Part shown: piece by piece, positions 1-64,000 of the stretch | How positions within the stretch are numbered: the first letter of the stretch is position 1 | Layout of the letters: each line of letters opens with the position of its first letter | From: an uncultured Clostridia bacterium | Lineage (GTDB): Bacteria > Bacillota > Clostridia > UMGS1883 | Assembly: GCA_947626145.1 (NCBI GenBank) | Contig: CANQRB010000001.1 | Coordinates: forward strand, 62,001 to 126,000 | Length of the DNA stretch: 64,000 nucleotides | Direction: 5' to 3' | The notes under the pieces: model-generated | What the model saw: only the letters and a program-made list of their open reading frames with translations | Databases searched by the model: none | Told to the model about the DNA's origin: nothing | Program-made: the position numbers and the translations under genes

Positions 1-570
1 GTCCGTGCCGACGAAGCCGTCCTCCAGAGCCTTATTGTGGGCGGCGATTATCAAATCGCGGCGAAAGGTCTGGGGCGTCTGTACCTGTATCGAGGTTTCC
101 CGGCTTATGGTCGCTATGGCGAAGCCCTCGCTGTCTATCTGCTTAATAGTGTCACGGGACTTTATAGCCACGGCGGCTGCCCCGTACTGCAGGGCGTTTT
201 CGACGGTTTCCACAACCGTTTCGGGCTTGATAAGCGGACGGGCGCCGTCATGAATGACGATTATGTCCGCGTTTCCCGAACAGGCGTTTATGCCAAGTCT
301 GACGCTTTCCTGCCGTGTGCTCCCGCCGCGTATTATGCCCGTCACCTTTGAGAACAGCTTGTCTCTGACTATACTGCAATATCTGCTCTTGTTTTCTTCC
401 GATGAAACTATTACTATCTCATCCACGGCGGCGCAGTTGTCAAAAACCTCTACCGACCGTTCAAAAACCGTCTTGGAGCCAAGATCAAGCAGCATTTTGT
501 TCATACCCATCCTCGTGGCTCCGCCGGCGGCGACAATTACCGCTGAAACAAATACTTTTCCATTTTCCAT
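1..570 (-). CDS. ispD: 2-C-methyl-D-erythritol 4-phosphate cytidylyltransferase (partial)
   Basis: Transfers CMP from CTP to methylerythritol phosphate in the MEP isoprenoid pathway (cytosolic). The first 190 residues are visible; the C-terminal end lies beyond the left edge. Seen: the nucleotide-binding start VIVAAGGATRMG near residues 11-22, and IVIHDGARPL in the middle, both hallmark IspD strings. The start ATG at 570 is preceded by a GGGAGG-type ribosome site. It lies 22 bp downstream of carD on the same strand, so the two probably form an operon, an arrangement common in Firmicutes. The fold family also contains TarI-type cytidylyltransferases, but the motif spelling fits IspD better. 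Confidence 0.9.
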   Translation of the reverse strand, partial: MENGKVFVSAVIVAAGGATRMGMNKMLLDLGSKTVFERSVEVFDNCAAVDEIVIVSSEENKSRYCSIVRDKLFSKVTGIIRGGSTRQESVRLGINACSGNADIIVIHDGARPLIKPETVVETVENALQYGAAAVAIKSRDTIKQIDSEGFAIATISRETSIQVQTPQTFRRDLIIAAHNKALEDGFVGTD

Positions 571-592
571 ACCGTTGCCTCCCTTTTTATGT

Positions 593-1087
593 TCACGCTT
601 CTTTCAACTGACTGTCTACTATGGAGGACAACTCCTTTTCAATCTCGTCGTTTGTGGCTTTTTTCGCCATCACAAGCTCACTGACAAAAATCTGCTTGGC
701 GTTTGACAGCATTTTGCGTTCGCTGGTGGAAAGTCCCTTTTGACGGTCACGGACCATCAGGCTTTTAACCACTGAGCCAACCTCATAGATGTTGCCGCTT
801 TTGATTTTTATCATATTTTCCCGGACGCGCTTGTTCCAGTTGGAATTGACTTTCATATCCGAGCACACGAACTGGCTTATTACCTCGTCCGCCTCGGCGT
901 CTGAAATTACGTCTCTGACCCCTATTCCCGAAACATTGTTCATGGGCAGCATTACTTTCATATTTCCGTATGAAATATTCATAACATAGTACTTCTGTAC
1001 CTTGCCCAAAACCTCGCGCTCCTCTATGCTTTCAATAACCCCCGCTCCGTGCATAGGATAGACTATCACATCGCCTACGCTGTACAT
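593..1087 (-). CDS. carD: CarD/CdnL-family RNA polymerase-binding regulator
   Basis: 164 aa. The N-terminal 65 or so residues, beginning MYSVGDVIVYPMHGAGVIE, match the CarD/TRCF RNA-polymerase interaction domain (a small SH3-like barrel). The remainder is predicted helical and basic, as in CdnL proteins that stabilise open promoter complexes. Length is normal for the family. The gene starts just after a GGGAGG site and is driven by a good sigma-A promoter at 1134-1162. ispD follows closely on the same strand. Its role as a general transcription factor is known for the family; its targets here cannot be seen. Confidence 0.88.
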   Translation of the reverse strand: MYSVGDVIVYPMHGAGVIESIEEREVLGKVQKYYVMNISYGNMKVMLPMNNVSGIGVRDVISDAEADEVISQFVCSDMKVNSNWNKRVRENMIKIKSGNIYEVGSVVKSLMVRDRQKGLSTSERKMLSNAKQIFVSELVMAKKATNDEIEKELSSIVDSQLKEA

Positions 1088-1133
1088 ACCGCAAACACCT
1101 CCCTTGTTTAAATATCCGTAATCTTACTTTACT

Positions 1134-1162
1134 ATTTTACCATAAAAGGCGGAATAAGTCAA
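1134..1162 (-). promoter_or_regulatory. sigma-A promoter of carD-ispD
   Basis: On the minus strand a TTGACT (-35) and TAAAAT (-10) are separated by 17 bp, about 45 bp upstream of the carD start. Confidence 0.7.
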
Positions 1163-1446
1163 CACGGAATATTTCACAATATAAGCCTGACTGTTTTTGA
1201 CAAATACACCAATAAATTTAACGATGAATAAATACAGCGCGCAGATAGGCGAGATTTAACGTTATATATACAGGGAAAAAACACGGAAACGACCGGTGTA
1301 TTTCGAGCATTTTTGACGGGGCGTAAGGTAAATTTTACTGTCATGTAAATATGCCGGAACTTGTTCCCGACATATTTATCGGGGCCATGTGTAACACATC
1401 TATTGTAAACCTACACAAAACTTGCTTTTAAAAAACCGAAAAAGGG
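1163..1446. other. AT-rich intergenic stretch, no gene seen
   Basis: Between the divergent carD and GH3 promoters there is about 280 bp of AT-rich sequence. I see no convincing open reading frame, RNA class or repeat. A short imperfect ATGTGT/AACACAT inverted repeat near 1387-1400 is too small to interpret. Confidence 0.5.
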
Positions 1447-1475
1447 TTGACAGCGCACTGCCAAGATGATATAAT
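1447..1475 (+). promoter_or_regulatory. sigma-A promoter of the GH3 gene
   Basis: A consensus TTGACA at 1447 and TATAAT at 1470 are separated by exactly 17 bp. Transcription would start near 1482 and leave a leader of about 265 nt before the ATG at 1748. A second TATAAT follows at 1481. Confidence 0.75.
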
Positions 1476-1747
1476 CATTATATAATGTAATTATTTTTAC
1501 ATAAGTACATAATAATGACAAAACATTTATCGGGAACTCACAATCGCGGCACCGGTTATTTATGATATTGTGCGGCGAGAGAAAATACAATCTCAAAGGG
1601 GGGACAATAGAAAATGAAAGAATGACAACTCTGTTTGTGTGCGTCAATCCCATACCGGCAAAAACCAATTTCGTTTCGAAAAGTTTACCCAAAATTTTAC
1701 ACGCATCAAATGAAAACTTACAACTATTCAAAAAAGGAGCGGACACA

Positions 1748-4700
1748 ATGAAAAAGGTAAAACACAGAGCATTATCGTTACTGGCAGCGGCGGCAATGAT
1801 TTTTTCATGCACACCGTCGTTTTCCTACTATGAACCTGAAACCGACGAGCTTGGCGGCCTCTCGTCCCGTGAAGTTGGCATTCGCGTCGCGGAGGAGGGC
1901 ATGGTTCTTCTCAAGAACGACAATCAGGCTCTTCCCCTTGAGAAAGGCGATACGGTAGCCGTATTCGGCATTAACCAGGTCGATTACATCTATGGTGGCG
2001 GTGGAAGCGGCGATATGACGTCGGAATATTACACCAACCTTGTAGACGGTCTTAAGGATAACGGCAGCGTAACCGTTTACGAGGGACTGAGGTCAATGTA
2101 TCAAAACGAATATAATAACTATTGGAACACTGACGGACGCACCTACGGTTATGGTTCGAAACAGGGTGCCGTCATAATGTACCGCGGCGAAAAAGCCATA
2201 ACGGACAGTCAGGTAGCCGACGCGCGAGCGGCCGCCGACACTGCCATCATAACCATAGGCCGCCCTGCGGGAGAGGATAAGGATCGCAGCGATACCGCGG
2301 GAGACTTCCGCCTGAGCACTAATGAGAAAAGCATGGTGGAAAAGGTTAAAAACGCAAATTTTGAGAAGGTTATAGTGATCCTCAACGTTGCCGGCGTTAC
2401 CGATACCACATGGTTCGACGGCATCGACGCCGCCCTCGTGGTATATTTCCCGGGCATGGACGGCGGACGCGCCATGGCCGACGTGCTCTGCGGCGATGCC
2501 TATCCTTCCGGCAAGCTGGTAGACACCTGGGCCAAAAACTGCAACGACTATGCCTCGTCTGCCAATTTCGGCACTAAATCATACACCAAATACGAGGAGG
2601 ACATCTTTGTCGGCTATCGCTATTTTGAAACTGTGCCGGGAGCCGATGAAAAGGTCAACTACGAATTTGGTTATGGCCTGTCATACACAGATTTTGAAGT
2701 AAGCGACATTGCAGTTGCCAACGATGACAAGAACATCACCGTTTCCGCAAACGTCACGAATATAGGAGATACATATAAGGGCAAGGAAGTGCTTCAGGTA
2801 TACTACGGAGCGCCCGAGGTTAACCTCACTCAGCCTAAAAAAGAGCTGGCCGCCTTTGCAAAGACAAAGGAGCTTGCCCCCGGCGAGACGGATCACCTCA
2901 CGGTTTCTTTCCCGATAACGGACATGGCGAGCTACGACGACGTGGGTAAGACCGGCCACGAGGCAGCCTATGTGCTGGAAGCGGGCGACTATAACATTTA
3001 TGTGGGCACCTCCGTGCGCAAGTGCGAGCCTGTCTACACCTATAATGTGCCGGAAACCATTGTTACAGAGCAGCTTGCTCACCGGCTTGTGCCGGACACC
3101 AGTCTCCTCACGAGAAGAATGAAGTCGGACGGCACCTACGAAATGTTAAAGGCCACTACTGCCGCCCCGAGAACTCCCGACAAGTACGAGGCCCTCTATG
3201 CCGAAAACCCCACCGCTGACGACAGATTTATCACCTTCAACGACCTCAGCAAAAATTACAGCGAGGACAGCTCACTCCTTCCGGCCTTTGTCAACCGTCT
3301 TACCGATGAGGAAATGATAAGGCTTGTGGGCTGCGTCGATGAAGATAAGACCCACGGCCACCGCACCGGCGTCGGCGATATTCCGGCCCTGGGAGTGCCG
3401 CTGGTGGGCTCGACCAACGGCCCCGCCGGCATACAGTATAACGGCTCCAGCCAGAGCGACCCCGAAAAGAACGCTACTTTCTTCCCCTGCGCCACAATGC
3501 AGGCCTCCACATGGAATACTGAGCTGATAGAGCTCTTAGGCAAGGCCATAGGTCTCGAGGGCGCTCATTTCGGCATGGATCTCTTACAGGCGCCCGGCAT
3601 GAATATCCACCGTCATCCCCGGGGCGGACGTAACTTCGAGTATTTCTCCGAGGATCCTTATATTACCGGCGAGATGGGGATTGCCCTTACCAACGGCCTT
3701 CAGAGCGAATATGTTGGCGCCCAGCCCAAGCACTTCGCGCTCAACAATCAGGAGACTGACCGTTGGGTAAATAACAGCGTGTGCTCCGAGCGCGCCATCC
3801 GTGAGATCTACCTCAAGGGCTACGAGAAGGTAGTCAAGGAGGCTCATCCATGGTCCATGATGTCCGCATATGACAAAATAAACGGCGTTCACTGCACCGA
3901 GAACTATGAGCTGCTCACTGAAATCCTCAGAAACGAGTGGGGCTTTGACGGCTTCGTAATGACTGACTTCTATGCTAAAACCACCCACCTGGGAGAGATC
4001 GTTGGCAGCACTGACCTCCGCGCTCCCCTCAGCACCGTTAAGCCCGACGAGCTTCGGGCCGGTCTTGAGAACGGGACTCTTCAGCGCTGGCAGCTCCAGC
4101 GTGCATCGCAGAACATTATCGGCTATATTCTGCGGACTAAGGATGCCGTGGAGCTCAGGGATAAGGAATTCACAAATTATCAGATCGACTTCGACTTTAC
4201 GAGCCGCGCGGGTGTGAGCGGCGATACCATAGTCGTTTCGGATAACCTCTCCATGACGGAGTTCCTGAAATCCATAACCGACAGATATAATCAGAAGTAC
4301 GAGATTATTTACAAAAATGAGGACGGCAAGGAGAGTACCATAGCCGTCTACAACGCCGACGGCGACGGAAAGATTGATCTTACCGCCGACGACAGACAGG
4401 TCGGCGCGGGCATGACGCTCCGCGTCAGCTCCGAGGAGGGCTCCCTTGTTAAGACTTACAAGATCACTGTCGGCTCACTCGCCCTTAAGCAGCCTACCCG
4501 CGCCTCCGCAAATCAGGCCGGTTATCTTCCGGAATATATGGTGGACAGCGATCCCTCTACACGCTGGTCAGCCTACATTAACGAGCATAAGACAGGCGGC
4601 ATTTTCGACAACTTCGGCAACTGGATCGAGGTAGACCTGGGAGACGTTTACAATCTCAGCAGCATATCTCTCCTTTGCTACAGGGACTTCGAACGTTCAT

Positions 4701-7000
4701 TTACCTATGATGTCTGGGCCAAGGACTCCAATGAAGCATGGGACAGCGATGTTACAAAAACCAAAGATTTTGCGGCCAATGGCTATACGCAGATTGTGTC
4801 CGCCGGGAAGACCGTCAAGGACGACAAGACTGACGTGAAAGAGGTCAGCGGCAAGGCGAGATATATCGTTGTAAAGATCACCAACTGTGACCACAGCAAC
4901 GGCAAAGCTCCGTCCATAAACGAGCTTGAGGTAAACGGCTGGAAGTTCACTTCAGATGTTTACGACATAGATCATGAAAATAAGACCATAACGATGCCCG
5001 CATATACTCCGATCGCCGAGGCCGAAAAGAATTTGAATCTTGCCGGCAAGGCCACGCTGAAAATAGACAGCAGAGGCTCTTACGTCGGCGACAGCATAAC
5101 CGTTGTTGACGAATTCGGCAAGGATGCGGCCGTATACACCGTGAACACTACCGCCGTGGGCGAGACCTATGGCAAGATAGATCTTGCGAACGGTCTTAAT
5201 CCGGAAGCTTCATCTTCCGCTGCCGACCATGACGCCGGCCTTGCCGTTGACGGCGACGAAGAGACCTTCTGGCAGGCGGCAAATCCCGGCGAAGGCGAAA
5301 GTATCAGCGTTTCCCTCGGTGCTCCGCGCTACGTTGAGCGTGTCTGCGTGAACATGGGAGATCAGCCCGCGCCATACTCCGTATATTATGCCAAGGATAA
5401 CGAATGGGTAAAGGCCGACGATTACAGCGGCAGCGAGCCCGAAATAGACTTGGGCGGCGTCAGCACCGACGGAATTAAGATAGAATTCACCGGCGTGGGC
5501 AGCGGCGACTATGCCCGGCTTTACAGCCTCAATGTCTACGGCACCGTCTTTGCCGGTTACGCCCGTGAAAGCAAATATCTCAGCGACATGAGTGCGGAAA
5601 AACTCACTGTTGGCTGGGGCGAAGTCGTTCCCGACAAGTCGATCGACCACAATCCCATAACCCTTAACGGCAAAGTGTACGAAAAGGGTCTCGGCCTTCA
5701 CGCCGACAGCGAGGCAATTTACAATCTGGACGAAAATTATTACAGATTTACCGCCGTTATCGGCATGGACGATGAAATCGGCAGCAACGGCAACGGCGCA
5801 GTGTTTAAGGTTTATGGTACGGGCGAGGACGGCGCAGAGAAATTGATGTACAGCCAAAGCATAGCCGCCCCCAACGATCCCCACATTGTTGACCTTGATG
5901 TTTACGGCATTAAAACGCTCAGGCTTGTCACCGATATTAATGGAAACGCCGACGGCGACCACACCGATTGGGCCGCTCCTTTGCTTTGGGGCGCTACCCG
6001 CGACATTTCCACCGGCGATGACTGGCTTGTGGAGGCTTCCACCGGCGCCGACAAATATGTTCGCATAGTACGCAATAACGGCGACGGCGCTTCAGAGTAC
6101 TTCTATTCCAAGCTCACTTACCTCGACTCGGACGGAGAGGTAATCTCCGCCAGGAGTGAAGGCTTCACCGCCGCCGAAAGCACTGCGGTGCAGGCCCTTG
6201 AGGACAACGTGCCCGACGGAACGGCATTCACCCTGCTTGAGGTACAAAATTCCGCAGGCGAGCTCATAGGCTCCGGCCTTATAAGCACGGGAAGCACTGT
6301 TTCCGCCGATGACGATGATTTCATCTATATTTCCGATATACCTGCCGAATACATAGTACAGGGCTGGGAGGGCATGATCCCCGGCATAAACGCCGCGATA
6401 GGCGGCCGCGGAGTCAAGGTAAACGGCACCCCCTACAAAAAGGGACTTGGTCTCCACGCCGACAGCGTTGCGGTTTACAGCCTTGACGGCAAGTATTCCC
6501 GTTTCACCGCGGTTATAGGCATTGATGACGAGGTCAACAGCGAGAATCCCGACGGAAGCCGTGACGGCGCAACGTTCCGCTTATATTCCACCAACTCCGA
6601 AGGCGAAGATAAGCTCCTGTATGAGAAGCAGATCAGTGCTCCCGGAACATCCCAGACCGTTGACGTCAATGTTTCCGGCGTCAAGATGCTCCGACTGGAG
6701 ACCGACATGGGCGCGAACAACGCTCAGGATCACACAGACTGGGCCGACGCCAGGCTCTTCCTTGCGCCCGAGCTCATTCTCGACGGAACCACCGTCAGAG
6801 CGATACACGCTCCCGAGGGCAGCGAGCTCATTGCGGCCGTTTATAAGGACGGTATGCTCGTTGACGTCACAAGGGCATCTACAGGTCAGACTGACGAAAT
6901 CTCTGTCAGCGAACTCATGGACAAGGGCGATAGGGTCATCGCATACCTTTGGGATACCAAGACAATGACCCCGTACACCGAGGCATTAGAGATCAAATAA
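1748..7000 (+). CDS. Secreted GH3 beta-glycosidase, permuted domains, with discoidin and NPCBM modules
   Basis: 1750 aa. Signal peptide at residues 1-26. The usual GH3 C-terminal domain comes first (about 40-300); its likely acid/base Glu176 sits in GEDKDR. A fibronectin-III-like domain follows (about 315-425). Then comes the usual N-terminal TIM-barrel domain (about 545-760), with KHFALNNQE and the nucleophile Asp740 in VMTDFYA. Two discoidin-like domains (about 920-1065 and 1145-1265) and two NPCBM domains marked by KGLGLHADS (about 1276-1414 and 1527-1675) complete it. The reversed order is known from some Ruminococcus and Butyrivibrio beta-glucosidases. The start at 1748 is chosen because AAGGAG precedes it and a signal peptide follows; the frame is open upstream to 1562. 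No cell-wall anchor is visible. Exact substrate unknown. Confidence 0.9.
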   Translation: MKKVKHRALSLLAAAAMIFSCTPSFSYYEPETDELGGLSSREVGIRVAEEGMVLLKNDNQALPLEKGDTVAVFGINQVDYIYGGGGSGDMTSEYYTNLVDGLKDNGSVTVYEGLRSMYQNEYNNYWNTDGRTYGYGSKQGAVIMYRGEKAITDSQVADARAAADTAIITIGRPAGEDKDRSDTAGDFRLSTNEKSMVEKVKNANFEKVIVILNVAGVTDTTWFDGIDAALVVYFPGMDGGRAMADVLCGDAYPSGKLVDTWAKNCNDYASSANFGTKSYTKYEEDIFVGYRYFETVPGADEKVNYEFGYGLSYTDFEVSDIAVANDDKNITVSANVTNIGDTYKGKEVLQVYYGAPEVNLTQPKKELAAFAKTKELAPGETDHLTVSFPITDMASYDDVGKTGHEAAYVLEAGDYNIYVGTSVRKCEPVYTYNVPETIVTEQLAHRLVPDTSLLTRRMKSDGTYEMLKATTAAPRTPDKYEALYAENPTADDRFITFNDLSKNYSEDSSLLPAFVNRLTDEEMIRLVGCVDEDKTHGHRTGVGDIPALGVPLVGSTNGPAGIQYNGSSQSDPEKNATFFPCATMQASTWNTELIELLGKAIGLEGAHFGMDLLQAPGMNIHRHPRGGRNFEYFSEDPYITGEMGIALTNGLQSEYVGAQPKHFALNNQETDRWVNNSVCSERAIREIYLKGYEKVVKEAHPWSMMSAYDKINGVHCTENYELLTEILRNEWGFDGFVMTDFYAKTTHLGEIVGSTDLRAPLSTVKPDELRAGLENGTLQRWQLQRASQNIIGYILRTKDAVELRDKEFTNYQIDFDFTSRAGVSGDTIVVSDNLSMTEFLKSITDRYNQKYEIIYKNEDGKESTIAVYNADGDGKIDLTADDRQVGAGMTLRVSSEEGSLVKTYKITVGSLALKQPTRASANQAGYLPEYMVDSDPSTRWSAYINEHKTGGIFDNFGNWIEVDLGDVYNLSSISLLCYRDFERSFTYDVWAKDSNEAWDSDVTKTKDFAANGYTQIVSAGKTVKDDKTDVKEVSGKARYIVVKITNCDHSNGKAPSINELEVNGWKFTSDVYDIDHENKTITMPAYTPIAEAEKNLNLAGKATLKIDSRGSYVGDSITVVDEFGKDAAVYTVNTTAVGETYGKIDLANGLNPEASSSAADHDAGLAVDGDEETFWQAANPGEGESISVSLGAPRYVERVCVNMGDQPAPYSVYYAKDNEWVKADDYSGSEPEIDLGGVSTDGIKIEFTGVGSGDYARLYSLNVYGTVFAGYARESKYLSDMSAEKLTVGWGEVVPDKSIDHNPITLNGKVYEKGLGLHADSEAIYNLDENYYRFTAVIGMDDEIGSNGNGAVFKVYGTGEDGAEKLMYSQSIAAPNDPHIVDLDVYGIKTLRLVTDINGNADGDHTDWAAPLLWGATRDISTGDDWLVEASTGADKYVRIVRNNGDGASEYFYSKLTYLDSDGEVISARSEGFTAAESTAVQALEDNVPDGTAFTLLEVQNSAGELIGSGLISTGSTVSADDDDFIYISDIPAEYIVQGWEGMIPGINAAIGGRGVKVNGTPYKKGLGLHADSVAVYSLDGKYSRFTAVIGIDDEVNSENPDGSRDGATFRLYSTNSEGEDKLLYEKQISAPGTSQTVDVNVSGVKMLRLETDMGANNAQDHTDWADARLFLAPELILDGTTVRAIHAPEGSELIAAVYKDGMLVDVTRASTGQTDEISVSELMDKGDRVIAYLWDTKTMTPYTEALEIK

Positions 7001-7017
7001 CTCTTAAACAGTAAAAT

Positions 7018-7051
7018 GAGAAGTCGAGCTCCGTGCGGGGTTCGACTTCTC
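7018..7051 (+). terminator. Hairpin terminator between convergent GH3 and phoR
   Basis: GAGAAGTCGA pairs perfectly with TCGACTTCTC around a 14-nt loop, followed by TGTGTTT. It lies between two convergent genes and may serve both. Confidence 0.75.
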
Positions 7052-7098
7052 TGTGTTTATGCCTCCAATGTACTCCCTGACTATTTTTAGAATTTTGT

Positions 7099-8763
7099 TT
7101 ATTCTCTCGTTTCCGGGAAAATAACCGTAACTGTTGTGCCTTCGCCCTCCGCACTTTGCAACTCTATTTTTGCGTTATGCAAGCGGGCCGCATGTTTGAC
7201 GATAGATAACCCCAAGCCCGTGCCGCCAAGCTCTTTTGACCGGCTCTTGTCCACTCGGTAGAAGCGCTCGAAAATGCGCTCCCGGTGCTCCGGCGGAATA
7301 CCGATCCCCGTATCAGCGACCGAAAGACGGACACCGTCCGAAAGGGGGGTTACCGATACTTTTACCGTACCGCCCTGATGGTTATACTTAATCGCGTTGT
7401 CCGTGAGGTTAAAAACAATGCTTTCAAGAAGCTGCGGTATGCCTGTTACCATGGCGGTTTCACCCTCGACGCTGACTGAAACGCCGGCGTTTTCCGCCTC
7501 ACGGGAAAGGGACTTCACCGTTTCGACGGCCAGATCATAAAGATTGACGCGCTCCCGCTTCATATCCTCCGCACCCTCGTCCAAATGGGAAAGGCGAATA
7601 ATATCCTCCACCAAAGCGATCATGCGTCCCGCCTCACCGCGAATTTGAGAGTAAAACCTCGCCGTATCTTCGGGGCGCACCATGCCGTTCTCCAAAAGCT
7701 CCGCGCACCCCGCAATGGTATGCAGCGGCGTTTTCAGTTCATGGGACACATTCGCCGTAAACTCCCGGCGCATCTGTTCCGCCTGTTCTTTCTCCGTAAC
7801 GTCAAGCATGAGAAGCACGGCGCCGGAGACAGTACCGCTCTCTCTGACCGGGCTTGTCGCAAGCTGATATTTCCCGCCGCTCAGGTCTATGATTTTTTCC
7901 GTCCGCACACCGTTCTCCATGCCCGAAAGAAGCTCCGATATTTCCATATTGCGATTGACCGACAAAATGTGTTTCCCGACGCAGGCGTGTGTCGTCCCGA
8001 AAAGTTTTTCCGCCGCGCGATTGATACCTAAAATCACGCCCTTAGTGTTCAGAAGAATTATGCCCTCCGCCATATTTTCCGTGACGGCTTCAAATTCTTC
8101 CTGTTTTTGCCGAAGCTCCCTTTCCTGCCGGCGGATTTGCCGCTGCTGGGCGTCGAGCCGACGGAGCAGGGGCGAAAGCTCGTCGTACCCCTCGTTGTTC
8201 AGCGGGTCGTCCAAATTGAGCTGATTTAAGGGAGCGGTAATTTTTTTGGAAAGGCGGTGCGCCAGCCAGAAAGAAATAACTATGGCAATAACAATGATAA
8301 CGACCATCGGCTGCATCATTCCAAAAAGCAACGTCAAAAGAGTTCGCTGCGCCGCCGAAATACGAATTACCGTCCCGTCTGACAGCCTTTTCGCACTGTA
8401 AAGAGTGCGTTCCATCAAGGTAACGGAGTAACGGGAGCTTTCGCCGTAGCCGGATTTGAGGGCCTCCTCGATTTCCTCGCGGGCAAGGTGATTTTCCATT
8501 TCGGAGAAATCCGCCTCACTGTCGTAAAGCACTTTGCCGTCCGCGCTGATCCATGAAACGCGATAGCCCTTGGGGGATAGTCCTTCAAAATATTCCGCGC
8601 CCACAGCCTCGACGCCCCGCGCCGCCAGCACGGTCTGCGTCTTTAATTGATTTTGCTGAACATTCCCGAAATAATCATAGAGCACTCCGAGGAACAACGC
8701 CACGGAGGCAAGAAAAACCGCCACCGCCACAATGAGAATAGACCTGAAAATTCGTTTTGTCAT
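7099..8763 (-). CDS. phoR: PhoR-type sensor histidine kinase
   Basis: 554 aa membrane kinase of the phosphate two-component system. Order: TM segment about 8-30, an extracytoplasmic region, a second TM about 148-168, a HAMP-like linker, a PAS region around IILLNTKGVILGINRAAEKLFG, the HisKA domain with the phospho-acceptor His in VSHELKTPLH, and a HATPase domain with N (DNAIKYN), G1 (DTGIGIP) and G2 (GGTGLGLSI) boxes. All catalytic motifs are intact. Its start overlaps the end of phoP by 4 bp, so the two are translationally coupled. It is the last gene of the pst-pho cluster. Confidence 0.92.
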   Translation of the reverse strand: MTKRIFRSILIVAVAVFLASVALFLGVLYDYFGNVQQNQLKTQTVLAARGVEAVGAEYFEGLSPKGYRVSWISADGKVLYDSEADFSEMENHLAREEIEEALKSGYGESSRYSVTLMERTLYSAKRLSDGTVIRISAAQRTLLTLLFGMMQPMVVIIVIAIVISFWLAHRLSKKITAPLNQLNLDDPLNNEGYDELSPLLRRLDAQQRQIRRQERELRQKQEEFEAVTENMAEGIILLNTKGVILGINRAAEKLFGTTHACVGKHILSVNRNMEISELLSGMENGVRTEKIIDLSGGKYQLATSPVRESGTVSGAVLLMLDVTEKEQAEQMRREFTANVSHELKTPLHTIAGCAELLENGMVRPEDTARFYSQIRGEAGRMIALVEDIIRLSHLDEGAEDMKRERVNLYDLAVETVKSLSREAENAGVSVSVEGETAMVTGIPQLLESIVFNLTDNAIKYNHQGGTVKVSVTPLSDGVRLSVADTGIGIPPEHRERIFERFYRVDKSRSKELGGTGLGLSIVKHAARLHNAKIELQSAEGEGTTVTVIFPETRE

Positions 8764-9437
8764 TTCTCCGCCTCCAACCGATAGCCCACGCCCCGCACGG
8801 TTTCAATGCGGTCGCCACAGCATCCAAGCTTTGTTCGCAGTGTGCCGATATGGACGTCCACCGTGCGGGTTTCGCCGATGTATGTGTCGCCCCATATACT
8901 GTTGAAAAGCTGATCGCGTGTAAACACCCGCCCGGGATTTTCCATAAACTTTCGGAGTAATTCATATTCCTTAAAGGTAAGCTCTACCCGCGCCCCGTCC
9001 ACTGTTACAACGTGCCGCGCCGTGTCCATCCGTATTCCGCCGTGAGATAAAACCTCACTTTGGGAAACAGGAGAAACGCGGCGGAGCACCGCTTTCACAC
9101 GGGACACCATTTCCATCATGCCAAAGGGCTTCGCAAGATAGTCGTCGGCGCCGAGGTCAAGCCCTATCACCTTGTCATATTCGGTCCCTTTTGCTGTGGC
9201 CATAATGACAGGCACCTTGCTGCCGCTTGACCGCAGCCGCTTCAAAATGCTTATGCCGTCTTCGCCGGGAAGCATAATATCAAGAAGCACCAGCTCCGGA
9301 ACGTCCTCACGAAACGCCTCCCAAAAGGACGCCCCGTCAGAAAAGCCCTTTGCCTCAAAGCCCGCAGCGTTCAAGGCATATATCATCAAATCACGTATTC
9401 CGTTGTCATCCTCCAAACAGAAAATCAAGAGACTCAC
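8760..9437 (-). CDS. phoP: PhoP/PhoB-type response regulator
   Basis: 225 aa OmpR/PhoB-family regulator. The receiver domain holds acidic residues near the start (CLEDDNG), the phospho-accepting Asp in VLLDIMLPGEDG and the conserved Lys in DDYLAKPF. The C-terminal winged-helix domain contains FTRDQLFNSIWG and RTVDVHIGTLRTKL. It likely binds the PHO-box-like repeats before pstS. It has its own promoter at 9479-9507 and overlaps phoR by 4 bp. Confidence 0.92.
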   Translation of the reverse strand: MSLLIFCLEDDNGIRDLMIYALNAAGFEAKGFSDGASFWEAFREDVPELVLLDIMLPGEDGISILKRLRSSGSKVPVIMATAKGTEYDKVIGLDLGADDYLAKPFGMMEMVSRVKAVLRRVSPVSQSEVLSHGGIRMDTARHVVTVDGARVELTFKEYELLRKFMENPGRVFTRDQLFNSIWGDTYIGETRTVDVHIGTLRTKLGCCGDRIETVRGVGYRLEAEK

Positions 9438-9478
9438 ATCCTTTCTGTGGGTGTATGAGAAAACAAGTTTATGCTAAT

Positions 9479-9507
9479 ATTATAGCACATTTTCACGGCT
9501 TTTTCAA
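9479..9507 (-). promoter_or_regulatory. Internal sigma-A promoter of phoPR
   Basis: Minus-strand TTGAAA, 17 bp, TATAAT, with an extended TGC before the -10. It overlaps the last codons of phoU, so phoPR can be expressed independently of the pst operon. Confidence 0.75.
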
Positions 9508-10154
9508 TCCGCCTTCCGAATTTTCTCCCCGGTAACGGAAAACAGCACCCACTCGGCAATATTGGTTGCGTGATCTCCGATCCGCTCAAAATACTTCGCC
9601 ACCATCAAAAGGTCAATGGCATATTCTCCCTCGTTGGGATTTTGCGCGATCAGGGAAATCAGGCTGCTTTTAACGTCTATAAAGTAATCGTCCACAATGT
9701 CGTCGGAGGCAATGACAGCTTCGGCGATGGAAATATCCTGCTTCACATAGGCGTCCACGCTGTCCGTCACCATTTTAATAGTCGCTTTTGCCATTTCCCG
9801 AATTTTGATATGCTCGGGCAGTGTTCTGTCATTCAGAAAGGGCAGAATTTCCGCAACATCTTCCGCCTGATCTCCGATACGCTCCATGTCAGTTATCATT
9901 TTTAAAGCGGCTGAAATCTGCCGCAAATCCCGCGCTACCGGCTGCTGCTGGAGCAGGAGCCGCAGGCACATGGATTCAATCTGCCGTTCCTTTTCGTCTA
10001 TCTCCCGGTCAATCGGGGCGATCTTCGCCGCAAGCGCGTCGTCCTTTTGAATTAGTGCGGAAGCCGCCAGAGAAATCACTTCCTCGCACAGCGCCCCCAT
10101 CTTGATAAGCTCCTGCCCAAGCGTGTTAAGCTGCTCGTCAAACCGCGTCCTCAT
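9504..10154 (-). CDS. phoU: PhoU phosphate-signalling protein
   Basis: 216 aa, all-helical, with two PhoU repeats; the metal-binding type motifs appear as ERIGDQAEDVAE and ERIGDHATNIAE. In known systems it links the Pst transporter to PhoR and lowers Pho signalling when phosphate is plentiful. The frame is open further upstream, but the ATG at 10154 overlaps the pstB stop codon by one base (TAATG), has an AGGGAGG-like site upstream, and begins the normal PhoU sequence MRTRFDEQL; the longer version is an artefact inside pstB. Confidence 0.93.
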   Translation of the reverse strand: MRTRFDEQLNTLGQELIKMGALCEEVISLAASALIQKDDALAAKIAPIDREIDEKERQIESMCLRLLLQQQPVARDLRQISAALKMITDMERIGDQAEDVAEILPFLNDRTLPEHIKIREMAKATIKMVTDSVDAYVKQDISIAEAVIASDDIVDDYFIDVKSSLISLIAQNPNEGEYAIDLLMVAKYFERIGDHATNIAEWVLFSVTGEKIRKAD

Positions 10155-10909
10155 TATCCAAACCTCCCTGTGATATAATCCTCGGTGCGCTTGTCCTCGG
10201 GCCGGGAGAACATTTTTTCCGTGTCCCCGTACTCTACCAGTTCGCCCAAAAGGAAAAACGCCGTCCGATCCGAAATGCGTACCGCCTGCTGCATATTGTG
10301 GGTGACAATGATGATGGTGTATTTTTCTTTCAGCGTCATTGCCAGCTCCTCGATTTTCGAGGTCGAGATCGGGTCGAGCGCCGAGGTTGGCTCGTCCATT
10401 AAAAGGACCTCCGGCTGAACCGCCAGTGCGCGGGCGATACAGAGCCGCTGCTGCTGCCCGCCGGAAAGGCCCAGCGCGTTCTTTTTCAGCCTGTCTTTTA
10501 CTTCGTCCCAAATGGCCGCGTCACGAAGGGAGTGTTCCACAATATCGTCCAGCTTTGCTTTGGCGTGAATTCCATGCGTTCTGGGGCCGTAAGCGATGTT
10601 GTCATAGACCGACATGGGGAACGGGTTGGGTTTTTGGAACACCATACCGATTTCCTTGCGCAGCGTGTTGACGTCAACGCCGGGAGCAAAAATATCCTTC
10701 TCCTTGTATAAAACCTCTCCCGTTATTTTGATATTGGGAATCAGGTCGTTCATTCGATCCAGCGTTTTCAAAAAGGTGGATTTCCCGCAGCCGGACGGCC
10801 CAATCAGCGCCGTAATCGTCTTTTCCGGAATATTCAGACTCACATGATGGAGCGCCTGCGCGGCTCCGTACCAGAGATTTAAGTCCCGAACCGTAATTAT
10901 ATCGTTCAT
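10154..10909 (-). CDS. pstB: Phosphate ABC transporter ATP-binding protein
   Basis: 251 aa. Walker [10 protein letters not shown] near residues 37-45, Q-loop in VFQKPNPFP, signature LSGGQQQR, Walker [14 protein letters not shown] and switch His in VTHNM are all intact. It powers phosphate import through PstA-PstC. The start overlaps the pstA stop (ATGA). Confidence 0.96.
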
Positions 10910-11754
10910 AGTTTCTGCCTCCTTTTGAACCAGCGCCCCACAAGCGCCGCCAAGAGATTTACGAAAAGTGTGAGTACCATCAAAATGGCCGCAATCGCAA
11001 AGGCCACGCCAAATTCGCCCTGTTCCTTTGCGTAAACATAAAGGGAAACAGTCAGCGTCGCTCCGGCGCTTCCAAGTCCTTCAAAAAATCCGTTCAGCGC
11101 GTGGGCAAATCCGGCGGTAAACAGGAGCGCCGCCGATTCTCCAAGAATACGCCCCACGGACAGGATACAACCCGTGATAACGCCGTCTATGCAGCCGGGC
11201 AGAACGACCGTGCGTATCGTGCGCCACTTTCCGGCTCCGAGCCCGAAAGCTCCCTCCCGGTAGGACTGCGGAACCGTTTTCAGACTTTCCTGCGTGGTGC
11301 GCATAACGGTCGGCAGGTTCATAATCACAAGCGTCAACGCTCCCGCCAAAAGCGAGGTCTGCATATTGAGAAACTGACAGAAGAACAGCATACCCACCAG
11401 GCCATAAATGATGGACGGAATACCGGAAAGTGTCTCGGCGGCGTATTCGATCACGGCGACAATTCTCTTGTTTTTCGCATACTCCGTGAGATAGACAGCC
11501 GCGCCCACGCCCAGCGGCAGCACAAAGACAAGCGTACCGACAATGATATAAACCGTATTCAAAATGTCCGGCAGAATACCGATTTTCCCGGAAAGATAGC
11601 TCGGCTTTGTGGACAGCAGCTCCCATGAGATATTAGGAATTCCCTTTGCCAGTATGTAGGCCAAAAGGAACAGCACGAGGGCACAAGTGAAAGCCGCACT
11701 GATTATGCACAAAGCCCGGAGAAGCGCGATTTTTATTTTTCGATTACCGCTCAT
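10906..11754 (-). CDS. pstA: Phosphate ABC transporter permease PstA
   Basis: 282 aa membrane protein with about six hydrophobic segments and the permease coupling region ([25 protein letters not shown]). Start placed at ATG 11754, 9 nt after AAGGAG; a GTG one codon upstream is also possible. It follows pstC by a few bases and overlaps pstB by 4 bp. Confidence 0.94.
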
Positions 11755-11760
11755 CACTCA

Positions 11761-12624
11761 TCACTCCTTACCGCGTTTTAAAAAGAAATTCAGAGCCGCG
11801 TTGATTAACATAATGAACAAAAACAGCACAAGGGCAATCGAGAAAAGCGCCTGTCTTTGGAGTCCGCTTGAATAGGACATTTCGCTCGCCACCGCCGTCG
11901 TCAGGAAGCGTACGCTCCCGAAAAGCTCCGGCAAATTCGGCGCGTTGCCGGATACCATCATAACGGCCATGGCTTCTCCAATCGCCCGCCCGACACCCAG
12001 CACCACCGCCGCGGCGATACCGCTTTTCGCGGCGGGAACCGAAACCTTGAAATAAGTTTCCACCGGCGCCGCGCCGAGGGCGAGCGACGCATCTTCATAC
12101 TCCTTCGGCACGGCCTCCAAAGCTGTGATTGACACATTGACAATAGAGGGCAAAATCATAATTGAAAGTACAATGATTGCCGCGAAAAGGCTTGCTCCGT
12201 CCGGAATATGGAACAGACTGCGTATGCCGGGGACAAGCACCATCATTCCCACAAGGCCGTAAACAACGGACGGAATACCCGCCAAAAGACTGACTGCGCC
12301 TGATACAATCGTCCTGATTTTTGCGGGGGCGAGCTTTGCCAGATAGACCGAGGTTAAAAATCCAATCGGTACGCCAATCAGAATTGCGCCCGCCGTGCCG
12401 TAAACGCTCGTCAGAATAAACGGCAGTATCCCAAATTTCGGTTCATTGGCGGTAGAGGCCCATTCTTTCCCGAACAGGAAATCCCAAATACCGATTTTAC
12501 GGATTGCGGGGATCCCCGCGACAACCAGATAAAGCGTAATCAACAGCACGCAGCCAACCGTTATCAGTCCGAGGATAAGAAATATACCGTGAATGAAAGT
12601 CTCAAACGCTTTTTGCTTTTTCAT
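11761..12624 (-). CDS. pstC: Phosphate ABC transporter permease PstC
   Basis: 287 aa membrane permease with about six hydrophobic segments and the coupling helix region ALEAVPKEYEDASLALGA. ATG 12624 is preferred because AGGAG lies 7 nt upstream; an alternative ATG at 12639 overlaps the pstS stop. Partner of PstA and PstB. Confidence 0.93.
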   Translation of the reverse strand: MKKQKAFETFIHGIFLILGLITVGCVLLITLYLVVAGIPAIRKIGIWDFLFGKEWASTANEPKFGILPFILTSVYGTAGAILIGVPIGFLTSVYLAKLAPAKIRTIVSGAVSLLAGIPSVVYGLVGMMVLVPGIRSLFHIPDGASLFAAIIVLSIMILPSIVNVSITALEAVPKEYEDASLALGAAPVETYFKVSVPAAKSGIAAAVVLGVGRAIGEAMAVMMVSGNAPNLPELFGSVRFLTTAVASEMSYSSGLQRQALFSIALVLFLFIMLINAALNFFLKRGKE

Positions 12625-12635
12625 TCCCGCGCTCC

Positions 12636-13445
12636 TCATTTTACAGGCACCGCACCCGCCTGTGAGATGTACGGGGCCGACTCGTCCGAAAGCGCAAAGT
12701 CAAAGAATTTCTGCGCCGCGTCGGAAAGCTCGGCGTCGTCTTTCGTCACCAGCACGAACGGACGCTGAATGACATAGCTGCCATCTTTGACTGTCGCTTC
12801 ACTGGGCGAAACGCCGCCTACGGAAAGGGCCTTTATCTGATCGCTGACGGCGGCGAGAGAAGCGTATCCGATTGCGTCCGGGTTTTGTGAAACGGTGGTA
12901 ATCACATCGCCGGTTGATGTAAGCTCCTGACGGTACTTGCAGGCGTTCTCCGTACCCGTAATGGATTCAAAGCCGTCTCTTGTTCCACTGCCCGCTTCGC
13001 GCCCGATTACAACGATTTCTGCGTCATTTCCGCCAACCTCGAACCAATTTGTGATTTCCCCTGTGTAGATTTTGGCAATCGTCTCTATATCGAGGTCGCT
13101 CACTTCGTTTTTCGGATTTACAATCACGGCAATTCCGTCGTTGGCAAGTACGGTTTCCGAAAGACCATCCGCCTTTTCTTCTTCTTTCAGACTGCGGCTT
13201 GAAAGACCAATATCGCAGCGCCCTTCCTTGACGGCCTGAATCCCGGAGCCGGAGCCTGTGGGATTATATGTAAAGGTCATGCCGCTGTACTTTTCCTGAA
13301 ACGCTTCTCCCAGAACGCCGATCACTTCCTCCATCGAGGTAGAGCCGTCGGTGGAAACAGTTCCACCTTTTTGTTGCGCCCGGCAGCCCGCAAGGGCCGA
13401 TACCGCTAAAGCGGCGGCGAGGGCTAATGTCATAAATTTCTTCAT
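12636..13445 (-). CDS. pstS: Phosphate-binding lipoprotein PstS
   Basis: 269 aa. Lipoprotein signal with lipobox LAGC (Cys20). Phosphate-binding features: TVSTDGSTSM at the mature N-terminus, NPTGSGSGIQAV and REAGSGTRDGFE. It captures phosphate at the outer face of the membrane for PstCAB. First gene of the cluster, with a PHO-box-like repeat about 80 bp upstream. Confidence 0.95.
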   Translation of the reverse strand: MKKFMTLALAAALAVSALAGCRAQQKGGTVSTDGSTSMEEVIGVLGEAFQEKYSGMTFTYNPTGSGSGIQAVKEGRCDIGLSSRSLKEEEKADGLSETVLANDGIAVIVNPKNEVSDLDIETIAKIYTGEITNWFEVGGNDAEIVVIGREAGSGTRDGFESITGTENACKYRQELTSTGDVITTVSQNPDAIGYASLAAVSDQIKALSVGGVSPSEATVKDGSYVIQRPFVLVTKDDAELSDAAQKFFDFALSDESAPYISQAGAVPVK

Positions 13446-13527
13446 CTTGAAAAACTCCTTTGCGTTTATTTCCCTTTCGGGTACAGCTATATTTTAGTCC
13501 CGTAAAATCAAATCCGTTACCGCGGTT

Positions 13528-13544
13528 ATGTAAAATGGATGTAA
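13528..13544 (-). promoter_or_regulatory. PHO-box-like direct repeat upstream of pstS
   Basis: On the minus strand TTACAT occurs twice with an 11-bp period (TTACATccattTTACAT). Firmicute PhoP boxes are TTAACA-like hexamers repeated every 11 bp, and this lies upstream of pstS. The binding site is inferred; the repeat is seen. Confidence 0.6.
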
Positions 13545-13702
13545 AGTTTAATAAGAAGTAAAGCAGGGGAGTATATAGCGTAATAAAAATACCGCTGCTT
13601 TATCTCTTCTATCCTTGTCTCCTGTTTGGCGTGGAAGGTCGCAGTTGACGAACCCGTACGTATTCGGCTGTGGCAGTTTTTTGTATTTTTGTGTAAGAAG
13701 GA

Positions 13703-13731
13703 TTGAAATTTTTTTACTTATGTGATAAAAT
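13703..13731 (+). promoter_or_regulatory. sigma-A promoter of the nitrilase-family gene
   Basis: TTGAAA, 17 bp, TAAAAT, ending 40 bp before the ATG at 13771. Confidence 0.65.
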
Positions 13732-13770
13732 ATGCGGTGAAGAATAATTGATTTAGTTGGAGGCGGTTTT

Positions 13771-14628
13771 ATGGGCGCCAAAATAAATATTGCGCTGCTT
13801 CAGATTCTTCCTGGCAAAAGCATGGAAGAAAATATGGAAAAAGGCATAAGGTACTGTAGAGAGGCAAAAAAGCTGGGGGCCGATATTGCCTTATTTCCGG
13901 AGATGTGGAGCAGCGGATACAGTATTCCTCATGACGCGGAAAAACTAAATGAGCTTGCGATTTCGTCGGACAGCGAATTTGTCCTGTGCTTCGCCAAGCT
14001 TGCAAAAGAGCTGGAACTGGCAATAGCTGTCACTTTTCTTGAAAAGAACGAGCCAAAACCGAGAAACACGGTTTGTCTTTTTGACCGTTTCGGTAAATTA
14101 GTTTACAAATATTCAAAGGTACATATCTGTGATTTCGGTGAGTCCGACGATGAAAGTGTACTCTGCGCGGGGGACGAGTTCCCAGTCGCCGAATTGGACA
14201 CGGCAAAAGGAAGTATAATGGTCGGCTCCATGATCTGCTATGACAGAGAGTTCCCGGAAAGCGCGAGAATATTGATGTTAATTGGCGCTGAGCTTTTGCT
14301 TGTGCCGAATGCCTGCCCGATGGAGATAAACCGACTGTCACAGCTCAGGGGCCGAGCGTATGAAAATATGCTTGCGATAGCCACCTGCAACTATCCCGCA
14401 CCCCATCCGGACTGCAACGGCCACTCTTCTCTGTTTGACGGCGTCGTGTATCTTCCGGAAATGCATGGCTCAAGGGACACCTGTGTTTTAGAAGCGGATG
14501 ATTCAGAAGGCATTTTCCTCGCCGGACTGGACATTGAAATGCTCAGAGAATATCGAAAACGTGAATATCATCACTATATAAAAAACCGGCGCCCGGAAAT
14601 GTATGGAGCGGTAGCGGGGAACAGATAA
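13771..14628 (+). CDS. Carbon-nitrogen hydrolase (nitrilase superfamily)
   Basis: 285 aa cytosolic amidase-like enzyme. The Glu-Lys-Cys triad is visible: Glu in LFPEMW, Lys in YSKVHIC and Cys in MICYDREFPES. Length is normal for the N-carbamoylputrescine amidase / omega-amidase branch. GGAGG lies upstream of the ATG. It stands alone between the pst operon (opposite strand) and the rpn gene. Substrate cannot be assigned from sequence. Confidence 0.85.
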   Translation: MGAKINIALLQILPGKSMEENMEKGIRYCREAKKLGADIALFPEMWSSGYSIPHDAEKLNELAISSDSEFVLCFAKLAKELELAIAVTFLEKNEPKPRNTVCLFDRFGKLVYKYSKVHICDFGESDDESVLCAGDEFPVAELDTAKGSIMVGSMICYDREFPESARILMLIGAELLLVPNACPMEINRLSQLRGRAYENMLAIATCNYPAPHPDCNGHSSLFDGVVYLPEMHGSRDTCVLEADDSEGIFLAGLDIEMLREYRKREYHHYIKNRRPEMYGAVAGNR

Positions 14629-14687
14629 TTCATATGGACGCGTAAGATGGGCTTTCTTTGATGAAACAAAAAATTTACATAAAATAC

Positions 14688-14716
14688 TTGAACAGTCCCC
14701 AAAAATGTGATATACT
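14688..14716 (+). promoter_or_regulatory. sigma-A promoter of the rpn-like gene
   Basis: TTGAAC, 17 bp, TATACT. It lies inside the upstream part of the open frame, which argues that translation begins after it, at GTG 14745. Confidence 0.7.
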
Positions 14717-14744
14717 ATATATTGCAACAAAGGAAGTGACGCCG

Positions 14745-15683
14745 GTGAAAGACCTTGACACGCTTTCAAAGGGATATATGTCCCAAAACGATATTTTTGC
14801 GGACGCTTTTAACTATTTGATATACGACGGACGACAGGTCATCAATCCCGAGCAGCTCAGCCCGCTCGATACGACCGAACTTGCGGCCCCATACGGCGAC
14901 AGCGGCGAGGCGGAGCCCGTGCAGAAATTTCGCGACGTATTGAAGTATGTTACGGCAATGACAGACGACAGAGCTGCGTACCTCGTGTTAGGCATTGAAA
15001 ACCAGCAAAACGTACATTTGGCTATGCCGGTGAGAAATATGCTCTATGACGCTTTGGAATACAGCCGGCAGGTCAGGGAGGCCGCGAGCCGCCATAGACA
15101 GAACAAAGAACACGGAAGCAGTGAGGAGTTTCTTTCCGGTTTCCATCGTGGAGATCGGCTCATTCCCGTTATAACCCTTGTCGTATACTTTTCCAGCGAT
15201 AAGTGGGACGGCCCGAGAAGCCTGTTCGATATGATGGAGATTAAGGACGACAAAATTAGGGCTTTGACGAACGATTATAAGATACATCTTCTCGCTCCGG
15301 CTGAAATGAGCGATGATGAGTTTGATAAGCTCCAGTCCGAGCTGGGCAGGATAATGAAGTATATCCAGTGTTCGACGGATAAAAATAGGCTCTCACAGCT
15401 TGTTGAGGCGGACGAAAGATATACCCACATCAGTAAGGCGGGAGCGCTGCTCCTGAACGAATGTACAAAATCAGAAATACATATTGACGACAGTAAGGAG
15501 GATGTAGATATGTGTCAGGCGATAAAGGATATTAAGGCTGATAGCATGGCCGAGGGCGTTATCAAAACCATAAAAGCCATAATGAAAAATATGAACTGGA
15601 CAGCCGAGCAGGCCGTTGCCGCGGCCGGTGTGCCCGAAAACGAACGTAAGGCGTATATAGCAAAGCTAACTACGGAAGCATAA
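14745..15683 (+). CDS. Rpn-family nuclease / PD-(D/E)XK putative transposase
   Basis: 312 aa from GTG 14745, chosen because AAAGGAAG lies 7-8 nt upstream and a promoter lies before it; the frame is open back to 14658. The nuclease core is recognisable by LGIENQQNVHLAMPVRNMLYDALEY, which resembles the E-x-Q and R/Y region of Rpn (Transposase_31, PDDEXK_2) proteins, followed by the VVYFSSDKWDGPRSLFDM segment. The C-terminal 57 residues (from MCQAIKDIKADS) form a separate helical module that has its own internal ribosome site and ATG at 15510, and is duplicated immediately downstream. Rpn proteins are RecA-independent recombination nucleases, some acting in phage defence. No transposon ends are seen. 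Confidence 0.75.
   Translation: MKDLDTLSKGYMSQNDIFADAFNYLIYDGRQVINPEQLSPLDTTELAAPYGDSGEAEPVQKFRDVLKYVTAMTDDRAAYLVLGIENQQNVHLAMPVRNMLYDALEYSRQVREAASRHRQNKEHGSSEEFLSGFHRGDRLIPVITLVVYFSSDKWDGPRSLFDMMEIKDDKIRALTNDYKIHLLAPAEMSDDEFDKLQSELGRIMKYIQCSTDKNRLSQLVEADERYTHISKAGALLLNECTKSEIHIDDSKEDVDMCQAIKDIKADSMAEGVIKTIKAIMKNMNWTAEQAVAAAGVPENERKAYIAKLTTEA
15498..15683 (+). repeat. Tandem duplication, unit 1 (3' end of rpn gene)
   Basis: 186-bp unit starting GAGGATGTAGATATGTG. Its partner is unit 2 at 15687-15884. Confidence 0.9.
15510..15683 (+). CDS. Candidate intragenic small protein (C-terminal module of the rpn gene)
   Basis: 57 aa, in frame with the rpn gene. A perfect AAGGAGG at 15495-15501 lies 8 nt before ATG 15510, ideal for translation initiation. 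In E. coli, rpn genes are reported to encode such internal C-terminal small proteins that inhibit the full-length nuclease; the same role is inferred here. Contains the residue run EQAVAAAGVPENERKAYIAKL, which reads as two helices. Expression is not shown by sequence alone. Confidence 0.5.
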   Translation: MCQAIKDIKADSMAEGVIKTIKAIMKNMNWTAEQAVAAAGVPENERKAYIAKLTTEA

Positions 15684-15686
15684 AAA

Positions 15687-15884
15687 GAGGATGTAGATAT
15701 GTGCCAGGCGATAAAGGATATTAAGGCTGATAGCCGAGCTGAAGGCCGAGCCGAGGGTGTTATCAAAACCCTAAAGGCCATAATGAGCAGTCTGCACCTG
15801 ACAGCCGAGCAGGCCGTTGCCGCGGCCAATGTGCCCGAAAACGAGCGTAAAGCATATATTGCAAAATTAACGGCTGAAGCATGA
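15687..15884 (+). repeat. Tandem duplication, unit 2
   Basis: 198-bp unit starting with the same GAGGATGTAGATATGTG, 3 bp after unit 1. It is 12 bp longer because of one inserted RAEG-coding unit; otherwise nearly colinear. Confidence 0.9.
15699..15884 (+). CDS. Free-standing duplicate of the rpn C-terminal module
   Basis: 61 aa. It starts with the same MCQAIKDIKADS and ends with the same EQAVAAANVPENERKAYIAKL as the end of the rpn gene. It begins 15 nt after the rpn stop, with AGAGG 8 nt before its ATG. It differs from the upstream copy mainly by an extra four-residue RAEG unit and by a few substitutions around SSLHLT versus KNMNWT. No nuclease domain is present. It is probably a dedicated antitoxin-like or modulatory protein, or a recent decay product; the open frame and kept ribosome site favour the former. 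Confidence 0.6.
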   Translation: MCQAIKDIKADSRAEGRAEGVIKTLKAIMSSLHLTAEQAVAAANVPENERKAYIAKLTAEA

Positions 15885-15888
15885 AACG

Positions 15889-15915
15889 TCCCCCGCGGCA
15901 TTTGCCTGCGGGGGA
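15889..15915. terminator. Hairpin between convergent rpn-tail and YolD-like genes
   Basis: TCCCCCGC pairs with GCGGGGGA around an 11-nt loop. A T-rich stretch follows only after about 20 nt, so strength is uncertain. Confidence 0.55.
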
Positions 15916-15932
15916 TGCTTTAGCATTTACTT

Positions 15933-16361
15933 TTATTTTTTGAAAAGCTCACACTCTATTGAAATAATATCATTGATCGGTATCTCGCTTTTATCCGTAA
16001 AAATCAGGCGGCGTTTATGTTCGTCAATTCTTCTGAGCTTCTTAAACACCGTCACATATTCACCGCCATCCTTAAGCTCGTCCGGCTTAAAATATGTGAC
16101 GGTGACCTCAGGCCGCTCGGATATTACCTCGGCCAAGGCGCTCAACTTACGATTGAGTTCGTCCAATTCGTCGTCGCCTAAACTGATTTTGCTGCCGGTC
16201 AGGCGAGCGGTCTCTTCGACAGCGTCATCATAGCCCACGAGGGCCGCAAAGGGCGAAAACTGCCCCGCCCGGTTGTGCGCGGACATATGCGGATGCTTTT
16301 CGGAGCGGTGGTGCGGCAGATTGATTATACTTTCGTAACTGTGTTTGTCGCCGTTATTCAT
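15933..16361 (-). CDS. YolD-like protein paired with Y-family polymerase
   Basis: 142 aa. The stretch HPHMSAHNRAGQFSPFAALVGYDDAVEETARLT is typical of the small YolD-like proteins encoded beside UmuC/DinB polymerases in Firmicutes. A beta-rich C-terminal part ends DKSEIPINDIISIE, again typical. It begins 14 bp after the polymerase stop codon, so they are co-transcribed. Molecular function unknown; association with translesion synthesis is by context. Confidence 0.8.
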   Translation of the reverse strand: MNNGDKHSYESIINLPHHRSEKHPHMSAHNRAGQFSPFAALVGYDDAVEETARLTGSKISLGDDELDELNRKLSALAEVISERPEVTVTYFKPDELKDGGEYVTVFKKLRRIDEHKRRLIFTDKSEIPINDIISIECELFKK

Positions 16362-16375
16362 GCGCTTCCCCTCCC

Positions 16376-17878
16376 TTACTCGTGGTGTCCGCCGATTTGA
16401 GCGTTCCTTTGGGCGGCGGTGGCTCCCTCCTCCAAGTTCATGCCCTTTAGTACGGCGTTTTTGCCGTATTTTTTCTTTATGCTCAAGACCGCGTGCTGGA
16501 GCTTTTTCTCTCTTTCGAGAACCTCGCCGTCCGAAGCGCCCAAATCCGAAAGAAAGCTGAGCTGTTCCCCGGCCGAGGCCTCGCTCTCCGGCACGACGTT
16601 GCAGGCGGTGACATTTAACCTCCGCACCGACAGCCGCTTGTCCACGATTTTATCGAACAGTTCCATAACTGCGGCGGTAATGAGCTTTGTTGAGGAGGTC
16701 TGCTTTTTTAAATTTATCGTGCCGAGAGCGTGTTTGGGAACCTTGCGGCCGTAACGGTCGGTTGTCACCTCACCGCTATACGCTTTGGCAAGTTGCGGAT
16801 CTTTAAGGTTTTCAATATCGTAGCCCACGGTCAGCACCATTTGGTCGGTGACGAGACCCTTTTCCACCAAGTCCAGCACAAGCAGATCCGTCATCTCCTT
16901 TACGACCAGCCGCGCTTTCTCAAAAGGATAAGGCTGCTGAAGCACCTGACCGGAGCTTATGCTGTTTGTATCGGGACGATATGCCTTTACCTCGGCAATG
17001 GTCGTGGGTTCCCAGCCCCAGGCGTGGTCTATCAAAAGCTCCGCGTTCACGCCAAAGTGCTTATACAAAAGGTCCTCATTGTAGTAATCTCTCGGCCCGC
17101 CCACGGAACAGAGGGCCACATCGCCCATGGTAAAGAGACCCAGTTTCTCCAGCCTTTTCGCGGTGCCCCGCCCGACCCGCCAAAAATCCGTCAGCGGCCG
17201 ATGGTTCCATAGTTCACGCCGGTAGCTCATCTCGTCCAGCTCCGCAATGCGGACGCCGTTTTTGTCTGCGGGAATGTGCTTGGCGCGAATGTCCATTGCC
17301 ACTTTGGCAAGATACATATTCGTACCTACGCCGGCGGTGGCAGTTATGCCGGTATTTTTCAGCACGTCGAGGATGATTTTCATCGCAAGCTCCCGTGACG
17401 ACAGGCCGTAAAGCGTGAGATAATCGGTCACGTCCATGAAAACCTCGTCTATCGAGTATGCGAAAATGTCCTCCGGCGCCACGTATTTCAGGTAAATGCT
17501 GTAAATTTTTGTGCTGTATTTTATATACAGCGCCATCCTCGGAGGCGCGACAATATAGTCGAGAGCAACGGCCGGGCGGGAGCGTATCTCGTCGGCGTTG
17601 CAGGATTTTTCGGTGAACAGGCCGCCCTTCAGCCTGTGGAAGCGTTCGTCATTTATGGACTTTGCTTTTTGTACTACTTCAAACAGGCGGGGCCGTCCCG
17701 GCACGCCGAAGCCCTTGAGCGCCGGCGAGACAGCAAGACATATTGTTTTTTCGGTGCGGCTTTGATCTGCGACAACAAGGTTTGTAACGAGAGGGTCGAG
17801 GCCACGCTCCACACACTCCACCGAGGCATAAAACGATTTCAGGTCAATAGCGATATAACATCTCTGTTTTTCGTCCAT
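16376..17878 (-). CDS. Y-family DNA polymerase (UmuC/DinB-like, UvrX type)
   Basis: 500 aa translesion polymerase. Catalytic acidic residues appear in IAIDLKSFYASVE near residue 11 and in AYSIDEVFMDVTDYL. A helix-hairpin-helix region (FWRVGRGTAKRLEKLGLFTMGDVAL) and a little-finger domain follow. Longer than typical DinB, as in the UvrX/UmuC group of Firmicutes. Followed by the YolD-like gene. No clear LexA/DinR box is seen in the 138-bp upstream gap. Confidence 0.9.
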   Translation of the reverse strand: MDEKQRCYIAIDLKSFYASVECVERGLDPLVTNLVVADQSRTEKTICLAVSPALKGFGVPGRPRLFEVVQKAKSINDERFHRLKGGLFTEKSCNADEIRSRPAVALDYIVAPPRMALYIKYSTKIYSIYLKYVAPEDIFAYSIDEVFMDVTDYLTLYGLSSRELAMKIILDVLKNTGITATAGVGTNMYLAKVAMDIRAKHIPADKNGVRIAELDEMSYRRELWNHRPLTDFWRVGRGTAKRLEKLGLFTMGDVALCSVGGPRDYYNEDLLYKHFGVNAELLIDHAWGWEPTTIAEVKAYRPDTNSISSGQVLQQPYPFEKARLVVKEMTDLLVLDLVEKGLVTDQMVLTVGYDIENLKDPQLAKAYSGEVTTDRYGRKVPKHALGTINLKKQTSSTKLITAAVMELFDKIVDKRLSVRRLNVTACNVVPESEASAGEQLSFLSDLGASDGEVLEREKKLQHAVLSIKKKYGKNAVLKGMNLEEGATAAQRNAQIGGHHE

Positions 17879-17908
17879 AAGCGGCCATCCTCTCCTGTTT
17901 ATATCTCT

Positions 17909-17936
17909 ATTATATTTACCAATTTTGCACAGTCAA
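17909..17936 (-). promoter_or_regulatory. sigma-A promoter of the Y-family polymerase operon
   Basis: Minus-strand TTGACT, 16 bp, TATAAT, about 30 bp upstream of the ATG. Confidence 0.6.
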
Positions 17937-18016
17937 TCCGTTCTATTTCAAATATCACGGGTCTTATAGTCCCATGCCTTGCCGCAAAAGTCCCATTTCA
18001 TCAGGTGCGAGACAGT

Positions 18017-18781
18017 CTATTTAAGCGCGTCGCTCAGGCTTTTCGGTATCCCTCTCGGGCCTCTTACCGCAAAAATCCCATACTCTTTTCCAAGAATGTC
18101 AAAAGTAAACTTGTCCGGGGCGTAGCGTTTCAGCAATTTGATCTTCATTATACTTGACATACGAACTTCTCCGTTGTCAAAACGGAACGGTATGCCAGTT
18201 TCTGTCACACGGCATTTGTAGAGTATGGCGGATACAGGGGCGGCGACATACATAAAAACCGTGTCGCCGGTCTTTATACCTTTTCCCTGCTTCCAATCTA
18301 TTTCGTCGGATTTATCAAAGGCCGCCTGTACGTCGTAGTATTTTGGATTGGCGGGGATGACCCATTCCTTTGGCGGTCTGAGCTTATACCTCGTCTCATT
18401 TGACGCGGTGGCAATATAACTTTCGTCCAGCCATGAACGTATTTCCTCGAATGGAACCATTCCGTCTAAGGCAATCGCGAGCCAGCCGCTTCTGCCGACG
18501 GGATATCCTTTGAAGAAGCCCACCCGTTGAAGCAGTAAATCCGTGAATAACGGATCGCTTATTTTGACATTTAAAACAGTGACCGTATTCTCGCCGTTTA
18601 AACTTGGCCGATTTTTCGGCATATCTGCCAGAAGCGCGAACTGCTTTTTGTTATCCCTATGATGAAAGGCCGCATAGTACAAACGCCTTGTCTGCGGATA
18701 TTCCGGCGACACCTTGAATTTTTTCTTTATATACGCAAATATTTCTTCTTCAATATCCGCATGATTTATGTCAGGATCCAT
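18017..18781 (-). CDS. MmcQ/YjbR-like protein with C-terminal EVE/PUA-like domain
   Basis: 254 aa. Residues 1-130 resemble MmcQ/YjbR proteins (DNA-binding-like CyaY fold), with GRSGWLAIALDG and a final LDESYIATA. Residues about 145-250 resemble an EVE/PUA-like domain: YYDVQAAFDKSDEIDWKQG, then GDTVFMYVAAPVSAILYKCRVTE. EVE domains bind modified bases in nucleic acids. The fusion suggests a nucleic-acid modification reader, but substrate and role are unknown. It sits between the polymerase and the fluoride channel, with no obvious operon partner. Confidence 0.65.
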   Translation of the reverse strand: MDPDINHADIEEEIFAYIKKKFKVSPEYPQTRRLYYAAFHHRDNKKQFALLADMPKNRPSLNGENTVTVLNVKISDPLFTDLLLQRVGFFKGYPVGRSGWLAIALDGMVPFEEIRSWLDESYIATASNETRYKLRPPKEWVIPANPKYYDVQAAFDKSDEIDWKQGKGIKTGDTVFMYVAAPVSAILYKCRVTETGIPFRFDNGEVRMSSIMKIKLLKRYAPDKFTFDILGKEYGIFAVRGPRGIPKSLSDALK

Positions 18782-18853
18782 GTTTTCATTCGCCTCCTGT
18801 TGATTTTTCCCATTTTTCCCATCCGGCCTGACCGGAAGAGCCGCAAAATATTA

Positions 18854-19219
18854 TCACCGAACGAGCGCCGCCAGCTTTTTCCCGCAAAAGATACCCGCAA
18901 GGCAGCATATCACGCTAAGCGCGATATATGCCCCGCCGCACAAATACGACCTATTCTCAAATAAGGTAAACGCCTCAAGTGAAAAGGTGGAAAAGGTCGT
19001 AAAACCGCCGCAGACGCCGGTTTTCCAAAACAGAACGGAATAAGGTGAAACGCCGCCGTTATCGCTCGCAACACCGGTGATAAAGCCTATCAGCACTGCA
19101 CCGAGCAAATTAGTTATCAGCGTAAGCACCGGAAAAGCCGTCCTTATCGGAATAAGACTTATCGCGTATCTGCCAGCCGCACCTATCGCCCCGCCGAGGG
19201 CCACAAACAAAAAGTTCAT
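18854..19219 (-). CDS. crcB: Fluoride channel FluC (CrcB)
   Basis: 121 aa, four hydrophobic helices; dual-topology fluoride exporter family. Seen: GGAIGAAGRY at the start, NLLGAVLIGFITG and the hallmark GGFTTFSTFSLE. The ATG at 19219 is chosen because CGGAGG lies 7 nt upstream; an ATG two codons earlier abuts the ribosome site. No fluoride riboswitch is visible, and upstream sequence is the truncated glycosidase gene. Only one crcB copy is seen in the window. Confidence 0.92.
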   Translation of the reverse strand: MNFLFVALGGAIGAAGRYAISLIPIRTAFPVLTLITNLLGAVLIGFITGVASDNGGVSPYSVLFWKTGVCGGFTTFSTFSLEAFTLFENRSYLCGGAYIALSVICCLAGIFCGKKLAALVR

Positions 19220-19234
19220 ATACATACCTCCGAT

Positions 19235-20060
19235 TCAATTCGCCAGCCGTCCTGGAACTCCGCAGTCCGAGTAGTCGGCGTATTCGTTGATGACCACCTG
19301 TCTCCAATTGACGCCCAGCCCGTCGCTTATGGCTCTGTAGTCCGCTATATGCTCGTCCATGCTGTCCAAACAGCCGACTTGCAGCTCGTGCCATGTAAAT
19401 ACGTCCGGCATACAATTATTTGCCTTGCAGAAGCTGATAAAATCGTACATACTCGAATGACCCCTGTACAAGGCGTCGTTGGGGCCGGCTATGGTCGCCG
19501 TGGGGTCGGAAGCCTTTATTGAGTCGTAGTAGATTTTACATGCGGCGTTGAAGTTATAGCCTCCGTTTACATTGGCGGGAGTGCCCTCGTTGACAGGTAT
19601 GTATACCATCCGATTGTCTATATCGGGATATTTGGCGCGCTTCTCATCCTTCCATTTTGCCACATGGGGAGCTATTATGTTTTTGAGCACGTCGCCGTAG
19701 TCAGATGCGTCAGCCGTAACTACGAAAACACCGTAGTAGTTGGAGTTATACATCTGGCTGGCCTCCGGCTTCAAAAAACTCCTCGGCCACGTCCAAAGCG
19801 TCGCCGTAGGGGTGTTCGGTGCCGAAAGGCCCCTTGGTGGCAAGCACTTTTGGCTTAAGAGGAGTGAGAGTATTCACGTCCGGAACGCCCTCGTTGGATA
19901 TCCCGTAAAGGAAGCCTGCGCTGCCATGGAGTATGTCGTGATCCTCTGCCGTCATATCGACGATGAGCGTTGGCTCATTCTCGGCGGCGCTTACGCTTAT
20001 GGCTCCCGACGATGTCAAAGCCAACGCGAAAGCCGTCATGACAGATAGAGCTTTTTTCAT
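19235..20060 (-). pseudogene. Truncated, frameshifted secreted glycoside-hydrolase-like gene
   Basis: The 5' part (20060 to about 19765) encodes a signal peptide (MKKALSVMTAFALALTSSGAISVSA) and a start typical of clan-A glycosidases (HGSAGFLYGISNEGVPD). The frame breaks near 19760-19766 at a G run; removing one G would join EEFFEAG to SQMYNSNYYG. The second part carries WHELQ and VINEYADYSDCGVPGRLAN, which look like catalytic-Glu regions, then stops at a TGA 8 bp before the fluC ribosome site. The expected remainder of the enzyme is missing. It is most likely a decayed GH39-like or related xylosidase; family assignment is tentative. Confidence 0.65.
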
Positions 20061-20321
20061 GGTAACTCCTCCTAAAATCTCTATTTATACAATACAAGTA
20101 TATCACAATATAATGGCCTTTGTCTATAAAAATTTTGGCATGAATTCATGAATTTTAACAATATTAAGATTTTGTGGGCTGTACCCCGTTTGAATTACGC
20201 AAAAAATGAAAAATTACGCTTTTACTTTACTATACAAAGACAACTTTTTTCTTTGTTTTTTGCCTCGTGTAATGTAGTATATTGTTAACCTATATTACAC
20301 TGTATCAAAAAATATTTATTC

Positions 20322-20350
20322 TTGACTAAATGAGAAAGATATGATATTAT
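20322..20350 (+). promoter_or_regulatory. sigma-A promoter of the S8 protease gene
   Basis: TTGACT, 17 bp, TATTAT. The rest of the 20061-20440 intergenic region is AT-rich with no gene or recognisable RNA. Confidence 0.6.
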
Positions 20351-20440
20351 GTAATTAAGTAAATGTAATTTTTGGCAAAGACATATTCATGCGCAAAGTA
20401 TTGTTCCACAACTAAGTATTGCATCACAGGAGGTACTGTC

Positions 20441-23400
20441 ATGAAGAATGTAAAAATGAAAAAGTTAATGTCAATTCTGTTGAGCGCGGCGATGACCCTG
20501 ACGGTCATGCCGGCGGTGGTCATGGCGGGGGACGTTCCCGCGCCGGAAGCCGTGCAGACAGAGGCCGCCGCGCCCCGTCCGGGGCTGCCGGACTTCGGCC
20601 CCCACTCCGCGCAGGAAGAAAAGGCCCATGCCTATGAGCCCTTTAAGGCTTTGGAGGAAAAGGAGGCGCTGAAGAGCTACCCATATGTTGAAAACACGGT
20701 AGTTTTAAAGCGCAATGAGGGCGAAGCTGGCCTCATGAGCGCAAGCAAAACCGACGAGCTTTTGGCCCAGTTGGGCGCGGAGGTGGAGTTCGTGCGCTCC
20801 GATTCTGAGGGCGGAGCCTCGACCATGGCCGTGGGCGGCGAACCCGTGACCTATAAGGCCACCATCGACGGCGACGTCTGGGAGGCCGTTGAAAAACTGG
20901 AACAATAATATATGCCGAACCGGACTATCTCTTCACCGCCGACGCTGTGGGCCTGCCGGATGAGACCACGGACGCGGGATTCCTTGAGCAGTGGTATTTC
21001 ACCGCCAACGATCCGGGCATAAAGACCGCCTGGGACTACCTTATGAAGAACGACTTCAGCTACGGCGGCAACGGAGACACAATAGTCGCCGTAATTGACA
21101 CCGGCGTGGACTATAACCATGAGGATCTGGCCGCCAGTATGTGGACAAACAACGCTGAGTTTATGGGCGTCCCCGGCGTCGACGACGACGGGGACGGCTT
21201 TGTTGACGACATCTACGGCGCGTCCACCGTCAGCGATAAATACGAACACACCGGCAATCCCATGGACGATCACGGCCACGGCACTCATGTGGCCGGCATC
21301 ATCGGCATGACTCTCTTTAACGGCAAGGGCGGCGTGGGCGTTGCTCCCAGCGCCAGAATAATGGCGGTCAAGGCCGGACAGGCCAACGGCCAGTTCTCCT
21401 CCACCGACATTGCGGAGGCTATAGATTACGCGGTGATGATGGGCGCGGACGTTATAAATATGTCCTTCGGCTCCTACGCCAACTCTGCATAATTTCCGAC
21501 GCCCTGCAAAACGCCTTCGGCTATTGCGTGCTTGTGGCGGCGGCCGGCAACGACGGCGTGCCTACAATTCCCGCACCGGAAAAGTATCAGCCCGCCAATA
21601 TGTACCCGGCGGCCTATCCCTATGTGCTGGGCGTTATGGCCTATGACGAATTTGGCCAAAAGGCCGGATTTTCCAACTGGGACTACAAAAACGACGACGC
21701 TCAGGAGTACGAGATAATCGCTCCTGGCGCCGACATATACAGCACCCTCCCCGGTAACCGTTACGCTCGGTGGGACGGCACCTCCATGGCGGCGCCCATG
21801 GTGGCCGGCGCGGCGGCGCTGCTACTGGCCAAGTTCAGCGACAGGGACACATATTCCTCCCGTTTTATTATGAGCCAGCTCGCCTCGGCAACCGAAAAGT
21901 TCGTCACTTGTGTGGACGACGATAAAGTGTCTCACCGCTTTGCCAAACTCAACATCAACGACAGCCTGAACAATCTGCCAAAGCCCGGCCTCTCCTATGT
22001 GGAGCACTACCTCTTTGACACAACCGATATAGCCGCCAGAAACGACGCCGACGGCATTGTGGACGCCGGTGAAATGGTTGATCTGGCCGTAGTTCTCCGC
22101 AACCAGTGGGGCAAGGCCGACAACGTTGTGCTCACCGCCGACGCGGTCAGCGACGGCGGCGTTGCCAGCACCTATGTGACCTTCGTCACCTTTTCCGTTG
22201 ATTACGGGGCCATAGGTACCTTTGACGAGGACGACAACGGCCTCATCAAAAACGAGGAGGGCCGCATCACCGGAGTGGAGCACCCCATACGCTTCACTGT
22301 GGATCCCAAGACCCCCAACGACACCGTTTTGCCCATCAATATCCACGTCACCGCCAAAAACGGCTACGACCCGAGCGACAGGATTGTTTATAAATGCGAC
22401 ACAACCATAGAGCTCATGGTACAGAAGGGCCGTGTCCTCAAGGGCGATATAAAGGAAGACATGGCCCTGACCAAGGACGACTACTGGATAATCGAAAACT
22501 CCGTACTCATCCCCGAGGGAGTCACCGTCAACATTGAGCCGGGCACCCAGTTGCAGTTCTGGTCCTCCGACCCCGAAGGGCCATACAGCGATCAAGCCAT
22601 GGCCTATATCAAGGTTGAGGGTGAGCTCAATGTAACAGGTACCCCCGATGAGCCGGTGGAGATGTTCCCCAGCCTTGCCTTCGAACAGTACGGAGTGGAG
22701 ATTTTTTCAGGTAATGCACTTGAATATTATTATTATCCCGATCCCATTGGGAACATTGAAATGGATTATGTCAGTGTTATAAATCCCAGATTTAACGCGG
22801 AAAAAATTAGCCATTTTAATGCTGTGCAGAATTATGATAGGATTAGTTATAGAGAATTGTCAAACGGTAAAGTGGAAACTTATGATTATGATGGCCCAAT
22901 TGTATTAATTGCTAATTTGAGCAAATCAAAACTTACAAATTTTAGAAACGAATCTTATGTTGGAGATAAAGCCAATCTATCTGGAAAAATGAACTCGGTT
23001 TTATTTGACAATTGTGAAATAAGGTTCAAAAGGACAAACGATGACAATTCTTTCTGTGATTCCGTATTCTTAATAAATAATGCAAAGTTTAATAAAGATG
23101 GTGGAAAACAAACGTCAAGCTTTAATAACGATTCACTTCTTAATAAAACAGCGACATTTGAGAAATTTAATGAATACAACGGAAAACATTATGTTACTGC
23201 AAATGTAAACGGATACATCGACAAGCCAGCGCTTATGGCGATGGAAAACATTGCAAGGAGCCGCGGCGGGCATCTGGCGGATATTAACAGCCAGTATGAG
23301 TGGGAAATTTTCAAGAATACATATTCCAACTTTTGCCTTGGCCTCATGCGGAATGAGGACGGTGAACTGTACTGGATCAGCGGCGCCCCGGTGGACTTCC

Positions 23401-25028
23401 TCCCACCCATTCGCGGTAATGGTGAAGTTGCCAAAAAAGAATATGCCGGCTATGACGGCGATGGGAACTATGAGTACGGTATAGAGTGGGATAACTATTC
23501 GAATTATATACTGCTTGAATTCCCCATTACGGTCTCGGAAGAAGAAATTACTGCTCCGGTTGAACTGACGGCGGACATGGTGCCTGTGGGATATACGGGC
23601 TTTGAAAACAACGCCATACTGAACCGCACTATCGATCCCAATGTGGAAAACTGGATGAGGATAACGGCGGACGGAGATAAAAACGGGATATACAGCGCCG
23701 CCTACAACTACTGGGGTACGACTGATGCCGAACTGATAAACAAGCAGATAGTGGATCATGACGATTATGTGGAGATGGGCGACATAGTCGAGACCCCCAT
23801 CCTCACCACCCCGCCGGAGGGGGCTTATCCCTTTGTGACGGACATCAAGGTAACAGACAGTGAAGGGCACGAGCTCACCGAAGCCGGGGCTCAGGAAATA
23901 ACCATGGAGGGCAGCTTCAACCGTGACATGGATCAAAGCGTCCAGCCCACGGTGTCCTTCGGCCCGGCGGAGCCATGGACGGACTATCTCGTCAGCGGTG
24001 ATTGGGCCGACGCCCGCACATGGAGGGGCAAAAAGAAGATAACCTCCATTACCGGCGACGGTATGCAGTATTTCAGAGTCATTGGCGCACAGGCGGCGAA
24101 CGATCCCTGGCTGGTCACTGGCAACGACTGGGGTCGCTTCTCCTTTGAAATTATCACCAGCGGTACCGAGGCCATGACCCTTCAGGCCGCCGGCGGTCAG
24201 AATAAAATAGTGCTCCAGTGGGAACAGGACGATTATGACACATTGGCCGGATACAACCTTTACCGCTCCGAGACGGGCGAGGACAACAGCTTTGTGCGCT
24301 TAAACTCCAGCATCATTCCCGCCGACACTAAGGAATATACCGACGAAAATGTTATCACAGGCAAGACATATTTCTACAAGTTTACCGTCGTAAACACGGA
24401 TATGAAGGAATCGGGCTACTCCAACACGGCTTTTGCCGCGCCTTTGGACAGCGCCGGGCCGGAAATTGACCACACCGCCGTAAATTTTGCCAAACCCGGA
24501 TCCCCCATACAGTTCAGCGCCCGGGTTACCGACGATGTAAGGGTTGCCACGGTGAACCTTCGCTATCGTAAGCAGGGTAATGAGAGCTGGAAGACCATAG
24601 AGATGAAGTATTCCGACGACACGGGCAGATATGCCGCCTTTATACCGGCATCCGAGGTTACAAACAACATTGAGTACTATATCGAGGCCAGCGACGGCAC
24701 CTCATGGAGCCGCCACGGTTCGGAAAAAGAGCCTCATATCATTGAAGTATATTATGCTCCCGAGCTTTTAGTAAACGGCACTCTCGTTGATAGGCTTCCC
24801 GCCGCCGGTACAGACGCCACGGTTCAGGCCGTAACGACCGCTAAAGATGCGAAGCTCATAACGGCCTTCTATAATGGCAATAAGCTGATCGAGGCAAAAA
24901 CCTTTACGGAAAAGAGCTGCTCCGTAATAAGCGGCGAGATAACCGTTCCCGCCGGCGCCGACAGGCTCAAGCTCATGGTTTGGGACGGTGTTGAGCCAAT
25001 AATGCAGGCGAAGGAATTTACCCGGTAA
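20441..25028 (+). pseudogene. Secreted subtilisin-like S8 protease split by two frameshifts
   Basis: Three colinear frames make one protein. Part 1 (20441-20908): GGAGG-led ATG, signal peptide and propeptide. The frame breaks at about 20905; one added base joins VEKLE to NIYAEPDYLF. Part 2 (to 21492): catalytic Asp in VAVIDTGVDYNHEDLA and His in DHGHGTHVAGIIG; the second break near 21488 is again repaired by one added base (ANSA to IISDALQNAF). Part 3 (to 25028): catalytic Ser in WDGTSMAAPMVAGAAAL, then beta-helix-like repeats, a C-type-lectin-like region (ARSRGGHLADINSQYEWEIF...LYWISGAPVDF), a fibronectin-III-like domain and a C-terminal beta domain. It would be a cell-surface or secreted protease of about 1520 aa. 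Real pseudogene or sequencing error cannot be separated here. Confidence 0.8.
22690..23215 (+). other. AT-rich block inside the S8 protease gene
   Basis: Base and codon use change abruptly here, to many ATT/AAT/TTA codons, between GC-rich flanks. The block encodes the variable stretch between the beta-helix and lectin-like regions and stays in frame. It suggests a segment of separate origin. Confidence 0.6.
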
Positions 25029-25065
25029 AACTGCTGATCTAAAATCGGGTGACCGTATATAAGAT

Positions 25066-25098
25066 GTAAAGACCACCGGTTCAACCGGTGGTCTTTAC
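25066..25098. terminator. Perfect 15-bp palindrome between S8 gene and cotJC
   Basis: GTAAAGACCACCGGT and its exact complement flank a 3-nt loop, between two convergent genes. There is no strong T-tract on either side. Confidence 0.7.
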
Positions 25099-25104
25099 TA
25101 ACTG

Positions 25105-25677
25105 TCAATAGTACTTCTTGCAATCCTTCAAGTCCGTAACATGCCTCAATGCTTCCCCGAACCGCTGGAAATGCACGACCTCGCGCTCCCGCAAAAACCG
25201 AATTACGTCAATCACATCCGGATCGTCGGCCAGCCTGAGTATATTGTCATACACGGTCCGTGCCTTCTGTTCCGCGGCGAGGTTCTCCGTCAGATTGGCG
25301 ATAACGTCGGACATGGAGTTGATATACCCCGCGTTCCATGGCACGCCCGCGGCATTGACAGGAAAAATACCCGTGCCGTAATCCACATAGTAATCCGCAA
25401 AGCCTCCGGCCTTGATTTCCTCCTCGCTGAGGTCCCGTGTGAGCTGGTGAACTATGGTTCCCACCATTTCAAGGTGAGAAAGCTCCTCCGTGCCAATATC
25501 GTTCAGTACGCTCTTTGTCACCTCGTCCGGCATGGCGAAGCGCTGAGAAAGATACCTCAGGCTTGCGCTCATCTCGCCGTTGGGGCCGCCGTACTGGCTC
25601 ATGATCACCTTTGCCATCCTTGGGTCGGGCTTCTTTATCTTTATCGGGTACTCAAGCTTTTTTTCATACATCCACAT
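25105..25677 (-). CDS. cotJC: Spore coat manganese-catalase-like protein CotJC
   Basis: 190 aa ferritin-like Mn-catalase family. Metal-ligand Glu/His pattern seen in GTEELSHLEMVGTIVHQL and NLTENLAAEQKART...FLREREVVHFQRFGEAL. Begins MWMYEKKLEYPIKIK, typical of CotJC. Last gene of the cotJABC operon; in Bacillus the operon is expressed in the mother cell. Confirms that the organism has sporulation genes. Confidence 0.92.
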   Translation of the reverse strand: MWMYEKKLEYPIKIKKPDPRMAKVIMSQYGGPNGEMSASLRYLSQRFAMPDEVTKSVLNDIGTEELSHLEMVGTIVHQLTRDLSEEEIKAGGFADYYVDYGTGIFPVNAAGVPWNAGYINSMSDVIANLTENLAAEQKARTVYDNILRLADDPDVIDVIRFLREREVVHFQRFGEALRHVTDLKDCKKYY

Positions 25678-25689
25678 AATACTTCCTCC

Positions 25690-25947
25690 TTACTTCCTGT
25701 TCCAGGGCCAGGGATCCTGTATCCACTGCCAGGGGGCGGCGGAGGAGCTGTCGCGCGCGGTCAGCGGCCCGTACACGGCCTCGAATTCCTTGCGGTACTG
25801 CTTTCCCTTTTCCACGGCCTCTTTGAATTTCGTCAGCGCCGCCTGACTGTTCGGGTGCGTGTCCAGATAAAGCATCAGGTCGTATGCCGCAAATTCCGCG
25901 GCCTGAACCTTTTTCAGCATTTCCCCACGGTCTGCTGCCATATCCAT
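25690..25947 (-). CDS. cotJB: Spore coat protein CotJB
   Basis: 85 aa. AAEFAAYDLMLYLDTHPNSQAAL and a C-terminal PWQWIQDPWPWN tail match CotJB. ATG 25947 overlaps the cotJA stop (ATGTGATGG) with AAGGGGG just upstream; an ATG at 25968 is less likely. Ends 12 bp before cotJC. Confidence 0.88.
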   Translation of the reverse strand: MDMAADRGEMLKKVQAAEFAAYDLMLYLDTHPNSQAALTKFKEAVEKGKQYRKEFEAVYGPLTARDSSSAAPWQWIQDPWPWNRK

Positions 25948-26201
25948 CACATTTCCCCCTTTTTGCAAAAATTGTTGCCGTATACGCCCAACGGCAGGTC
26001 AAGCTCGGGAAAGACCGTGCCGCTCTCCAGCGCCTTGGCATAGCCGTAAAGTGTGTCCATCTCCTGCACCGGAGTGTAGGAGTACGCCGGGGGCAGCTTT
26101 TCAAGGCATACACAGCCGTCCTTATCCGGCACGACCGGGCCGGGCCCCTCGTGACAGCCCACGCCGCCCGCCGGGCTCAAAAAATCCATAATATCTTTCA
26201 T
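25947..26201 (-). CDS. cotJA: Spore coat-associated protein CotJA
   Basis: 84 aa from ATG 26201, 8 nt after AAAGGAG; the frame is open to 26264 but the upstream part has no ribosome site. The C-terminal YSYTPVQEMDTLYGYAKALESGTVFPELDLPLG is the CotJA signature. First gene of the operon. Confidence 0.87.
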   Translation of the reverse strand: MKDIMDFLSPAGGVGCHEGPGPVVPDKDGCVCLEKLPPAYSYTPVQEMDTLYGYAKALESGTVFPELDLPLGVYGNNFCKKGEM

Positions 26202-26271
26202 ATCGGTTCTCCTTTTTGAATTGGGAATGGCCTTCCCGTAAATATAATATGAAGATTTTTGCAAAATGGTG

Positions 26272-26300
26272 TTGCATAGTTCCGAAAAATGTAGTAAAAT
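26272..26300 (+). promoter_or_regulatory. sigma-A promoter of the 71-aa cysteine protein
   Basis: TTGCAT, 17 bp, TAAAAT, 54 bp before the ATG at 26355. Confidence 0.55.
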
Positions 26301-26354
26301 AGAAGAATAAGGACGGCGGCGTCCGGCATAATTATAAAAAGAGGGGGAGATGGT

Positions 26355-26570
26355 ATGTTATTTAAAAGGAAGGAACTGCCCGGGGAGGGCTGCTGCCGCT
26401 TTTGTCGGCACGTGACCGTGGAGGAAGGTGTTTACCGCTGTCACGGCAGGCGCGAGGTCAGTCCCGGCGGGGTGTGCGTCCGGTATAAATTTGATCCCTT
26501 CGCCGCCCGTGACAACCGCCGCCGCACGCTGGACACCTCGGTGCTTGACCCGATAGACTTCGAGATATAG
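26355..26570 (+). CDS. Small four-cysteine protein
   Basis: 71 aa. Cysteines are arranged as CCRFC near residue 13 followed by YRCH and VCVRYKFDPF. Similar small proteins with a CxxC pair and a final YxFDP motif are widespread beside various genes in Clostridia; their function is not known to me. A zinc-ribbon-like fold is likely. GGGGGAGA precedes the start. Monocistronic between the cotJ operon (divergent) and the next promoter. Confidence 0.7.
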   Translation: MLFKRKELPGEGCCRFCRHVTVEEGVYRCHGRREVSPGGVCVRYKFDPFAARDNRRRTLDTSVLDPIDFEI

Positions 26571-26692
26571 CCTTATGGCGTGTACATTCCGCCTGTGGCG
26601 GGAAGGTGCGCGCCATAAATTTTTGTATAATTTGCACAAAAATGTCGGGCGAAATTTGGCAGGAATAAACTCGAAACGGAGTTGCAATTTCA

Positions 26693-26721
26693 TTGACAAA
26701 TTTATTTTAAAGTGTTAAAAT
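26693..26721 (+). promoter_or_regulatory. sigma-A promoter of the 1068-aa secreted protein
   Basis: TTGACA at 26693, 17 bp, TAAAAT at 26716. Predicted start of transcription near 26728 gives a leader of about 150 nt. Confidence 0.75.
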
Positions 26722-26734
26722 GATAATGTATATT

Positions 26735-26846
26735 TGTGTCTTGCGGCTTGTTCCGTTGAGGTAAGCGCGGCTCCGGTAAGCCGGAAGGTCGACCGAAACC
26801 CCGGCGCCCGCCCCCAACCTGACCGGCAGCAGGGCAAAATATGCAA
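26735..26846 (+). ncRNA. Structured GC-rich 5' leader of unknown class
   Basis: A GC-rich island in an AT-rich region, within the transcript leader. By eye, CTTGTT, CCG and AGGT on the left pair with ACCT, CGG and AGCAGG on the right, closing a rod of about 90 nt with an inner CGGCT...AGCCG hairpin. It ends before an A/T-rich stretch and the ribosome site AAGGAGG. I could not match it to a known riboswitch; fragments resemble parts of TPP and SAM-I elements but the full cores are absent. Confidence 0.45.
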
Positions 26847-26880
26847 AAAAATTTAAAATTTTTCAAGGAGGAAACAAATT

Positions 26881-29800
26881 ATGAACGTTAAAAAAATTCT
26901 GTCACTTGCCGTAGTTCTGGCTATGGTATTGACAGTAGTCCCCACGTTTGGAGTATTTGCGGCACCCACTGCGGACGCAACTTCATGGAAGGTGACATTT
27001 AACACTCCCGCTAAAGTAACTGGATACGGCGATGTTCAGATTCTCGATACTGACGGCGATGTTGTCACCGGTTTCTGTATTGCAGATGATGGTATTCACC
27101 CGTTCCATAGAGAGCAGGTAAAGGACAAGGAAACATCTGTTGCTGACTATAATGGAACAGCACCTAAGTACAGTAATACACCAGGGGAAACATCAGTTAG
27201 CTATGATGCCAATACAGCGGTAGAAATTGCCTATGAAAAGGTCGAAAGCGGTTATAAAGTAACCTATACTGTCAAGGGGGGGCTTAAATATAAGACTACC
27301 ACTGCATTGGAGAAGGACTTTGTCGTTTCCCGTACATACACCACTGATGTTGAGATAAACGGTGTCTCCGCTCCTAACAGCTGGTGGATTAACAATTGGG
27401 GCAACAATATTACTATTAATAATAGTAATATTGCTACAGAATACATTCTCAATGCCAAGGTTGACGGTCAGGACTTTACAGCACCCGAGAAGGCCGCTAT
27501 AACTGTTAAGCACATTGCTGAAGATGGTACGGTTGTCAAGGATGAAGTTGCGGTAAATGATCTTTATGTTGGCGGTCGTTATGAAGTTAAACTCATAAAC
27601 CCAATGATCATTGAAAAAAATGGTGTTAAATATCTGCCAGCTAAGGACACACCCAAGACAGTTCTTATAAAGAGTCTTCAAAAGACAAATGATATTACTT
27701 TTAACTATGCCAAGGTTGACGGATTTAAGGCAGTAGAAGTGCCTAAAGAAGCGACTATTGATTATAAGAAATATAGCATTAAAGGCACTAACCTTGTTGA
27801 TAATCCCAGCTTTGAGACTTCCGATGGTCGGTTTACCATTGAGGGCTGGAACAGTCCCGAAAAAAAGGCCACTTTTGGTGCAAGCGGAAATGATCATGGC
27901 TTTGCTATTACCAAGACTGAATACAGCGGTGTCAACGGTTTAGATAACCCTGTAGCCACTGACGCATATCCTCCTCAGGATGGCGAAGCTGCGTTTGGTG
28001 GTAGATGGAACGATGGAGAAAAGGGACTTTGCTCTATATACAAAAACACTACCGTTGAAAAGAACAAAACATACTATGTTTCATATTGGGTAAGGGCTAA
28101 TGATTGCAACGAGGGGCGCGCTCAAGTTTTGGCGGTAAACGGCAATGCCGATCCGTCCGGAACAAAGGCTGCCGGCAATGTTATCAGCACAGCTAAGTAT
28201 GGCAATTGGACAAAAGTTGAGACAATTGTTTCTACTGGTGACAATGATACTATCCAGTTCCATGCATGGCGTCTCGGAAGCGGTGACGCAGATGGAAATG
28301 GTAACGCTGGTAGTCATCCTTACATTATGTTTGACAACTTTGTAATTGCCGAGGCTGAGTTTCTTGAAGAAGCTAAAGACACAACCGTAAATTATAAAGT
28401 TGGTGACAAGACAGTTAAGACCGTTACTGAAAAAGGTTTTGGCGATGATGAGGTAACGTTTGACGCCTTTGAGATTTATGTTGATGGTGCTGTTTATACA
28501 GCCGAGGCTCAGACTCTTAAAGGCGGCGGAACAAGGGATGTTGTAATGACTGCCGTTGAAGGCAGAACCTATCCAACACTTGATGTATTTGCAAGTAGTG
28601 GCGATGCGGGTAAGATAGAAGACAAGAGCGGCGATATGATCATGGTTGCCACGGTCAATGATTACGCACATGACAGGGATTACGATGGTAACCCTGCTGC
28701 GGGCAACATGGGTAATTTAGGTTCCGTTCGCGCCGGAATTCTTCGCTTTAATAAACCTGCGGTTGCTGCTGACCAGCAAGTACTTCTCAAAGTATTTGTA
28801 GGTCAGGTTAACGAGAATGTATCTAATAACGGTATTGATAATGGCACAAAGCTTTATGCTTTCAAGTATGACGGCGCGGTTGAAGGTGCTGTGAAGGGTG
28901 AAAGTATCATAAAGGATGTGAATGACAAAACAGATACCTTTGCATGGTCTGACGTACAGGCTAAGACAAATACTCAGTCCGGGCAAAAGAGACCCTGCAA
29001 TATGTGGTTGACCATGGATGTTACCGATATTGTCAAGGCCGCTTCCGGTGATACAGTTACAATCGCTCTTGGCGCTGCCAGAGCCGGCGTATATGTTGTT
29101 GACTCTGAGACCGCTTCCGATGTAAACAGTGAGTTCTCCGGTAAGGTTGCATATTTGACCGTTGTTGGTGGACAGACTGTTGCCATAGACGGTGACACTC
29201 CCGCAAAGGTAACCAAGAACGGCAGCGTAGTTAATACTCCCGTTGTTGCTCAGGAAGGCGACACGATTCGCGCTTATGACGACGAGGGCAGTATGCTCGT
29301 TGACGGAGCCGTTGTTGGTGAAGTGGCTGCTGACACAACAAGCATGACCGTTACGGCTGTTCCCATTGAAATTTCTCTCGGTTATGATGGTGAGAACCTT
29401 GCAATCGTATTCGATGGCACCGATGGCATAAAGGCTGTTGTAACAAATAATGCTAATGACCTCAATGAGGAGACAGTTATGCCCGTAGCCGTAGTTCCCG
29501 CCAACGCCAACGTTACTTACACCGTAACCCTTAAGGACGAGGCTGGCACGGTTATCAAGTCCAAGGCTCAGGCTCTCTATCCTTTGGTTGTAACCGACAT
29601 AACCGCTAACCTTCCTGATTATCAGGACGCCGAGAAGAATCTTGCCAGAGTTGAGGCCGCCGTTAAGGCCCTTACAGAGGGCGGTTTGAACTATATCGCC
29701 GCCGTTGCAGGCGCTGACGGTGCCGAGGGTACACCCGCCACTATCGGTGCTGGTCGTGATAAATTCATTACCGTAACAGAGAATGAAGACAAGTCCGTAA

Positions 29801-30087
29801 CCATTGCTATTGATGATGCTCTTTACAGAGACGGCAAGGGCATGGGCTTCAAGGCAGGCGTTAAGGCCGGTGCCGACACTGTTGTAGAAGCTACCGGCGC
29901 TGAGGGTACAGTATTCAAGTCCGTTACCATTGACGCCGAGGGCAAGACCGCCACTGTTCAGGCCGCTGACGGCAGTGTTTACACCTTCAGTCTTGACAGT
30001 GTAGAGATCGAGTTCGTAGAGACTGAGATCGCCGAGACCGAGGGCGCTGACGCCGAGGCCGAGGCCGACTTCATTCCCGAGCTTTAA
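26881..30087 (+). CDS. Large secreted repeat/Ig-like protein with carbohydrate-binding-like module
   Basis: 1068 aa. Signal peptide residues 1-27, ending GVFA. Residues about 30-290 are beta-rich with MucBP/InlB-B-like spacing (ITVKHIAEDGTVVKDE). About 300-495 resembles a CBM4/9-type jelly roll (LVDNPSFETSDGRFTIEGWN...KTYYVSYWVRAND). About 565-760 resembles a DNRLRE-like domain (RAGILRFNKPA). Further beta domains and an acidic tail rich in EAEA follow. No sortase motif, SLH or dockerin is seen. Strong ribosome site and structured leader suggest high or regulated expression. Likely a cell-surface or extracellular polysaccharide-associated protein; exact job unknown. Confidence 0.7.
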   Translation: MNVKKILSLAVVLAMVLTVVPTFGVFAAPTADATSWKVTFNTPAKVTGYGDVQILDTDGDVVTGFCIADDGIHPFHREQVKDKETSVADYNGTAPKYSNTPGETSVSYDANTAVEIAYEKVESGYKVTYTVKGGLKYKTTTALEKDFVVSRTYTTDVEINGVSAPNSWWINNWGNNITINNSNIATEYILNAKVDGQDFTAPEKAAITVKHIAEDGTVVKDEVAVNDLYVGGRYEVKLINPMIIEKNGVKYLPAKDTPKTVLIKSLQKTNDITFNYAKVDGFKAVEVPKEATIDYKKYSIKGTNLVDNPSFETSDGRFTIEGWNSPEKKATFGASGNDHGFAITKTEYSGVNGLDNPVATDAYPPQDGEAAFGGRWNDGEKGLCSIYKNTTVEKNKTYYVSYWVRANDCNEGRAQVLAVNGNADPSGTKAAGNVISTAKYGNWTKVETIVSTGDNDTIQFHAWRLGSGDADGNGNAGSHPYIMFDNFVIAEAEFLEEAKDTTVNYKVGDKTVKTVTEKGFGDDEVTFDAFEIYVDGAVYTAEAQTLKGGGTRDVVMTAVEGRTYPTLDVFASSGDAGKIEDKSGDMIMVATVNDYAHDRDYDGNPAAGNMGNLGSVRAGILRFNKPAVAADQQVLLKVFVGQVNENVSNNGIDNGTKLYAFKYDGAVEGAVKGESIIKDVNDKTDTFAWSDVQAKTNTQSGQKRPCNMWLTMDVTDIVKAASGDTVTIALGAARAGVYVVDSETASDVNSEFSGKVAYLTVVGGQTVAIDGDTPAKVTKNGSVVNTPVVAQEGDTIRAYDDEGSMLVDGAVVGEVAADTTSMTVTAVPIEISLGYDGENLAIVFDGTDGIKAVVTNNANDLNEETVMPVAVVPANANVTYTVTLKDEAGTVIKSKAQALYPLVVTDITANLPDYQDAEKNLARVEAAVKALTEGGLNYIAAVAGADGAEGTPATIGAGRDKFITVTENEDKSVTIAIDDALYRDGKGMGFKAGVKAGADTVVEATGAEGTVFKSVTIDAEGKTATVQAADGSVYTFSLDSVEIEFVETEIAETEGADAEAEADFIPEL

Positions 30088-30105
30088 TAGAGGAGGTAGA
30101 CAGAT

Positions 30106-30285
30106 ATGAAAAAGTTATTCACAAATCCCGAGGTTGAGGTGAAGACCCTGTCTCCCGCTAACGAGGTTATGGGCGTTTTCAGCTCCACCGACACAAACGG
30201 AGCTATTGATTCCAGCAGATTTAAAGTAATTACCGATGATAAAGGTGTAAAGGAAGGTCAGTTTACTTACTGGCAGGCCAAATAA
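30106..30285 (+). CDS. 59-aa peptide downstream of the secreted protein
   Basis: Begins MKKLFTNPEVEVKTLSPANE and ends QFTYWQAK. GAGGAGG lies 7-10 nt before its ATG, 18 nt after the previous stop, and the unit ends in a strong terminator. Many Clostridia encode small proteins with this M-K-K-x-(Y/F)-x-x-P-E-(V/I)-E start; their function is unknown to me. It has no signal peptide and no cysteines. Confidence 0.65.
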   Translation: MKKLFTNPEVEVKTLSPANEVMGVFSSTDTNGAIDSSRFKVITDDKGVKEGQFTYWQAK

Positions 30286-30319
30286 GACCGGCTTTGGGTC
30301 TTAACCTGAACAAAAACGC

Positions 30320-30347
30320 AAGGGCGTCCCGAAAGGGACGCCCTTTT
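30320..30347 (+). terminator. Rho-independent terminator of the secreted-protein operon
   Basis: AGGGCGTCCC, GAAA loop, GGGACGCCCT, then TTTTGCC. Confidence 0.9.
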
Positions 30348-30360
30348 GCCGTTGGCGGAA

Positions 30361-30439
30361 ATGAGAAATGAGGAATGAGGAATGGAGAATGAGGATTGGG
30401 AAATTAGGAATTAGGAATTAGGAATGAGGAATGAGGAAT
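30361..30439. repeat. Short tandem repeat with 7-bp period
   Basis: Degenerate heptads of the type GAATGAG and GAATTAG repeated about ten times. No open frame crosses it convincingly. Confidence 0.8.
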
Positions 30440-30487
30440 ATTGATGCGGCAGTCAATTCATTTGTTGTTTATAACGCAGCCCGTATT

Positions 30488-30514
30488 CCGTAGGGGCGCG
30501 CATTGCGCGTCCGC
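30488..30514 (+). repeat. 27-bp inverted repeat, left arm
   Basis: Starts CCGTAGGGGCG and ends TCCGC, with a self-complementary centre. Its near-exact inverted partner lies at 30602-30628. Confidence 0.8.
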
Positions 30515-30601
30515 TTACACAAATTTACGGTAACATTTATACGATTTTGTGAATATACTTATCATAATTAGGTTCATAATCACGGCCGTAAACGTTTGAT
30601 G

Positions 30602-30628
30602 GCGGACGGCCGATGGCCGCCCCTACGG
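30602..30628 (-). repeat. 27-bp inverted repeat, right arm
   Basis: Read on the minus strand it also starts CCGTAGGGGCG and ends TCCGC. The centre differs from the left arm but is also self-complementary. The 87-bp spacer is AT-rich and has no gene. This resembles dispersed palindromic intergenic repeats or a small MITE. Confidence 0.8.
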
Positions 30629-30715
30629 CATACCAAGGCTGCATTTCTGTTTTTGCCACGCTCAGGCTTCCCGAAAGGGAGGCTCATTTCCGTGGGCGAG
30701 AGATATACAACGCAC

Positions 30716-30742
30716 AAAAAAAGCCCGTACCAAACGGTACAG
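30716..30742 (-). terminator. Terminator of the tRNA unit
   Basis: On the minus strand GTACC, GTTT loop, GGTAC, extended by a few pairs, then CGGGC and seven T. Confidence 0.8.
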
Positions 30743-30751
30743 ACCTTTTTG

Positions 30752-30827
30752 TGGAGCTGTCCAGCAGATTCGAACTGCCGACCTCTTCCTTACCAAGGAA
30801 GTGCTCTGCCTGCTGAGCTAGGACAGC
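30752..30827 (-). tRNA. tRNA-Thr (GGT)
   Basis: 76 nt including encoded CCA. Acceptor GCTGTCC/GGACAGC, anticodon stem CTTCC/GGAAG with loop TTGGTAA (anticodon GGT), T-loop TTCGAAT. Discriminator T. Confidence 0.96.
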
Positions 30828-30830
30828 ATA

Positions 30831-30907
30831 TGGCGACCCGGAAGGGGTTCGAACCCTCGACCTCCAGCGTGACAGGCTGGCGTACTAACCAACTGTACTA
30901 CCGGGCC
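30831..30907 (-). tRNA. tRNA-Asp (GTC)
   Basis: 77 nt including encoded CCA. Acceptor GGCCCGG/CCGGGTC, anticodon stem CCAGC/GCTGG with loop CTGTCAC (anticodon GTC), T-loop TTCGAAC, discriminator G. Three bases upstream of tRNA-Thr and co-transcribed. Confidence 0.96.
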
Positions 30908-30967
30908 AAATCAAGGGCCTCTTTTATCAGTGCGCCCCTTTTTGTTTACCTTGCGCTCACTTTTTAT

Positions 30968-30996
30968 ATTATACACTATAAAGCCCCTTTTGTCAA
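30968..30996 (-). promoter_or_regulatory. Consensus promoter of the tRNA unit
   Basis: Minus-strand TTGACA, exactly 17 bp, TATAAT, about 60 bp upstream of tRNA-Asp. Confidence 0.85.
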
Positions 30997-31167
30997 GGGT
31001 TTTTTGAAAAAAATTTAAAAAATTTTGGCGCGGCGCGGGCCTTTATGTACAAATTGGAAAGGCTTTATTCCTACCTCACGAATAAAGTATGTATATTTTA
31101 GTATCCTAAATATATGCTCTTTCAAATATAGTTTATAAAATATTCACATTTTTTAGGCGAAAACAGC

Positions 31168-31196
31168 TTGACACATTTAATTTTATGTTGTATAAT
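31168..31196 (+). promoter_or_regulatory. Consensus promoter of the J-like gene
   Basis: TTGACA, 17 bp, TATAAT; about 50 bp before the ATG. Confidence 0.8.
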
Positions 31197-31245
31197 ATAG
31201 TCAATAAAGGGTTTATCGTACTTCATTGGAGGGGAGGTGAAAACG

Positions 31246-31965
31246 ATGAAGAGACACGGCGGCGCGGACGGTGAAAGTCTGTACAGTATTCTCGGCGTCA
31301 AACGGGACGCGGACACCTCGCAGATAAAGACCGCATATAACGGCCTCCTTTCCGATATGGAGGCGGGGGACACGGTCTATGCGCGAAAGGTCCACAAGGC
31401 TTATCAGGTTCTCGGCAACCAGAATATGCGCAGACGCTACAACAACACTCTCGCTTCCCAGTCCGGCTTTGAGGCGGCGGATCACGCCGGCGGCCGCGGC
31501 CCGGGGGACGGGATGCTTGTCACGGCGTATACCATAGACCAGTACGGTAATTGGTTTACCGAAAAGAAGGAGAGAGAGGATCTGCCCGATTTTGACGGCA
31601 GTTCGGCCTATGTCCTATACCTGGCCGAGGAAAACGCCACGGTTATTTCAAAGCAGTTATGGAATAAGTGGCGCAATTTGTGCGAGATATGGCGCAGCAA
31701 GGACATTATTACTGACACCATAGGCGACATTCGACTGAATGTGGACGTAATTTCCGCCGATAACGGGCGGCTGAGCCAGTCTACCATTTTGCGTAAGGTT
31801 TCACAGCTGCCGCTGATGTTCCCCGCGGTAGTCAGCGAGAGGGGAGAGGTGTACGCCTACCGAAACGAGGGCGGCGACACGGTAATGATTGAGGAGTATG
31901 ATTTCATGCACCTCCGCAGAAAGATGGAACGGCAGGATCATGTATATGAAAATCTCGAGTGGTAA
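31246..31965 (+). CDS. J-domain-like protein lacking HPD
   Basis: 239 aa from ATG 31246, 8 nt after GGAGGGGAGG (a GTG at 31237 overlaps that site). Residues about 10-75 follow J-domain spacing (LYSILGVKRDADTSQIKTAYNGLL...VHKAYQVLGNQNMRRRYNNTL), but the loop that should carry His-Pro-Asp reads SDMEAGDT, so stimulation of DnaK is unlikely. The rest (about 95-239) is unrecognised and ends in a charged region. It stands alone with a consensus promoter and terminator. Possibly a scaffold or regulator; function unknown. Confidence 0.65.
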   Translation: MKRHGGADGESLYSILGVKRDADTSQIKTAYNGLLSDMEAGDTVYARKVHKAYQVLGNQNMRRRYNNTLASQSGFEAADHAGGRGPGDGMLVTAYTIDQYGNWFTEKKEREDLPDFDGSSAYVLYLAEENATVISKQLWNKWRNLCEIWRSKDIITDTIGDIRLNVDVISADNGRLSQSTILRKVSQLPLMFPAVVSERGEVYAYRNEGGDTVMIEEYDFMHLRRKMERQDHVYENLEW

Positions 31966-31977
31966 AGTAAACGAATA

Positions 31978-32008
31978 GGGGGCCGTCGGTTCAGCGCCGA
32001 TGACCCCC
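31978..32008 (+). terminator. Terminator between convergent J-like and LRR genes
   Basis: GGGGG...GTCGG pairs with CCGAT...CCCCC, then GTATTTTTTT on the plus strand. Confidence 0.85.
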
Positions 32009-32016
32009 GTATTTTT

Positions 32017-32955
32017 TTATTGCTCCTCCTGGAAGGCCCGCTCGCCGATGTCCGTCGCCGACGGCGGCAGCTTTATTTCCTTAAGACTGCGGCAGCCCTC
32101 AAAGGCGTAATTCCCCACGGACTCCAGCCCGTCGGGGAAGTGTATGGCCGTTATGCCGATGCAGTTCAGAAAGGCGCCGCTGCCGATGTGCTTCACGTCG
32201 GCGGGGACGTCAAACTCGCCCTCATAGCCGATGGGGCAGCAGATGAGCCGGTGCATATCCTTCACGTACAGCGCGCCGTCCACGCTGACAAAGTGGGTGT
32301 TTGCGCTGTCCACCACTATGCTCTTGAGGTTTTTGGCGTAGGCGAAGGGGCAGGAGCCTATCATTTCAACATTTTCGGGAATTGTGATTTCATGGAGGCC
32401 GTCGCACTCGCAGAAGCTCCAGCCGCCGATGAATTTCAGGCTTTCGGGCAGGACGATGCTTTTGATGTTGGGGCACTGGCGAAAGGCGTGGTCGCCCAGC
32501 ACCTTTATGCCCTCGCTGAGTTCCACATAACGCAGGGCCACACAGCCGTAAAAGCACCAGGGGGACACGGCGTCCACCGAGCCGGGGATGGCTATGCCCT
32601 CGAGGGAAATGCAGTTTTCAAAGGCTCCCTGGCCCAGGAAACGGAGCCGGCGGGGCAGCTCGATATTTTTCAGAAAGGAACAGCCCTTAAAGGCAAATTC
32701 GCCGATGAATTTAACGCTTTTCGGCAGCTTGACCGTTTTAAGGCTGCGGCAGCCCTCGAAGCAGAGGACGCCGACGCGGGTTATGCCCTCGGGCAGGGTC
32801 ACCTTGGTCAGCTGGGTGCAGCCGCGAAAGGCGTCGTCCCCAAGCTCGGTAACTCCGGCGGGAACCTCCACCTCGCCCACGATGTTCTTGGGCACGCTGT
32901 ATATTACGGTTTTGTCCTCGTTATATATACAATCCTTCATATCCTCAGTCGACAT
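32017..32955 (-). CDS. BspA-type leucine-rich repeat protein (LRR_5)
   Basis: 312 aa built of about ten 23-residue repeats of the form (A/C)FxGCxxLxxxxLPxxxxxIGxxAF. No signal peptide or membrane segment is visible, so it appears cytosolic or non-classically exported. ATG 32955 follows GGAGG by 7 nt; a TTG two codons upstream is possible. BspA-like repeats usually mediate protein binding. It is followed by no co-directional gene; nfnAB lies upstream on the same strand, 15 bp away, so it may be co-transcribed with it. Confidence 0.8.
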   Translation of the reverse strand: MSTEDMKDCIYNEDKTVIYSVPKNIVGEVEVPAGVTELGDDAFRGCTQLTKVTLPEGITRVGVLCFEGCRSLKTVKLPKSVKFIGEFAFKGCSFLKNIELPRRLRFLGQGAFENCISLEGIAIPGSVDAVSPWCFYGCVALRYVELSEGIKVLGDHAFRQCPNIKSIVLPESLKFIGGWSFCECDGLHEITIPENVEMIGSCPFAYAKNLKSIVVDSANTHFVSVDGALYVKDMHRLICCPIGYEGEFDVPADVKHIGSGAFLNCIGITAIHFPDGLESVGNYAFEGCRSLKEIKLPPSATDIGERAFQEEQ

Positions 32956-32970
32956 GATCAAGCCTCCGCT

Positions 32971-34371
32971 TTATTTATTTTTTGATTTGATGTACTCGTC
33001 GATGGCCTTGGCGGCGTTTTTGCCCGCACCCATGGCCAGAATTACCGTTGCCGCGCCGGTCACCGCGTCGCCGCCGGCGTATACGCCCTCACGGGAGGTC
33101 AGGCCGTTGTCGCCCTCGGTGACGATGCAGCCGTGGCGGTTGGTTTCAAGGCCGGGAGTGGTGCTGCGGATCAGGGGGTTGGGGCTGGTGCCGATGGACA
33201 TTATCACGGTGTCCACCTCGAGCTCAAACTCGCTGCCGGGCTTTTCCACGGGGCGGCGGCGTCCGCTGGCGTCGGGCTCGCCAAGCTCCATTTCGATGCA
33301 GCGTATGCCCCGAACGAAGCCGTTTTCGTCGCCCAGTATTTCCACAGGGTTGTTGAGGGTCTTGAAGATTATGCCCTCCTCCATGGCGTGCTCGACTTCC
33401 TCTTTACGGGCGGGGAGCTCCTCCATGCCCCGGCGGTAAACGATGTACACCGTGTCCGCGCCGAGGCGCATTGCGCTGCGGGCGGCGTCCATGGCGACGT
33501 TGCCGCCGCCGACCACGGCCACCTTGCTGCTCTTTTTGATGGGGGTTTTGCTGTCCGGACGGTAGGCCTTCATCAGATTTACCCGCGTCAGGTATTCGTT
33601 GGCGCTGTATACGCCTTTCAGGCTCTCGCCGGGGATGTTCATAAATCGGGGCAGTCCCGCGCCGCTGCCGATGAATACCGCTTCGTTGCCCATATCGAAC
33701 AGCTCGTCAACGGTGAGCACTTTGCCGATTACCATGTTGGTTTCGATGTCCACGCCTATGGCCTTGAGGTTGTCGATCTCTTTCTGAACTATGGCCTTGG
33801 GCAGACGGAACTCCGGTATGCCGTAGACAAGCACGCCTCCGGCGGTGTGCAGGGCCTCGTAAACGGTGACCTTGTAGCCCATTTTCGCCAGATCTCCGGC
33901 GGCGGTGAGGCCGCTTGGGCCGGCACCGATTATGGCTACCTTGTGGCCGTTGGGTTGGGGCATGGCGGGGGTTTCGCTACTGTGCTCACGGTGCCAGTCA
34001 GCCACGAAGCGCTCAAGCCGGCCTATACCCACGCTCTCGCCCTTGATGCCGCGGACACATTTGCCCTCGCACTGGTTCTCCTGCGGGCATACGCGGCCGC
34101 ATACGGCGGGCAGAGCACTGCTGCGGCTTATTATCTCGAAGGCGCCCTCCATGTCCTCGTTGGCCACGCGCTCGATAAACGCGGGAATGTCGATTGCCAC
34201 GGGGCAGGCGCTGACACAGGGCTTATTCTTGCAGTTGAGGCAGCGGCGCGCCTCGCCGACCGCCATGTCGTAGGTGTAGCCGGTGGCCACCTCGTTGAAA
34301 TTCCGTGCCCTGACCTTGGGATCCTGAGAGGGCATGGGGCATTTTTCGTTGCTCATATTGCGCTGGGCCAT
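32971..34371 (-). CDS. nfnB: NfnB / NADPH-dependent glutamate-synthase small-subunit-like flavoprotein
   Basis: 466 aa. N-terminal cysteine clusters for two [4Fe-4S] centres (RRCLNCKNKPCVSACPV and CGRVCPQENQCEGKCVRG), then FAD-binding IIGAGPSGLTAAGDLAKMGY and NADP-binding VVGGGNVAMDAARSAMRLGA. This domain set is shared by GltD and by NfnB. Because the preceding gene is NfnA-like and no large glutamate synthase is present, the pair is best read as electron-bifurcating NADH-dependent ferredoxin:NADP oxidoreductase. Begins one base after nfnA ends. Confidence 0.85.
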   Translation of the reverse strand: MAQRNMSNEKCPMPSQDPKVRARNFNEVATGYTYDMAVGEARRCLNCKNKPCVSACPVAIDIPAFIERVANEDMEGAFEIISRSSALPAVCGRVCPQENQCEGKCVRGIKGESVGIGRLERFVADWHREHSSETPAMPQPNGHKVAIIGAGPSGLTAAGDLAKMGYKVTVYEALHTAGGVLVYGIPEFRLPKAIVQKEIDNLKAIGVDIETNMVIGKVLTVDELFDMGNEAVFIGSGAGLPRFMNIPGESLKGVYSANEYLTRVNLMKAYRPDSKTPIKKSSKVAVVGGGNVAMDAARSAMRLGADTVYIVYRRGMEELPARKEEVEHAMEEGIIFKTLNNPVEILGDENGFVRGIRCIEMELGEPDASGRRRPVEKPGSEFELEVDTVIMSIGTSPNPLIRSTTPGLETNRHGCIVTEGDNGLTSREGVYAGGDAVTGAATVILAMGAGKNAAKAIDEYIKSKNK

Positions 34372-34372
34372 G

Positions 34373-35215
34373 TTATTCGACCTCCTTGTTCAGTAGATTG
34401 CAGCCTTCTTCACGGGCCTTTTGCTCAAAGTCACGGTACATGGTTCCGCGGCTCATGGCCTCGTCGAAGTCCACAAGATGGCCGTCGAAGTCGGGGCCGT
34501 CCACGCAGGCGAACTTTGTTTCGCCGCCCACCGTAAGCCGGCAGCCGCCGCACATTCCGGTGCCGTCGATCATAATGGGGTTCATGGAAACGACCGTCTT
34601 GACGTTGTACTTTTTCGTCACGGCGCAGACGAACTTCATCATTACGAGAGGGCCGATGGCTATGACTTCGTCGTATTGGTTGCCCTCGGTGATGAGCCGC
34701 TCCAGCGCGGCGGTCACAAGGCCCTTTTCGCCGTAGCTGCCGTCGTCGGTCATTATAACCAGTTTGTCGCTGGCGGCTCTGAACTCGTCCTCAAGGATGA
34801 GCAGATCCTTATTTCTGAAGCCAACCACGGAGTGAACCTCGCAGCCCAGAGAATGGAGCTTTTTTGCGATTGGGTATGCTATGGCGCAGCCAACGCCGCC
34901 GCCTACCACGCAGACCTTTTTCAGGCCCTCAACATGGCTGGGAACTCCCAGCGGGCCCACAAAGTCGTGGATGCGGTCCCCTTTATTGAGAGTGTTAAGA
35001 TCCATCGTGGCCCGGCCAACTATCTGGAAGATAATGGTGACGGTGCCCTTTTCCCGGTCAAAGTCGGCGATGGTCAGGGGCACACGTTCGCCGTCCTCGG
35101 TGGCGCGGAATATTATGAACTGGCCCGGCTCCGCCTTTTTGGCGATGAGGGGAGCGTCCACGACCATTTTTATGACCGTGGGATTCAGGGCCGTTTTTTC
35201 GAGAATTTCAAACAT
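34373..35215 (-). CDS. nfnA: NfnA / sulfide-dehydrogenase-like FAD-NAD-[2Fe-2S] subunit
   Basis: 280 aa. FAD-binding part with EPGQFIIFR and RVPLTIADFD, NAD-binding VCVVGGGVGCAIAYPIAK, and a [2Fe-2S] site in GTGMCGGCRLTVGGETKFACVDGPDFDGHLVDF. Partner of NfnB; similar to PyrK-like subunits but the pairing fits NfnAB. ATG 35215 has AAGGAAG upstream; an in-frame ATG at 35254 lies almost on the promoter -10 and is rejected. Confidence 0.85.
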   Translation of the reverse strand: MFEILEKTALNPTVIKMVVDAPLIAKKAEPGQFIIFRATEDGERVPLTIADFDREKGTVTIIFQIVGRATMDLNTLNKGDRIHDFVGPLGVPSHVEGLKKVCVVGGGVGCAIAYPIAKKLHSLGCEVHSVVGFRNKDLLILEDEFRAASDKLVIMTDDGSYGEKGLVTAALERLITEGNQYDEVIAIGPLVMMKFVCAVTKKYNVKTVVSMNPIMIDGTGMCGGCRLTVGGETKFACVDGPDFDGHLVDFDEAMSRGTMYRDFEQKAREEGCNLLNKEVE

Positions 35216-35256
35216 TTCGGACAACTTCCTTTCTGTTCTCGTTTTTACTTCCACTC

Positions 35257-35285
35257 ATTATAACATATTCCCTCATAAAACGCAA
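35257..35285 (-). promoter_or_regulatory. sigma-A promoter of nfnAB
   Basis: Minus-strand TTGCGT, 17 bp, TATAAT. Confidence 0.65.
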
Positions 35286-35362
35286 TAGTAAATTTTAATG
35301 ATTTTTACCCAATTCTCCGCCCTTTAACGGGCCAAAATCGGGAGAAAAAGTTTCTCGGACAT

Positions 35363-35388
35363 GAAAAAGGAGCCGTCGCGCGGCCCCT
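35363..35388 (-). terminator. Terminator after the secreted 263-aa gene
   Basis: Minus-strand GGGGCCG, 5-nt loop, CGGCTCC, then TTTTTC; ends the leftward Ig-like lipoprotein cluster. Confidence 0.75.
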
Positions 35389-35394
35389 GAGATT

Positions 35395-36186
35395 TTATTG
35401 TACTTTTTCTTTTATTACGTATTCGTCGTTCTCGTAAACTATCTCGCCGTAATCCTTGCCAACGGGCATTTTCAGCTCGCCGTCCTGTATATACTCTACC
35501 CACATACCGCCGTAAACGGCTTTCAGTTCGCCGTTGTCGATAAGGGGAACAAGGCAGGTATTCTGAATATCGTCAAAGGTGAGGGGCCGGCTGTAAACGG
35601 AAATATATTCTCGGCTCACAGGATCAAAACACCTCAAATGCTCATATCCCGGAACACCCGAGCCGCACCACGTATAAGAATGGAAAAACTCCGCCTGTCC
35701 GTCGCCGTTGAGGTCGGCCACGGCATAGCCGGTAAGAGCATTCCCGCCAAAGCCGGCGGAGCCAAGCTCATAAAGGGTGCCGTCATATATCAAATAGGAT
35801 GCGTCTACTGTGCTGAACTGATAAGACTCTCCCTCGACATGAATGAACAACCGGAAGCCCGCCTCTGTCAGTGCCGGGTCGTCAACACGGAAGGTCGCCG
35901 CTGCAAGCTCCTCGGGAGAGCTTTTTGTATAGTCGTATCCGTTTTTCTCCTTGAAATTTTCCAGATATAACCTCACGAAGTCGTCTACTCCGTCCGAGCT
36001 GAGAAGCGCTGTGCGGTAATCTGTTATTCCGTCAGATAATATGGCAAAAAACTGATCGTTTTCCGCCTCCGGAAGATATGCTTCCTTTTCGGCGTCCGCC
36101 GTCACCGCCGCTCCATGGTCGTTACCGACCGTCAACGGCATAGAGAAGGGGAGGATAAGTCCCAAAAGTATAGCGATTAGATACAT
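35395..36186 (-). CDS. Secreted protein of unknown function
   Basis: 263 aa. N-terminal hydrophobic segment (MYLIAILLGLILPFSMPLTV) acts as signal or anchor; the rest is extracellular. VADLNGDGQAEFFHSYTWCGSG resembles an FG-GAP/calcium-loop type sequence. AAGGAG precedes the ATG. Third gene of a cluster with the two Ig-like lipoproteins. No family recognised. Confidence 0.6.
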   Translation of the reverse strand: MYLIAILLGLILPFSMPLTVGNDHGAAVTADAEKEAYLPEAENDQFFAILSDGITDYRTALLSSDGVDDFVRLYLENFKEKNGYDYTKSSPEELAAATFRVDDPALTEAGFRLFIHVEGESYQFSTVDASYLIYDGTLYELGSAGFGGNALTGYAVADLNGDGQAEFFHSYTWCGSGVPGYEHLRCFDPVSREYISVYSRPLTFDDIQNTCLVPLIDNGELKAVYGGMWVEYIQDGELKMPVGKDYGEIVYENDEYVIKEKVQ

Positions 36187-36198
36187 AACGTCTCCTTA

Positions 36199-36819
36199 TT
36201 ATTTTACCCTCACTATCATTTCGGCGCTGACTCCGTTGGGAGCCGTGGCGGTGAGGGTGGTCTTGCCTCTGGCCACGCCTTTGAGGATATTTCCCTCTAC
36301 ACGGGCCACCGTTGGGTCGGAAATACGCAGAATGACCTTGTCCACACTGTCAGTCGGAGTTTTTGTTATCTTTATTTCATAGTCACGCTCGGTGTTTATA
36401 GTCACATCCTCGCTGCCTCCGCCCACAAGAGAGAGGGAGAGAGCGGTGATGTCACTTTCATTTGTAAGCTCGCTTGCATCCACAGGCACAGCCGAAAGAG
36501 ATGAAACGATATTCCCGTTCATGTCCACGTACTGAGCCACTCCGGTGCCAACCACGACGCCGATGTTGTCATACTTGTCCCCGGCACGGGCGGTAATTAC
36601 GGCAATTCCGTCACCGTTGGCGGTAACCGTTCCGTCGCCGTCAACCGAGGCGATATGCGGGGCGTCCGAAGTGAAGGTCAGTTCCGAGCTCTCCGCGCCG
36701 CTGACCTCCAGCTTTTGCGACTGGCCCAAGCTAAGCTCCAGTTCATCGCCTTTTATCTCAATTTCTCCGCATCCGGCCAGCATAAGAGCCGGGATAAGGA
36801 GAAGGGCAATCCTTTTCAT
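36199..36819 (-). CDS. Ig-like (Big_2) lipoprotein, paralogue A
   Basis: 206 aa. Lipobox LAGC near residue 17. Two bacterial Ig-like repeats: ASVDGDGTVTANGDGIAVITARAGDKYDNIGVVVGTG and ARVEGNILKGVARGKTTLTATAPNGV. Its layout matches the upstream neighbour, so the two arose by tandem duplication. Anchored to the outer membrane leaflet face; probably binds an extracellular ligand. ATG 36819 used; GTG 36828 possible. Confidence 0.75.
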   Translation of the reverse strand: MKRIALLLIPALMLAGCGEIEIKGDELELSLGQSQKLEVSGAESSELTFTSDAPHIASVDGDGTVTANGDGIAVITARAGDKYDNIGVVVGTGVAQYVDMNGNIVSSLSAVPVDASELTNESDITALSLSLVGGGSEDVTINTERDYEIKITKTPTDSVDKVILRISDPTVARVEGNILKGVARGKTTLTATAPNGVSAEMIVRVK

Positions 36820-36832
36820 GTAAATCACCGAC

Positions 36833-37498
36833 TTATCTTACGAAAATTTTGAAGGTGTCGGTCACGCCATTGGGAGCCGTGGCTGTAATGGTGGCGCTGC
36901 CCCTTGAAACCGGAGTCACGTGACCCTCGTCGTCTACCGTCACAACATCGGGAGCGGAGGAGTCAAAGTAGATCGGATCCTCACAGTCGGAGGGAGTGAC
37001 GGTCACGCGGAAGGTGCCCTCGTCGCCGTTGGAAAGAATAAGGGTCTCGTCCTCGGTCATACCGTTGAGTGAAAGGCTGAGGCCGGTAACACGGGAATTT
37101 TCGTTGAACACCCGCTGAGCCGTACCCGTGGCGCCTGCCGCGCCTGTGGCGGGATTTACAGTCGAGGGGGCTGTGCCCTCAACGCCGTTGCCCACGACAA
37201 CGCCCACGTTGTCATAGCCGCTGTCGGTCTTGGCGGTCACAACGGTGACTCCGTTGGCAAGGCCGGTGAGCTTGCCGTCCGGAGAAATGAAAGCGATATT
37301 GTCATTGCCGCAGGCCCAGGCAATGTTTTCACTTTTCTTTGTCTGCGCCACGACGGAAATTTCCTCGCCAATTTCAAGGCTGAGATACTCCTGATTTTCG
37401 GGAAGGTTTATCTTGACCGCCGCTTCCTCGGCTCCGCATCCCGCAAGGACAACGGTCAGTGCCGCGGCCGAGGCCAGGGCGAAAAGCTGCTTTTTCAT
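36833..37498 (-). CDS. Ig-like (Big_2) lipoprotein, paralogue B
   Basis: 221 aa. Lipobox LAGC. Ig-like repeats AFISPDGKLTGLANGVTVVTAKTDSGYDNVGVVVGNG and VTVDDEGHVTPVSRGSATITATAPNGV mirror paralogue A. An Ala/Gly/Thr-rich linker (PATGAAGATGTA) separates them. AAAGGAG precedes ATG 37498. First gene of the three-gene leftward unit. Confidence 0.75.
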   Translation of the reverse strand: MKKQLFALASAAALTVVLAGCGAEEAAVKINLPENQEYLSLEIGEEISVVAQTKKSENIAWACGNDNIAFISPDGKLTGLANGVTVVTAKTDSGYDNVGVVVGNGVEGTAPSTVNPATGAAGATGTAQRVFNENSRVTGLSLSLNGMTEDETLILSNGDEGTFRVTVTPSDCEDPIYFDSSAPDVVTVDDEGHVTPVSRGSATITATAPNGVTDTFKIFVR

Positions 37499-37533
37499 GG
37501 CGAACACTCCTTTTAATTACATTATACAATTAC

Positions 37534-37562
37534 ATTATACAACAAATGCCACAACTTTTCAA
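37534..37562 (-). promoter_or_regulatory. Promoter of the Ig-like lipoprotein unit, with duplicated -10
   Basis: Minus-strand TTGAAA, 17 bp, TATAAT. A 13-bp direct repeat duplicates the -10 region, placing a second TATAAT at 37521-37526. Confidence 0.7.
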
Positions 37563-37651
37563 GGGTATTTTGAAAAAATTTAGGACAATAATGTTCATAT
37601 TAGGTTAAACTGACACATGGTGATTGACGGCCCGTGAATTTGGACTTGTGT

Positions 37652-38755
37652 TTATAACAGTCTCAGGCCGGTGCGTCGGGCGGTCTCATAATCCTCGGCG
37701 GCCAGATCATCGGGACACAGCGCCGTGACGGAGCCGCGGCCGGTATAGGCGCATATTTCCCGAAGACCGCCGATTAAGGCCCGCAGATAGTTGGCGACCC
37801 TTACCTCCGCCACGTTGGGGGGAACCGCGCCGTCCTCGCCTTTGGCCGCCGTAAGCACAGCTGTGGCCGGAGCCGCCGCAGCCGCCCCCAGCGCCAGCGC
37901 CTTTGCGACATCACCGGCGGCGGCGATTCCTCCGGTAATGATTATATCCATATCGCAGCCTTTACCGGTAAGGAATTTCTTCGCCCGGCACAGGGCGCTT
38001 ACCGGAGAAATTCCTCCAAGAAGGCAGTCCCTGCCGCGCCAGCCTCCGCAGCCGCCGTCGATGGTGACGAAGTCCGCTCCGGCGTTGATAACGTGCTCCA
38101 AATCTGCTTCAATATTTCCGGCGGCCAGTTTAACGCCCACAGGCTTTCCGCCGCAGCCCTCTCTCAGACCTTCCACCATCAGCCTTAGGTCGGCGGGGCT
38201 CATAAGGTCGGCAAAACGTCCCGGGCTGGTGAAGAAGGTGCCGGGTTCGCCGCCCCTCATGTGGTACACCTCGCTGTCCGCCCCGCCGGGGACGGAGAAG
38301 GGAGTCCCGCCGCCGCAGCCCTGCCCCAGCTTTATCTCCACGGCACTGCACCTGTCCAGAACTTCCGGCGTCAGGCCATACAGGCCGGGAGTGTATTCAT
38401 ATATGTAGGCCGATGAGAGCTGAAGCTCCTCAGTGAGCACTCCGCCGTCGCCGCCGCCGTTGGCGATCTCCACCGCCGATGCCGCCCGTGCTATGGCGCA
38501 CTTCAGTTCGGCGCTGACAGCTCCGAGGCTCATGTGAGAAATGATTACCGGCGCGGCCAGCCTAAGCGGCACAAGGGCGTGTTTTCCTATAACTGTTTCC
38601 GTAGAAGCCTCGGCAGGGCTGTACAGCGGGAGCCGATCCAGCTGGGCCGGCAGCAGTCTGATCCTGTCCCACCCCGGATTAACCGTAAAGGGATAGTCCA
38701 CCCACGGCTCCTCGCCGTTTTCGGCCATATAGTTGATTTTATCGTTTATATTCAT
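37652..38755 (-). CDS. FMN-binding glutamate synthase-like protein (GltB2 domain only)
   Basis: 367 aa. Resembles the FMN-barrel domain of glutamate synthase: PVIISHMSLGAVSAELKCAIARAA near the start, VKLAAGNIEADLEHVINAGADFVTIDGG in the middle and IIITGGIAAAGDVAKALALGA near the end. It lacks amidotransferase and GXGXG domains and the usual C-terminal cysteine motif is altered (YTGRGSVTALCPDDLAA). So ammonia- or glutamine-dependent glutamate synthesis is uncertain. 17 bp downstream of the prolyl-tRNA editing gene and probably co-transcribed. Confidence 0.7.
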   Translation of the reverse strand: MNINDKINYMAENGEEPWVDYPFTVNPGWDRIRLLPAQLDRLPLYSPAEASTETVIGKHALVPLRLAAPVIISHMSLGAVSAELKCAIARAASAVEIANGGGDGGVLTEELQLSSAYIYEYTPGLYGLTPEVLDRCSAVEIKLGQGCGGGTPFSVPGGADSEVYHMRGGEPGTFFTSPGRFADLMSPADLRLMVEGLREGCGGKPVGVKLAAGNIEADLEHVINAGADFVTIDGGCGGWRGRDCLLGGISPVSALCRAKKFLTGKGCDMDIIITGGIAAAGDVAKALALGAAAAAPATAVLTAAKGEDGAVPPNVAEVRVANYLRALIGGLREICAYTGRGSVTALCPDDLAAEDYETARRTGLRLL

Positions 38756-38772
38756 GGCTTTTCCTCACTGTA

Positions 38773-39303
38773 TCAGGGATTGTAGAATATTGGACTGTGG
38801 CCCGAGAACGGAATTATTTTTTCAAACACGTCCGTCGTTTTCATTTTCAGGGACGAGGTGTTGACGCAGGGGTGGCAGCCGAAGTATTCCTGACCGAGAA
38901 TATCTCTGTCCACTATAAGGGTCACATCCTTTGCGCTTTCCCTCGCTATGGAAAGGATGCTGACGCTGCCGGGTGTGACGCCCAGCATTTCAAGCATGGC
39001 GTCGTCGTGGCCGAAGGACAGCCTCGGCAGCCCCAGCTGGGCGGACAGGACTCTTGTGTCGAAGCGTTTGTTCCCGGCTATGACAACAAGAAAGTATCGG
39101 GTTTTCTGTTTGTTCCGGAGAAACAGGTTCTTGCAGGCCCTCATATCCATTAGTCGGTCTATCTCCTCACAGGCCTCCATGGTATCCGTGGCGGGGTGAT
39201 CCGTCCGCAGATATTCTATGCCCAGCCCATCCAGCAGGTCATAGCAGAATTCCTCGGCTTCGCTCCGCCTTTCCGCCGGCCTTCCGTTATATATTTTGTA
39301 CAT
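38773..39303 (-). CDS. YbaK/ProX-type prolyl-tRNA editing deacylase
   Basis: 176 aa. Free-standing INS-like/ProXp-ala domain: DHPATDTMEACEEI, CKNLFLRNKQKTRYFLVVI, and the closing GCHPCVNTSSLKMKTTDVFEKIIPFSGHSP are typical. It hydrolyses mischarged tRNA-Pro (family knowledge). ATG 39303 follows AAGGATGAG; an upstream ATG at 39312 abuts that site. Confidence 0.85.
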   Translation of the reverse strand: MYKIYNGRPAERRSEAEEFCYDLLDGLGIEYLRTDHPATDTMEACEEIDRLMDMRACKNLFLRNKQKTRYFLVVIAGNKRFDTRVLSAQLGLPRLSFGHDDAMLEMLGVTPGSVSILSIARESAKDVTLIVDRDILGQEYFGCHPCVNTSSLKMKTTDVFEKIIPFSGHSPIFYNP

Positions 39304-39393
39304 GGCCCTCATCCTTTTTGTCGAATTATAAAACTCTATTTTATATTATAATACTGTTCAAACTATTTTTCAAGACAATTTACAGAAAAAATC

Positions 39394-39422
39394 TTGACTG
39401 GAAATGGAAAGCGTGGTATAAT
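39394..39422 (+). promoter_or_regulatory. sigma-A promoter of pgi
   Basis: TTGACT, 17 bp, TATAAT, then ACGGAGG before ATG 39456. Confidence 0.75.
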
Positions 39423-39455
39423 AAGTCATAGAATTTTTCTACGGAGGAATTAAAA

Positions 39456-40808
39456 ATGACAAAAATCAGATTTGACTACAGTACGGCGGCGCCCTTCTTA
39501 TCTCAGGGCGAGCTTGAGGGGATGGCCCCGTCGATCGCCGCCGCCCACGAGACCCTTAATGCCGGCACCGGCGCGGGGAATGACTTTTTGGGCTGGGTAA
39601 GACTTCCCGAAACTTATGACCGGGAGGAGTTCGCTCGCATCAAAAATGCGGCCGAAAAAATCAGACAGAGCAGCGAAGCCCTTATCGTTATCGGTATCGG
39701 CGGCAGCTATCTGGGAGCCAGAATGGTCATCGAAATGCTGACCCACAATTTCTATAACGCCAACAAGGCCGCCAGAAATGGCAATCCACAGATATTCTTC
39801 GCCGGCAACAGCATCAGCTCAACCTATCTCAGCGACCTGATTGAAACTGTTAAGGATATAGACTTTTCGGTTAACATAATATCAAAGAGCGGCACCACGA
39901 CCGAACCCGCGATAGCTTTCCGTGTGTTCCGTGACCTGCTTGAGCAGAAATACGGTAAGGAAGGCGCCCGCGAGCGTATCTTCGCCACCACGGACAAGGC
40001 TAAGGGCGCTCTGAAGAACCTGGCCGACGAGGAGGGCTATGAAACCTTCGTGGTTCCCGACGACGTTGGCGGACGCTACAGTGTGCTCACCGCCGTGGGT
40101 CTGCTGCCGATTGCCGCCGCCGGACTGGACATCGACGCTCTTATGGAGGGTGCCCGCGACGCCATGAACGCCTATAACAGCCCCAATCTGGCCGAGAACG
40201 AGTGCTATCAGTATGTGGCAGCCCGCAACGCTTTCTACCGCAAGGGCCGCACCACCGAAATGCTTATCAATTATGAGCCGCAGGTACATTATTTCGCCGA
40301 GTGGTGGAAGCAGCTCTTCGGCGAGAGCGAAGGCAAGGACGGAAAGGGCATTTTCCCCGCCGCCGCTGATTTTTCCAGCGATCTGCACTCCATGGGCCAG
40401 TATATCCAGGAGGGCCTGCGGATAATGTTCGAGACCGTTGTGTTCTTTGACAATCCACGGAAGGATCAGACCATCGGCACCGATCCCGCCAATGTGGACG
40501 GCCTCAACTTCCTTGCCGGCAAGACTGTCAGCTATGTCAACGAGCAGGCCATGAGCGGCACACTGCTGGCGCACACCGACGGCAACGTTCCAAATCTTGT
40601 TATCCACGCCGAGCGTATGGACGAATACTGCCTTGGCAATCTCATCTATTTCTTTGAGAAGGCCTGCGGCGTCAGCGGCTATCTGCTGGGAGTAAATCCC
40701 TTCAACCAGCCCGGCGTTGAGGCTTACAAAAAGAATATGTTCGCTCTCCTCGGCAAGCCCGGCTATGAGGCTGCACAGGCCGAACTTCTGGCCCGCCTTG
40801 GCAAGTAA
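39456..40808 (+). CDS. pgi: Glucose-6-phosphate isomerase
   Basis: 450 aa, the bacterial short form. Interconverts glucose-6-P and fructose-6-P in glycolysis. Seen: [27 protein letters not shown], the PGI signature region [16 protein letters not shown], and [10 protein letters not shown]. Normal length and an intact frame. Monocistronic, with its own promoter. Confidence 0.95.
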
Positions 40809-40861
40809 GCATAGCGGCTTCTCACCGCGAAAAAATATTTGGACATTTTTCATAAAAACTA

Positions 40862-40890
40862 TTGCAATTTCACTTCGTTTATAGTATAAT
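40862..40890 (+). promoter_or_regulatory. sigma-A promoter of the small P-loop protein
   Basis: TTGCAA, 17 bp, TATAAT; AAGGAGG follows before ATG 40925. Confidence 0.7.
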
Positions 40891-40924
40891 GGTAACAAAT
40901 AAATATCCTAAGGAGGTAATATTT

Positions 40925-41332
40925 ATGGTTAAAGTAATTATCGGCGAAAAGGGTACCGGAAAGACCGCGAAGCTTATTGACGCGGTTAACGCGGCCGAGG
41001 CCGCATCCAACGGCAACATAGTATTCATCAACAAGGGCGACAGACATATCTTTGACCTTACCCACAGAGTCAGGATCGTGGACAGCGTCGACTATGCGAT
41101 TTCAAATTATGACGAATTTTACGGTCTTGTCTGCGGAATCCTTTCTCAGAACTATGATATTTCACACGTATTTATTGACAGTATAACAAAAATCGTCAAC
41201 AACGACCTTGACGCCATGGTTGAGTGCATCGACAAACTCAATGTGATGTCCGAAAAGCACAACGCCGAAATCATGATTATTGTCAGCCTAAAGGCGTCCG
41301 AAGCCCCTGAGGGCCTGAATAAATACCTTTAA
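40925..41332 (+). CDS. Small P-loop protein
   Basis: 135 aa from ATG 40925 (the frame is open upstream but lies on the promoter). Walker A is GEKGTGKTAK at residues 7-16; a Walker-B-like VFIDSITK lies at about residues 80-87. The protein is only a minimal nucleotide-binding core with no added domain. Own promoter, strong ribosome site and terminator. It resembles twitching-type or RecA-like ATPase cores but no family is recognised. Confidence 0.65.
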   Translation: MVKVIIGEKGTGKTAKLIDAVNAAEAASNGNIVFINKGDRHIFDLTHRVRIVDSVDYAISNYDEFYGLVCGILSQNYDISHVFIDSITKIVNNDLDAMVECIDKLNVMSEKHNAEIMIIVSLKASEAPEGLNKYL

Positions 41333-41347
41333 TAGATACATCTTTTA

Positions 41348-41366
41348 GGGGGACCGACGGTCCCCC
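41348..41366 (+). terminator. Terminator after the P-loop gene
   Basis: GGGGGACC, 3-nt loop, GGTCCCCC, then TTGTGTTT. Confidence 0.8.
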
Positions 41367-41396
41367 TTGTGTTTAAAAAAGTACGGAGGGATTGGA

Positions 41397-42335
41397 TTGG
41401 CTGGTTTTTTCAACCTTTTCGATTATAACAAGCCCGGCCCCGGGGTTCGGAAGGACGAGCCGGAAAAAAAGGGTCTGGCCAGATATTTTGATATTTTGGG
41501 GAAGCGGCTGTGGAAGATGGTGGCGCTTAACTTTCTGTACCTTCTGTTTTCCATAGTCCCTTACCTTATTTTATATGCCGTTTGCAACATAAGCATACTG
41601 TTTGTCATGAATTACAGCACCAGTCCCGAGGAAATGACCCGGTGGCTCAACAACGGCGGGACCCTGCTGATAATGCTGGGGGCGCTGTATATTTACTGCT
41701 TCGGCGGCGGCGGGGCTTCGGCCTGCGGCCTGATAAATGTGCTGCGAAAGTATGTTGACGACACCCACGCCTGGGTATGGATGGACTTTTGGAGCTCCTT
41801 CAAGGATAACTTTCTCCAGGGCACATTGGCCTATATCATCGACTGCGTGACCGCCATGGTGCTTATAATCAATTTCGGCCTTTACAATTTTACGGATTTT
41901 GCCGGAAGCAACGGTATTGTACTCACCGTGCTTCGGGCGCTGCTCCTGCTGGTGATACTTGTGTGGGGCATGATGCACGTATACATTTATCCCGTGATAA
42001 CCAGCTTTAAATTTAAGCTGCGTGATGTTTATAAAAATTCGTTTATTATGGTTCTTGGTAAACTGCCGCAGACGGCGGCGGCGTTCATTTTGGGCGGAGC
42101 GGTATCATTTTTGATCGTGTTCCTGACCGCGGTTGTTCCGCTGATCGGCCTGCTCATCGGCATAATTCTTTTTTCACTGACCGAATACACCCGGCTTTCC
42201 ATTTCCTATCCGCTCATAAAAAAGTATATGCGCGACCCGGAGGAGGCCAAACGCGAGGCAAAGCGTGAGGCCATGCGCCGGGACATCGAGGCCGACGCCG
42301 GCGTGTTCAACGACAACAGGGTGGAGCCAAAGTGA
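41397..42335 (+). CDS. DUF624 (YesL-like) membrane protein
   Basis: 312 aa. About five hydrophobic helices and a charged C-terminal tail rich in EAKREAKREA. NLFDYNKPGPG at the start and the aromatic WVWMDFWSSFKDNF segment are typical of YesL-like proteins. TTG 41397 is the likely start, with GGAGGG 6 nt upstream. Its stop overlaps the next start (GTGA), so it is coupled to the SpoVB-like gene. YesL-like proteins often lie beside sugar transporters; function unknown. Confidence 0.75.
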   Translation: MAGFFNLFDYNKPGPGVRKDEPEKKGLARYFDILGKRLWKMVALNFLYLLFSIVPYLILYAVCNISILFVMNYSTSPEEMTRWLNNGGTLLIMLGALYIYCFGGGGASACGLINVLRKYVDDTHAWVWMDFWSSFKDNFLQGTLAYIIDCVTAMVLIINFGLYNFTDFAGSNGIVLTVLRALLLLVILVWGMMHVYIYPVITSFKFKLRDVYKNSFIMVLGKLPQTAAAFILGGAVSFLIVFLTAVVPLIGLLIGIILFSLTEYTRLSISYPLIKKYMRDPEEAKREAKREAMRRDIEADAGVFNDNRVEPK

Positions 42336-43810
42336 GCGGCCGCAGCTTTGTGCGCGGAGCGCTGATCCTTTCGGCGGCCTCGCTGCTGTGTAAGGCCCTG
42401 AGCGCGCTGTTCAAGATACCTCTTGACCGCTTCCTTATAGGCCCGGACGGATTGGCGGTGTATCAAAGCGCCTATTCGATTTATAATTGGATGCTGGCGG
42501 TGGGCGCCACGGGCATACCCATCGCCGTCAGCAATCTCGTGGCGGACAGCGACGAGACCGGGGCGGCGGGTATACGTTCCTCGGCCCTTGCCCTTGTCAC
42601 AGGTGCCGGAGCGCTTATCGGCGGCCTGCTCTTTGTTTTTGCCCGGCCAATAGCCGAGTTTATCGGCGAGGGGGGCTCGGCCTTCCTCGGCATAAGGGTC
42701 ATGGCCCCGGCCATTATGTTTCTCGGTATAATCAGCTCTTATAAAGGTTATTTTCAAGGCAGGGGAAATATGCTGCCCTCGGCTGTCAGCCAGATAGTTG
42801 ACAGCCTGTGCAAGGCGTTGGCCGGTCTTGGCATCTGCGCCCTTATGCTGCCGTACGGCACACCCGCCGCCGCGGCGGGAGCCATGGGCGGCGTGACCCT
42901 TGGCACCGTTATGGGGGCCTCGGTGCTGCTGATATTCGGCAAAAAATATATTACGCTCCGCCGTCCGCCGTCGCGGAAGCTGATGTGGCGCATCGTTACT
43001 ATGTCCGTGCCGGTGACGCTTGGCGCCGCTGGGTTCGCCTGCATAATGCTGGCCGATACCCTTACCGTTCAGCGCATATTGACCGCCTCGGGCATGACCC
43101 CCGGCGCGGCGGAGGTGCAGTTCGGCTACCTCAACCGGGCTGTTATGATATACAACCTTCCCGCAACTCTGATATCCGCCGTTTCAATGAGCGTGGCTCC
43201 GGCCTGTGCCGAGGCCTGCCGCAACGGCGACATGGAGCTGCTCAGGAACAATACGGTTTCAGCGCTGCGGCTCATTTTGTTTATTTCCGCTCCGTGTATG
43301 CTGGGAGTGATGTGTTTCCCGAATGAGATAATTTCTCTGCTGTTTGGCGGTACGGGCGGGGGAGAGGCTTTGATGTTTACGGGGCTGCTCATGCTGCTGG
43401 TGCCCTTCACACAGGTGCTTTCGGGCATACTTCAGGCCACCGGCTGCGTATGGAAGCCTATATGGGTGCTGCTGTTTACGGTGGGACTCAAGACGGTGCT
43501 CAACTTTGTATTTGTTCCCGTGATGGGCGTGGCCGGCGCTCCCTTCGGAGCGGCTTTCGCCTATCTGGTCGGCAGTGCGGCGCTGGTGTTGCTGTTTTAC
43601 CGTCACCACGGCTTCGGCTTTCCGGTGGGGACCGTGATCCGGCCTCTTACAGCGGCCGGAGCGGGGGCCGTATGCGGCAGACTGCTGTACGGCCTGCTTG
43701 GCGTCGGCACGGCGAACTTCCTTGTCTCGGCCGCCGTCATGGGAGCGGTATATGTTGTTCTCGCTTTCCTGATAAAGGCCGTCGATCCAAAGACGCTCAG
43801 AAAAAAATAA
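42332..43810 (+). CDS. SpoVB-like polysaccharide/lipid-linked precursor flippase
   Basis: 492 aa with about 14 hydrophobic helices; MOP/MATE-like exporter superfamily. Start MSGRSFVRGALILSAASLLCKALSALFKIPL and MLAVGATGIPIAVSNLVA match the SpoVB/YtgP group, which moves cell-wall or spore-cortex precursors across the membrane. GTG start overlaps the previous stop by 4 bp. mazG follows 24 bp downstream. Confidence 0.85.
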   Translation: MSGRSFVRGALILSAASLLCKALSALFKIPLDRFLIGPDGLAVYQSAYSIYNWMLAVGATGIPIAVSNLVADSDETGAAGIRSSALALVTGAGALIGGLLFVFARPIAEFIGEGGSAFLGIRVMAPAIMFLGIISSYKGYFQGRGNMLPSAVSQIVDSLCKALAGLGICALMLPYGTPAAAAGAMGGVTLGTVMGASVLLIFGKKYITLRRPPSRKLMWRIVTMSVPVTLGAAGFACIMLADTLTVQRILTASGMTPGAAEVQFGYLNRAVMIYNLPATLISAVSMSVAPACAEACRNGDMELLRNNTVSALRLILFISAPCMLGVMCFPNEIISLLFGGTGGGEALMFTGLLMLLVPFTQVLSGILQATGCVWKPIWVLLFTVGLKTVLNFVFVPVMGVAGAPFGAAFAYLVGSAALVLLFYRHHGFGFPVGTVIRPLTAAGAGAVCGRLLYGLLGVGTANFLVSAAVMGAVYVVLAFLIKAVDPKTLRKK

Positions 43811-43834
43811 AAAAGCTGACTAAAGGTGATAAAA

Positions 43835-44452
43835 ATGGAAAATACTAAGAAAAGCTTCAGGGATCTCTGCGACATAATCGCCAGGCTCCGCGCGCCGGAC
43901 GGCTGTCCCTGGGACAGGGAGCAGACCCATCAATCCCTGAAAAAGCATATGATAGAGGAAGCCTATGAGGCGGCGGAAACCTTCGACGGCAGCGACGGAA
44001 TGAAAATGGCGGACGAGCTTGGCGACGTATTGCTCCAGGTGGTTCTCCACGCTCAGATAGGGGCCGAAGCCGGAGAATTCACCATTGACGACGTTACCGA
44101 CGCGGTCTGCCGCAAGATGATCGTACGCCACCCTCATATTTTCGGGGATAAGCACTTCGATACCTCCGAAAAAGTGCTTGACGAGTGGGAGGCCATTAAG
44201 CGCAAAGAGCGCGGACAAACCACACTGTCAGAGGAGATGGAAGGCGTAAGCAGAGCCCTGCCGGCCTTGACGTGGGGCGAAAAGCTGTATAAAAAAGCAT
44301 TGAAGGCCGGTATGTACGAAATACCGGACGACAACGGAGCCGGAAGAGAAATTTTCATTGCTATGTGCCGCGCGGTGGACAAAGGTCTTGATCCTGAAGC
44401 AGAACTTCGTATTTTTCTTGAAAAATATCTGGAACATGCAAAAAAATTTTGA
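43835..44452 (+). CDS. mazG: MazG-family nucleoside triphosphate pyrophosphohydrolase
   Basis: 205 aa. LRAPDGCPWDREQTHQSLKKHMIEEAYEAAE and the metal-binding EEAYE...DELGDVLLQV pattern are typical MazG; the second region WEAIKRKERG is also kept. Shorter than E. coli MazG (263 aa) because the C-terminal half is trimmed. ATG 43835 with AAAGGTGAT upstream is used. Cleans up non-canonical NTPs or (p)ppGpp-related pools (family knowledge). Confidence 0.88.
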   Translation: MENTKKSFRDLCDIIARLRAPDGCPWDREQTHQSLKKHMIEEAYEAAETFDGSDGMKMADELGDVLLQVVLHAQIGAEAGEFTIDDVTDAVCRKMIVRHPHIFGDKHFDTSEKVLDEWEAIKRKERGQTTLSEEMEGVSRALPALTWGEKLYKKALKAGMYEIPDDNGAGREIFIAMCRAVDKGLDPEAELRIFLEKYLEHAKKF

Positions 44453-44471
44453 AAAAAATTGACAAAAACAC

Positions 44472-44500
44472 TTGAAATTTATCTAAAAGTGTGATAGAAT
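44472..44500 (+). promoter_or_regulatory. Promoter of the HU gene
   Basis: TTGAAA, 17 bp, TAGAAT; a TTGACA lies 13 bp further upstream. Confidence 0.6.
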
Positions 44501-44566
44501 GTTGTTGTTTAAAGTTTTATGAAAAACTTTTTTAAGTAATTATTTTTTAAAAAGGGAGGTTGTAAA

Positions 44567-44839
44567 ATGAATAAGGCCGGATTAATTGCCGCTATGGCAG
44601 AAAAGGCGGGGCTTTCCAAGAGGGATGCTGAGAAAGCTTTGGCCGCATTTACAGCGACAGTTGAGGAAACTCTTAAGAGCGGCGACAAGGTACAGCTTGT
44701 TGGCTTCGGAACTTTTGAGGTTAGACAGCGTGCTGCCCGTGACGGAATAAATCCTCAGAGCAAAGAAGCCATTAAGATTCCTGCCGCAAAAGTTCCTGCG
44801 TTTAAGGCAGGCCAGGCTCTCAAGGACAGCTTGAAGTAA
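44567..44839 (+). CDS. hup: HU-family DNA-binding protein
   Basis: 90 aa nucleoid protein. MNKAGLIAAMAEKAGLSKRDAEKAL at the start and VGFGTFEVRQRAARDGINPQSKE over the arm region are standard HU; the arm motif GxNPQ is intact. GGGAGG precedes the ATG. Monocistronic with a long, hairpin-rich trailer. Confidence 0.95.
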   Translation: MNKAGLIAAMAEKAGLSKRDAEKALAAFTATVEETLKSGDKVQLVGFGTFEVRQRAARDGINPQSKEAIKIPAAKVPAFKAGQALKDSLK

Positions 44840-44857
44840 GATTTCATAAAATAAAAT

Positions 44858-44877
44858 AGACTGCTCACAAGCAGTCT
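44858..44877. repeat. 20-nt palindromic repeat, copy 1
   Basis: AGACTGC, 6-nt loop, GCAGTCT. An identical 20-mer occurs at 45119-45138. Confidence 0.85.
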
Positions 44878-44904
44878 TGGATTGCTGACAAAGGTCAGCG
44901 ATCT

Positions 44905-44935
44905 TCAAAGGGGAACCCGCGCGGTTCCCCTTTGA
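44905..44935 (+). terminator. Long perfect hairpin after HU
   Basis: TCAAAGGGGAACC, CGCGC loop, GGTTCCCCTTTGA. It is preceded by two smaller hairpins at 44858-44877 and about 44880-44903. No clear T-tract follows. Confidence 0.65.
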
Positions 44936-45118
44936 GATAACCCTTCCGCATCGGGCGCTTACGCTTACGGAATATCGTCTTTATTGTGATAAAAATGATA
45001 TTTCTACCACGATTAAGGTATGAAATCCCAGGTACACGCCCTGGGATTTCATATTTCTGTCGAAAGAGAGTTCCCTTTCGAGCTTTCCCCCTAATTCATA
45101 GGGTTTACCGGTAGTCTG
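44936..45118. other. Intergenic stretch with further hairpins
   Basis: No open frame. Contains a strong palindrome at about 45026-45054 (TATGAAATCCCAGG against its complement) and weaker ones near 45060-45081. May be a transcript trailer with processing hairpins or an unannotated RNA. Confidence 0.45.
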
Positions 45119-45138
45119 AGACTGCTCACAAGCAGTCT
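45119..45138. repeat. 20-nt palindromic repeat, copy 2
   Basis: Identical to copy 1 at 44858. On the plus strand it is followed by ATTTTGTTG; the first is preceded by ATAAAAT, so flanks are also inverted. Confidence 0.85.
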
Positions 45139-45172
45139 ATTTTGTTGTAAATATCACATCACATACAGCGCG

Positions 45173-46063
45173 TCAGACGATTATCCCAACGGCGTTATTT
45201 ATGTTGCGTATGTCCACACGGGTACATTCGCCGCCGAACTCGCCGTCCACGGTCCAGGGAATGGGGGTGTCGCTGGTGAAAACACATCTGCGGCATTTGA
45301 AATTCAGGAAGCTCCGTGAGTTAAGATCCTGCCGTATGGCCTCCGAAATCATATCCTGTATGTCGGTTATGCGTTTCGGCGCCCGAACCATGAACACCTC
45401 AAACAGACCGTCGTTCAGGGATATTGCCAGATCGGACATCGTCTTTATTCCGCCAACCTGGGTGGCGTTGCTGACCATTCCGAATAAGAAATCGCCCTCC
45501 ACGATTTTTTCGCCCACCTCAAGCCTGATATGGTATGGCTTGATGCTGCCCACCTGCTTTATTCCCTCGAGAAGATAGGCTGTGTGTCCGAGCACGTTCT
45601 TTATCTGCTGGGGAGTTCCGTAAGACACTGACGTAAAGGCGCCGAAAGCCGCCACATAGGTAAAATAACGGTCGTTGAAGCCGCCTATATCACAGCGGAA
45701 GGGTATGCCGTGGACTACCATCTCCGCCGCGTCGGCCATATCCTTCGGTATACCAAGGGTAGAGGCGAAGTCGTTGGTGCTGCCGGCGGGGATATAACCG
45801 ATGGGCGGCCGCTTTTCCGCCGGAATATCCATAATACCGCTTACCGTTTCACAAAGTGTGCCGTCGCCGCCGCTGCAGGCCACAAGGTCGTATTCCCCGC
45901 CAATTTCGCGGATTACTCTCATGCCGTCCCCCGCCGATTGAGTGGGTCGGGCCGTAACCAGGTATCCGCCCTTGGTGAAGGTGTCTATTATCCCCGGCAG
46001 GTGTGTGTCAATCTGACCCTTCCCCGCATGGGGATTATATACGAAAAGCAGCCGTTTTGTCAT
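45173..46063 (-). CDS. YegS/DagK-type lipid kinase
   Basis: 296 aa. Diacylglycerol-kinase catalytic domain: LFVYNPHAGKG, then the ATP-binding CSGGDGTLCETVSG and GYIPAGSTNDFA. Typical length for the YegS/BmrU family. ATG 46063 with AAAGGA 10 nt upstream is used. It probably phosphorylates diacylglycerol or another lipid alcohol at the membrane. Confidence 0.88.
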   Translation of the reverse strand: MTKRLLFVYNPHAGKGQIDTHLPGIIDTFTKGGYLVTARPTQSAGDGMRVIREIGGEYDLVACSGGDGTLCETVSGIMDIPAEKRPPIGYIPAGSTNDFASTLGIPKDMADAAEMVVHGIPFRCDIGGFNDRYFTYVAAFGAFTSVSYGTPQQIKNVLGHTAYLLEGIKQVGSIKPYHIRLEVGEKIVEGDFLFGMVSNATQVGGIKTMSDLAISLNDGLFEVFMVRAPKRITDIQDMISEAIRQDLNSRSFLNFKCRRCVFTSDTPIPWTVDGEFGGECTRVDIRNINNAVGIIV

Positions 46064-46124
46064 TGCTTTCACATCCTTTAACAGTATTTTACATCATTTT
46101 TTTCTAAATGTCAAGGAGTGCGCC

Positions 46125-47471
46125 ATGAATATACCCGAAAATGTGCTTGAAATAATGGAACTTCTCCGCGCGGCGGGCTTTGAGGCCTACGCGGTGGGAG
46201 GCTGTGTTCGTGACAGCCTTATGGGCAGGACGCCGAAGGACTGGGATATATGTACGTCTGCCCGGCCGGATCAGGTTAAGGCGGCCCTCCTCGGCAGGCG
46301 CATAATTGACACGGGCATAAAGCACGGCACCGTCACCGTTCTTTTCGGCGGAGAGGCATACGAGGTCACAACCTTCCGCATCGACGGCCCTTACAGTGCC
46401 AGCCGCCGCCCTGACAGCGTGGAGTTCACCGGTGACATAACCGCCGACCTTTCCCGTCGTGATTTTACGGTCAACGCCATGGCATGGTCGCCTGAGCGTG
46501 GACTTGTGGATCCGTTCGGAGGCAGGGACGATATGGAGAAGGGCGTGCTTCGGGCGGTGGGTGAGCCGGAGCTGCGCTTCCGTGAGGACGCTTTGCGGAT
46601 ACTACGGGGAGTGCGCTTTAATGTGTCAACTGGCTTTGAGGTAGAGCCGCGTACGGCCGCCGCGATGATGGGCTGTCGGGAGCTGCTGGACAATATTTCC
46701 GCCGAAAGGAAGCGTGTCGAGCTGACCTCCGCCCTTGTATCCGGAAATGTTCGGAGCGCATTTACCCGTTTTCGTGAGATTATAGCCAAGGTTGTTCCGG
46801 AGCTGCGCCCCGCCTTCGATTTTGAACAGCGAACTCCTCACCACTGCTATGACGTTTATACCCACATTTTGACGGCGGCGGACAACTGTGAAACCAAGGA
46901 CCCCGCGGTGAAAACGGCCATGCTCCTGCACGACGCGGCCAAGCCCCTCTGTCATAAATTCTATGACGGCAAGGATCATTTCAAGGGCCATCCTGCGGCG
47001 GGAGCAAAAATAGCCGCCGGTGTGCTGCGGCGGCTGAAGTTTGACAATGTGTCCATAAACCGTGTGGTCGGGCTTGTTCGTTTCCACGATGTGCGGCTTG
47101 TGGGCGGTATGCCGCAGATGCTGAAGCTTATGGGGCTGCTGGGGAGCGGCATGGAGGATATTTTCGGGGTAATGAGGGCCGATACCCTTGCCCAGTCCGA
47201 TTACCTGCGGGAGCAGAAGCTGGCGCTTATTGAAACGGGCCGGATGAATTATGAGCGGGCTGTTAAGGACGGGCTCTGCCACGACCTTGCCGGTCTCGCC
47301 GTCAGGGGGGCGGACGCTGAGGCCGTCGGGCTCCGTGGCAGGGAAATCAGAGCGGGACTGCGGTATTGTCTCAACGGGGTAATGAACGGCGATATTGAAA
47401 ATACGGCCGAAGCTGAAAAGGCGCGCCTCGCCGCCTTTGCGGAAAAGCTCGGCGAACGGAAACGCGCATAG
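46125..47471 (+). CDS. cca: tRNA CCA nucleotidyltransferase / poly(A) polymerase family
   Basis: 448 aa. Head domain with AYAVGGCVRDSLMGRTPKDWDICTSA (class II nucleotidyltransferase, catalytic DxD as DWD), RRDFTVNAMAW, and RILRGVRF; an HD-like region LLHDAAKPLCHKF follows, as in Firmicute CCA enzymes. It adds or repairs the 3' CCA. The two tRNAs in this window already encode CCA, so a repair role is possible. Confidence 0.9.
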   Translation: MNIPENVLEIMELLRAAGFEAYAVGGCVRDSLMGRTPKDWDICTSARPDQVKAALLGRRIIDTGIKHGTVTVLFGGEAYEVTTFRIDGPYSASRRPDSVEFTGDITADLSRRDFTVNAMAWSPERGLVDPFGGRDDMEKGVLRAVGEPELRFREDALRILRGVRFNVSTGFEVEPRTAAAMMGCRELLDNISAERKRVELTSALVSGNVRSAFTRFREIIAKVVPELRPAFDFEQRTPHHCYDVYTHILTAADNCETKDPAVKTAMLLHDAAKPLCHKFYDGKDHFKGHPAAGAKIAAGVLRRLKFDNVSINRVVGLVRFHDVRLVGGMPQMLKLMGLLGSGMEDIFGVMRADTLAQSDYLREQKLALIETGRMNYERAVKDGLCHDLAGLAVRGADAEAVGLRGREIRAGLRYCLNGVMNGDIENTAEAEKARLAAFAEKLGERKRA

Positions 47472-47544
47472 TTTGGGGAGCATATTAAAACGGGCCGCCG
47501 CAAGGCAGGCCCGTCATTTATCGTTGGGTAAAAGCGTCAGCCCT

Positions 47545-47811
47545 TTATTTTTCGCTGAGATAACGCTTGAATACCACCTCAAGAATTTCATCCCGCTCGA
47601 CCTTGGTAATAAGGCTCCGAGCGCCCTTGTGGCCGGTGATGTACGTGGGATCGCCCGACATGATGTATCCCACAAGCTGACTGATGGGATTATAGCCCTT
47701 TTCAACCAGCGCATTGTGGACGCGGCTGATGATGGTTTCGATCTCAGTTTCCCGCGAACGGTTGATCTCAATTTGTGTTGTTTGGTTTGCGGTGGACTGA
47801 TTTAACGCCAT
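47545..47811 (-). CDS. ireB: IreB-family regulatory protein (UPF0297)
   Basis: 88 aa. [33 protein letters not shown] and [13 protein letters not shown] are diagnostic. In Enterococcus IreB is phosphorylated by the PASTA kinase IreK and affects cephalosporin resistance. In many Firmicutes it sits with yqgF and alaS; here those neighbours are absent. Confidence 0.93.
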
Positions 47812-47842
47812 GCCTAACCCCTCCCTTTTAAGTGTTATATAT

Positions 47843-47871
47843 ATTCTACAACATCAATTTAACTTTTGCAA
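47843..47871 (-). promoter_or_regulatory. Promoter of ireB
   Basis: Minus-strand TTGCAA, 17 bp, TAGAAT, about 32 bp before the ATG. Confidence 0.6.
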
Positions 47872-47962
47872 TAGTTTTAACAGAAATGTAAAACAAAATT
47901 TTGATTTTGGCAATATGCTATGGTGCTCAACTACAAGGATATGGCGGGGGACACAAAAAAAC

Positions 47963-47990
47963 TTGACAAACCGTCTGAAAGTGGTATAAT
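47963..47990 (+). promoter_or_regulatory. Promoter of the two small unknown genes
   Basis: TTGACA, 16 bp, TATAAT, 44 bp before ATG 48035. Confidence 0.65.
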
Positions 47991-48034
47991 AAAAAATGAA
48001 AAATAGCGATATAATCAAACGAGGTGAAAATTCC

Positions 48035-48283
48035 ATGACTAAGGCTGATTTGATTGAAAAAATTGAACGTGGACGGGATATTTTATTCGATATTAATGGA
48101 AAGCATTATGGCATTTTTACTTGGTGTGAACAGGGGATAGGCGTTGGTGAACTCACTCAAGACATATCGGAAGATCCATTGACTTACTTTCAAACAGCGT
48201 ATGATTTGATAAATAAATATAAAATTGATGGCGTTTCGTTGGCTGATTTAAGCGACAAAATAAGTATTACAGATTATAGCTGA
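48035..48283 (+). CDS. Small hypothetical protein
   Basis: 82 aa from ATG 48035, with GAGGTGA 8 nt upstream; an upstream ATG at 47996 overlaps the promoter region. Reads MTKADLIEKIERGRDILFDI...GKHYGIFTWCEQGIGVGEL, with a beta-rich centre, similar in feel to small immunity-like or Imm/SMI proteins, but no family is recognised. AT-rich compared with neighbours. Forms a pair with the next gene. Confidence 0.65.
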   Translation: MTKADLIEKIERGRDILFDINGKHYGIFTWCEQGIGVGELTQDISEDPLTYFQTAYDLINKYKIDGVSLADLSDKISITDYS

Positions 48284-48339
48284 GATAAACAGAAATCAAG
48301 AAAGCATGTTTGGTAAAAATCTTTAAAGGAGAATTTGAT

Positions 48340-48555
48340 TTGATAACAATTTCATCTAAAGACAGTTGCGATTATTGTAAAAATAAACTTCCAAAAAAGG
48401 ACGGATGGATACCATGTTGCAAAGCTTATCCCGACGGTTTGCCCGATGATTATTGTTTTGAGCGCATTGATGTTTCAAAACTGGCCGAGTGCGCGCCCGG
48501 CTTCCACTTTGAACCGGACATTGAAGCACAGCGGGAGAGCGGATATATTGAATAA
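48340..48555 (+). CDS. Small cysteine-containing hypothetical protein
   Basis: 71 aa from TTG 48340, 8 nt after AAAGGAG (frame open to 48310). Cysteines in DYCKNK, IPCCKAYPDG and DYCFE could bind metal. Ends HFEPDIEAQRESGYIE. Same AT-rich island as the preceding gene, followed by a terminator, which suggests recent transfer of a two-gene unit. Function unknown. Confidence 0.6.
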   Translation: MITISSKDSCDYCKNKLPKKDGWIPCCKAYPDGLPDDYCFERIDVSKLAECAPGFHFEPDIEAQRESGYIE

Positions 48556-48566
48556 TACAATCTAAT

Positions 48567-48596
48567 AAAAAGGCACGTTTGCAGACGTGCTTTTTT
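48567..48596 (+). terminator. Terminator of the two-gene unit
   Basis: AAAAAGGCACGT, 6-nt loop, ACGTGCTTTTTT. Confidence 0.88.
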
Positions 48597-48729
48597 AGTG
48601 TAAAAACGGGGGATAGTTCCGAATTGCGATCTGCTCGAAAAAATTTAACAGTTAAGTCCCCGGAACAAGAATACAAGTCCCTTACCTCGCTGATTTAATT
48701 TTTATTTTTTCTATTTATACAAAAAAGTG

Positions 48730-48758
48730 TTGAAAAATATTTTTTGCTATGGTATAAT
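48730..48758 (+). promoter_or_regulatory. Promoter of the DtxR-type regulator
   Basis: TTGAAA, 17 bp, TATAAT with TGG just upstream. The following ACTTATATAAATTATACTT segment could hold an operator but is not a clean palindrome. Confidence 0.65.
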
Positions 48759-48795
48759 TACTTATATAAATTATACTTAAACGGAGGGAAAGATA

Positions 48796-49161
48796 ATGGT
48801 AATTCAAGAGTCCGCGGAAAACTATCTGGAAGCCATACTCATGATAAAACAGCGCAAAGGCGAGGTTCATTCCGTAGACATTGCCGCGGAGCTGGGCTTC
48901 AGCAAGCCCAGTGTCAGCGTAGCCATGAAAAATTTCCGCCAGAACGGCTATATCACCATGGATGAACACGGTCACATCGAGCTGACCCGCTCCGGTATGG
49001 AAATCGCCGAAAGGATATATGAGCGGCACAGGCTCATTTCCGCTCTGCTGAAAAAGCTTGGCGTTGAGGAAAGCGTTGCCTTGGAGGACGCCTGCCGCAT
49101 CGAGCACGATATAAGCCCGGAGACCTTTGACGCGCTGAAAACGCTCTATGAAAAGCTTTGA
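48796..49161 (+). CDS. DtxR/MntR-family metal-dependent repressor
   Basis: 121 aa. N-terminal winged helix (ENYLEAILMIKQRKGEVHSVDIAAELGFSKPSVSVAMKNF), then a dimerisation and metal-binding part with ERIYERHRLISALLKKLG and EDACRIEHDISPE, which contains expected Glu/His ligands. No SH3-like domain, so MntR-sized. Likely senses Mn or Fe; no transporter gene is adjacent. Followed directly by the NagZ-like gene. Confidence 0.85.
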   Translation: MVIQESAENYLEAILMIKQRKGEVHSVDIAAELGFSKPSVSVAMKNFRQNGYITMDEHGHIELTRSGMEIAERIYERHRLISALLKKLGVEESVALEDACRIEHDISPETFDALKTLYEKL

Positions 49162-49175
49162 CAGGGGTGATTGCA

Positions 49176-50336
49176 ATGAAAAAGCTGAAAAATCTCCTTT
49201 TGCTTTGTCTGGCCTTTACCCTTCTTTTGACCGGCTGCACGGGCTTCGGCGATATGATTGACAAGCTCTTTCCTCCGACGGAGACGGACGGCGGAGCCGC
49301 CGCGGCCGACGAAAGTCCCGCGTCCTCCGTCAGTCAGCTTACCCTTGACGAAAAGCTCTGGCAGATGTTTTATGTCGTCCCCGAGGCCCTTTCCGGCGAG
49401 GCTGCCGTTACGGAGCTTTCCGGAAGCCTGCGGCAGGGTCTTGATGAATATCCAGTGGGCGGAATTATTCTCTTTGCTCAGAACATAGAAAGCCGTGATC
49501 AGGTCGCCGGTCTGCTGAGTGACATAAAGGCATCTTCGGAAGTAACGCCCTTTCTGGGAGTTGACGAGGAGGGCGGCCTTGTGACACGGCTTTCCAAAAA
49601 CTGCGGCGTCACCGACAACGGCAATATGATGGACGTACAGTCCGCCGATGAGGCTCGGGAAATCGGGGAGAGACTGGGCGCCGAGCTTAGTGAGCTTGGC
49701 TTCAATATGGACTTTGCGCCGGTGGCGGATGTGCTTGTCAACAAAAACAACACCGAAATAGGCTCCCGCTCCTTTGGCACCGATCCGGAGGACGTGGCCC
49801 AAAAGGTCGCCGCCGAGGTGGAGGGTATGCAGAGCATGGGCGTCAGCGCTGTGCTTAAGCACTTTCCCGGCCACGGCAGCGCCGTGACGAATTCCCACGA
49901 CGGTACCAGCGTCAGTCAGCGTACCCTTCAGGAAATACGTGGGGCCGAGCTCATTCCCTTTGAAAGCGGAATAAGCGCCGGAGCGGACTTCGTAATGGTT
50001 TCCCATCTTTCGCTGCCCAACGTCACCGGCAGTGAAACGCCTTCCAGCCTGTCAAAATATATTATCACCGACATACTCCGCAACGAGCTCGGCTACGACG
50101 GCATCGTTATAACCGACGCTCTCAATATGGGCGCGGCCACCGTTTATACTCCCGGCGAGGCAAGCGTTATGGCGGTCGAGGCCGGCGCGGATATGCTGCT
50201 CATGCCCGAAAACCTCAAGGAGGCTCACGACGGCCTTCTCTCGGCGGTAAAAGCGGGAAGAATAACCGAGGAACGCATCGACGAGAGCGTGACGCGTATT
50301 TTGTCACTGAAACGGGAAATGGGGCTAATTCCGTAA
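49176..50336 (+). CDS. NagZ-like GH3 lipoprotein (beta-N-acetylhexosaminidase type)
   Basis: 386 aa from ATG 49176. Lipobox LLTGC places it on the cell surface. Single GH3 catalytic domain with GVDEEGGLVTRL, the NagZ-specific KHFPGHGSAVTNSHDG (His-Asp dyad) and the nucleophile Asp in GIVITDALNMGA. It acts on N-acetylglucosamine-containing muropeptides (family knowledge). The frame overlaps the end of the regulator gene if an upstream GTG is used; the ATG follows GGGGTGAT. Confidence 0.88.
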   Translation: MKKLKNLLLLCLAFTLLLTGCTGFGDMIDKLFPPTETDGGAAAADESPASSVSQLTLDEKLWQMFYVVPEALSGEAAVTELSGSLRQGLDEYPVGGIILFAQNIESRDQVAGLLSDIKASSEVTPFLGVDEEGGLVTRLSKNCGVTDNGNMMDVQSADEAREIGERLGAELSELGFNMDFAPVADVLVNKNNTEIGSRSFGTDPEDVAQKVAAEVEGMQSMGVSAVLKHFPGHGSAVTNSHDGTSVSQRTLQEIRGAELIPFESGISAGADFVMVSHLSLPNVTGSETPSSLSKYIITDILRNELGYDGIVITDALNMGAATVYTPGEASVMAVEAGADMLLMPENLKEAHDGLLSAVKAGRITEERIDESVTRILSLKREMGLIP

Positions 50337-50383
50337 AAAATTATATAAACTGTTACTAAACTGTAAATATTATCCTTTGACAC

Positions 50384-50412
50384 TTGCTAATGTGACGATT
50401 TTATGCTATAAT
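50384..50412 (+). promoter_or_regulatory. Promoter of the citrate synthase operon
   Basis: TTGCTA, 17 bp, TATAAT with extended TGC. Confidence 0.6.
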
Positions 50413-50463
50413 TATTAGTATAAAATATACATTTTTAGTTAAAAGGAGTATAATGGATATAAA

Positions 50464-51810
50464 ATGGAAAGAATTTTTGAAATTACCCCTCTCGATATTG
50501 AGAATTCAAAGCGCTGCGCCCTCAACAACTCAGTCCCTCCGGAGCTGTATCAGAAGTACGATGTAAAGCGTGGGCTCCGTGACATTGACGGCAACGGCGT
50601 TGTGGCCGGACTTACCAATATATCGGAGGTAAAGGCCAAAGAAAACGGCAAGCCCTGTCCCGGCGAGCTCTATTACCGCGGCTATAATGTCCGCGACCTT
50701 GTGAAGCACGTGGTGGAGGAAAAGCGCTTCGGCTTTGAGGAAATAGCTTATCTGCTGCTCATAGGCGATCTGCCGACTCAGCTCCAGCTGGACGAGTTCA
50801 GAGAGGAGCTGGCTCAGCGCCGAACCCTGCCGCAGAACTTTACCCGTGACGTTATCATGAAGGCCCCCAGCGAGAATATGATGATAACTCTTGCCAAAAG
50901 CCTTTTAACGCTGTATTCCTACGATCCCAATCCGGAGGACACTTCAATACCGAACGTGACCCGCCAATGTCTCAATCTTATCAGTCAGTTCCCCATGCTG
51001 GCGGTCTATAGCTACAACGCTTACAGTCACAGCCTGGGCAACAGCCTTTACATCCATCAGCCCGATCCGGATCTGTGCACCGCCGAAAATGTTCTGCGAA
51101 TGCTCAGACCGGACAAGAGCTATTCACAGCTCGAGGCCTCGGTGCTGGATATGGCCCTTATTCTGCATATGGAGCATGGCGGAGGCAACAACAGTTCTTT
51201 TACCACAAGAGTGGTCACCTCCTCCGGCACGGACACATATTCGGTTATGGCCGCCGCTCTGGCTTCCCTCAAGGGGCCCAGACACGGCGGAGCAAACATC
51301 AAGGTCGTGCAGATGTTCGACGACCTGAAGGAAAATGTCCGCGACCTGAAGGATGAGGATGCGGTTGCCGATTATCTCCGGCGGCTGCTGCACAAGCAGG
51401 CCTTTGACAACGCCGGCCTTATTTACGGCATAGGTCACGCGGTTTATTCCATTTCCGACCCGAGAGCGGAGATTTTCAAGGGCTTTGTGGAGCGTCTGGC
51501 CGAGGCAAAGGGCCTGACGGATGAGTTTAATTTGTATACCATGGTGGAGAGGCTCGCTCCCCAGCTCATAGCTCAGGAGCGCAGGATATACAAGGGCGTC
51601 AATACAAATGTTGACTTTTACAGCGGCTTTGTTTACAATATGCTCGGCCTGCCTGTGGAAATGTATACCCCCATGTTTGCCGTGGCCCGTATAGTAGGCT
51701 GGAGCGCCCACCGTCTCGAGGAGATAGTCAGCGCCGAAAAGATAATTCGTCCGGCCTACAAGGCCGTGGCGCCAAGGAGAGAATATGTCCCGATAGCGGA
51801 CAGAAAATAA
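50464..51810 (+). CDS. Citrate/2-methylcitrate synthase
   Basis: 448 aa. Condenses oxaloacetate and acetyl-CoA. The active-site strings are visible: YNAYSHSLGNSLYIHQPD, HMEHGGGNNSSFTTRVVTSSGTDTYSVMAAALASLKGPRHGGAN and IYGIGHAVYSISDPRA. Long N-terminal extension as in clostridial citrate synthases. First gene of a rightward series through the TrmH homologue. Confidence 0.92.
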   Translation: MERIFEITPLDIENSKRCALNNSVPPELYQKYDVKRGLRDIDGNGVVAGLTNISEVKAKENGKPCPGELYYRGYNVRDLVKHVVEEKRFGFEEIAYLLLIGDLPTQLQLDEFREELAQRRTLPQNFTRDVIMKAPSENMMITLAKSLLTLYSYDPNPEDTSIPNVTRQCLNLISQFPMLAVYSYNAYSHSLGNSLYIHQPDPDLCTAENVLRMLRPDKSYSQLEASVLDMALILHMEHGGGNNSSFTTRVVTSSGTDTYSVMAAALASLKGPRHGGANIKVVQMFDDLKENVRDLKDEDAVADYLRRLLHKQAFDNAGLIYGIGHAVYSISDPRAEIFKGFVERLAEAKGLTDEFNLYTMVERLAPQLIAQERRIYKGVNTNVDFYSGFVYNMLGLPVEMYTPMFAVARIVGWSAHRLEEIVSAEKIIRPAYKAVAPRREYVPIADRK

Positions 51811-51826
51811 AAAGGAGGATAGAGTT

Positions 51827-52438
51827 ATGAAAAAAGTAATCATCACTATTGGCCGTGAGTTCGGCAGCGGGGGTCGTGAGATTGGGCTCAAGCTGTCAAA
51901 GAAGCTGGATATTCCCTTCTTTGACAAGGAGATAATCCGCAAGGCCGCCGAAGATTCCGGAATTGTTGAGAGCGTCATGGACTACTATGACGAGCACCAT
52001 TCCTCGCCTATTTTCGCCACGGGTTCAATTTTGTTCGACATTTACCAGATGCCCATGAGCGACAGAGTGTACCTTGAACAAAGCCGCGCAATCCGTGCGA
52101 TTGCCGAAAAAGGCAGCTGCGTTATCGTCGGCCGCTGTGCCGATGTGGTGCTCGAGAAAAATCCCGGCCTTGTGCGCATTTTCATCTGCGCCAATATGGA
52201 GGACAAAATCGCGCGTAAAAAGCTCATACTTACCGATAAGACCGACGCCCAGATAGAGGCGCACATCCGTTCGGTGGACAAAAAGCGTGCCAAGTATTAC
52301 ACCTACTACACAGACAAGCGCTGGGGCGAGGCCAAACACTACGATATCAGCATCAACAGCAGTCTGCTTGGCATAGACGGCACTGTTGATCTTATTGCCG
52401 GGGCGGCACAGATAAGGGAGGCAGAGCTTGCGGACTGA
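51827..52438 (+). CDS. Cytidylate kinase-like protein
   Basis: 203 aa. P-loop ITIGREFGSGGREIG near residues 6-20 and FFDKEIIRKAAE follow; VIVGRCADVVL and a LID-like RKKLILTDKTD are present. This is the cytidylate-kinase-like family (PF13189), not the canonical Cmk; substrate unknown. GGAGG before ATG, 16 bp after citrate synthase. Confidence 0.82.
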   Translation: MKKVIITIGREFGSGGREIGLKLSKKLDIPFFDKEIIRKAAEDSGIVESVMDYYDEHHSSPIFATGSILFDIYQMPMSDRVYLEQSRAIRAIAEKGSCVIVGRCADVVLEKNPGLVRIFICANMEDKIARKKLILTDKTDAQIEAHIRSVDKKRAKYYTYYTDKRWGEAKHYDISINSSLLGIDGTVDLIAGAAQIREAELAD

Positions 52439-52477
52439 TTTGAGGCGCCTGACATTTAATTAAAAGGAGGGTGACTC

Positions 52478-55045
52478 ATGAACTACAGACAATCGGTCAA
52501 GGAGCTTGCCGAGGAGCTCGGCTCCGATCTGGAAAAAGGGCTGAGCATAGAAAAGGCTCACGGCAGAATACACAGCCGCGGCAGAAACATGGTGCGCGTC
52601 CCCAAAAAGATAAATACCTTTGTGGGAATGAGCAAATACATCTTTTCGCTGATGAACATAATTCTTGCCGTTATGGCGGTGGTTTACATCTTTGCAGACG
52701 GCGGCAGACAGTGGTATCTTTCGCTGCTGTTCCTGGCCTGCGCGGTAATTAATGCGGTTGCCGGCTGCATTAGCTTCAGACGCGACAGCTCGCCGATAAA
52801 AACGGTAAATTCCGTCCAATACAGCGCCGTAAAAGTCCTGCGCAGCGGTATTGAAAAGACAATTCCGGCCATGCTTATGGCTCAGGGGGATGTGTTTTTC
52901 CTTGAAGCCGGACAAATTGTACCGGCGGACGCGAGAATAATCGAGTGCAGCGGCGCCGTTGTGGACGAGAGCATACTAAGCGGCGATGGGGGTTCGGTCA
53001 CAAAATCCGCCGACCCCGGCCAGGGCGACGATGCCGCGTTCATTTATATGGGCAGCCGAGTGCTGTCCGGCACAATAAAGGCCATCGCCACGGCTTTGGG
53101 CGACAATACACAGCTTGGTTCCACAATGGGCATACTGTCCCACAGCGACGAAAAACGCCCTTCTCTGGCCCGCAAACTCAGTTCAATAGGGAATATTTTC
53201 AGCGCGCTTGCCGCGCTTATGTGGCTTGCGGCCCTGCTGATACGCCTTTCCGGCGGATACGGGGTGGAGTCCGCTTTCAATAACTCGCTTTCGGCCGCTC
53301 TGGCGGTTCTTCCGATCACTCTCCCGATTTTGGTGCTCCTGACAGTGAGTATCGATATACTTCGCCTTCGCGGCAAGGGAATTGACCTTCATTCAACCAA
53401 TACCGTTGAAAATCTCGGCGCATCGACCCTGCTCTGCGTCGGCAAACGCGGAACGCTTACGGAACAGGGCTTCGGTGTTGGTGCCGTAAAACCGGGCAAC
53501 GGACTTGAGGCGAACTACCTTCGCCGGCTGGCCGCTCTATGTACAACCGTGGACGTGGGCGGTGATATTCCCGTGGGTGACCCCATGCAGGTGGCCCTTG
53601 TCAAGGACGCTCTTGCCAACGGCTGCACCGTGGAGGACATACGTACCTCCGCTCCTTTGGTGAAGGTTCTTGACAATCACAGAGAGAACCGTCTTATGAC
53701 CACGGTTCACAAAGTCGACAACGGCTATCTCGTTATATGCAAAGGCGCGCCGGATGCGGTGGCAGCCTGCTGCGGACGCATATATGACAACGGTATCCGC
53801 CCCTTTGACAAGTCAATAGATCTCGCCAATATAATAGGGGAAAGCAATCATATGGCTGACGACGCTCTTTCCGTTATGGCTGTGGCCTACTGTGACACCA
53901 TGTTCCTACCTGAGGAGGACGGTTACCCCGGCACCAACATGGTTTTTGCCGGTCTCGTGGGGCTCAGCAACCCCATCCGGCCAAACACTGTCGCCTCGGT
54001 AAAGCAGCTTAGGAGCATGGGCGTCAGAACCTGTCTGATAACGAATGAAAACCTCACTACCGCAATCGCCGTTGCGCGTCAGAGCGGTATTCCCACCGAC
54101 ACGGTTGTCCAGGGTGCAAACGTGGACTGCGTCAACGTGGCACTGTTGAGAAAGACCTCTGTTTTTGCAGACATAGGCGCAAAGCTGAAAGCGGATATTG
54201 TCGCCGCCATGAACGCGGAAAAGGAAAACGTGATTACCGTCGGCCGCGGCGCCCGTGATATAAACGCCATGAATTTTGCCGACGTTTCCGTTACCACCGA
54301 CGCGGGAGCCAAGGTTTGCTCCGCGGCGGCGGACGTGAAGATTAAGGGCAGCGGAATGGAGCCCATAGCTTTTGCTGTGAGGGAATGTAAGCGCAGCTTT
54401 TTTAACATTGAACGCATGATAGGCTATCTTTTGATATGCAGCGTCGCTCAGGCTGTCTGCATAATATCCTCGCTTGTGGCGGGGTATTCCGCGCCGTTTT
54501 CGCCTTTGGGCATAATCTGGCTCGAGTTTGCGGTTTCGGCTCTGGCGGCTATCGGAATATGGTGCGAACCGTACCACCGTCGTCCGGTGAAAAAGACCGA
54601 GCTCAACAACATGAAGAGCGGCCGTGTGGCGACGCCTATACTTTTGAACAGTATAGTCCGCGGAGTGCTTGTGGGCGCGGCGGCAATGGCGGTATACAGT
54701 TATTGCTCCGGCAGATATGACATTTATCAGCGCCGCGGGGCGGTGCTGCTGATACTGAGCCTTGGGCTGACCTTTATAGGGCAAAGCTGCCGCAGCGGTG
54801 AACCGCTGTACAAACGGCTGATAAAAAATCCGGTGTCGTTGGTATGCTTGGCTCTCGATATCCTCATATGTTTTTTGACCTTCAATTCCGCATCCCTTTG
54901 CCGCATATTCGAGTTGGACAGACCCAGCGGCAATATTGCTGCCATTTGTGTTGCGGCGGCCATCGCTCCCATGCTGATAGTTGAGGTGATAAAGCTGATC
55001 ACTTCATCTTTCGGCAAAAAGACTAAACATAAAAAGCAGGCCTGA
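52478..55045 (+). CDS. P-type ATPase homologue with degenerate catalytic motifs
   Basis: 855 aa, intact frame, about ten membrane helices (M1 about 55-72, M2 about 80-99). Overall plan is that of P2-type cation pumps: actuator domain, P domain, N domain with the kept nucleotide-site motif KGAPDAV, six C-terminal helices. Yet the phosphorylation motif DKTGT reads GKRGT (Gly322 replaces the phosphorylated Asp), TGES reads SGDG (168-171), TGD reads TNE (522-524) and GDGxND reads GRGARD (589-594). It therefore should not form the aspartyl-phosphate or pump ions. Downstream of the kinase-like gene with a GGAGG site. Probably a pseudoenzyme with a structural, sensing or lipid-scrambling role. Confidence 0.85.
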   Translation: MNYRQSVKELAEELGSDLEKGLSIEKAHGRIHSRGRNMVRVPKKINTFVGMSKYIFSLMNIILAVMAVVYIFADGGRQWYLSLLFLACAVINAVAGCISFRRDSSPIKTVNSVQYSAVKVLRSGIEKTIPAMLMAQGDVFFLEAGQIVPADARIIECSGAVVDESILSGDGGSVTKSADPGQGDDAAFIYMGSRVLSGTIKAIATALGDNTQLGSTMGILSHSDEKRPSLARKLSSIGNIFSALAALMWLAALLIRLSGGYGVESAFNNSLSAALAVLPITLPILVLLTVSIDILRLRGKGIDLHSTNTVENLGASTLLCVGKRGTLTEQGFGVGAVKPGNGLEANYLRRLAALCTTVDVGGDIPVGDPMQVALVKDALANGCTVEDIRTSAPLVKVLDNHRENRLMTTVHKVDNGYLVICKGAPDAVAACCGRIYDNGIRPFDKSIDLANIIGESNHMADDALSVMAVAYCDTMFLPEEDGYPGTNMVFAGLVGLSNPIRPNTVASVKQLRSMGVRTCLITNENLTTAIAVARQSGIPTDTVVQGANVDCVNVALLRKTSVFADIGAKLKADIVAAMNAEKENVITVGRGARDINAMNFADVSVTTDAGAKVCSAAADVKIKGSGMEPIAFAVRECKRSFFNIERMIGYLLICSVAQAVCIISSLVAGYSAPFSPLGIIWLEFAVSALAAIGIWCEPYHRRPVKKTELNNMKSGRVATPILLNSIVRGVLVGAAAMAVYSYCSGRYDIYQRRGAVLLILSLGLTFIGQSCRSGEPLYKRLIKNPVSLVCLALDILICFLTFNSASLCRIFELDRPSGNIAAICVAAAIAPMLIVEVIKLITSSFGKKTKHKKQA

Positions 55046-55064
55046 CCTGCGGAAAGGACAGCCC

Positions 55065-55811
55065 ATGAGTGAAAAAAGCGATCGCATTGAGGGCCGCAAT
55101 CCGGTTATGGAAGCCCTGCGCAGCAACCGCCGGATCGACAAGCTCTATGTTCGACGGGGCGAAAAGCAGGGGAGTATAATCCCTATAATTCGCCAGGCGA
55201 AGAAACAGGGCATAATCGTCACCGAGGTTGACGGCGCAAAGCTGGACGAGATGAGCGAAACCGGCAGCCATCAGGGCGTTATCGCTCTTGTCCCGCCCAT
55301 TGAATACGCCGAGCTTGATGATGTTCTGAATATTGCGGAGCAAAAAGGCGAACCGCCGTTTATCATAATACTTGACCGCATAAACGATCCCCACAATCTT
55401 GGGAGCGTAATAAGGACGGCCAACTGTGCCGGAGCGCACGGCGTCATAATTTCGAAGCATGACAGCGTTTCGGTGACGGCGGCGGTGGAAAAGTCCGCGG
55501 CGGGCGCCACAGCTTATACTCCCGTTGTTCGGGCAAACAATCTTTCCCGCGTAATTGACAGCCTTAAGGAAAGAGGAGTTTGGGTCACAGGCGCCGACGC
55601 GGCCGGTGACAGGGATCTTTATGAGGCCGATTTGAAGGGCCCGACAGCCATAGTGATCGGCAGCGAGGGCCAGGGCATAAGCCGTCTCGTAGCCGAAAAG
55701 TGTGATTTCCTCGTAAAAATTCCCATGAAGGGTAATGTCAACTCCCTCAACGCCTCAGTTGCGGCGGCGCTCATGATTTACGAATGTGCGCGTCAGAGGA
55801 ATATATTCTGA
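55065..55811 (+). CDS. rlmB: TrmH/SpoU-family 23S rRNA 2'-O-methyltransferase (RlmB-like)
   Basis: 248 aa. Substrate-binding L30e-like N-terminus (IEGRNPVMEALRSNRRIDKLYV), then the knotted SPOUT domain with ILDRINDPHNLGSVIRTANCAGAHGVI, IVIGSEGQGISRLVAEKCD and IPMKGNVNSLNASVAAALM. All three SPOUT motifs are intact. 19 bp after the P-type ATPase homologue. Confidence 0.92.
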   Translation: MSEKSDRIEGRNPVMEALRSNRRIDKLYVRRGEKQGSIIPIIRQAKKQGIIVTEVDGAKLDEMSETGSHQGVIALVPPIEYAELDDVLNIAEQKGEPPFIIILDRINDPHNLGSVIRTANCAGAHGVIISKHDSVSVTAAVEKSAAGATAYTPVVRANNLSRVIDSLKERGVWVTGADAAGDRDLYEADLKGPTAIVIGSEGQGISRLVAEKCDFLVKIPMKGNVNSLNASVAAALMIYECARQRNIF

Positions 55812-55849
55812 AAAAACGGATATACTTATCTCTGAGAGGAGTGTATAAA

Positions 55850-56053
55850 TTGGATAATACAGCATTGATCCTTGTGATTATCGGCGCTCTTAACTGGGGC
55901 AGCATCGGACTTTTCGGCGTTGACCTGGTCGCCTCGGTTTTTGGGGGACAGGCGTCTCTCATCAGCCGCATCATTTACACCATTATAGCTCTGGGCGGCC
56001 TCTGGTCTATTTCCCTCCTGTTTAAAGAGAAGCTGCCCGTCAGAGAAAGGTAA
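55850..56053 (+). CDS. DUF378 small membrane protein
   Basis: 67 aa from TTG 55850, with AGAGGAG 8 nt upstream. Two hydrophobic helices and the hallmark GALNWGSIGLFGVDLVA. Function unknown; widespread in bacteria. Followed by a terminator, so it ends the rightward transcription unit. Confidence 0.88.
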   Translation: MDNTALILVIIGALNWGSIGLFGVDLVASVFGGQASLISRIIYTIIALGGLWSISLLFKEKLPVRER

Positions 56054-56062
56054 AGTTCCGAC

Positions 56063-56104
56063 AAAAAAGCCGTCCTGTCTGTATTTTGACAGGGCGGTTT
56101 TTTT
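56063..56104 (+). terminator. Terminator after DUF378
   Basis: AAAAAAGCCGTCCTGTC pairs with GACAGGGCGGTTTTTT (two wobble pairs), 8-nt loop, followed by T residues. Confidence 0.9.
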
Positions 56105-56295
56105 CGTTTTTTGTATAAAATCCGTTTACAAATCAAAGGAAAATGTTACGAAAAAATTTGAAAAAACAAATCAAATTATTTGATTTTAACAACAAAAAGC
56201 GGGAAAATTCGACATTCGTTTGTATATAATTACCAATAGTCAATTTTAATATTTAAAAAAATATTACGAAAATATAACATTTTTTCAAAAAAGGG

Positions 56296-56324
56296 TTGAC
56301 AAAAGTAATAAATTGGTATATAAT
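56296..56324 (+). promoter_or_regulatory. Promoter of the G5/3D-domain gene
   Basis: TTGACA at 56296, 17 bp, TATAAT at 56319. The 190 bp upstream is strongly AT-rich without other features. Confidence 0.8.
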
Positions 56325-56387
56325 ATGTCACGTGCAATAAGAAAGCAACTAAAAGAGCTTTATGAATGCGAAAGGAATGAATGTCAA

Positions 56388-57104
56388 ATGGATTTGCGAC
56401 GAGTGAAACGGCTTCTGCTTAACCGCCGCGGAGCCTGCGTTGTTTCCGCTCTCGTTCTGATGACGAGCGCCAACGCCGTGGCGAACAACAACAGAAGCTA
56501 TGTAAAGGATTATAACTACAGTGTTGGGTACACCTCCACCGTCACCGAACTTGAGGTTGTGGCACACGGCATTATCCGCCGGGCAAACCCCTCTCTTTCC
56601 AAGGGTGAAATGGTTGTCGTTCAGGAAGGCAGCGACGGTGTGCAGGAGGTAGAGTATGAGGTAACCTACACCGACGGTGTTGAGACCGGCCGTGAGCCCG
56701 TGTCTTATGAGACCGTGGTGGAGGCCACCGATGAAATCGTCGAGTACGGTACGGCGGATCCCGCCGAAGCAGCCGCGCCGAGCGACAAGCCCTTCGATTA
56801 CAAGTATGTTATCGAATGTACGGCTACCGCTTATGATCCTTCTCCCGAGGAGAACGGGGGCTGGGGCGGTATGAGCGCCACAGGTATTCCTCTTCAGAAA
56901 GGCGTTGTAGCTGTTGATCCCTCTGTTATCCCCTTGGGCAGCAGAGTTTATATAGAGGCTCCCGACGGAAGCTGGTCCTACGGATACGCCGTGGCGGCCG
57001 ATACCGGCGGAGCTATCAAGGGCAAAAGAGTTGACCTGCTTTTCCTCACCAAGAGTGAGTGCAACGATTTCGGCAGGAGACAGTGCCTGGTATACGTTCT
57101 TTAA
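56388..57104 (+). CDS. G5- and 3D-domain cell-wall protein
   Basis: 238 aa from ATG 56388; the frame is open back into the promoter, so upstream starts are rejected. A hydrophobic segment (CVVSALVLMTSANAVA) exports it. About residues 60-135 form a G5-like domain (IIRRANPSLSKGEMVVVQEGSDGVQEVEYEVTYTDGVETGREPVS). The C-terminal 3D domain has the three Asp in VAVDPSVIPLGSRVYIE, AADTGGAIKGKRVDLLF. Similar to YabE/Rpf-like proteins that cleave peptidoglycan glycan strands. Monocistronic. Confidence 0.88.
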   Translation: MDLRRVKRLLLNRRGACVVSALVLMTSANAVANNNRSYVKDYNYSVGYTSTVTELEVVAHGIIRRANPSLSKGEMVVVQEGSDGVQEVEYEVTYTDGVETGREPVSYETVVEATDEIVEYGTADPAEAAAPSDKPFDYKYVIECTATAYDPSPEENGGWGGMSATGIPLQKGVVAVDPSVIPLGSRVYIEAPDGSWSYGYAVAADTGGAIKGKRVDLLFLTKSECNDFGRRQCLVYVL

Positions 57105-57137
57105 ATTGCACATAACGGCCATAGGCCGTAACATAGG

Positions 57138-57164
57138 AAGCCCGGCAGTGAGCCGGGCTTTTTC
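57138..57164 (+). terminator. Terminator after the 3D-domain gene
   Basis: AAGCCCGGC, 5-nt loop, GCCGGGCTT, then TTTC. Lies between convergent genes. Confidence 0.85.
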
Positions 57165-57169
57165 AATTA

Positions 57170-57694
57170 TCAGTCATAGTCAAACTCGGCCGGCTCAACG
57201 GTTTTGGCCCAGGCTATCAGGCCGGGAGCCACATGACAGTAGCCGGTGGGATTTTTCACCAGATATTTTTGATGGTACTCCTCGGCGTCGTAAAAATTCT
57301 CCAGTGGGCAGTTTTCCACGGCTATCTTCTGGCCGTCTAAGCTTTTCTCAAGTTCCTTTAATGTAGATGTGACAATGGGCGCGTCATTCGGGTCGGTGTA
57401 GTACACACCGGTTCTGTACTGGTGGCCCTCGTCCTCGCCCTGCCGGTCGACGCTGACAGGGTCGATTATTTTATAGAACAGTCTCAGCAGGGCCCGAAGC
57501 GAAATGACCTCCGGATCGTACTCCACTTTTACGGTTTCGGCGTGACCGGTGTTTTCGGTGCAGACCTGTTTATAGCTTGGCGCGGCGGTCTTACCGTTCG
57601 CAAAGCCAACCGTGGTCGCCGTTACACCTTTAAGGCCGGAGATATAGGCCTCAACTCCCCAGTAGCAGCCTCCGGCAAGATATATTTCCTTCAT
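57170..57694 (-). CDS. msrA: Peptide methionine sulfoxide reductase A
   Basis: 174 aa from ATG 57694 (GAGGAGTG upstream). Catalytic Cys in AGGCYWGVEAY; VGFANG, HAETVKVEYDP and QYRTGVYYTD match MsrA. The C-terminus (FYDAEEYHQKYL) is regular. No MsrB domain is fused. It reduces methionine-S-sulfoxide. Last gene of a leftward run after the QueG-like gene (4-bp gap). Confidence 0.93.
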   Translation of the reverse strand: MKEIYLAGGCYWGVEAYISGLKGVTATTVGFANGKTAAPSYKQVCTENTGHAETVKVEYDPEVISLRALLRLFYKIIDPVSVDRQGEDEGHQYRTGVYYTDPNDAPIVTSTLKELEKSLDGQKIAVENCPLENFYDAEEYHQKYLVKNPTGYCHVAPGLIAWAKTVEPAEFDYD

Positions 57695-57698
57695 TTTA

Positions 57699-58460
57699 TC
57701 ACTCCTCAAGTATCTTCAAATTTCTCAAAAGTACGGCCTTTCCACGCCAGGCAAAGGCATAGCCGCCGAATTTTTCCTTAAATTCTCTCTTGCTCAGCCC
57801 GTCGAACATTTCCGATTTCAGGTTAAAAATCTGGTTTTGGGTGAACTCCGGCATAGGTTCAAAATCAATATCGTTATGCGGGCAGACCTTTTGGCATATA
57901 TCACAGCCAAAGACATAGCCCGCTTTTTTTATCAGCGCTTTTTCCTCCGGAGTCAGCTCTCCTTTTTTCTGAGTTATGGCCGAAACACAGTGCTCTGCGT
58001 TGAAGCCGCTGTCCAGCGCCCCTCCGGGGCAGGCCGCCGCACAACGGCCGCAGCCTTTGCAGCTCGCTTCCATAGGCCTGTCCGGCTCCAATTTTAAGTC
58101 GGTCAGTATATAACCGATGAAGAAATAGCTGCCCAGCCGAGGATTTATCAGCAGACTGTTCCGTCCGTAAAAGCCAAGACCGGCATGATAGGCGAGATTT
58201 TTGTCCACCTCCGGGCCAATGTCCACGAAGCCCTCGACCGTTTCAGCTCCGATTTCCGACAAATAATTCCCGAGCTGTTTCAGTTTATCCCTGACAATGA
58301 CGTGATAGTCCAGCGAATAGGCGTAAACCGACAGGTTGCCGGGCTCATAGCCCGAAAAGTAGGGGAAGAGGCAGACAACGGCGCTTCTGCCCATGTATTC
58401 GGCAAATCCGACTTCCCTTATCCCCAGCTCGCGGGCACGTCGCTTAATTTTCTCCTTCAT
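57699..58460 (-). CDS. Short QueG-like iron-sulfur protein
   Basis: 253 aa. DUF1730-like N-terminus (ELGIREVGFAEY...YSLDYHVIVRDKL), then two [4Fe-4S] motifs CKGCGRCAAACPGGAL and CDICQKVCPHND, as in epoxyqueuosine reductase. It is about 130 residues shorter than typical QueG and lacks the C-terminal HEAT-like repeats. May still reduce epoxyqueuosine or serve another corrinoid-linked reduction. Overlaps recD2 by 17 bp. Confidence 0.75.
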   Translation of the reverse strand: MKEKIKRRARELGIREVGFAEYMGRSAVVCLFPYFSGYEPGNLSVYAYSLDYHVIVRDKLKQLGNYLSEIGAETVEGFVDIGPEVDKNLAYHAGLGFYGRNSLLINPRLGSYFFIGYILTDLKLEPDRPMEASCKGCGRCAAACPGGALDSGFNAEHCVSAITQKKGELTPEEKALIKKAGYVFGCDICQKVCPHNDIDFEPMPEFTQNQIFNLKSEMFDGLSKREFKEKFGGYAFAWRGKAVLLRNLKILEE

Positions 58461-60657
58461 TTTCGCGCCTCACAAACAGCTCCAGCTTTTCCCGCAGTCC
58501 GGTGTAACGCTTGGCCCTGTGATCGTTACGTACCATATAAGCTACAGCCTCCTGTGTGCCCACCAATACAACCATATCGCGCGCTCTTGTTATGGCGGTA
58601 TAAAGAAGATTGCGGGTCATAAGCAGCGGCATAAAGCGGCACACAGGTATAACTATGACCTTGAACTCACAGCCCTGGCTCTTATGCACCGTCAGGGCGT
58701 AGGCCAGCTCCAGCAGGTCAAGGGAAGTAAACGGATATTCCACCCGTTTTCCGTCGTCAAAGACGACTGTAAGGGTATGTTCATCGCTGTCGATGCTCTC
58801 AACAATGCCGACGTCGCCGTTAAATATTCCTGTACCCTCAGTGCCCTCGTCGGGGTTCGTCCAATTTATGTTGTAGTCGTTCCGTAACTGAATGACCTTG
58901 TCGCCTTCACGGAACACCGTTGTGCCCCTCTTGTGCTCCTGCTTGTTCTTTGACGGAGGGTTGAGCCGCTCCTGAAGCATGGCATTGAGGTTTACGGTGC
59001 CGGCGGTTCCTTTTTTGGACGGTGACAGCACCTGAATGTCAGTCAGGCTGTCATAGCCGTAGGCCTTGGGCAGCCTGGACTTTACCAGATCCAGAATGAC
59101 GTTGGCGGCGGACTGGTGGTCGGGCCGGTTCATGAAAAAGAAGTCCGAGCTTTTATTGGTGAGGACGGGCATTTCGCCGTTGTTTATACGGTGGGCGTTG
59201 ACCACGATAAGGCTCTCCTCCGCCTGACGGAACACCGTGGTGAGCCTCACGGTTGGGATAAGCCCGCTGTCTATCATATCGCTGAGAACGTTGCCCGCAC
59301 CCACCGAGGGCAGCTGATCCACGTCACCGGCCATTATAAGTCCGGCCCCGCGCTTCAAAGCCTTGAGCAGAGCGTCCATGAGCGGCAGATCGATCATGCT
59401 CATCTCGTCCACTATCACGCAGTCCGCGTCAAGGGGGTTGCTCTCGTTGCGGCTGAAGGTCTGATTGTCGCCGTCAATGTCGCCGCCGACCTCCAACAGC
59501 CTGTGGACTGTCTTTGCCTCGTGGCCGCAGGACTCCTCCAACCGCTTTGCCGCCTTGCCCGTAGGCGCGCAGAGTACCACGTCCAAGCCCCGGCGGACAA
59601 GGGTGTGCAGCACTCCCTTCATGATCGTGGTTTTTCCGGTGCCGGGACCGCCTGTGATTATCAGCGCCTTGCTGGTGTTGGCGGTAATTATGGCCCGGCG
59701 CTGCTCTTCGGAAAGGACTATGCTGCTGCCGGCGGCAAAGTCCGACAGAAATTCCTCGATTTTCGGATCATACTCGGTTTTTGCTCTTGAAAGAGCCGCC
59801 AGCCGATTGGCGACTGAAAGCTCCATATTGTAGTACAAAGGCAGGTAGACCAAATCCTTCTCCGAGATAAGGCCACCTGTGAGGACACACTCATTGTAGC
59901 AGTCCCTTACCGTTTCAATGGGACAGTCCAACAGCTTTGCGGCGTAGCTCAACAGCTGATCCGACGGGTAACAGGTGTGGCCGTTCGCCGCGGTTTCGGA
60001 CATGGCGTAGCGCAGACCGCTCTTTATCCGGCTGCGGCTGTCAAAAGGCAGACCCAAGGCCACGGCTATCTTATCGCAGGTCTTGAAGCCCATCCCACGC
60101 ACCGTTTCACAGAGGGAATACGGGTTATCCCGCACGATGTTTATCGACTCGGGGCCGTACTCGTTGTATACCCTTATCGCCAGAGCGGTCGAAACCCCGA
60201 ATTTCTGAAAAAACATTACGGTTTCGGCAGTGTCCTGACGGAGGATAAAGGCCTCGCTTATAGCGGCGGCCTTGGCCGCGCTAATGCCGCGGACAGCGGT
60301 TAGCTTGTCCGGTTCACTGCGGATTATATCAAGACTGTTCTCGCCGAATTTGTCCACTATTCGCCGGGCGGTGGATGGGCCGACACCGCTGACCGCCCCG
60401 GAGGAAAGATAGGCGTATATGGAGCTCAGATTCTGAGGCAGAACGTGCTCGATGCTCTCCACCTTTAGCTGGCGTCCATATTCGGAGTGGGTAGTCCACA
60501 CTCCCGTGGCCCTTATGGTCTCACCGGGAGCGATAAAGGGCATATGGCCCACTATAACGGTGAGTTCGCCGTTATAGTCTACCTCGCACACGGTGTAGCC
60601 GTTGTCCTCATTTACGTAAACGACGTCACAGACCTCGCCTTCAACGACGTCCGCCAT
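58444..60657 (-). CDS. recD2: RecD2-type ATP-dependent DNA helicase
   Basis: 737 aa SF1B 5'-3' helicase. N-terminal OB-like and helix-hairpin-helix repeats (SGVGPSTARRIVDKFG, AVRGISAAKAAAISEAF), Walker A ITGGPGTGKTT at about residue 335, DEMSMIDLPLMDALL (motif II), GDVDQLPSVGAG (motif III) and the final ALTVHKSQGCEF and LLYTAITRAR. All intact. Functions in DNA repair and replication-fork handling. Start ATG preceded by AAGGAGGG. Confidence 0.93.
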   Translation of the reverse strand: MADVVEGEVCDVVYVNEDNGYTVCEVDYNGELTVIVGHMPFIAPGETIRATGVWTTHSEYGRQLKVESIEHVLPQNLSSIYAYLSSGAVSGVGPSTARRIVDKFGENSLDIIRSEPDKLTAVRGISAAKAAAISEAFILRQDTAETVMFFQKFGVSTALAIRVYNEYGPESINIVRDNPYSLCETVRGMGFKTCDKIAVALGLPFDSRSRIKSGLRYAMSETAANGHTCYPSDQLLSYAAKLLDCPIETVRDCYNECVLTGGLISEKDLVYLPLYYNMELSVANRLAALSRAKTEYDPKIEEFLSDFAAGSSIVLSEEQRRAIITANTSKALIITGGPGTGKTTIMKGVLHTLVRRGLDVVLCAPTGKAAKRLEESCGHEAKTVHRLLEVGGDIDGDNQTFSRNESNPLDADCVIVDEMSMIDLPLMDALLKALKRGAGLIMAGDVDQLPSVGAGNVLSDMIDSGLIPTVRLTTVFRQAEESLIVVNAHRINNGEMPVLTNKSSDFFFMNRPDHQSAANVILDLVKSRLPKAYGYDSLTDIQVLSPSKKGTAGTVNLNAMLQERLNPPSKNKQEHKRGTTVFREGDKVIQLRNDYNINWTNPDEGTEGTGIFNGDVGIVESIDSDEHTLTVVFDDGKRVEYPFTSLDLLELAYALTVHKSQGCEFKVIVIPVCRFMPLLMTRNLLYTAITRARDMVVLVGTQEAVAYMVRNDHRAKRYTGLREKLELFVRRENEGEN

Positions 60658-60670
60658 ATTAGCCCTCCTT

Positions 60671-60853
60671 TCACCTTCTGTCCACGGATATGTATATTCT
60701 CGCGTTGTCGGGAAGATTTTTCAATATCTCCAACAGATCATCCCTTGAATATACTCCGCAGCAGCTTCCGCACTTGCTGCTTCCGAAAAACAACGAATAG
60801 AAACAGAACAATATCAAAAAACCAATCAAAACGGCGACTAAAATTTCCGTCAT
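60671..60853 (-). CDS. Small single-pass membrane protein
   Basis: 60 aa. One hydrophobic helix (residues 4-24), then a cysteine-rich SSKCGSCCGVY and a charged C-terminus. Ribosome site GGGGTGA upstream. It sits 13 bp before recD2 and 50 bp after metK and is probably co-transcribed. Unknown function; could bind metal through its three cysteines. Confidence 0.65.
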   Translation of the reverse strand: MTEILVAVLIGFLILFCFYSLFFGSSKCGSCCGVYSRDDLLEILKNLPDNARIYISVDRR

Positions 60854-60903
60854 AAACGATCACCCCGATAACACAGTATGCTAATCGGGGCGGCGTTGTT
60901 AAC

Positions 60904-62085
60904 TTACTTAAGGTATTTCTTGAGTTCCTCGGCGGCATCCAGTCTCTCCCAGGGGAGGTCAAGATCCATCCGGCCAAAATGACCGTAAGCCGCTGTCTGG
61001 CGGTAAATGGGGCGGCGCAGATCAAGGCGCTTTATAATGGCCGCCGGGCGCAGATCAAAGGACTTTGTCACAATTTCGGCAAGCTTACCGTCGCCGACCT
61101 TGCCTGTGCCGAAGCTGTCCACTCTGACAGACACCGGATTTGCCACGCCAATGGCGTATGCAAGCTGAAGCTGACATTTGTCCGCCAGTCCGGCGGCGAC
61201 GATGTTTTTGGCTATATAACGGGCCATATACGCGGCGCTGCGATCCACCTTTGTAGGATCCTTGCCGCTGAAGCTTCCGCCGCCGTGGGGCGCGTAGCCG
61301 CCGTAGGTGTCAACTATTATCTTCCTTCCAGTAAGGCCGCTGTCTCCGTGGGGGCCGCCGATAACGAACCGTCCGGTGGGGTTTACAAAAAATTTGGTGT
61401 TTTCGTCCACCATTTCGGCCGGAAGGGAGGGGAGGATCACCTGCCCGATCATGTCTTTCCTGATAGTTTCAAGCTCCACGTCGGGAGTGTGCTGAGTGCT
61501 GAGCACAACGGCGTCAACTCGCACGGGCTTGTCCCCGTCGTATTCAACCGTAACCTGCGTCTTTCCGTCAGGCCTCAGATAGGGAATAAGTCCGTCCTTG
61601 CGAACCTTGGCAAGGCGCTTGGCCATTCTTTGTGCGTAATATATGGGCGCCGGCATATATGCGTCGGTTTCGTTTGTGGCATAGCCGAACATCATGCCCT
61701 GATCTCCCGCTCCGGTGTCGAACTCCGAGCTGTCGCCGCTCCGAGCTTCAAGGCTCCTGTTGACGCCCATGGCTATGTCGGGAGACTGCTCGTTCAGAGT
61801 GTTTATTACCGCGCAGTTATCGCAGTGGAAGCCCATTTCGGGGTCGGTATAGCCGATCTCTCTGATTGTCCGGCGGGCAATAGCCCGTATGTCGCAGTAG
61901 TGCTCGGTGGTTATTTCGCCGAACACCATAACAAGTCCCGTTGCGGCGCAGACCTCGCAGGCCACTCTTGCCTGTGGGTCATGGGCGAGAATATCGTCCA
62001 GCACGGCGTCGGCTATCTGGTCGCAGACCTTATCGGGATGGCCCTCGGTCACGGATTCGGAAGTAAATAATTTTTTGTTCGTCAT
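60904..62085 (-). CDS. metK: S-adenosylmethionine synthetase
   Basis: 393 aa. [24 protein letters not shown] at the start, [12 protein letters not shown] and [19 protein letters not shown] are MetK signatures; normal length. It makes SAM from Met and ATP. No SAM riboswitch is seen upstream; it lies 12 bp after the COG2426 gene, so it shares its promoter. Confidence 0.97.
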
Positions 62086-62097
62086 AAGTATGCCTCC

Positions 62098-62634
62098 TCA
62101 GAATAAAGCAAGTATAAGGTCAAACAGTCCAAAGGAAATCGCCGTCATTATGACCCCGGCGGTACAGACGCCGAGAAACACCGCCAAAAGGGATTTTTTG
62201 AAGTCAAAATCAAGGAAGCTGGCTATCAGGCTGCCGGTCCACGCTCCCGTGCCGGGGAAGGGAATGGCCACAAAGGCGAACAAGCCCCAGAAGGCGTATT
62301 TTTCCACCTTATGGCGGTTCTTTTCCACCTTGGCGTCCAGCCAGCGGGGAAACCAGGCGAAGAGCTTTGTCTTCTTCAGCAAATTGCAAAACGGCGTTAT
62401 CAGCAGCAATATAAAGGGAACGGGGATCATATTGCCAATGACCGACACCAGAAAGGCCGGTGCAAAATCCAGCCCCAAAGCCCTTGCCACAGGAATTGCT
62501 CCGCGCAGCTCCACAATGGGTATCATGGAAATGAGAAATATATATAAGTAGTCTGCCGCCGCCGCGCTAAAGCCGAGGGCGGTGACCACTGCCACGGCGA
62601 AGCCCTGCACGGCGTCCTTTATTTTGTCAACCAT
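62098..62634 (-). CDS. COG2426-type small membrane protein
   Basis: 178 aa from ATG 62634; the longer frame to 62679 overlaps the promoter. About five hydrophobic helices, with IPIVELRGAIPVARALGLDF and AIPFPGTGAWTGSLIASFL, the hallmark of the COG2426 family, often labelled small multidrug export protein. Actual substrate unknown. First gene of the metK unit. Confidence 0.85.
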   Translation of the reverse strand: MVDKIKDAVQGFAVAVVTALGFSAAAADYLYIFLISMIPIVELRGAIPVARALGLDFAPAFLVSVIGNMIPVPFILLLITPFCNLLKKTKLFAWFPRWLDAKVEKNRHKVEKYAFWGLFAFVAIPFPGTGAWTGSLIASFLDFDFKKSLLAVFLGVCTAGVIMTAISFGLFDLILALF

Positions 62635-62650
62635 ATTATCACCGCTATAT

Positions 62651-62679
62651 ATTGTACATGAATTTCCCTCGTTTGTCAA
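62651..62679 (-). promoter_or_regulatory. Promoter of the COG2426-metK unit
   Basis: Minus-strand TTGACA, 17 bp, TACAAT, ending about 17 bp before ATG 62634. Confidence 0.7.
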
Positions 62680-62698
62680 GGGCTGTGAGGGTTTTATA

Positions 62699-62727
62699 TT
62701 GACAATATTTTTATTATGTGTTATAAT
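62699..62727 (+). promoter_or_regulatory. Promoter of the CxxCG protein and radA
   Basis: Plus-strand TTGACA, 17 bp, TATAAT; divergent from the metK-unit promoter with 20 bp between. Confidence 0.8.
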
Positions 62728-62809
62728 CGTGTTATATTATTGAGATGATCGGCTTTGTTATCGCCGCATTTACAGAGCCTAATTAAGCATAAGTATACGG
62801 AGACGCAAA

Positions 62810-63637
62810 ATGAGAGAAATTTTTTGTTTTTGTTTTAATCACCGCGCCGGGGAAGAACACATTAGACTTCTTTATGATAGCGTTAAAAACGCCATAACTA
62901 ATGACTATGATTCCGTTTATTCCATTGAGCTATATGCTGATACGAAGGAATGTGACTATGTGCTTGATTATGCTGAAAAACACGCTATTTCTTATCGGCT
63001 TATAAAACGTATGGAGTTTACAAAAAAGGAAATACGGGAGGCAAGGTATTTTCATCTGTATATGCTGTCAAATGTGCTGGAGCTTGAGGGAACGGACACA
63101 AAGGATTACGGAACGGCGTACAAGGGTGGCTGTGAGCTTTGCGGCCTTGGCTCCGAACAGGCCGCCGACGTGCTTGTTGACTGGAAATTTATGAAAAATA
63201 AAAAAATCGGTCAGGTCACGCCCGAATATTTCGTTTCCGGAGAAGTACGAAAATTTATCGAAGAAAGCGGATTTACCGGCGTGGAGTTCCGTCACAAAAT
63301 CGTAGATTACAAGGGAAGGGATATGGACGAGTTTTTTACGCTTGATGCGGCAAATGTCCTTTCTGCGGTAAGTTCGCCAACGCTGATTCGCCGTGACGAG
63401 TGCGACGTAAGGTTCACGCGCTGTGAACACAAAGTATTGTTTTTGGATTCAAATTTGTATTATGATAAATACGCTTTCAAAAACGCCAAAGATTTTAATC
63501 TTACCAATGAGTATTTTAACAACGATCGGATGAGGCAGTTAGTCGTCAGCGCAAAGGTTAAAAAGGCCATGTCAAAGAAAAGGCTGAACGTTCACTTTTC
63601 ACCGATACTTATAAACGGAGAGAATTATGAAAGCTAA
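62810..63637 (+). CDS. Unknown CxxCG protein, possibly immunity-like
   Basis: 275 aa, no signal peptide. One CELCG motif near residue 107, followed by DWKFMKNKKIGQVTPEYFVSGEVRKFIEESGFTGVEF, which resembles the layout of double-CxxCG immunity-like proteins of polymorphic toxin systems. The second cysteine pair is not obvious. AT-richer than neighbours. It overlaps radA by 11 bp, so the two are coupled despite seemingly unrelated jobs. No toxin gene is seen nearby. Confidence 0.5.
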   Translation: MREIFCFCFNHRAGEEHIRLLYDSVKNAITNDYDSVYSIELYADTKECDYVLDYAEKHAISYRLIKRMEFTKKEIREARYFHLYMLSNVLELEGTDTKDYGTAYKGGCELCGLGSEQAADVLVDWKFMKNKKIGQVTPEYFVSGEVRKFIEESGFTGVEFRHKIVDYKGRDMDEFFTLDAANVLSAVSSPTLIRRDECDVRFTRCEHKVLFLDSNLYYDKYAFKNAKDFNLTNEYFNNDRMRQLVVSAKVKKAMSKKRLNVHFSPILINGENYES

Positions 63638-64000
63638 AACGATATTTGTCTGCAAGGAGTGCGGCACCGAGTCCCCAAAGTGGATGGGCAAGTGTCCCGG
63701 CTGCGGACAGTGGAACACCTTTGTGGAGGAGAAAATTGAAAATACCAGTGAGTGGGCCGGAAGTCCGGGCAAAGAGGTATATAAACGGACGGCGGCCGTG
63801 CCCAAAAGTCTGTCCACGGTGTCGACCGAGGTCGAGGTGCGCAGCTCCTCCGGAAGCGACGAGCTGGATCGGGTTCTCGGCGGCGGAATGGTTGACGGCT
63901 CCCTCATACTCTGCGGCGGCGAACCGGGCATCGGAAAATCCACCCTGCTCCTTCAGGTCTGCCGTTACGCGGCTCAGAAGGAAAAGGTGCTCTATATTTC
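63627..64000 (+). CDS. radA: DNA repair protein RadA (partial)
   Basis: First 124 residues visible; the rest lies beyond the right edge. N-terminal zinc finger (FVCKECGTESPKWMGKCPGCGQWNTF), then the RecA-like core with RSSSGSDELDRVLGGGMVDGSLILCGGEPGIGKSTLLLQ (Walker A GEPGIGKST). It processes recombination intermediates. CGGAGAG precedes ATG 63627. Confidence 0.95.
   Translation, partial: MKAKTIFVCKECGTESPKWMGKCPGCGQWNTFVEEKIENTSEWAGSPGKEVYKRTAAVPKSLSTVSTEVEVRSSSGSDELDRVLGGGMVDGSLILCGGEPGIGKSTLLLQVCRYAAQKEKVLYI

Follow-up and report, generated by a model that had tools for sequence, protein, structure and literature searches.

A free-standing, off-register copy of the C-terminal module behind a clostridial rpn nuclease gene, and its possible role as a donor of nuclease tails

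Rpn loci (COG5464/PF04754) are gene-within-gene toxin-antitoxin systems whose nuclease cleaves DNA and protects against phage. Rpn genes make a toxic full-length nuclease, RpnL, and a C-terminal antitoxin, RpnS, translated from an internal start, which binds and blocks RpnL (Zhong et al. 2023, PMC10327210). A Clostridioides difficile gene cloned in E. coli likewise expressed an internal RpnS (PMC10327210). RpnS contains 4-aa repeats whose number varies, and according to a rule shown for E. coli RpnC only, RpnC-S no longer blocks RpnC-L when one repeat is added to either of them, and blocks it again when the repeat is added to both (PMC10327210). Separate downstream RpnS genes have been reported, ypaA after rpnE and another copy after rpnC, as well as loci where the N-terminal domain is fused to the region of the downstream rpnS; the downstream RpnE-S of E. 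coli was detected as a protein (PMC10327210). The literature describes these downstream copies without explaining why Rpn loci keep them.

The window analysed here is a stretch of 64,000 nucleotides from an uncultured gut Clostridia bacterium (contig CANQRB010000001.1). Its rpn locus is formed by a full-length gene (L), an internal small protein made of the C-terminal S module of L (iS), and a free-standing downstream copy of this module (dS; Table 1). Since internal RpnS, repeats and downstream copies were already described, this anatomy is not new. E. coli K-12 rpnE/ypaA likewise has the internal start, a downstream unit beginning at a ribosome site directly after the stop codon, and a downstream copy that exceeds the internal one by exactly one 4-aa unit. 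However, rpnE belongs to another Rpn subfamily, with KLEG/WQEG repeats and another tail, and its tails are long-separated (about 72% identical DNA) whereas those of the window are 82% identical, in a patchy way. E. coli rpnC also associates a full-length gene carrying an S module with a downstream rpnC-S, the repeat regions of the two being different, but with a 68-nt spacer, another start region and an unrelated tail sequence. The rpn gene of C. difficile is a Gram-positive representative with a translated internal C-terminal protein, for which a downstream copy is not described (PMC10327210). Finally, in g25, a genus of another Clostridia family where matches were found in 9 of 12 species, Rpn genes of a second family (B) are followed by one to three free RpnS-like modules with varied repeat numbers (L120-L150). 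These differ from our locus by the nuclease subfamily, by a spacing of mostly 47 nt and by two tail types that are shuffled.

Table 1. Features of the rpn locus, in positions of the window
Feature	Position	Strand	Basis or remark
Candidate sigma-70-like promoter TTGAAC-17-TATACT, 5' of the L gene	14688..14716	+	pattern scan, consensus match only
Ribosome-binding site AAGGAAG of the full-length L gene	14730..14736	+	sequence
rpn L gene, GTG start, 312 aa	14745..15683	+	PD-(D/E)XK-type nuclease and C-terminal S module
Internal ribosome-binding site AAGGAGG, first bases of repeat unit 1	15495..15501	+	sequence
Repeat unit 1, 186 bp	15495..15680	+	repeat finder
iS, internal RpnS-type small protein, 57 aa, in frame with L	15510..15683	+	sequence
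Repeat unit 2, 198 bp, tandem copy of 15495-15680	15684..15881	+	repeat finder
Ribosome-binding site AGAGG of dS, weaker than AAGGAGG	15686..15690	+	sequence
dS, free-standing RpnS-type protein, 61 aa	15699..15884	+	sequence
Extra 4-aa unit RAEG in dS versus iS	15735..15746	+	sequence comparison
33-nt block coding MSSLHLTAEQA, in dS	15783..15815	+	identical to family-B Rpn tails, contigs C11 and C23
Candidate transcription terminator, hairpin then U-rich tail, just 3' of dS	15882..15941	+	RNA fold

The L gene most likely starts at the GTG, not as the 341-aa ORF opened by a TTG. As the preliminary description had proposed, L belongs to the Rpn family: it matches PF04754 (YhgA-like, Rpn group) with 25.5 bits for a cut-off of 21, and D63, E84 and Q86 (counting from the lysine that follows the GTG) are invariant among 10 clostridial homologues in a PD-(D/E)XK-like pattern. 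The Pfam match and this D/E/Q set together identify an N-terminal PD-(D/E)XK domain of the YhgA/Transposase_31 group. The AlphaFold2 model of L (pLDDT 82) ends with one long helix and two shorter ones (residues 255-282, 286-292 and 297-310), i.e. the predicted S fold, and these three helices coincide with the S module. With the nuclease domain, Foldseek gave weak best matches to restriction endonucleases and to NucC, no E value being under 0.001; a PDB sequence search with L and dS gave no relative, and neither NCBIfam nor PADLOC yielded a usable model. A phage or plasmid origin was considered and rejected: the full-length relatives found there are only distant, with no close one. Facing the rpn locus in convergent orientation, a YolD-like gene (PF08863 match just under the cut-off) and an adjoining UmuC/DNA polymerase IV-like gene occupy 15933-17878 of the minus strand.

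The AAGGAGG of the internal site lies 8 nt before the ATG at 15510, which is in frame with L, exactly as first described. The promoter scan (4 matches for 2.2 expected) found no sigma-70-like promoter within the L gene 5' of iS. Among the divergent clostridial Rpn genes that we examined, whose tails are unrelated, most have at the equivalent place a strong Shine-Dalgarno sequence a few nt before an in-frame ATG. Nearly all L genes of family B keep GCGAGGTG, and likewise GCGAGGTGCA(T/C)GATATA, before the internal ATG. Because equivalent sites are kept in divergent clostridial and family-B genes, the internal ribosome site is not a matter of chance; this conservation, together with the published work (PMC10327210), sustains the intragenic C-terminal small protein of the preliminary description. 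Soon after the S start come 4-aa repeats, numbering 1, 2, 5 and more among paralogues and relatives. By analogy with the family, iS would bind and silence L.

The tandem duplication reported earlier, 186 bp then 198 bp, starting at the ribosome site and separated by 3 bp, is recovered by the repeat finder at the same coordinates, and its second unit indeed holds a free 61-aa gene preceded by AGAGG. This is a separate S-module gene directly after an rpn gene, as in the ypaA type; the sole separation between the units is the TAA stop codon at 15681-15683. Their identity, 89% in the first 63 nt and 82% in the 149 nt that follow, is far beyond chance, and their difference in length corresponds to one insertion of 12 bp, i.e. 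the 4-aa unit RAEG, so that L and iS have one unit (MAEG) and dS two. Between dS and iS, dN is 0.098 for a synonymous rate of 0.452 (dN/dS about 0.2), and dS modelled alone is helical (pLDDT 77.5), its first helix being broken near the repeat. On this evidence, and on that of equivalents elsewhere, dS is a real coding gene. The hairpin that follows it is strong (-27.7 kcal/mol, z -5.9), although a simple terminator scan did not pick it up at 15882-15941; as this hairpin and its U-rich tail come directly after dS, dS is probably the last gene of the transcript. The 33-nt block of dS that is identical to family-B tails differs at several positions from iS and from the paralogue on contig C8, so that the SSLHLT segment may have come from family B by a short conversion or may be an older state that was retained.

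The genome of the window contains three family-A genes, in the window and on contigs C8 and C7, and four family-B genes, on C4, C2 and, for two of them, C11. The nuclease part of the C8 paralogue is 95% identical to that of L, and its S module is longer by four 4-aa units. Behind the family-B gene that ends C11 (L062) there is again a second S module, whose unit number differs and which continues at the start of C23 (L063); this split is an assembly break inside a tandem repeat. On a contig of an uncultured Clostridia MAG (L013), the upstream neighbour is the same as for our locus (orthologous locus, L013:2900-3490). Its nuclease domain is frameshifted and for the most part deleted, while the start of the S module is intact; the module, in internal position, has two units and an SSLHLT tail and resembles the window dS, a resemblance that is no more than suggestive, because the locus is cut near the contig end.

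A search of the whole class with family A turned up no downstream copy of that family beyond the genome of the window, and the clostridial examples beyond that genome all belong to family B. In a sister species (G007, contig C15, L071:989-2148), a family-B nuclease gene is followed by a free module of another tail type, without repeat. The first helix of this module is the same and its tail is wholly different (KLVFRLLGKNKSDEDIMDTLDISRETLAQLKAEYAKA); the KLVFRLLGKNKSDEDIMDTLDISRETLAQLKAEYAKA tail is the built-in tail of other Rpn genes of the same genus as L071. Arrays of g25 may be seen at L150:811-1761, L135:1082-1779 and, on the reverse strand, L120, 253-953. Some distal copies are frameshifted (L130, L131, L149 and the last copy of L150). 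The locus L147:1148-4575 (G216:C6) aligns in tandem four Rpn nuclease genes, whose built-in tails have 4, 2, 3 and 3 repeat units, and one free S module.

If dS were kept as the inhibitor of its neighbour, its repeat number should match that of the adjacent L more often than by chance. At two-copy rpnE loci of E. coli the numbers match in none of 9 distinct haplotypes, for 0.89 expected by permutation, and in the two-copy rpnC loci that we read the downstream and internal repeat regions also differ. Among the 14 g25 loci with an intact pair, 2 match for 2.36 expected; for tail types, 8 match for 7.6 expected. An active avoidance of equal numbers was also considered and discarded, 0/9 and 2/14 being no different from chance. 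The repeat numbers of dS and of its neighbour thus show neither matching nor avoidance. In the window, dS does not have the unit number of the adjacent L, the equality on which inhibition depended in the published RpnC test, and its number equals that of none of the family-A nucleases of its own genome. Taken with the published repeat rule, this chance-level match predicts that most downstream copies, the window's included, would not block the adjacent nuclease. It should be said that mismatch at chance level also fits a neutral drift of the repeat number, without any switching role.

The downstream proteins are nevertheless conserved. For 21 intact downstream modules of g25 compared with the nearest internal module, we counted 70 synonymous and 18 non-synonymous changes (pN/pS 0.06), which indicates strong purifying selection on these proteins; so low a value may owe something to frequent exchanges between these modules and the internal ones. 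In E. coli the tails of dS are nearly invariant, with 104-108 of 108 nt.

Evidence for an exchange of tails comes from g25, i.e. from a genus other than that of the window. The mean identity of the nuclease parts is 0.827 for genes of the same tail type and 0.822 for genes of different types: by this comparison, the type of tail does not depend on how similar the nuclease domains are. Among 23 nuclease pairs with an identity of 93% or more, the tail type is common to 12 and the repeat number to 4, a pattern that points to tails shuffled freely among near-identical nucleases. Of the single-copy rpnE loci of E. coli, 7 have a tail that can be recognised; in all 7, L is fused to a tail of the downstream type, and one of them (L081) combines the downstream tail with repeat units otherwise found only in internal copies. 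These single-copy loci could in part be ancestral and not products of deletion.

From these data, the best-supported reading of the window dS is that of an off-register S variant, probably translated. More completely, we propose, with a probability of about 0.5, that the locus is an Rpn L/S locus accompanied by a diverged dS of different specificity, which would not pair with the adjacent L and would act as a tail donor. L would be a PD-(D/E)XK nuclease whose C-terminal helical module is also made alone, as iS, and iS would silence it as in the rest of the family. With an array one unit longer and a different second-helix segment, dS is predicted not to pair with this L; it would persist as a translated variant and as a donor cassette. 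Recombination between iS and dS at their near-identical starts would delete 189 bp and give L at once the dS tail and a new internal antitoxin. The most plausible value of dS would then lie in its different specificity, exerted in trans or as a new tail of L after recombination.

Other explanations have to be weighed against this one. The preliminary description saw in dS a second inhibitor of the same nuclease, L being held by an internal and an external antitoxin. Such a backup would account for a dS that keeps its fold, its ribosome site and its frame, with the low dN/dS relative to iS, and the downstream RpnES of E. coli is indeed synthesised (PMC10327210). But one extra repeat is precisely what breaks the inhibition of L by S in the published test (PMC10327210); the window dS has this extra repeat and a changed segment besides, and matched pairs are not in excess among the 9 E. 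coli and 14 clostridial loci. We therefore hold the backup role to be unlikely, and the other suggestion made at that time, that RAEG and the SSLHLT segment could alter specificity, fits the data better. It would be just as unlikely, in our opinion, that dS serves as a stand-alone immunity gene against other Rpn nucleases, either paralogues of the genome or transferred alleles. Several Rpn genes do coexist per genome, dS is under purifying selection in relatives, its second-helix segment is common to the family-B tails of its own genome, and the free module of L147 shares repeats and tail with another L of the array. On the other hand the window dS fits no family-A repeat number and its first helix is unlike that of family B, and in g25 only 5 of 21 dS find in the same genome an L of equal repeat number and tail.

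There is also the possibility that dS is a neutral by-product of tandem duplication, its repeat number drifting and the copy being on its way to loss. The frameshifted distal copies and the repeat match at chance level go in this direction; the pN/pS of the intact copies relative to the nearest internal one, the near invariance of the E. coli tails, and the frame and ribosome site kept by the window dS go against it, and we consider this explanation as quite improbable. An extension of the donor role to the free S modules behind rpn genes in general, which would be switchable specificity cassettes replacing, by recombination at the shared S start, the nuclease tail along with the antitoxin built into it, is put forward only tentatively, with less confidence than our proposal for the window locus, though it seems to us less doubtful than any of these alternatives.

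The comparison suggests that downstream RpnS copies are unmatched to the neighbouring nuclease, that their proteins are conserved all the same, and that nucleases exchange their tails. As the exchanged segment is common to both partners, toxin and antitoxin could diversify in one step, an idea that can be tested. If free S modules are indeed such cassettes, arrays of two or three of which occur in some Clostridia, the toxin would always change its specificity with its own inhibitor already matched.
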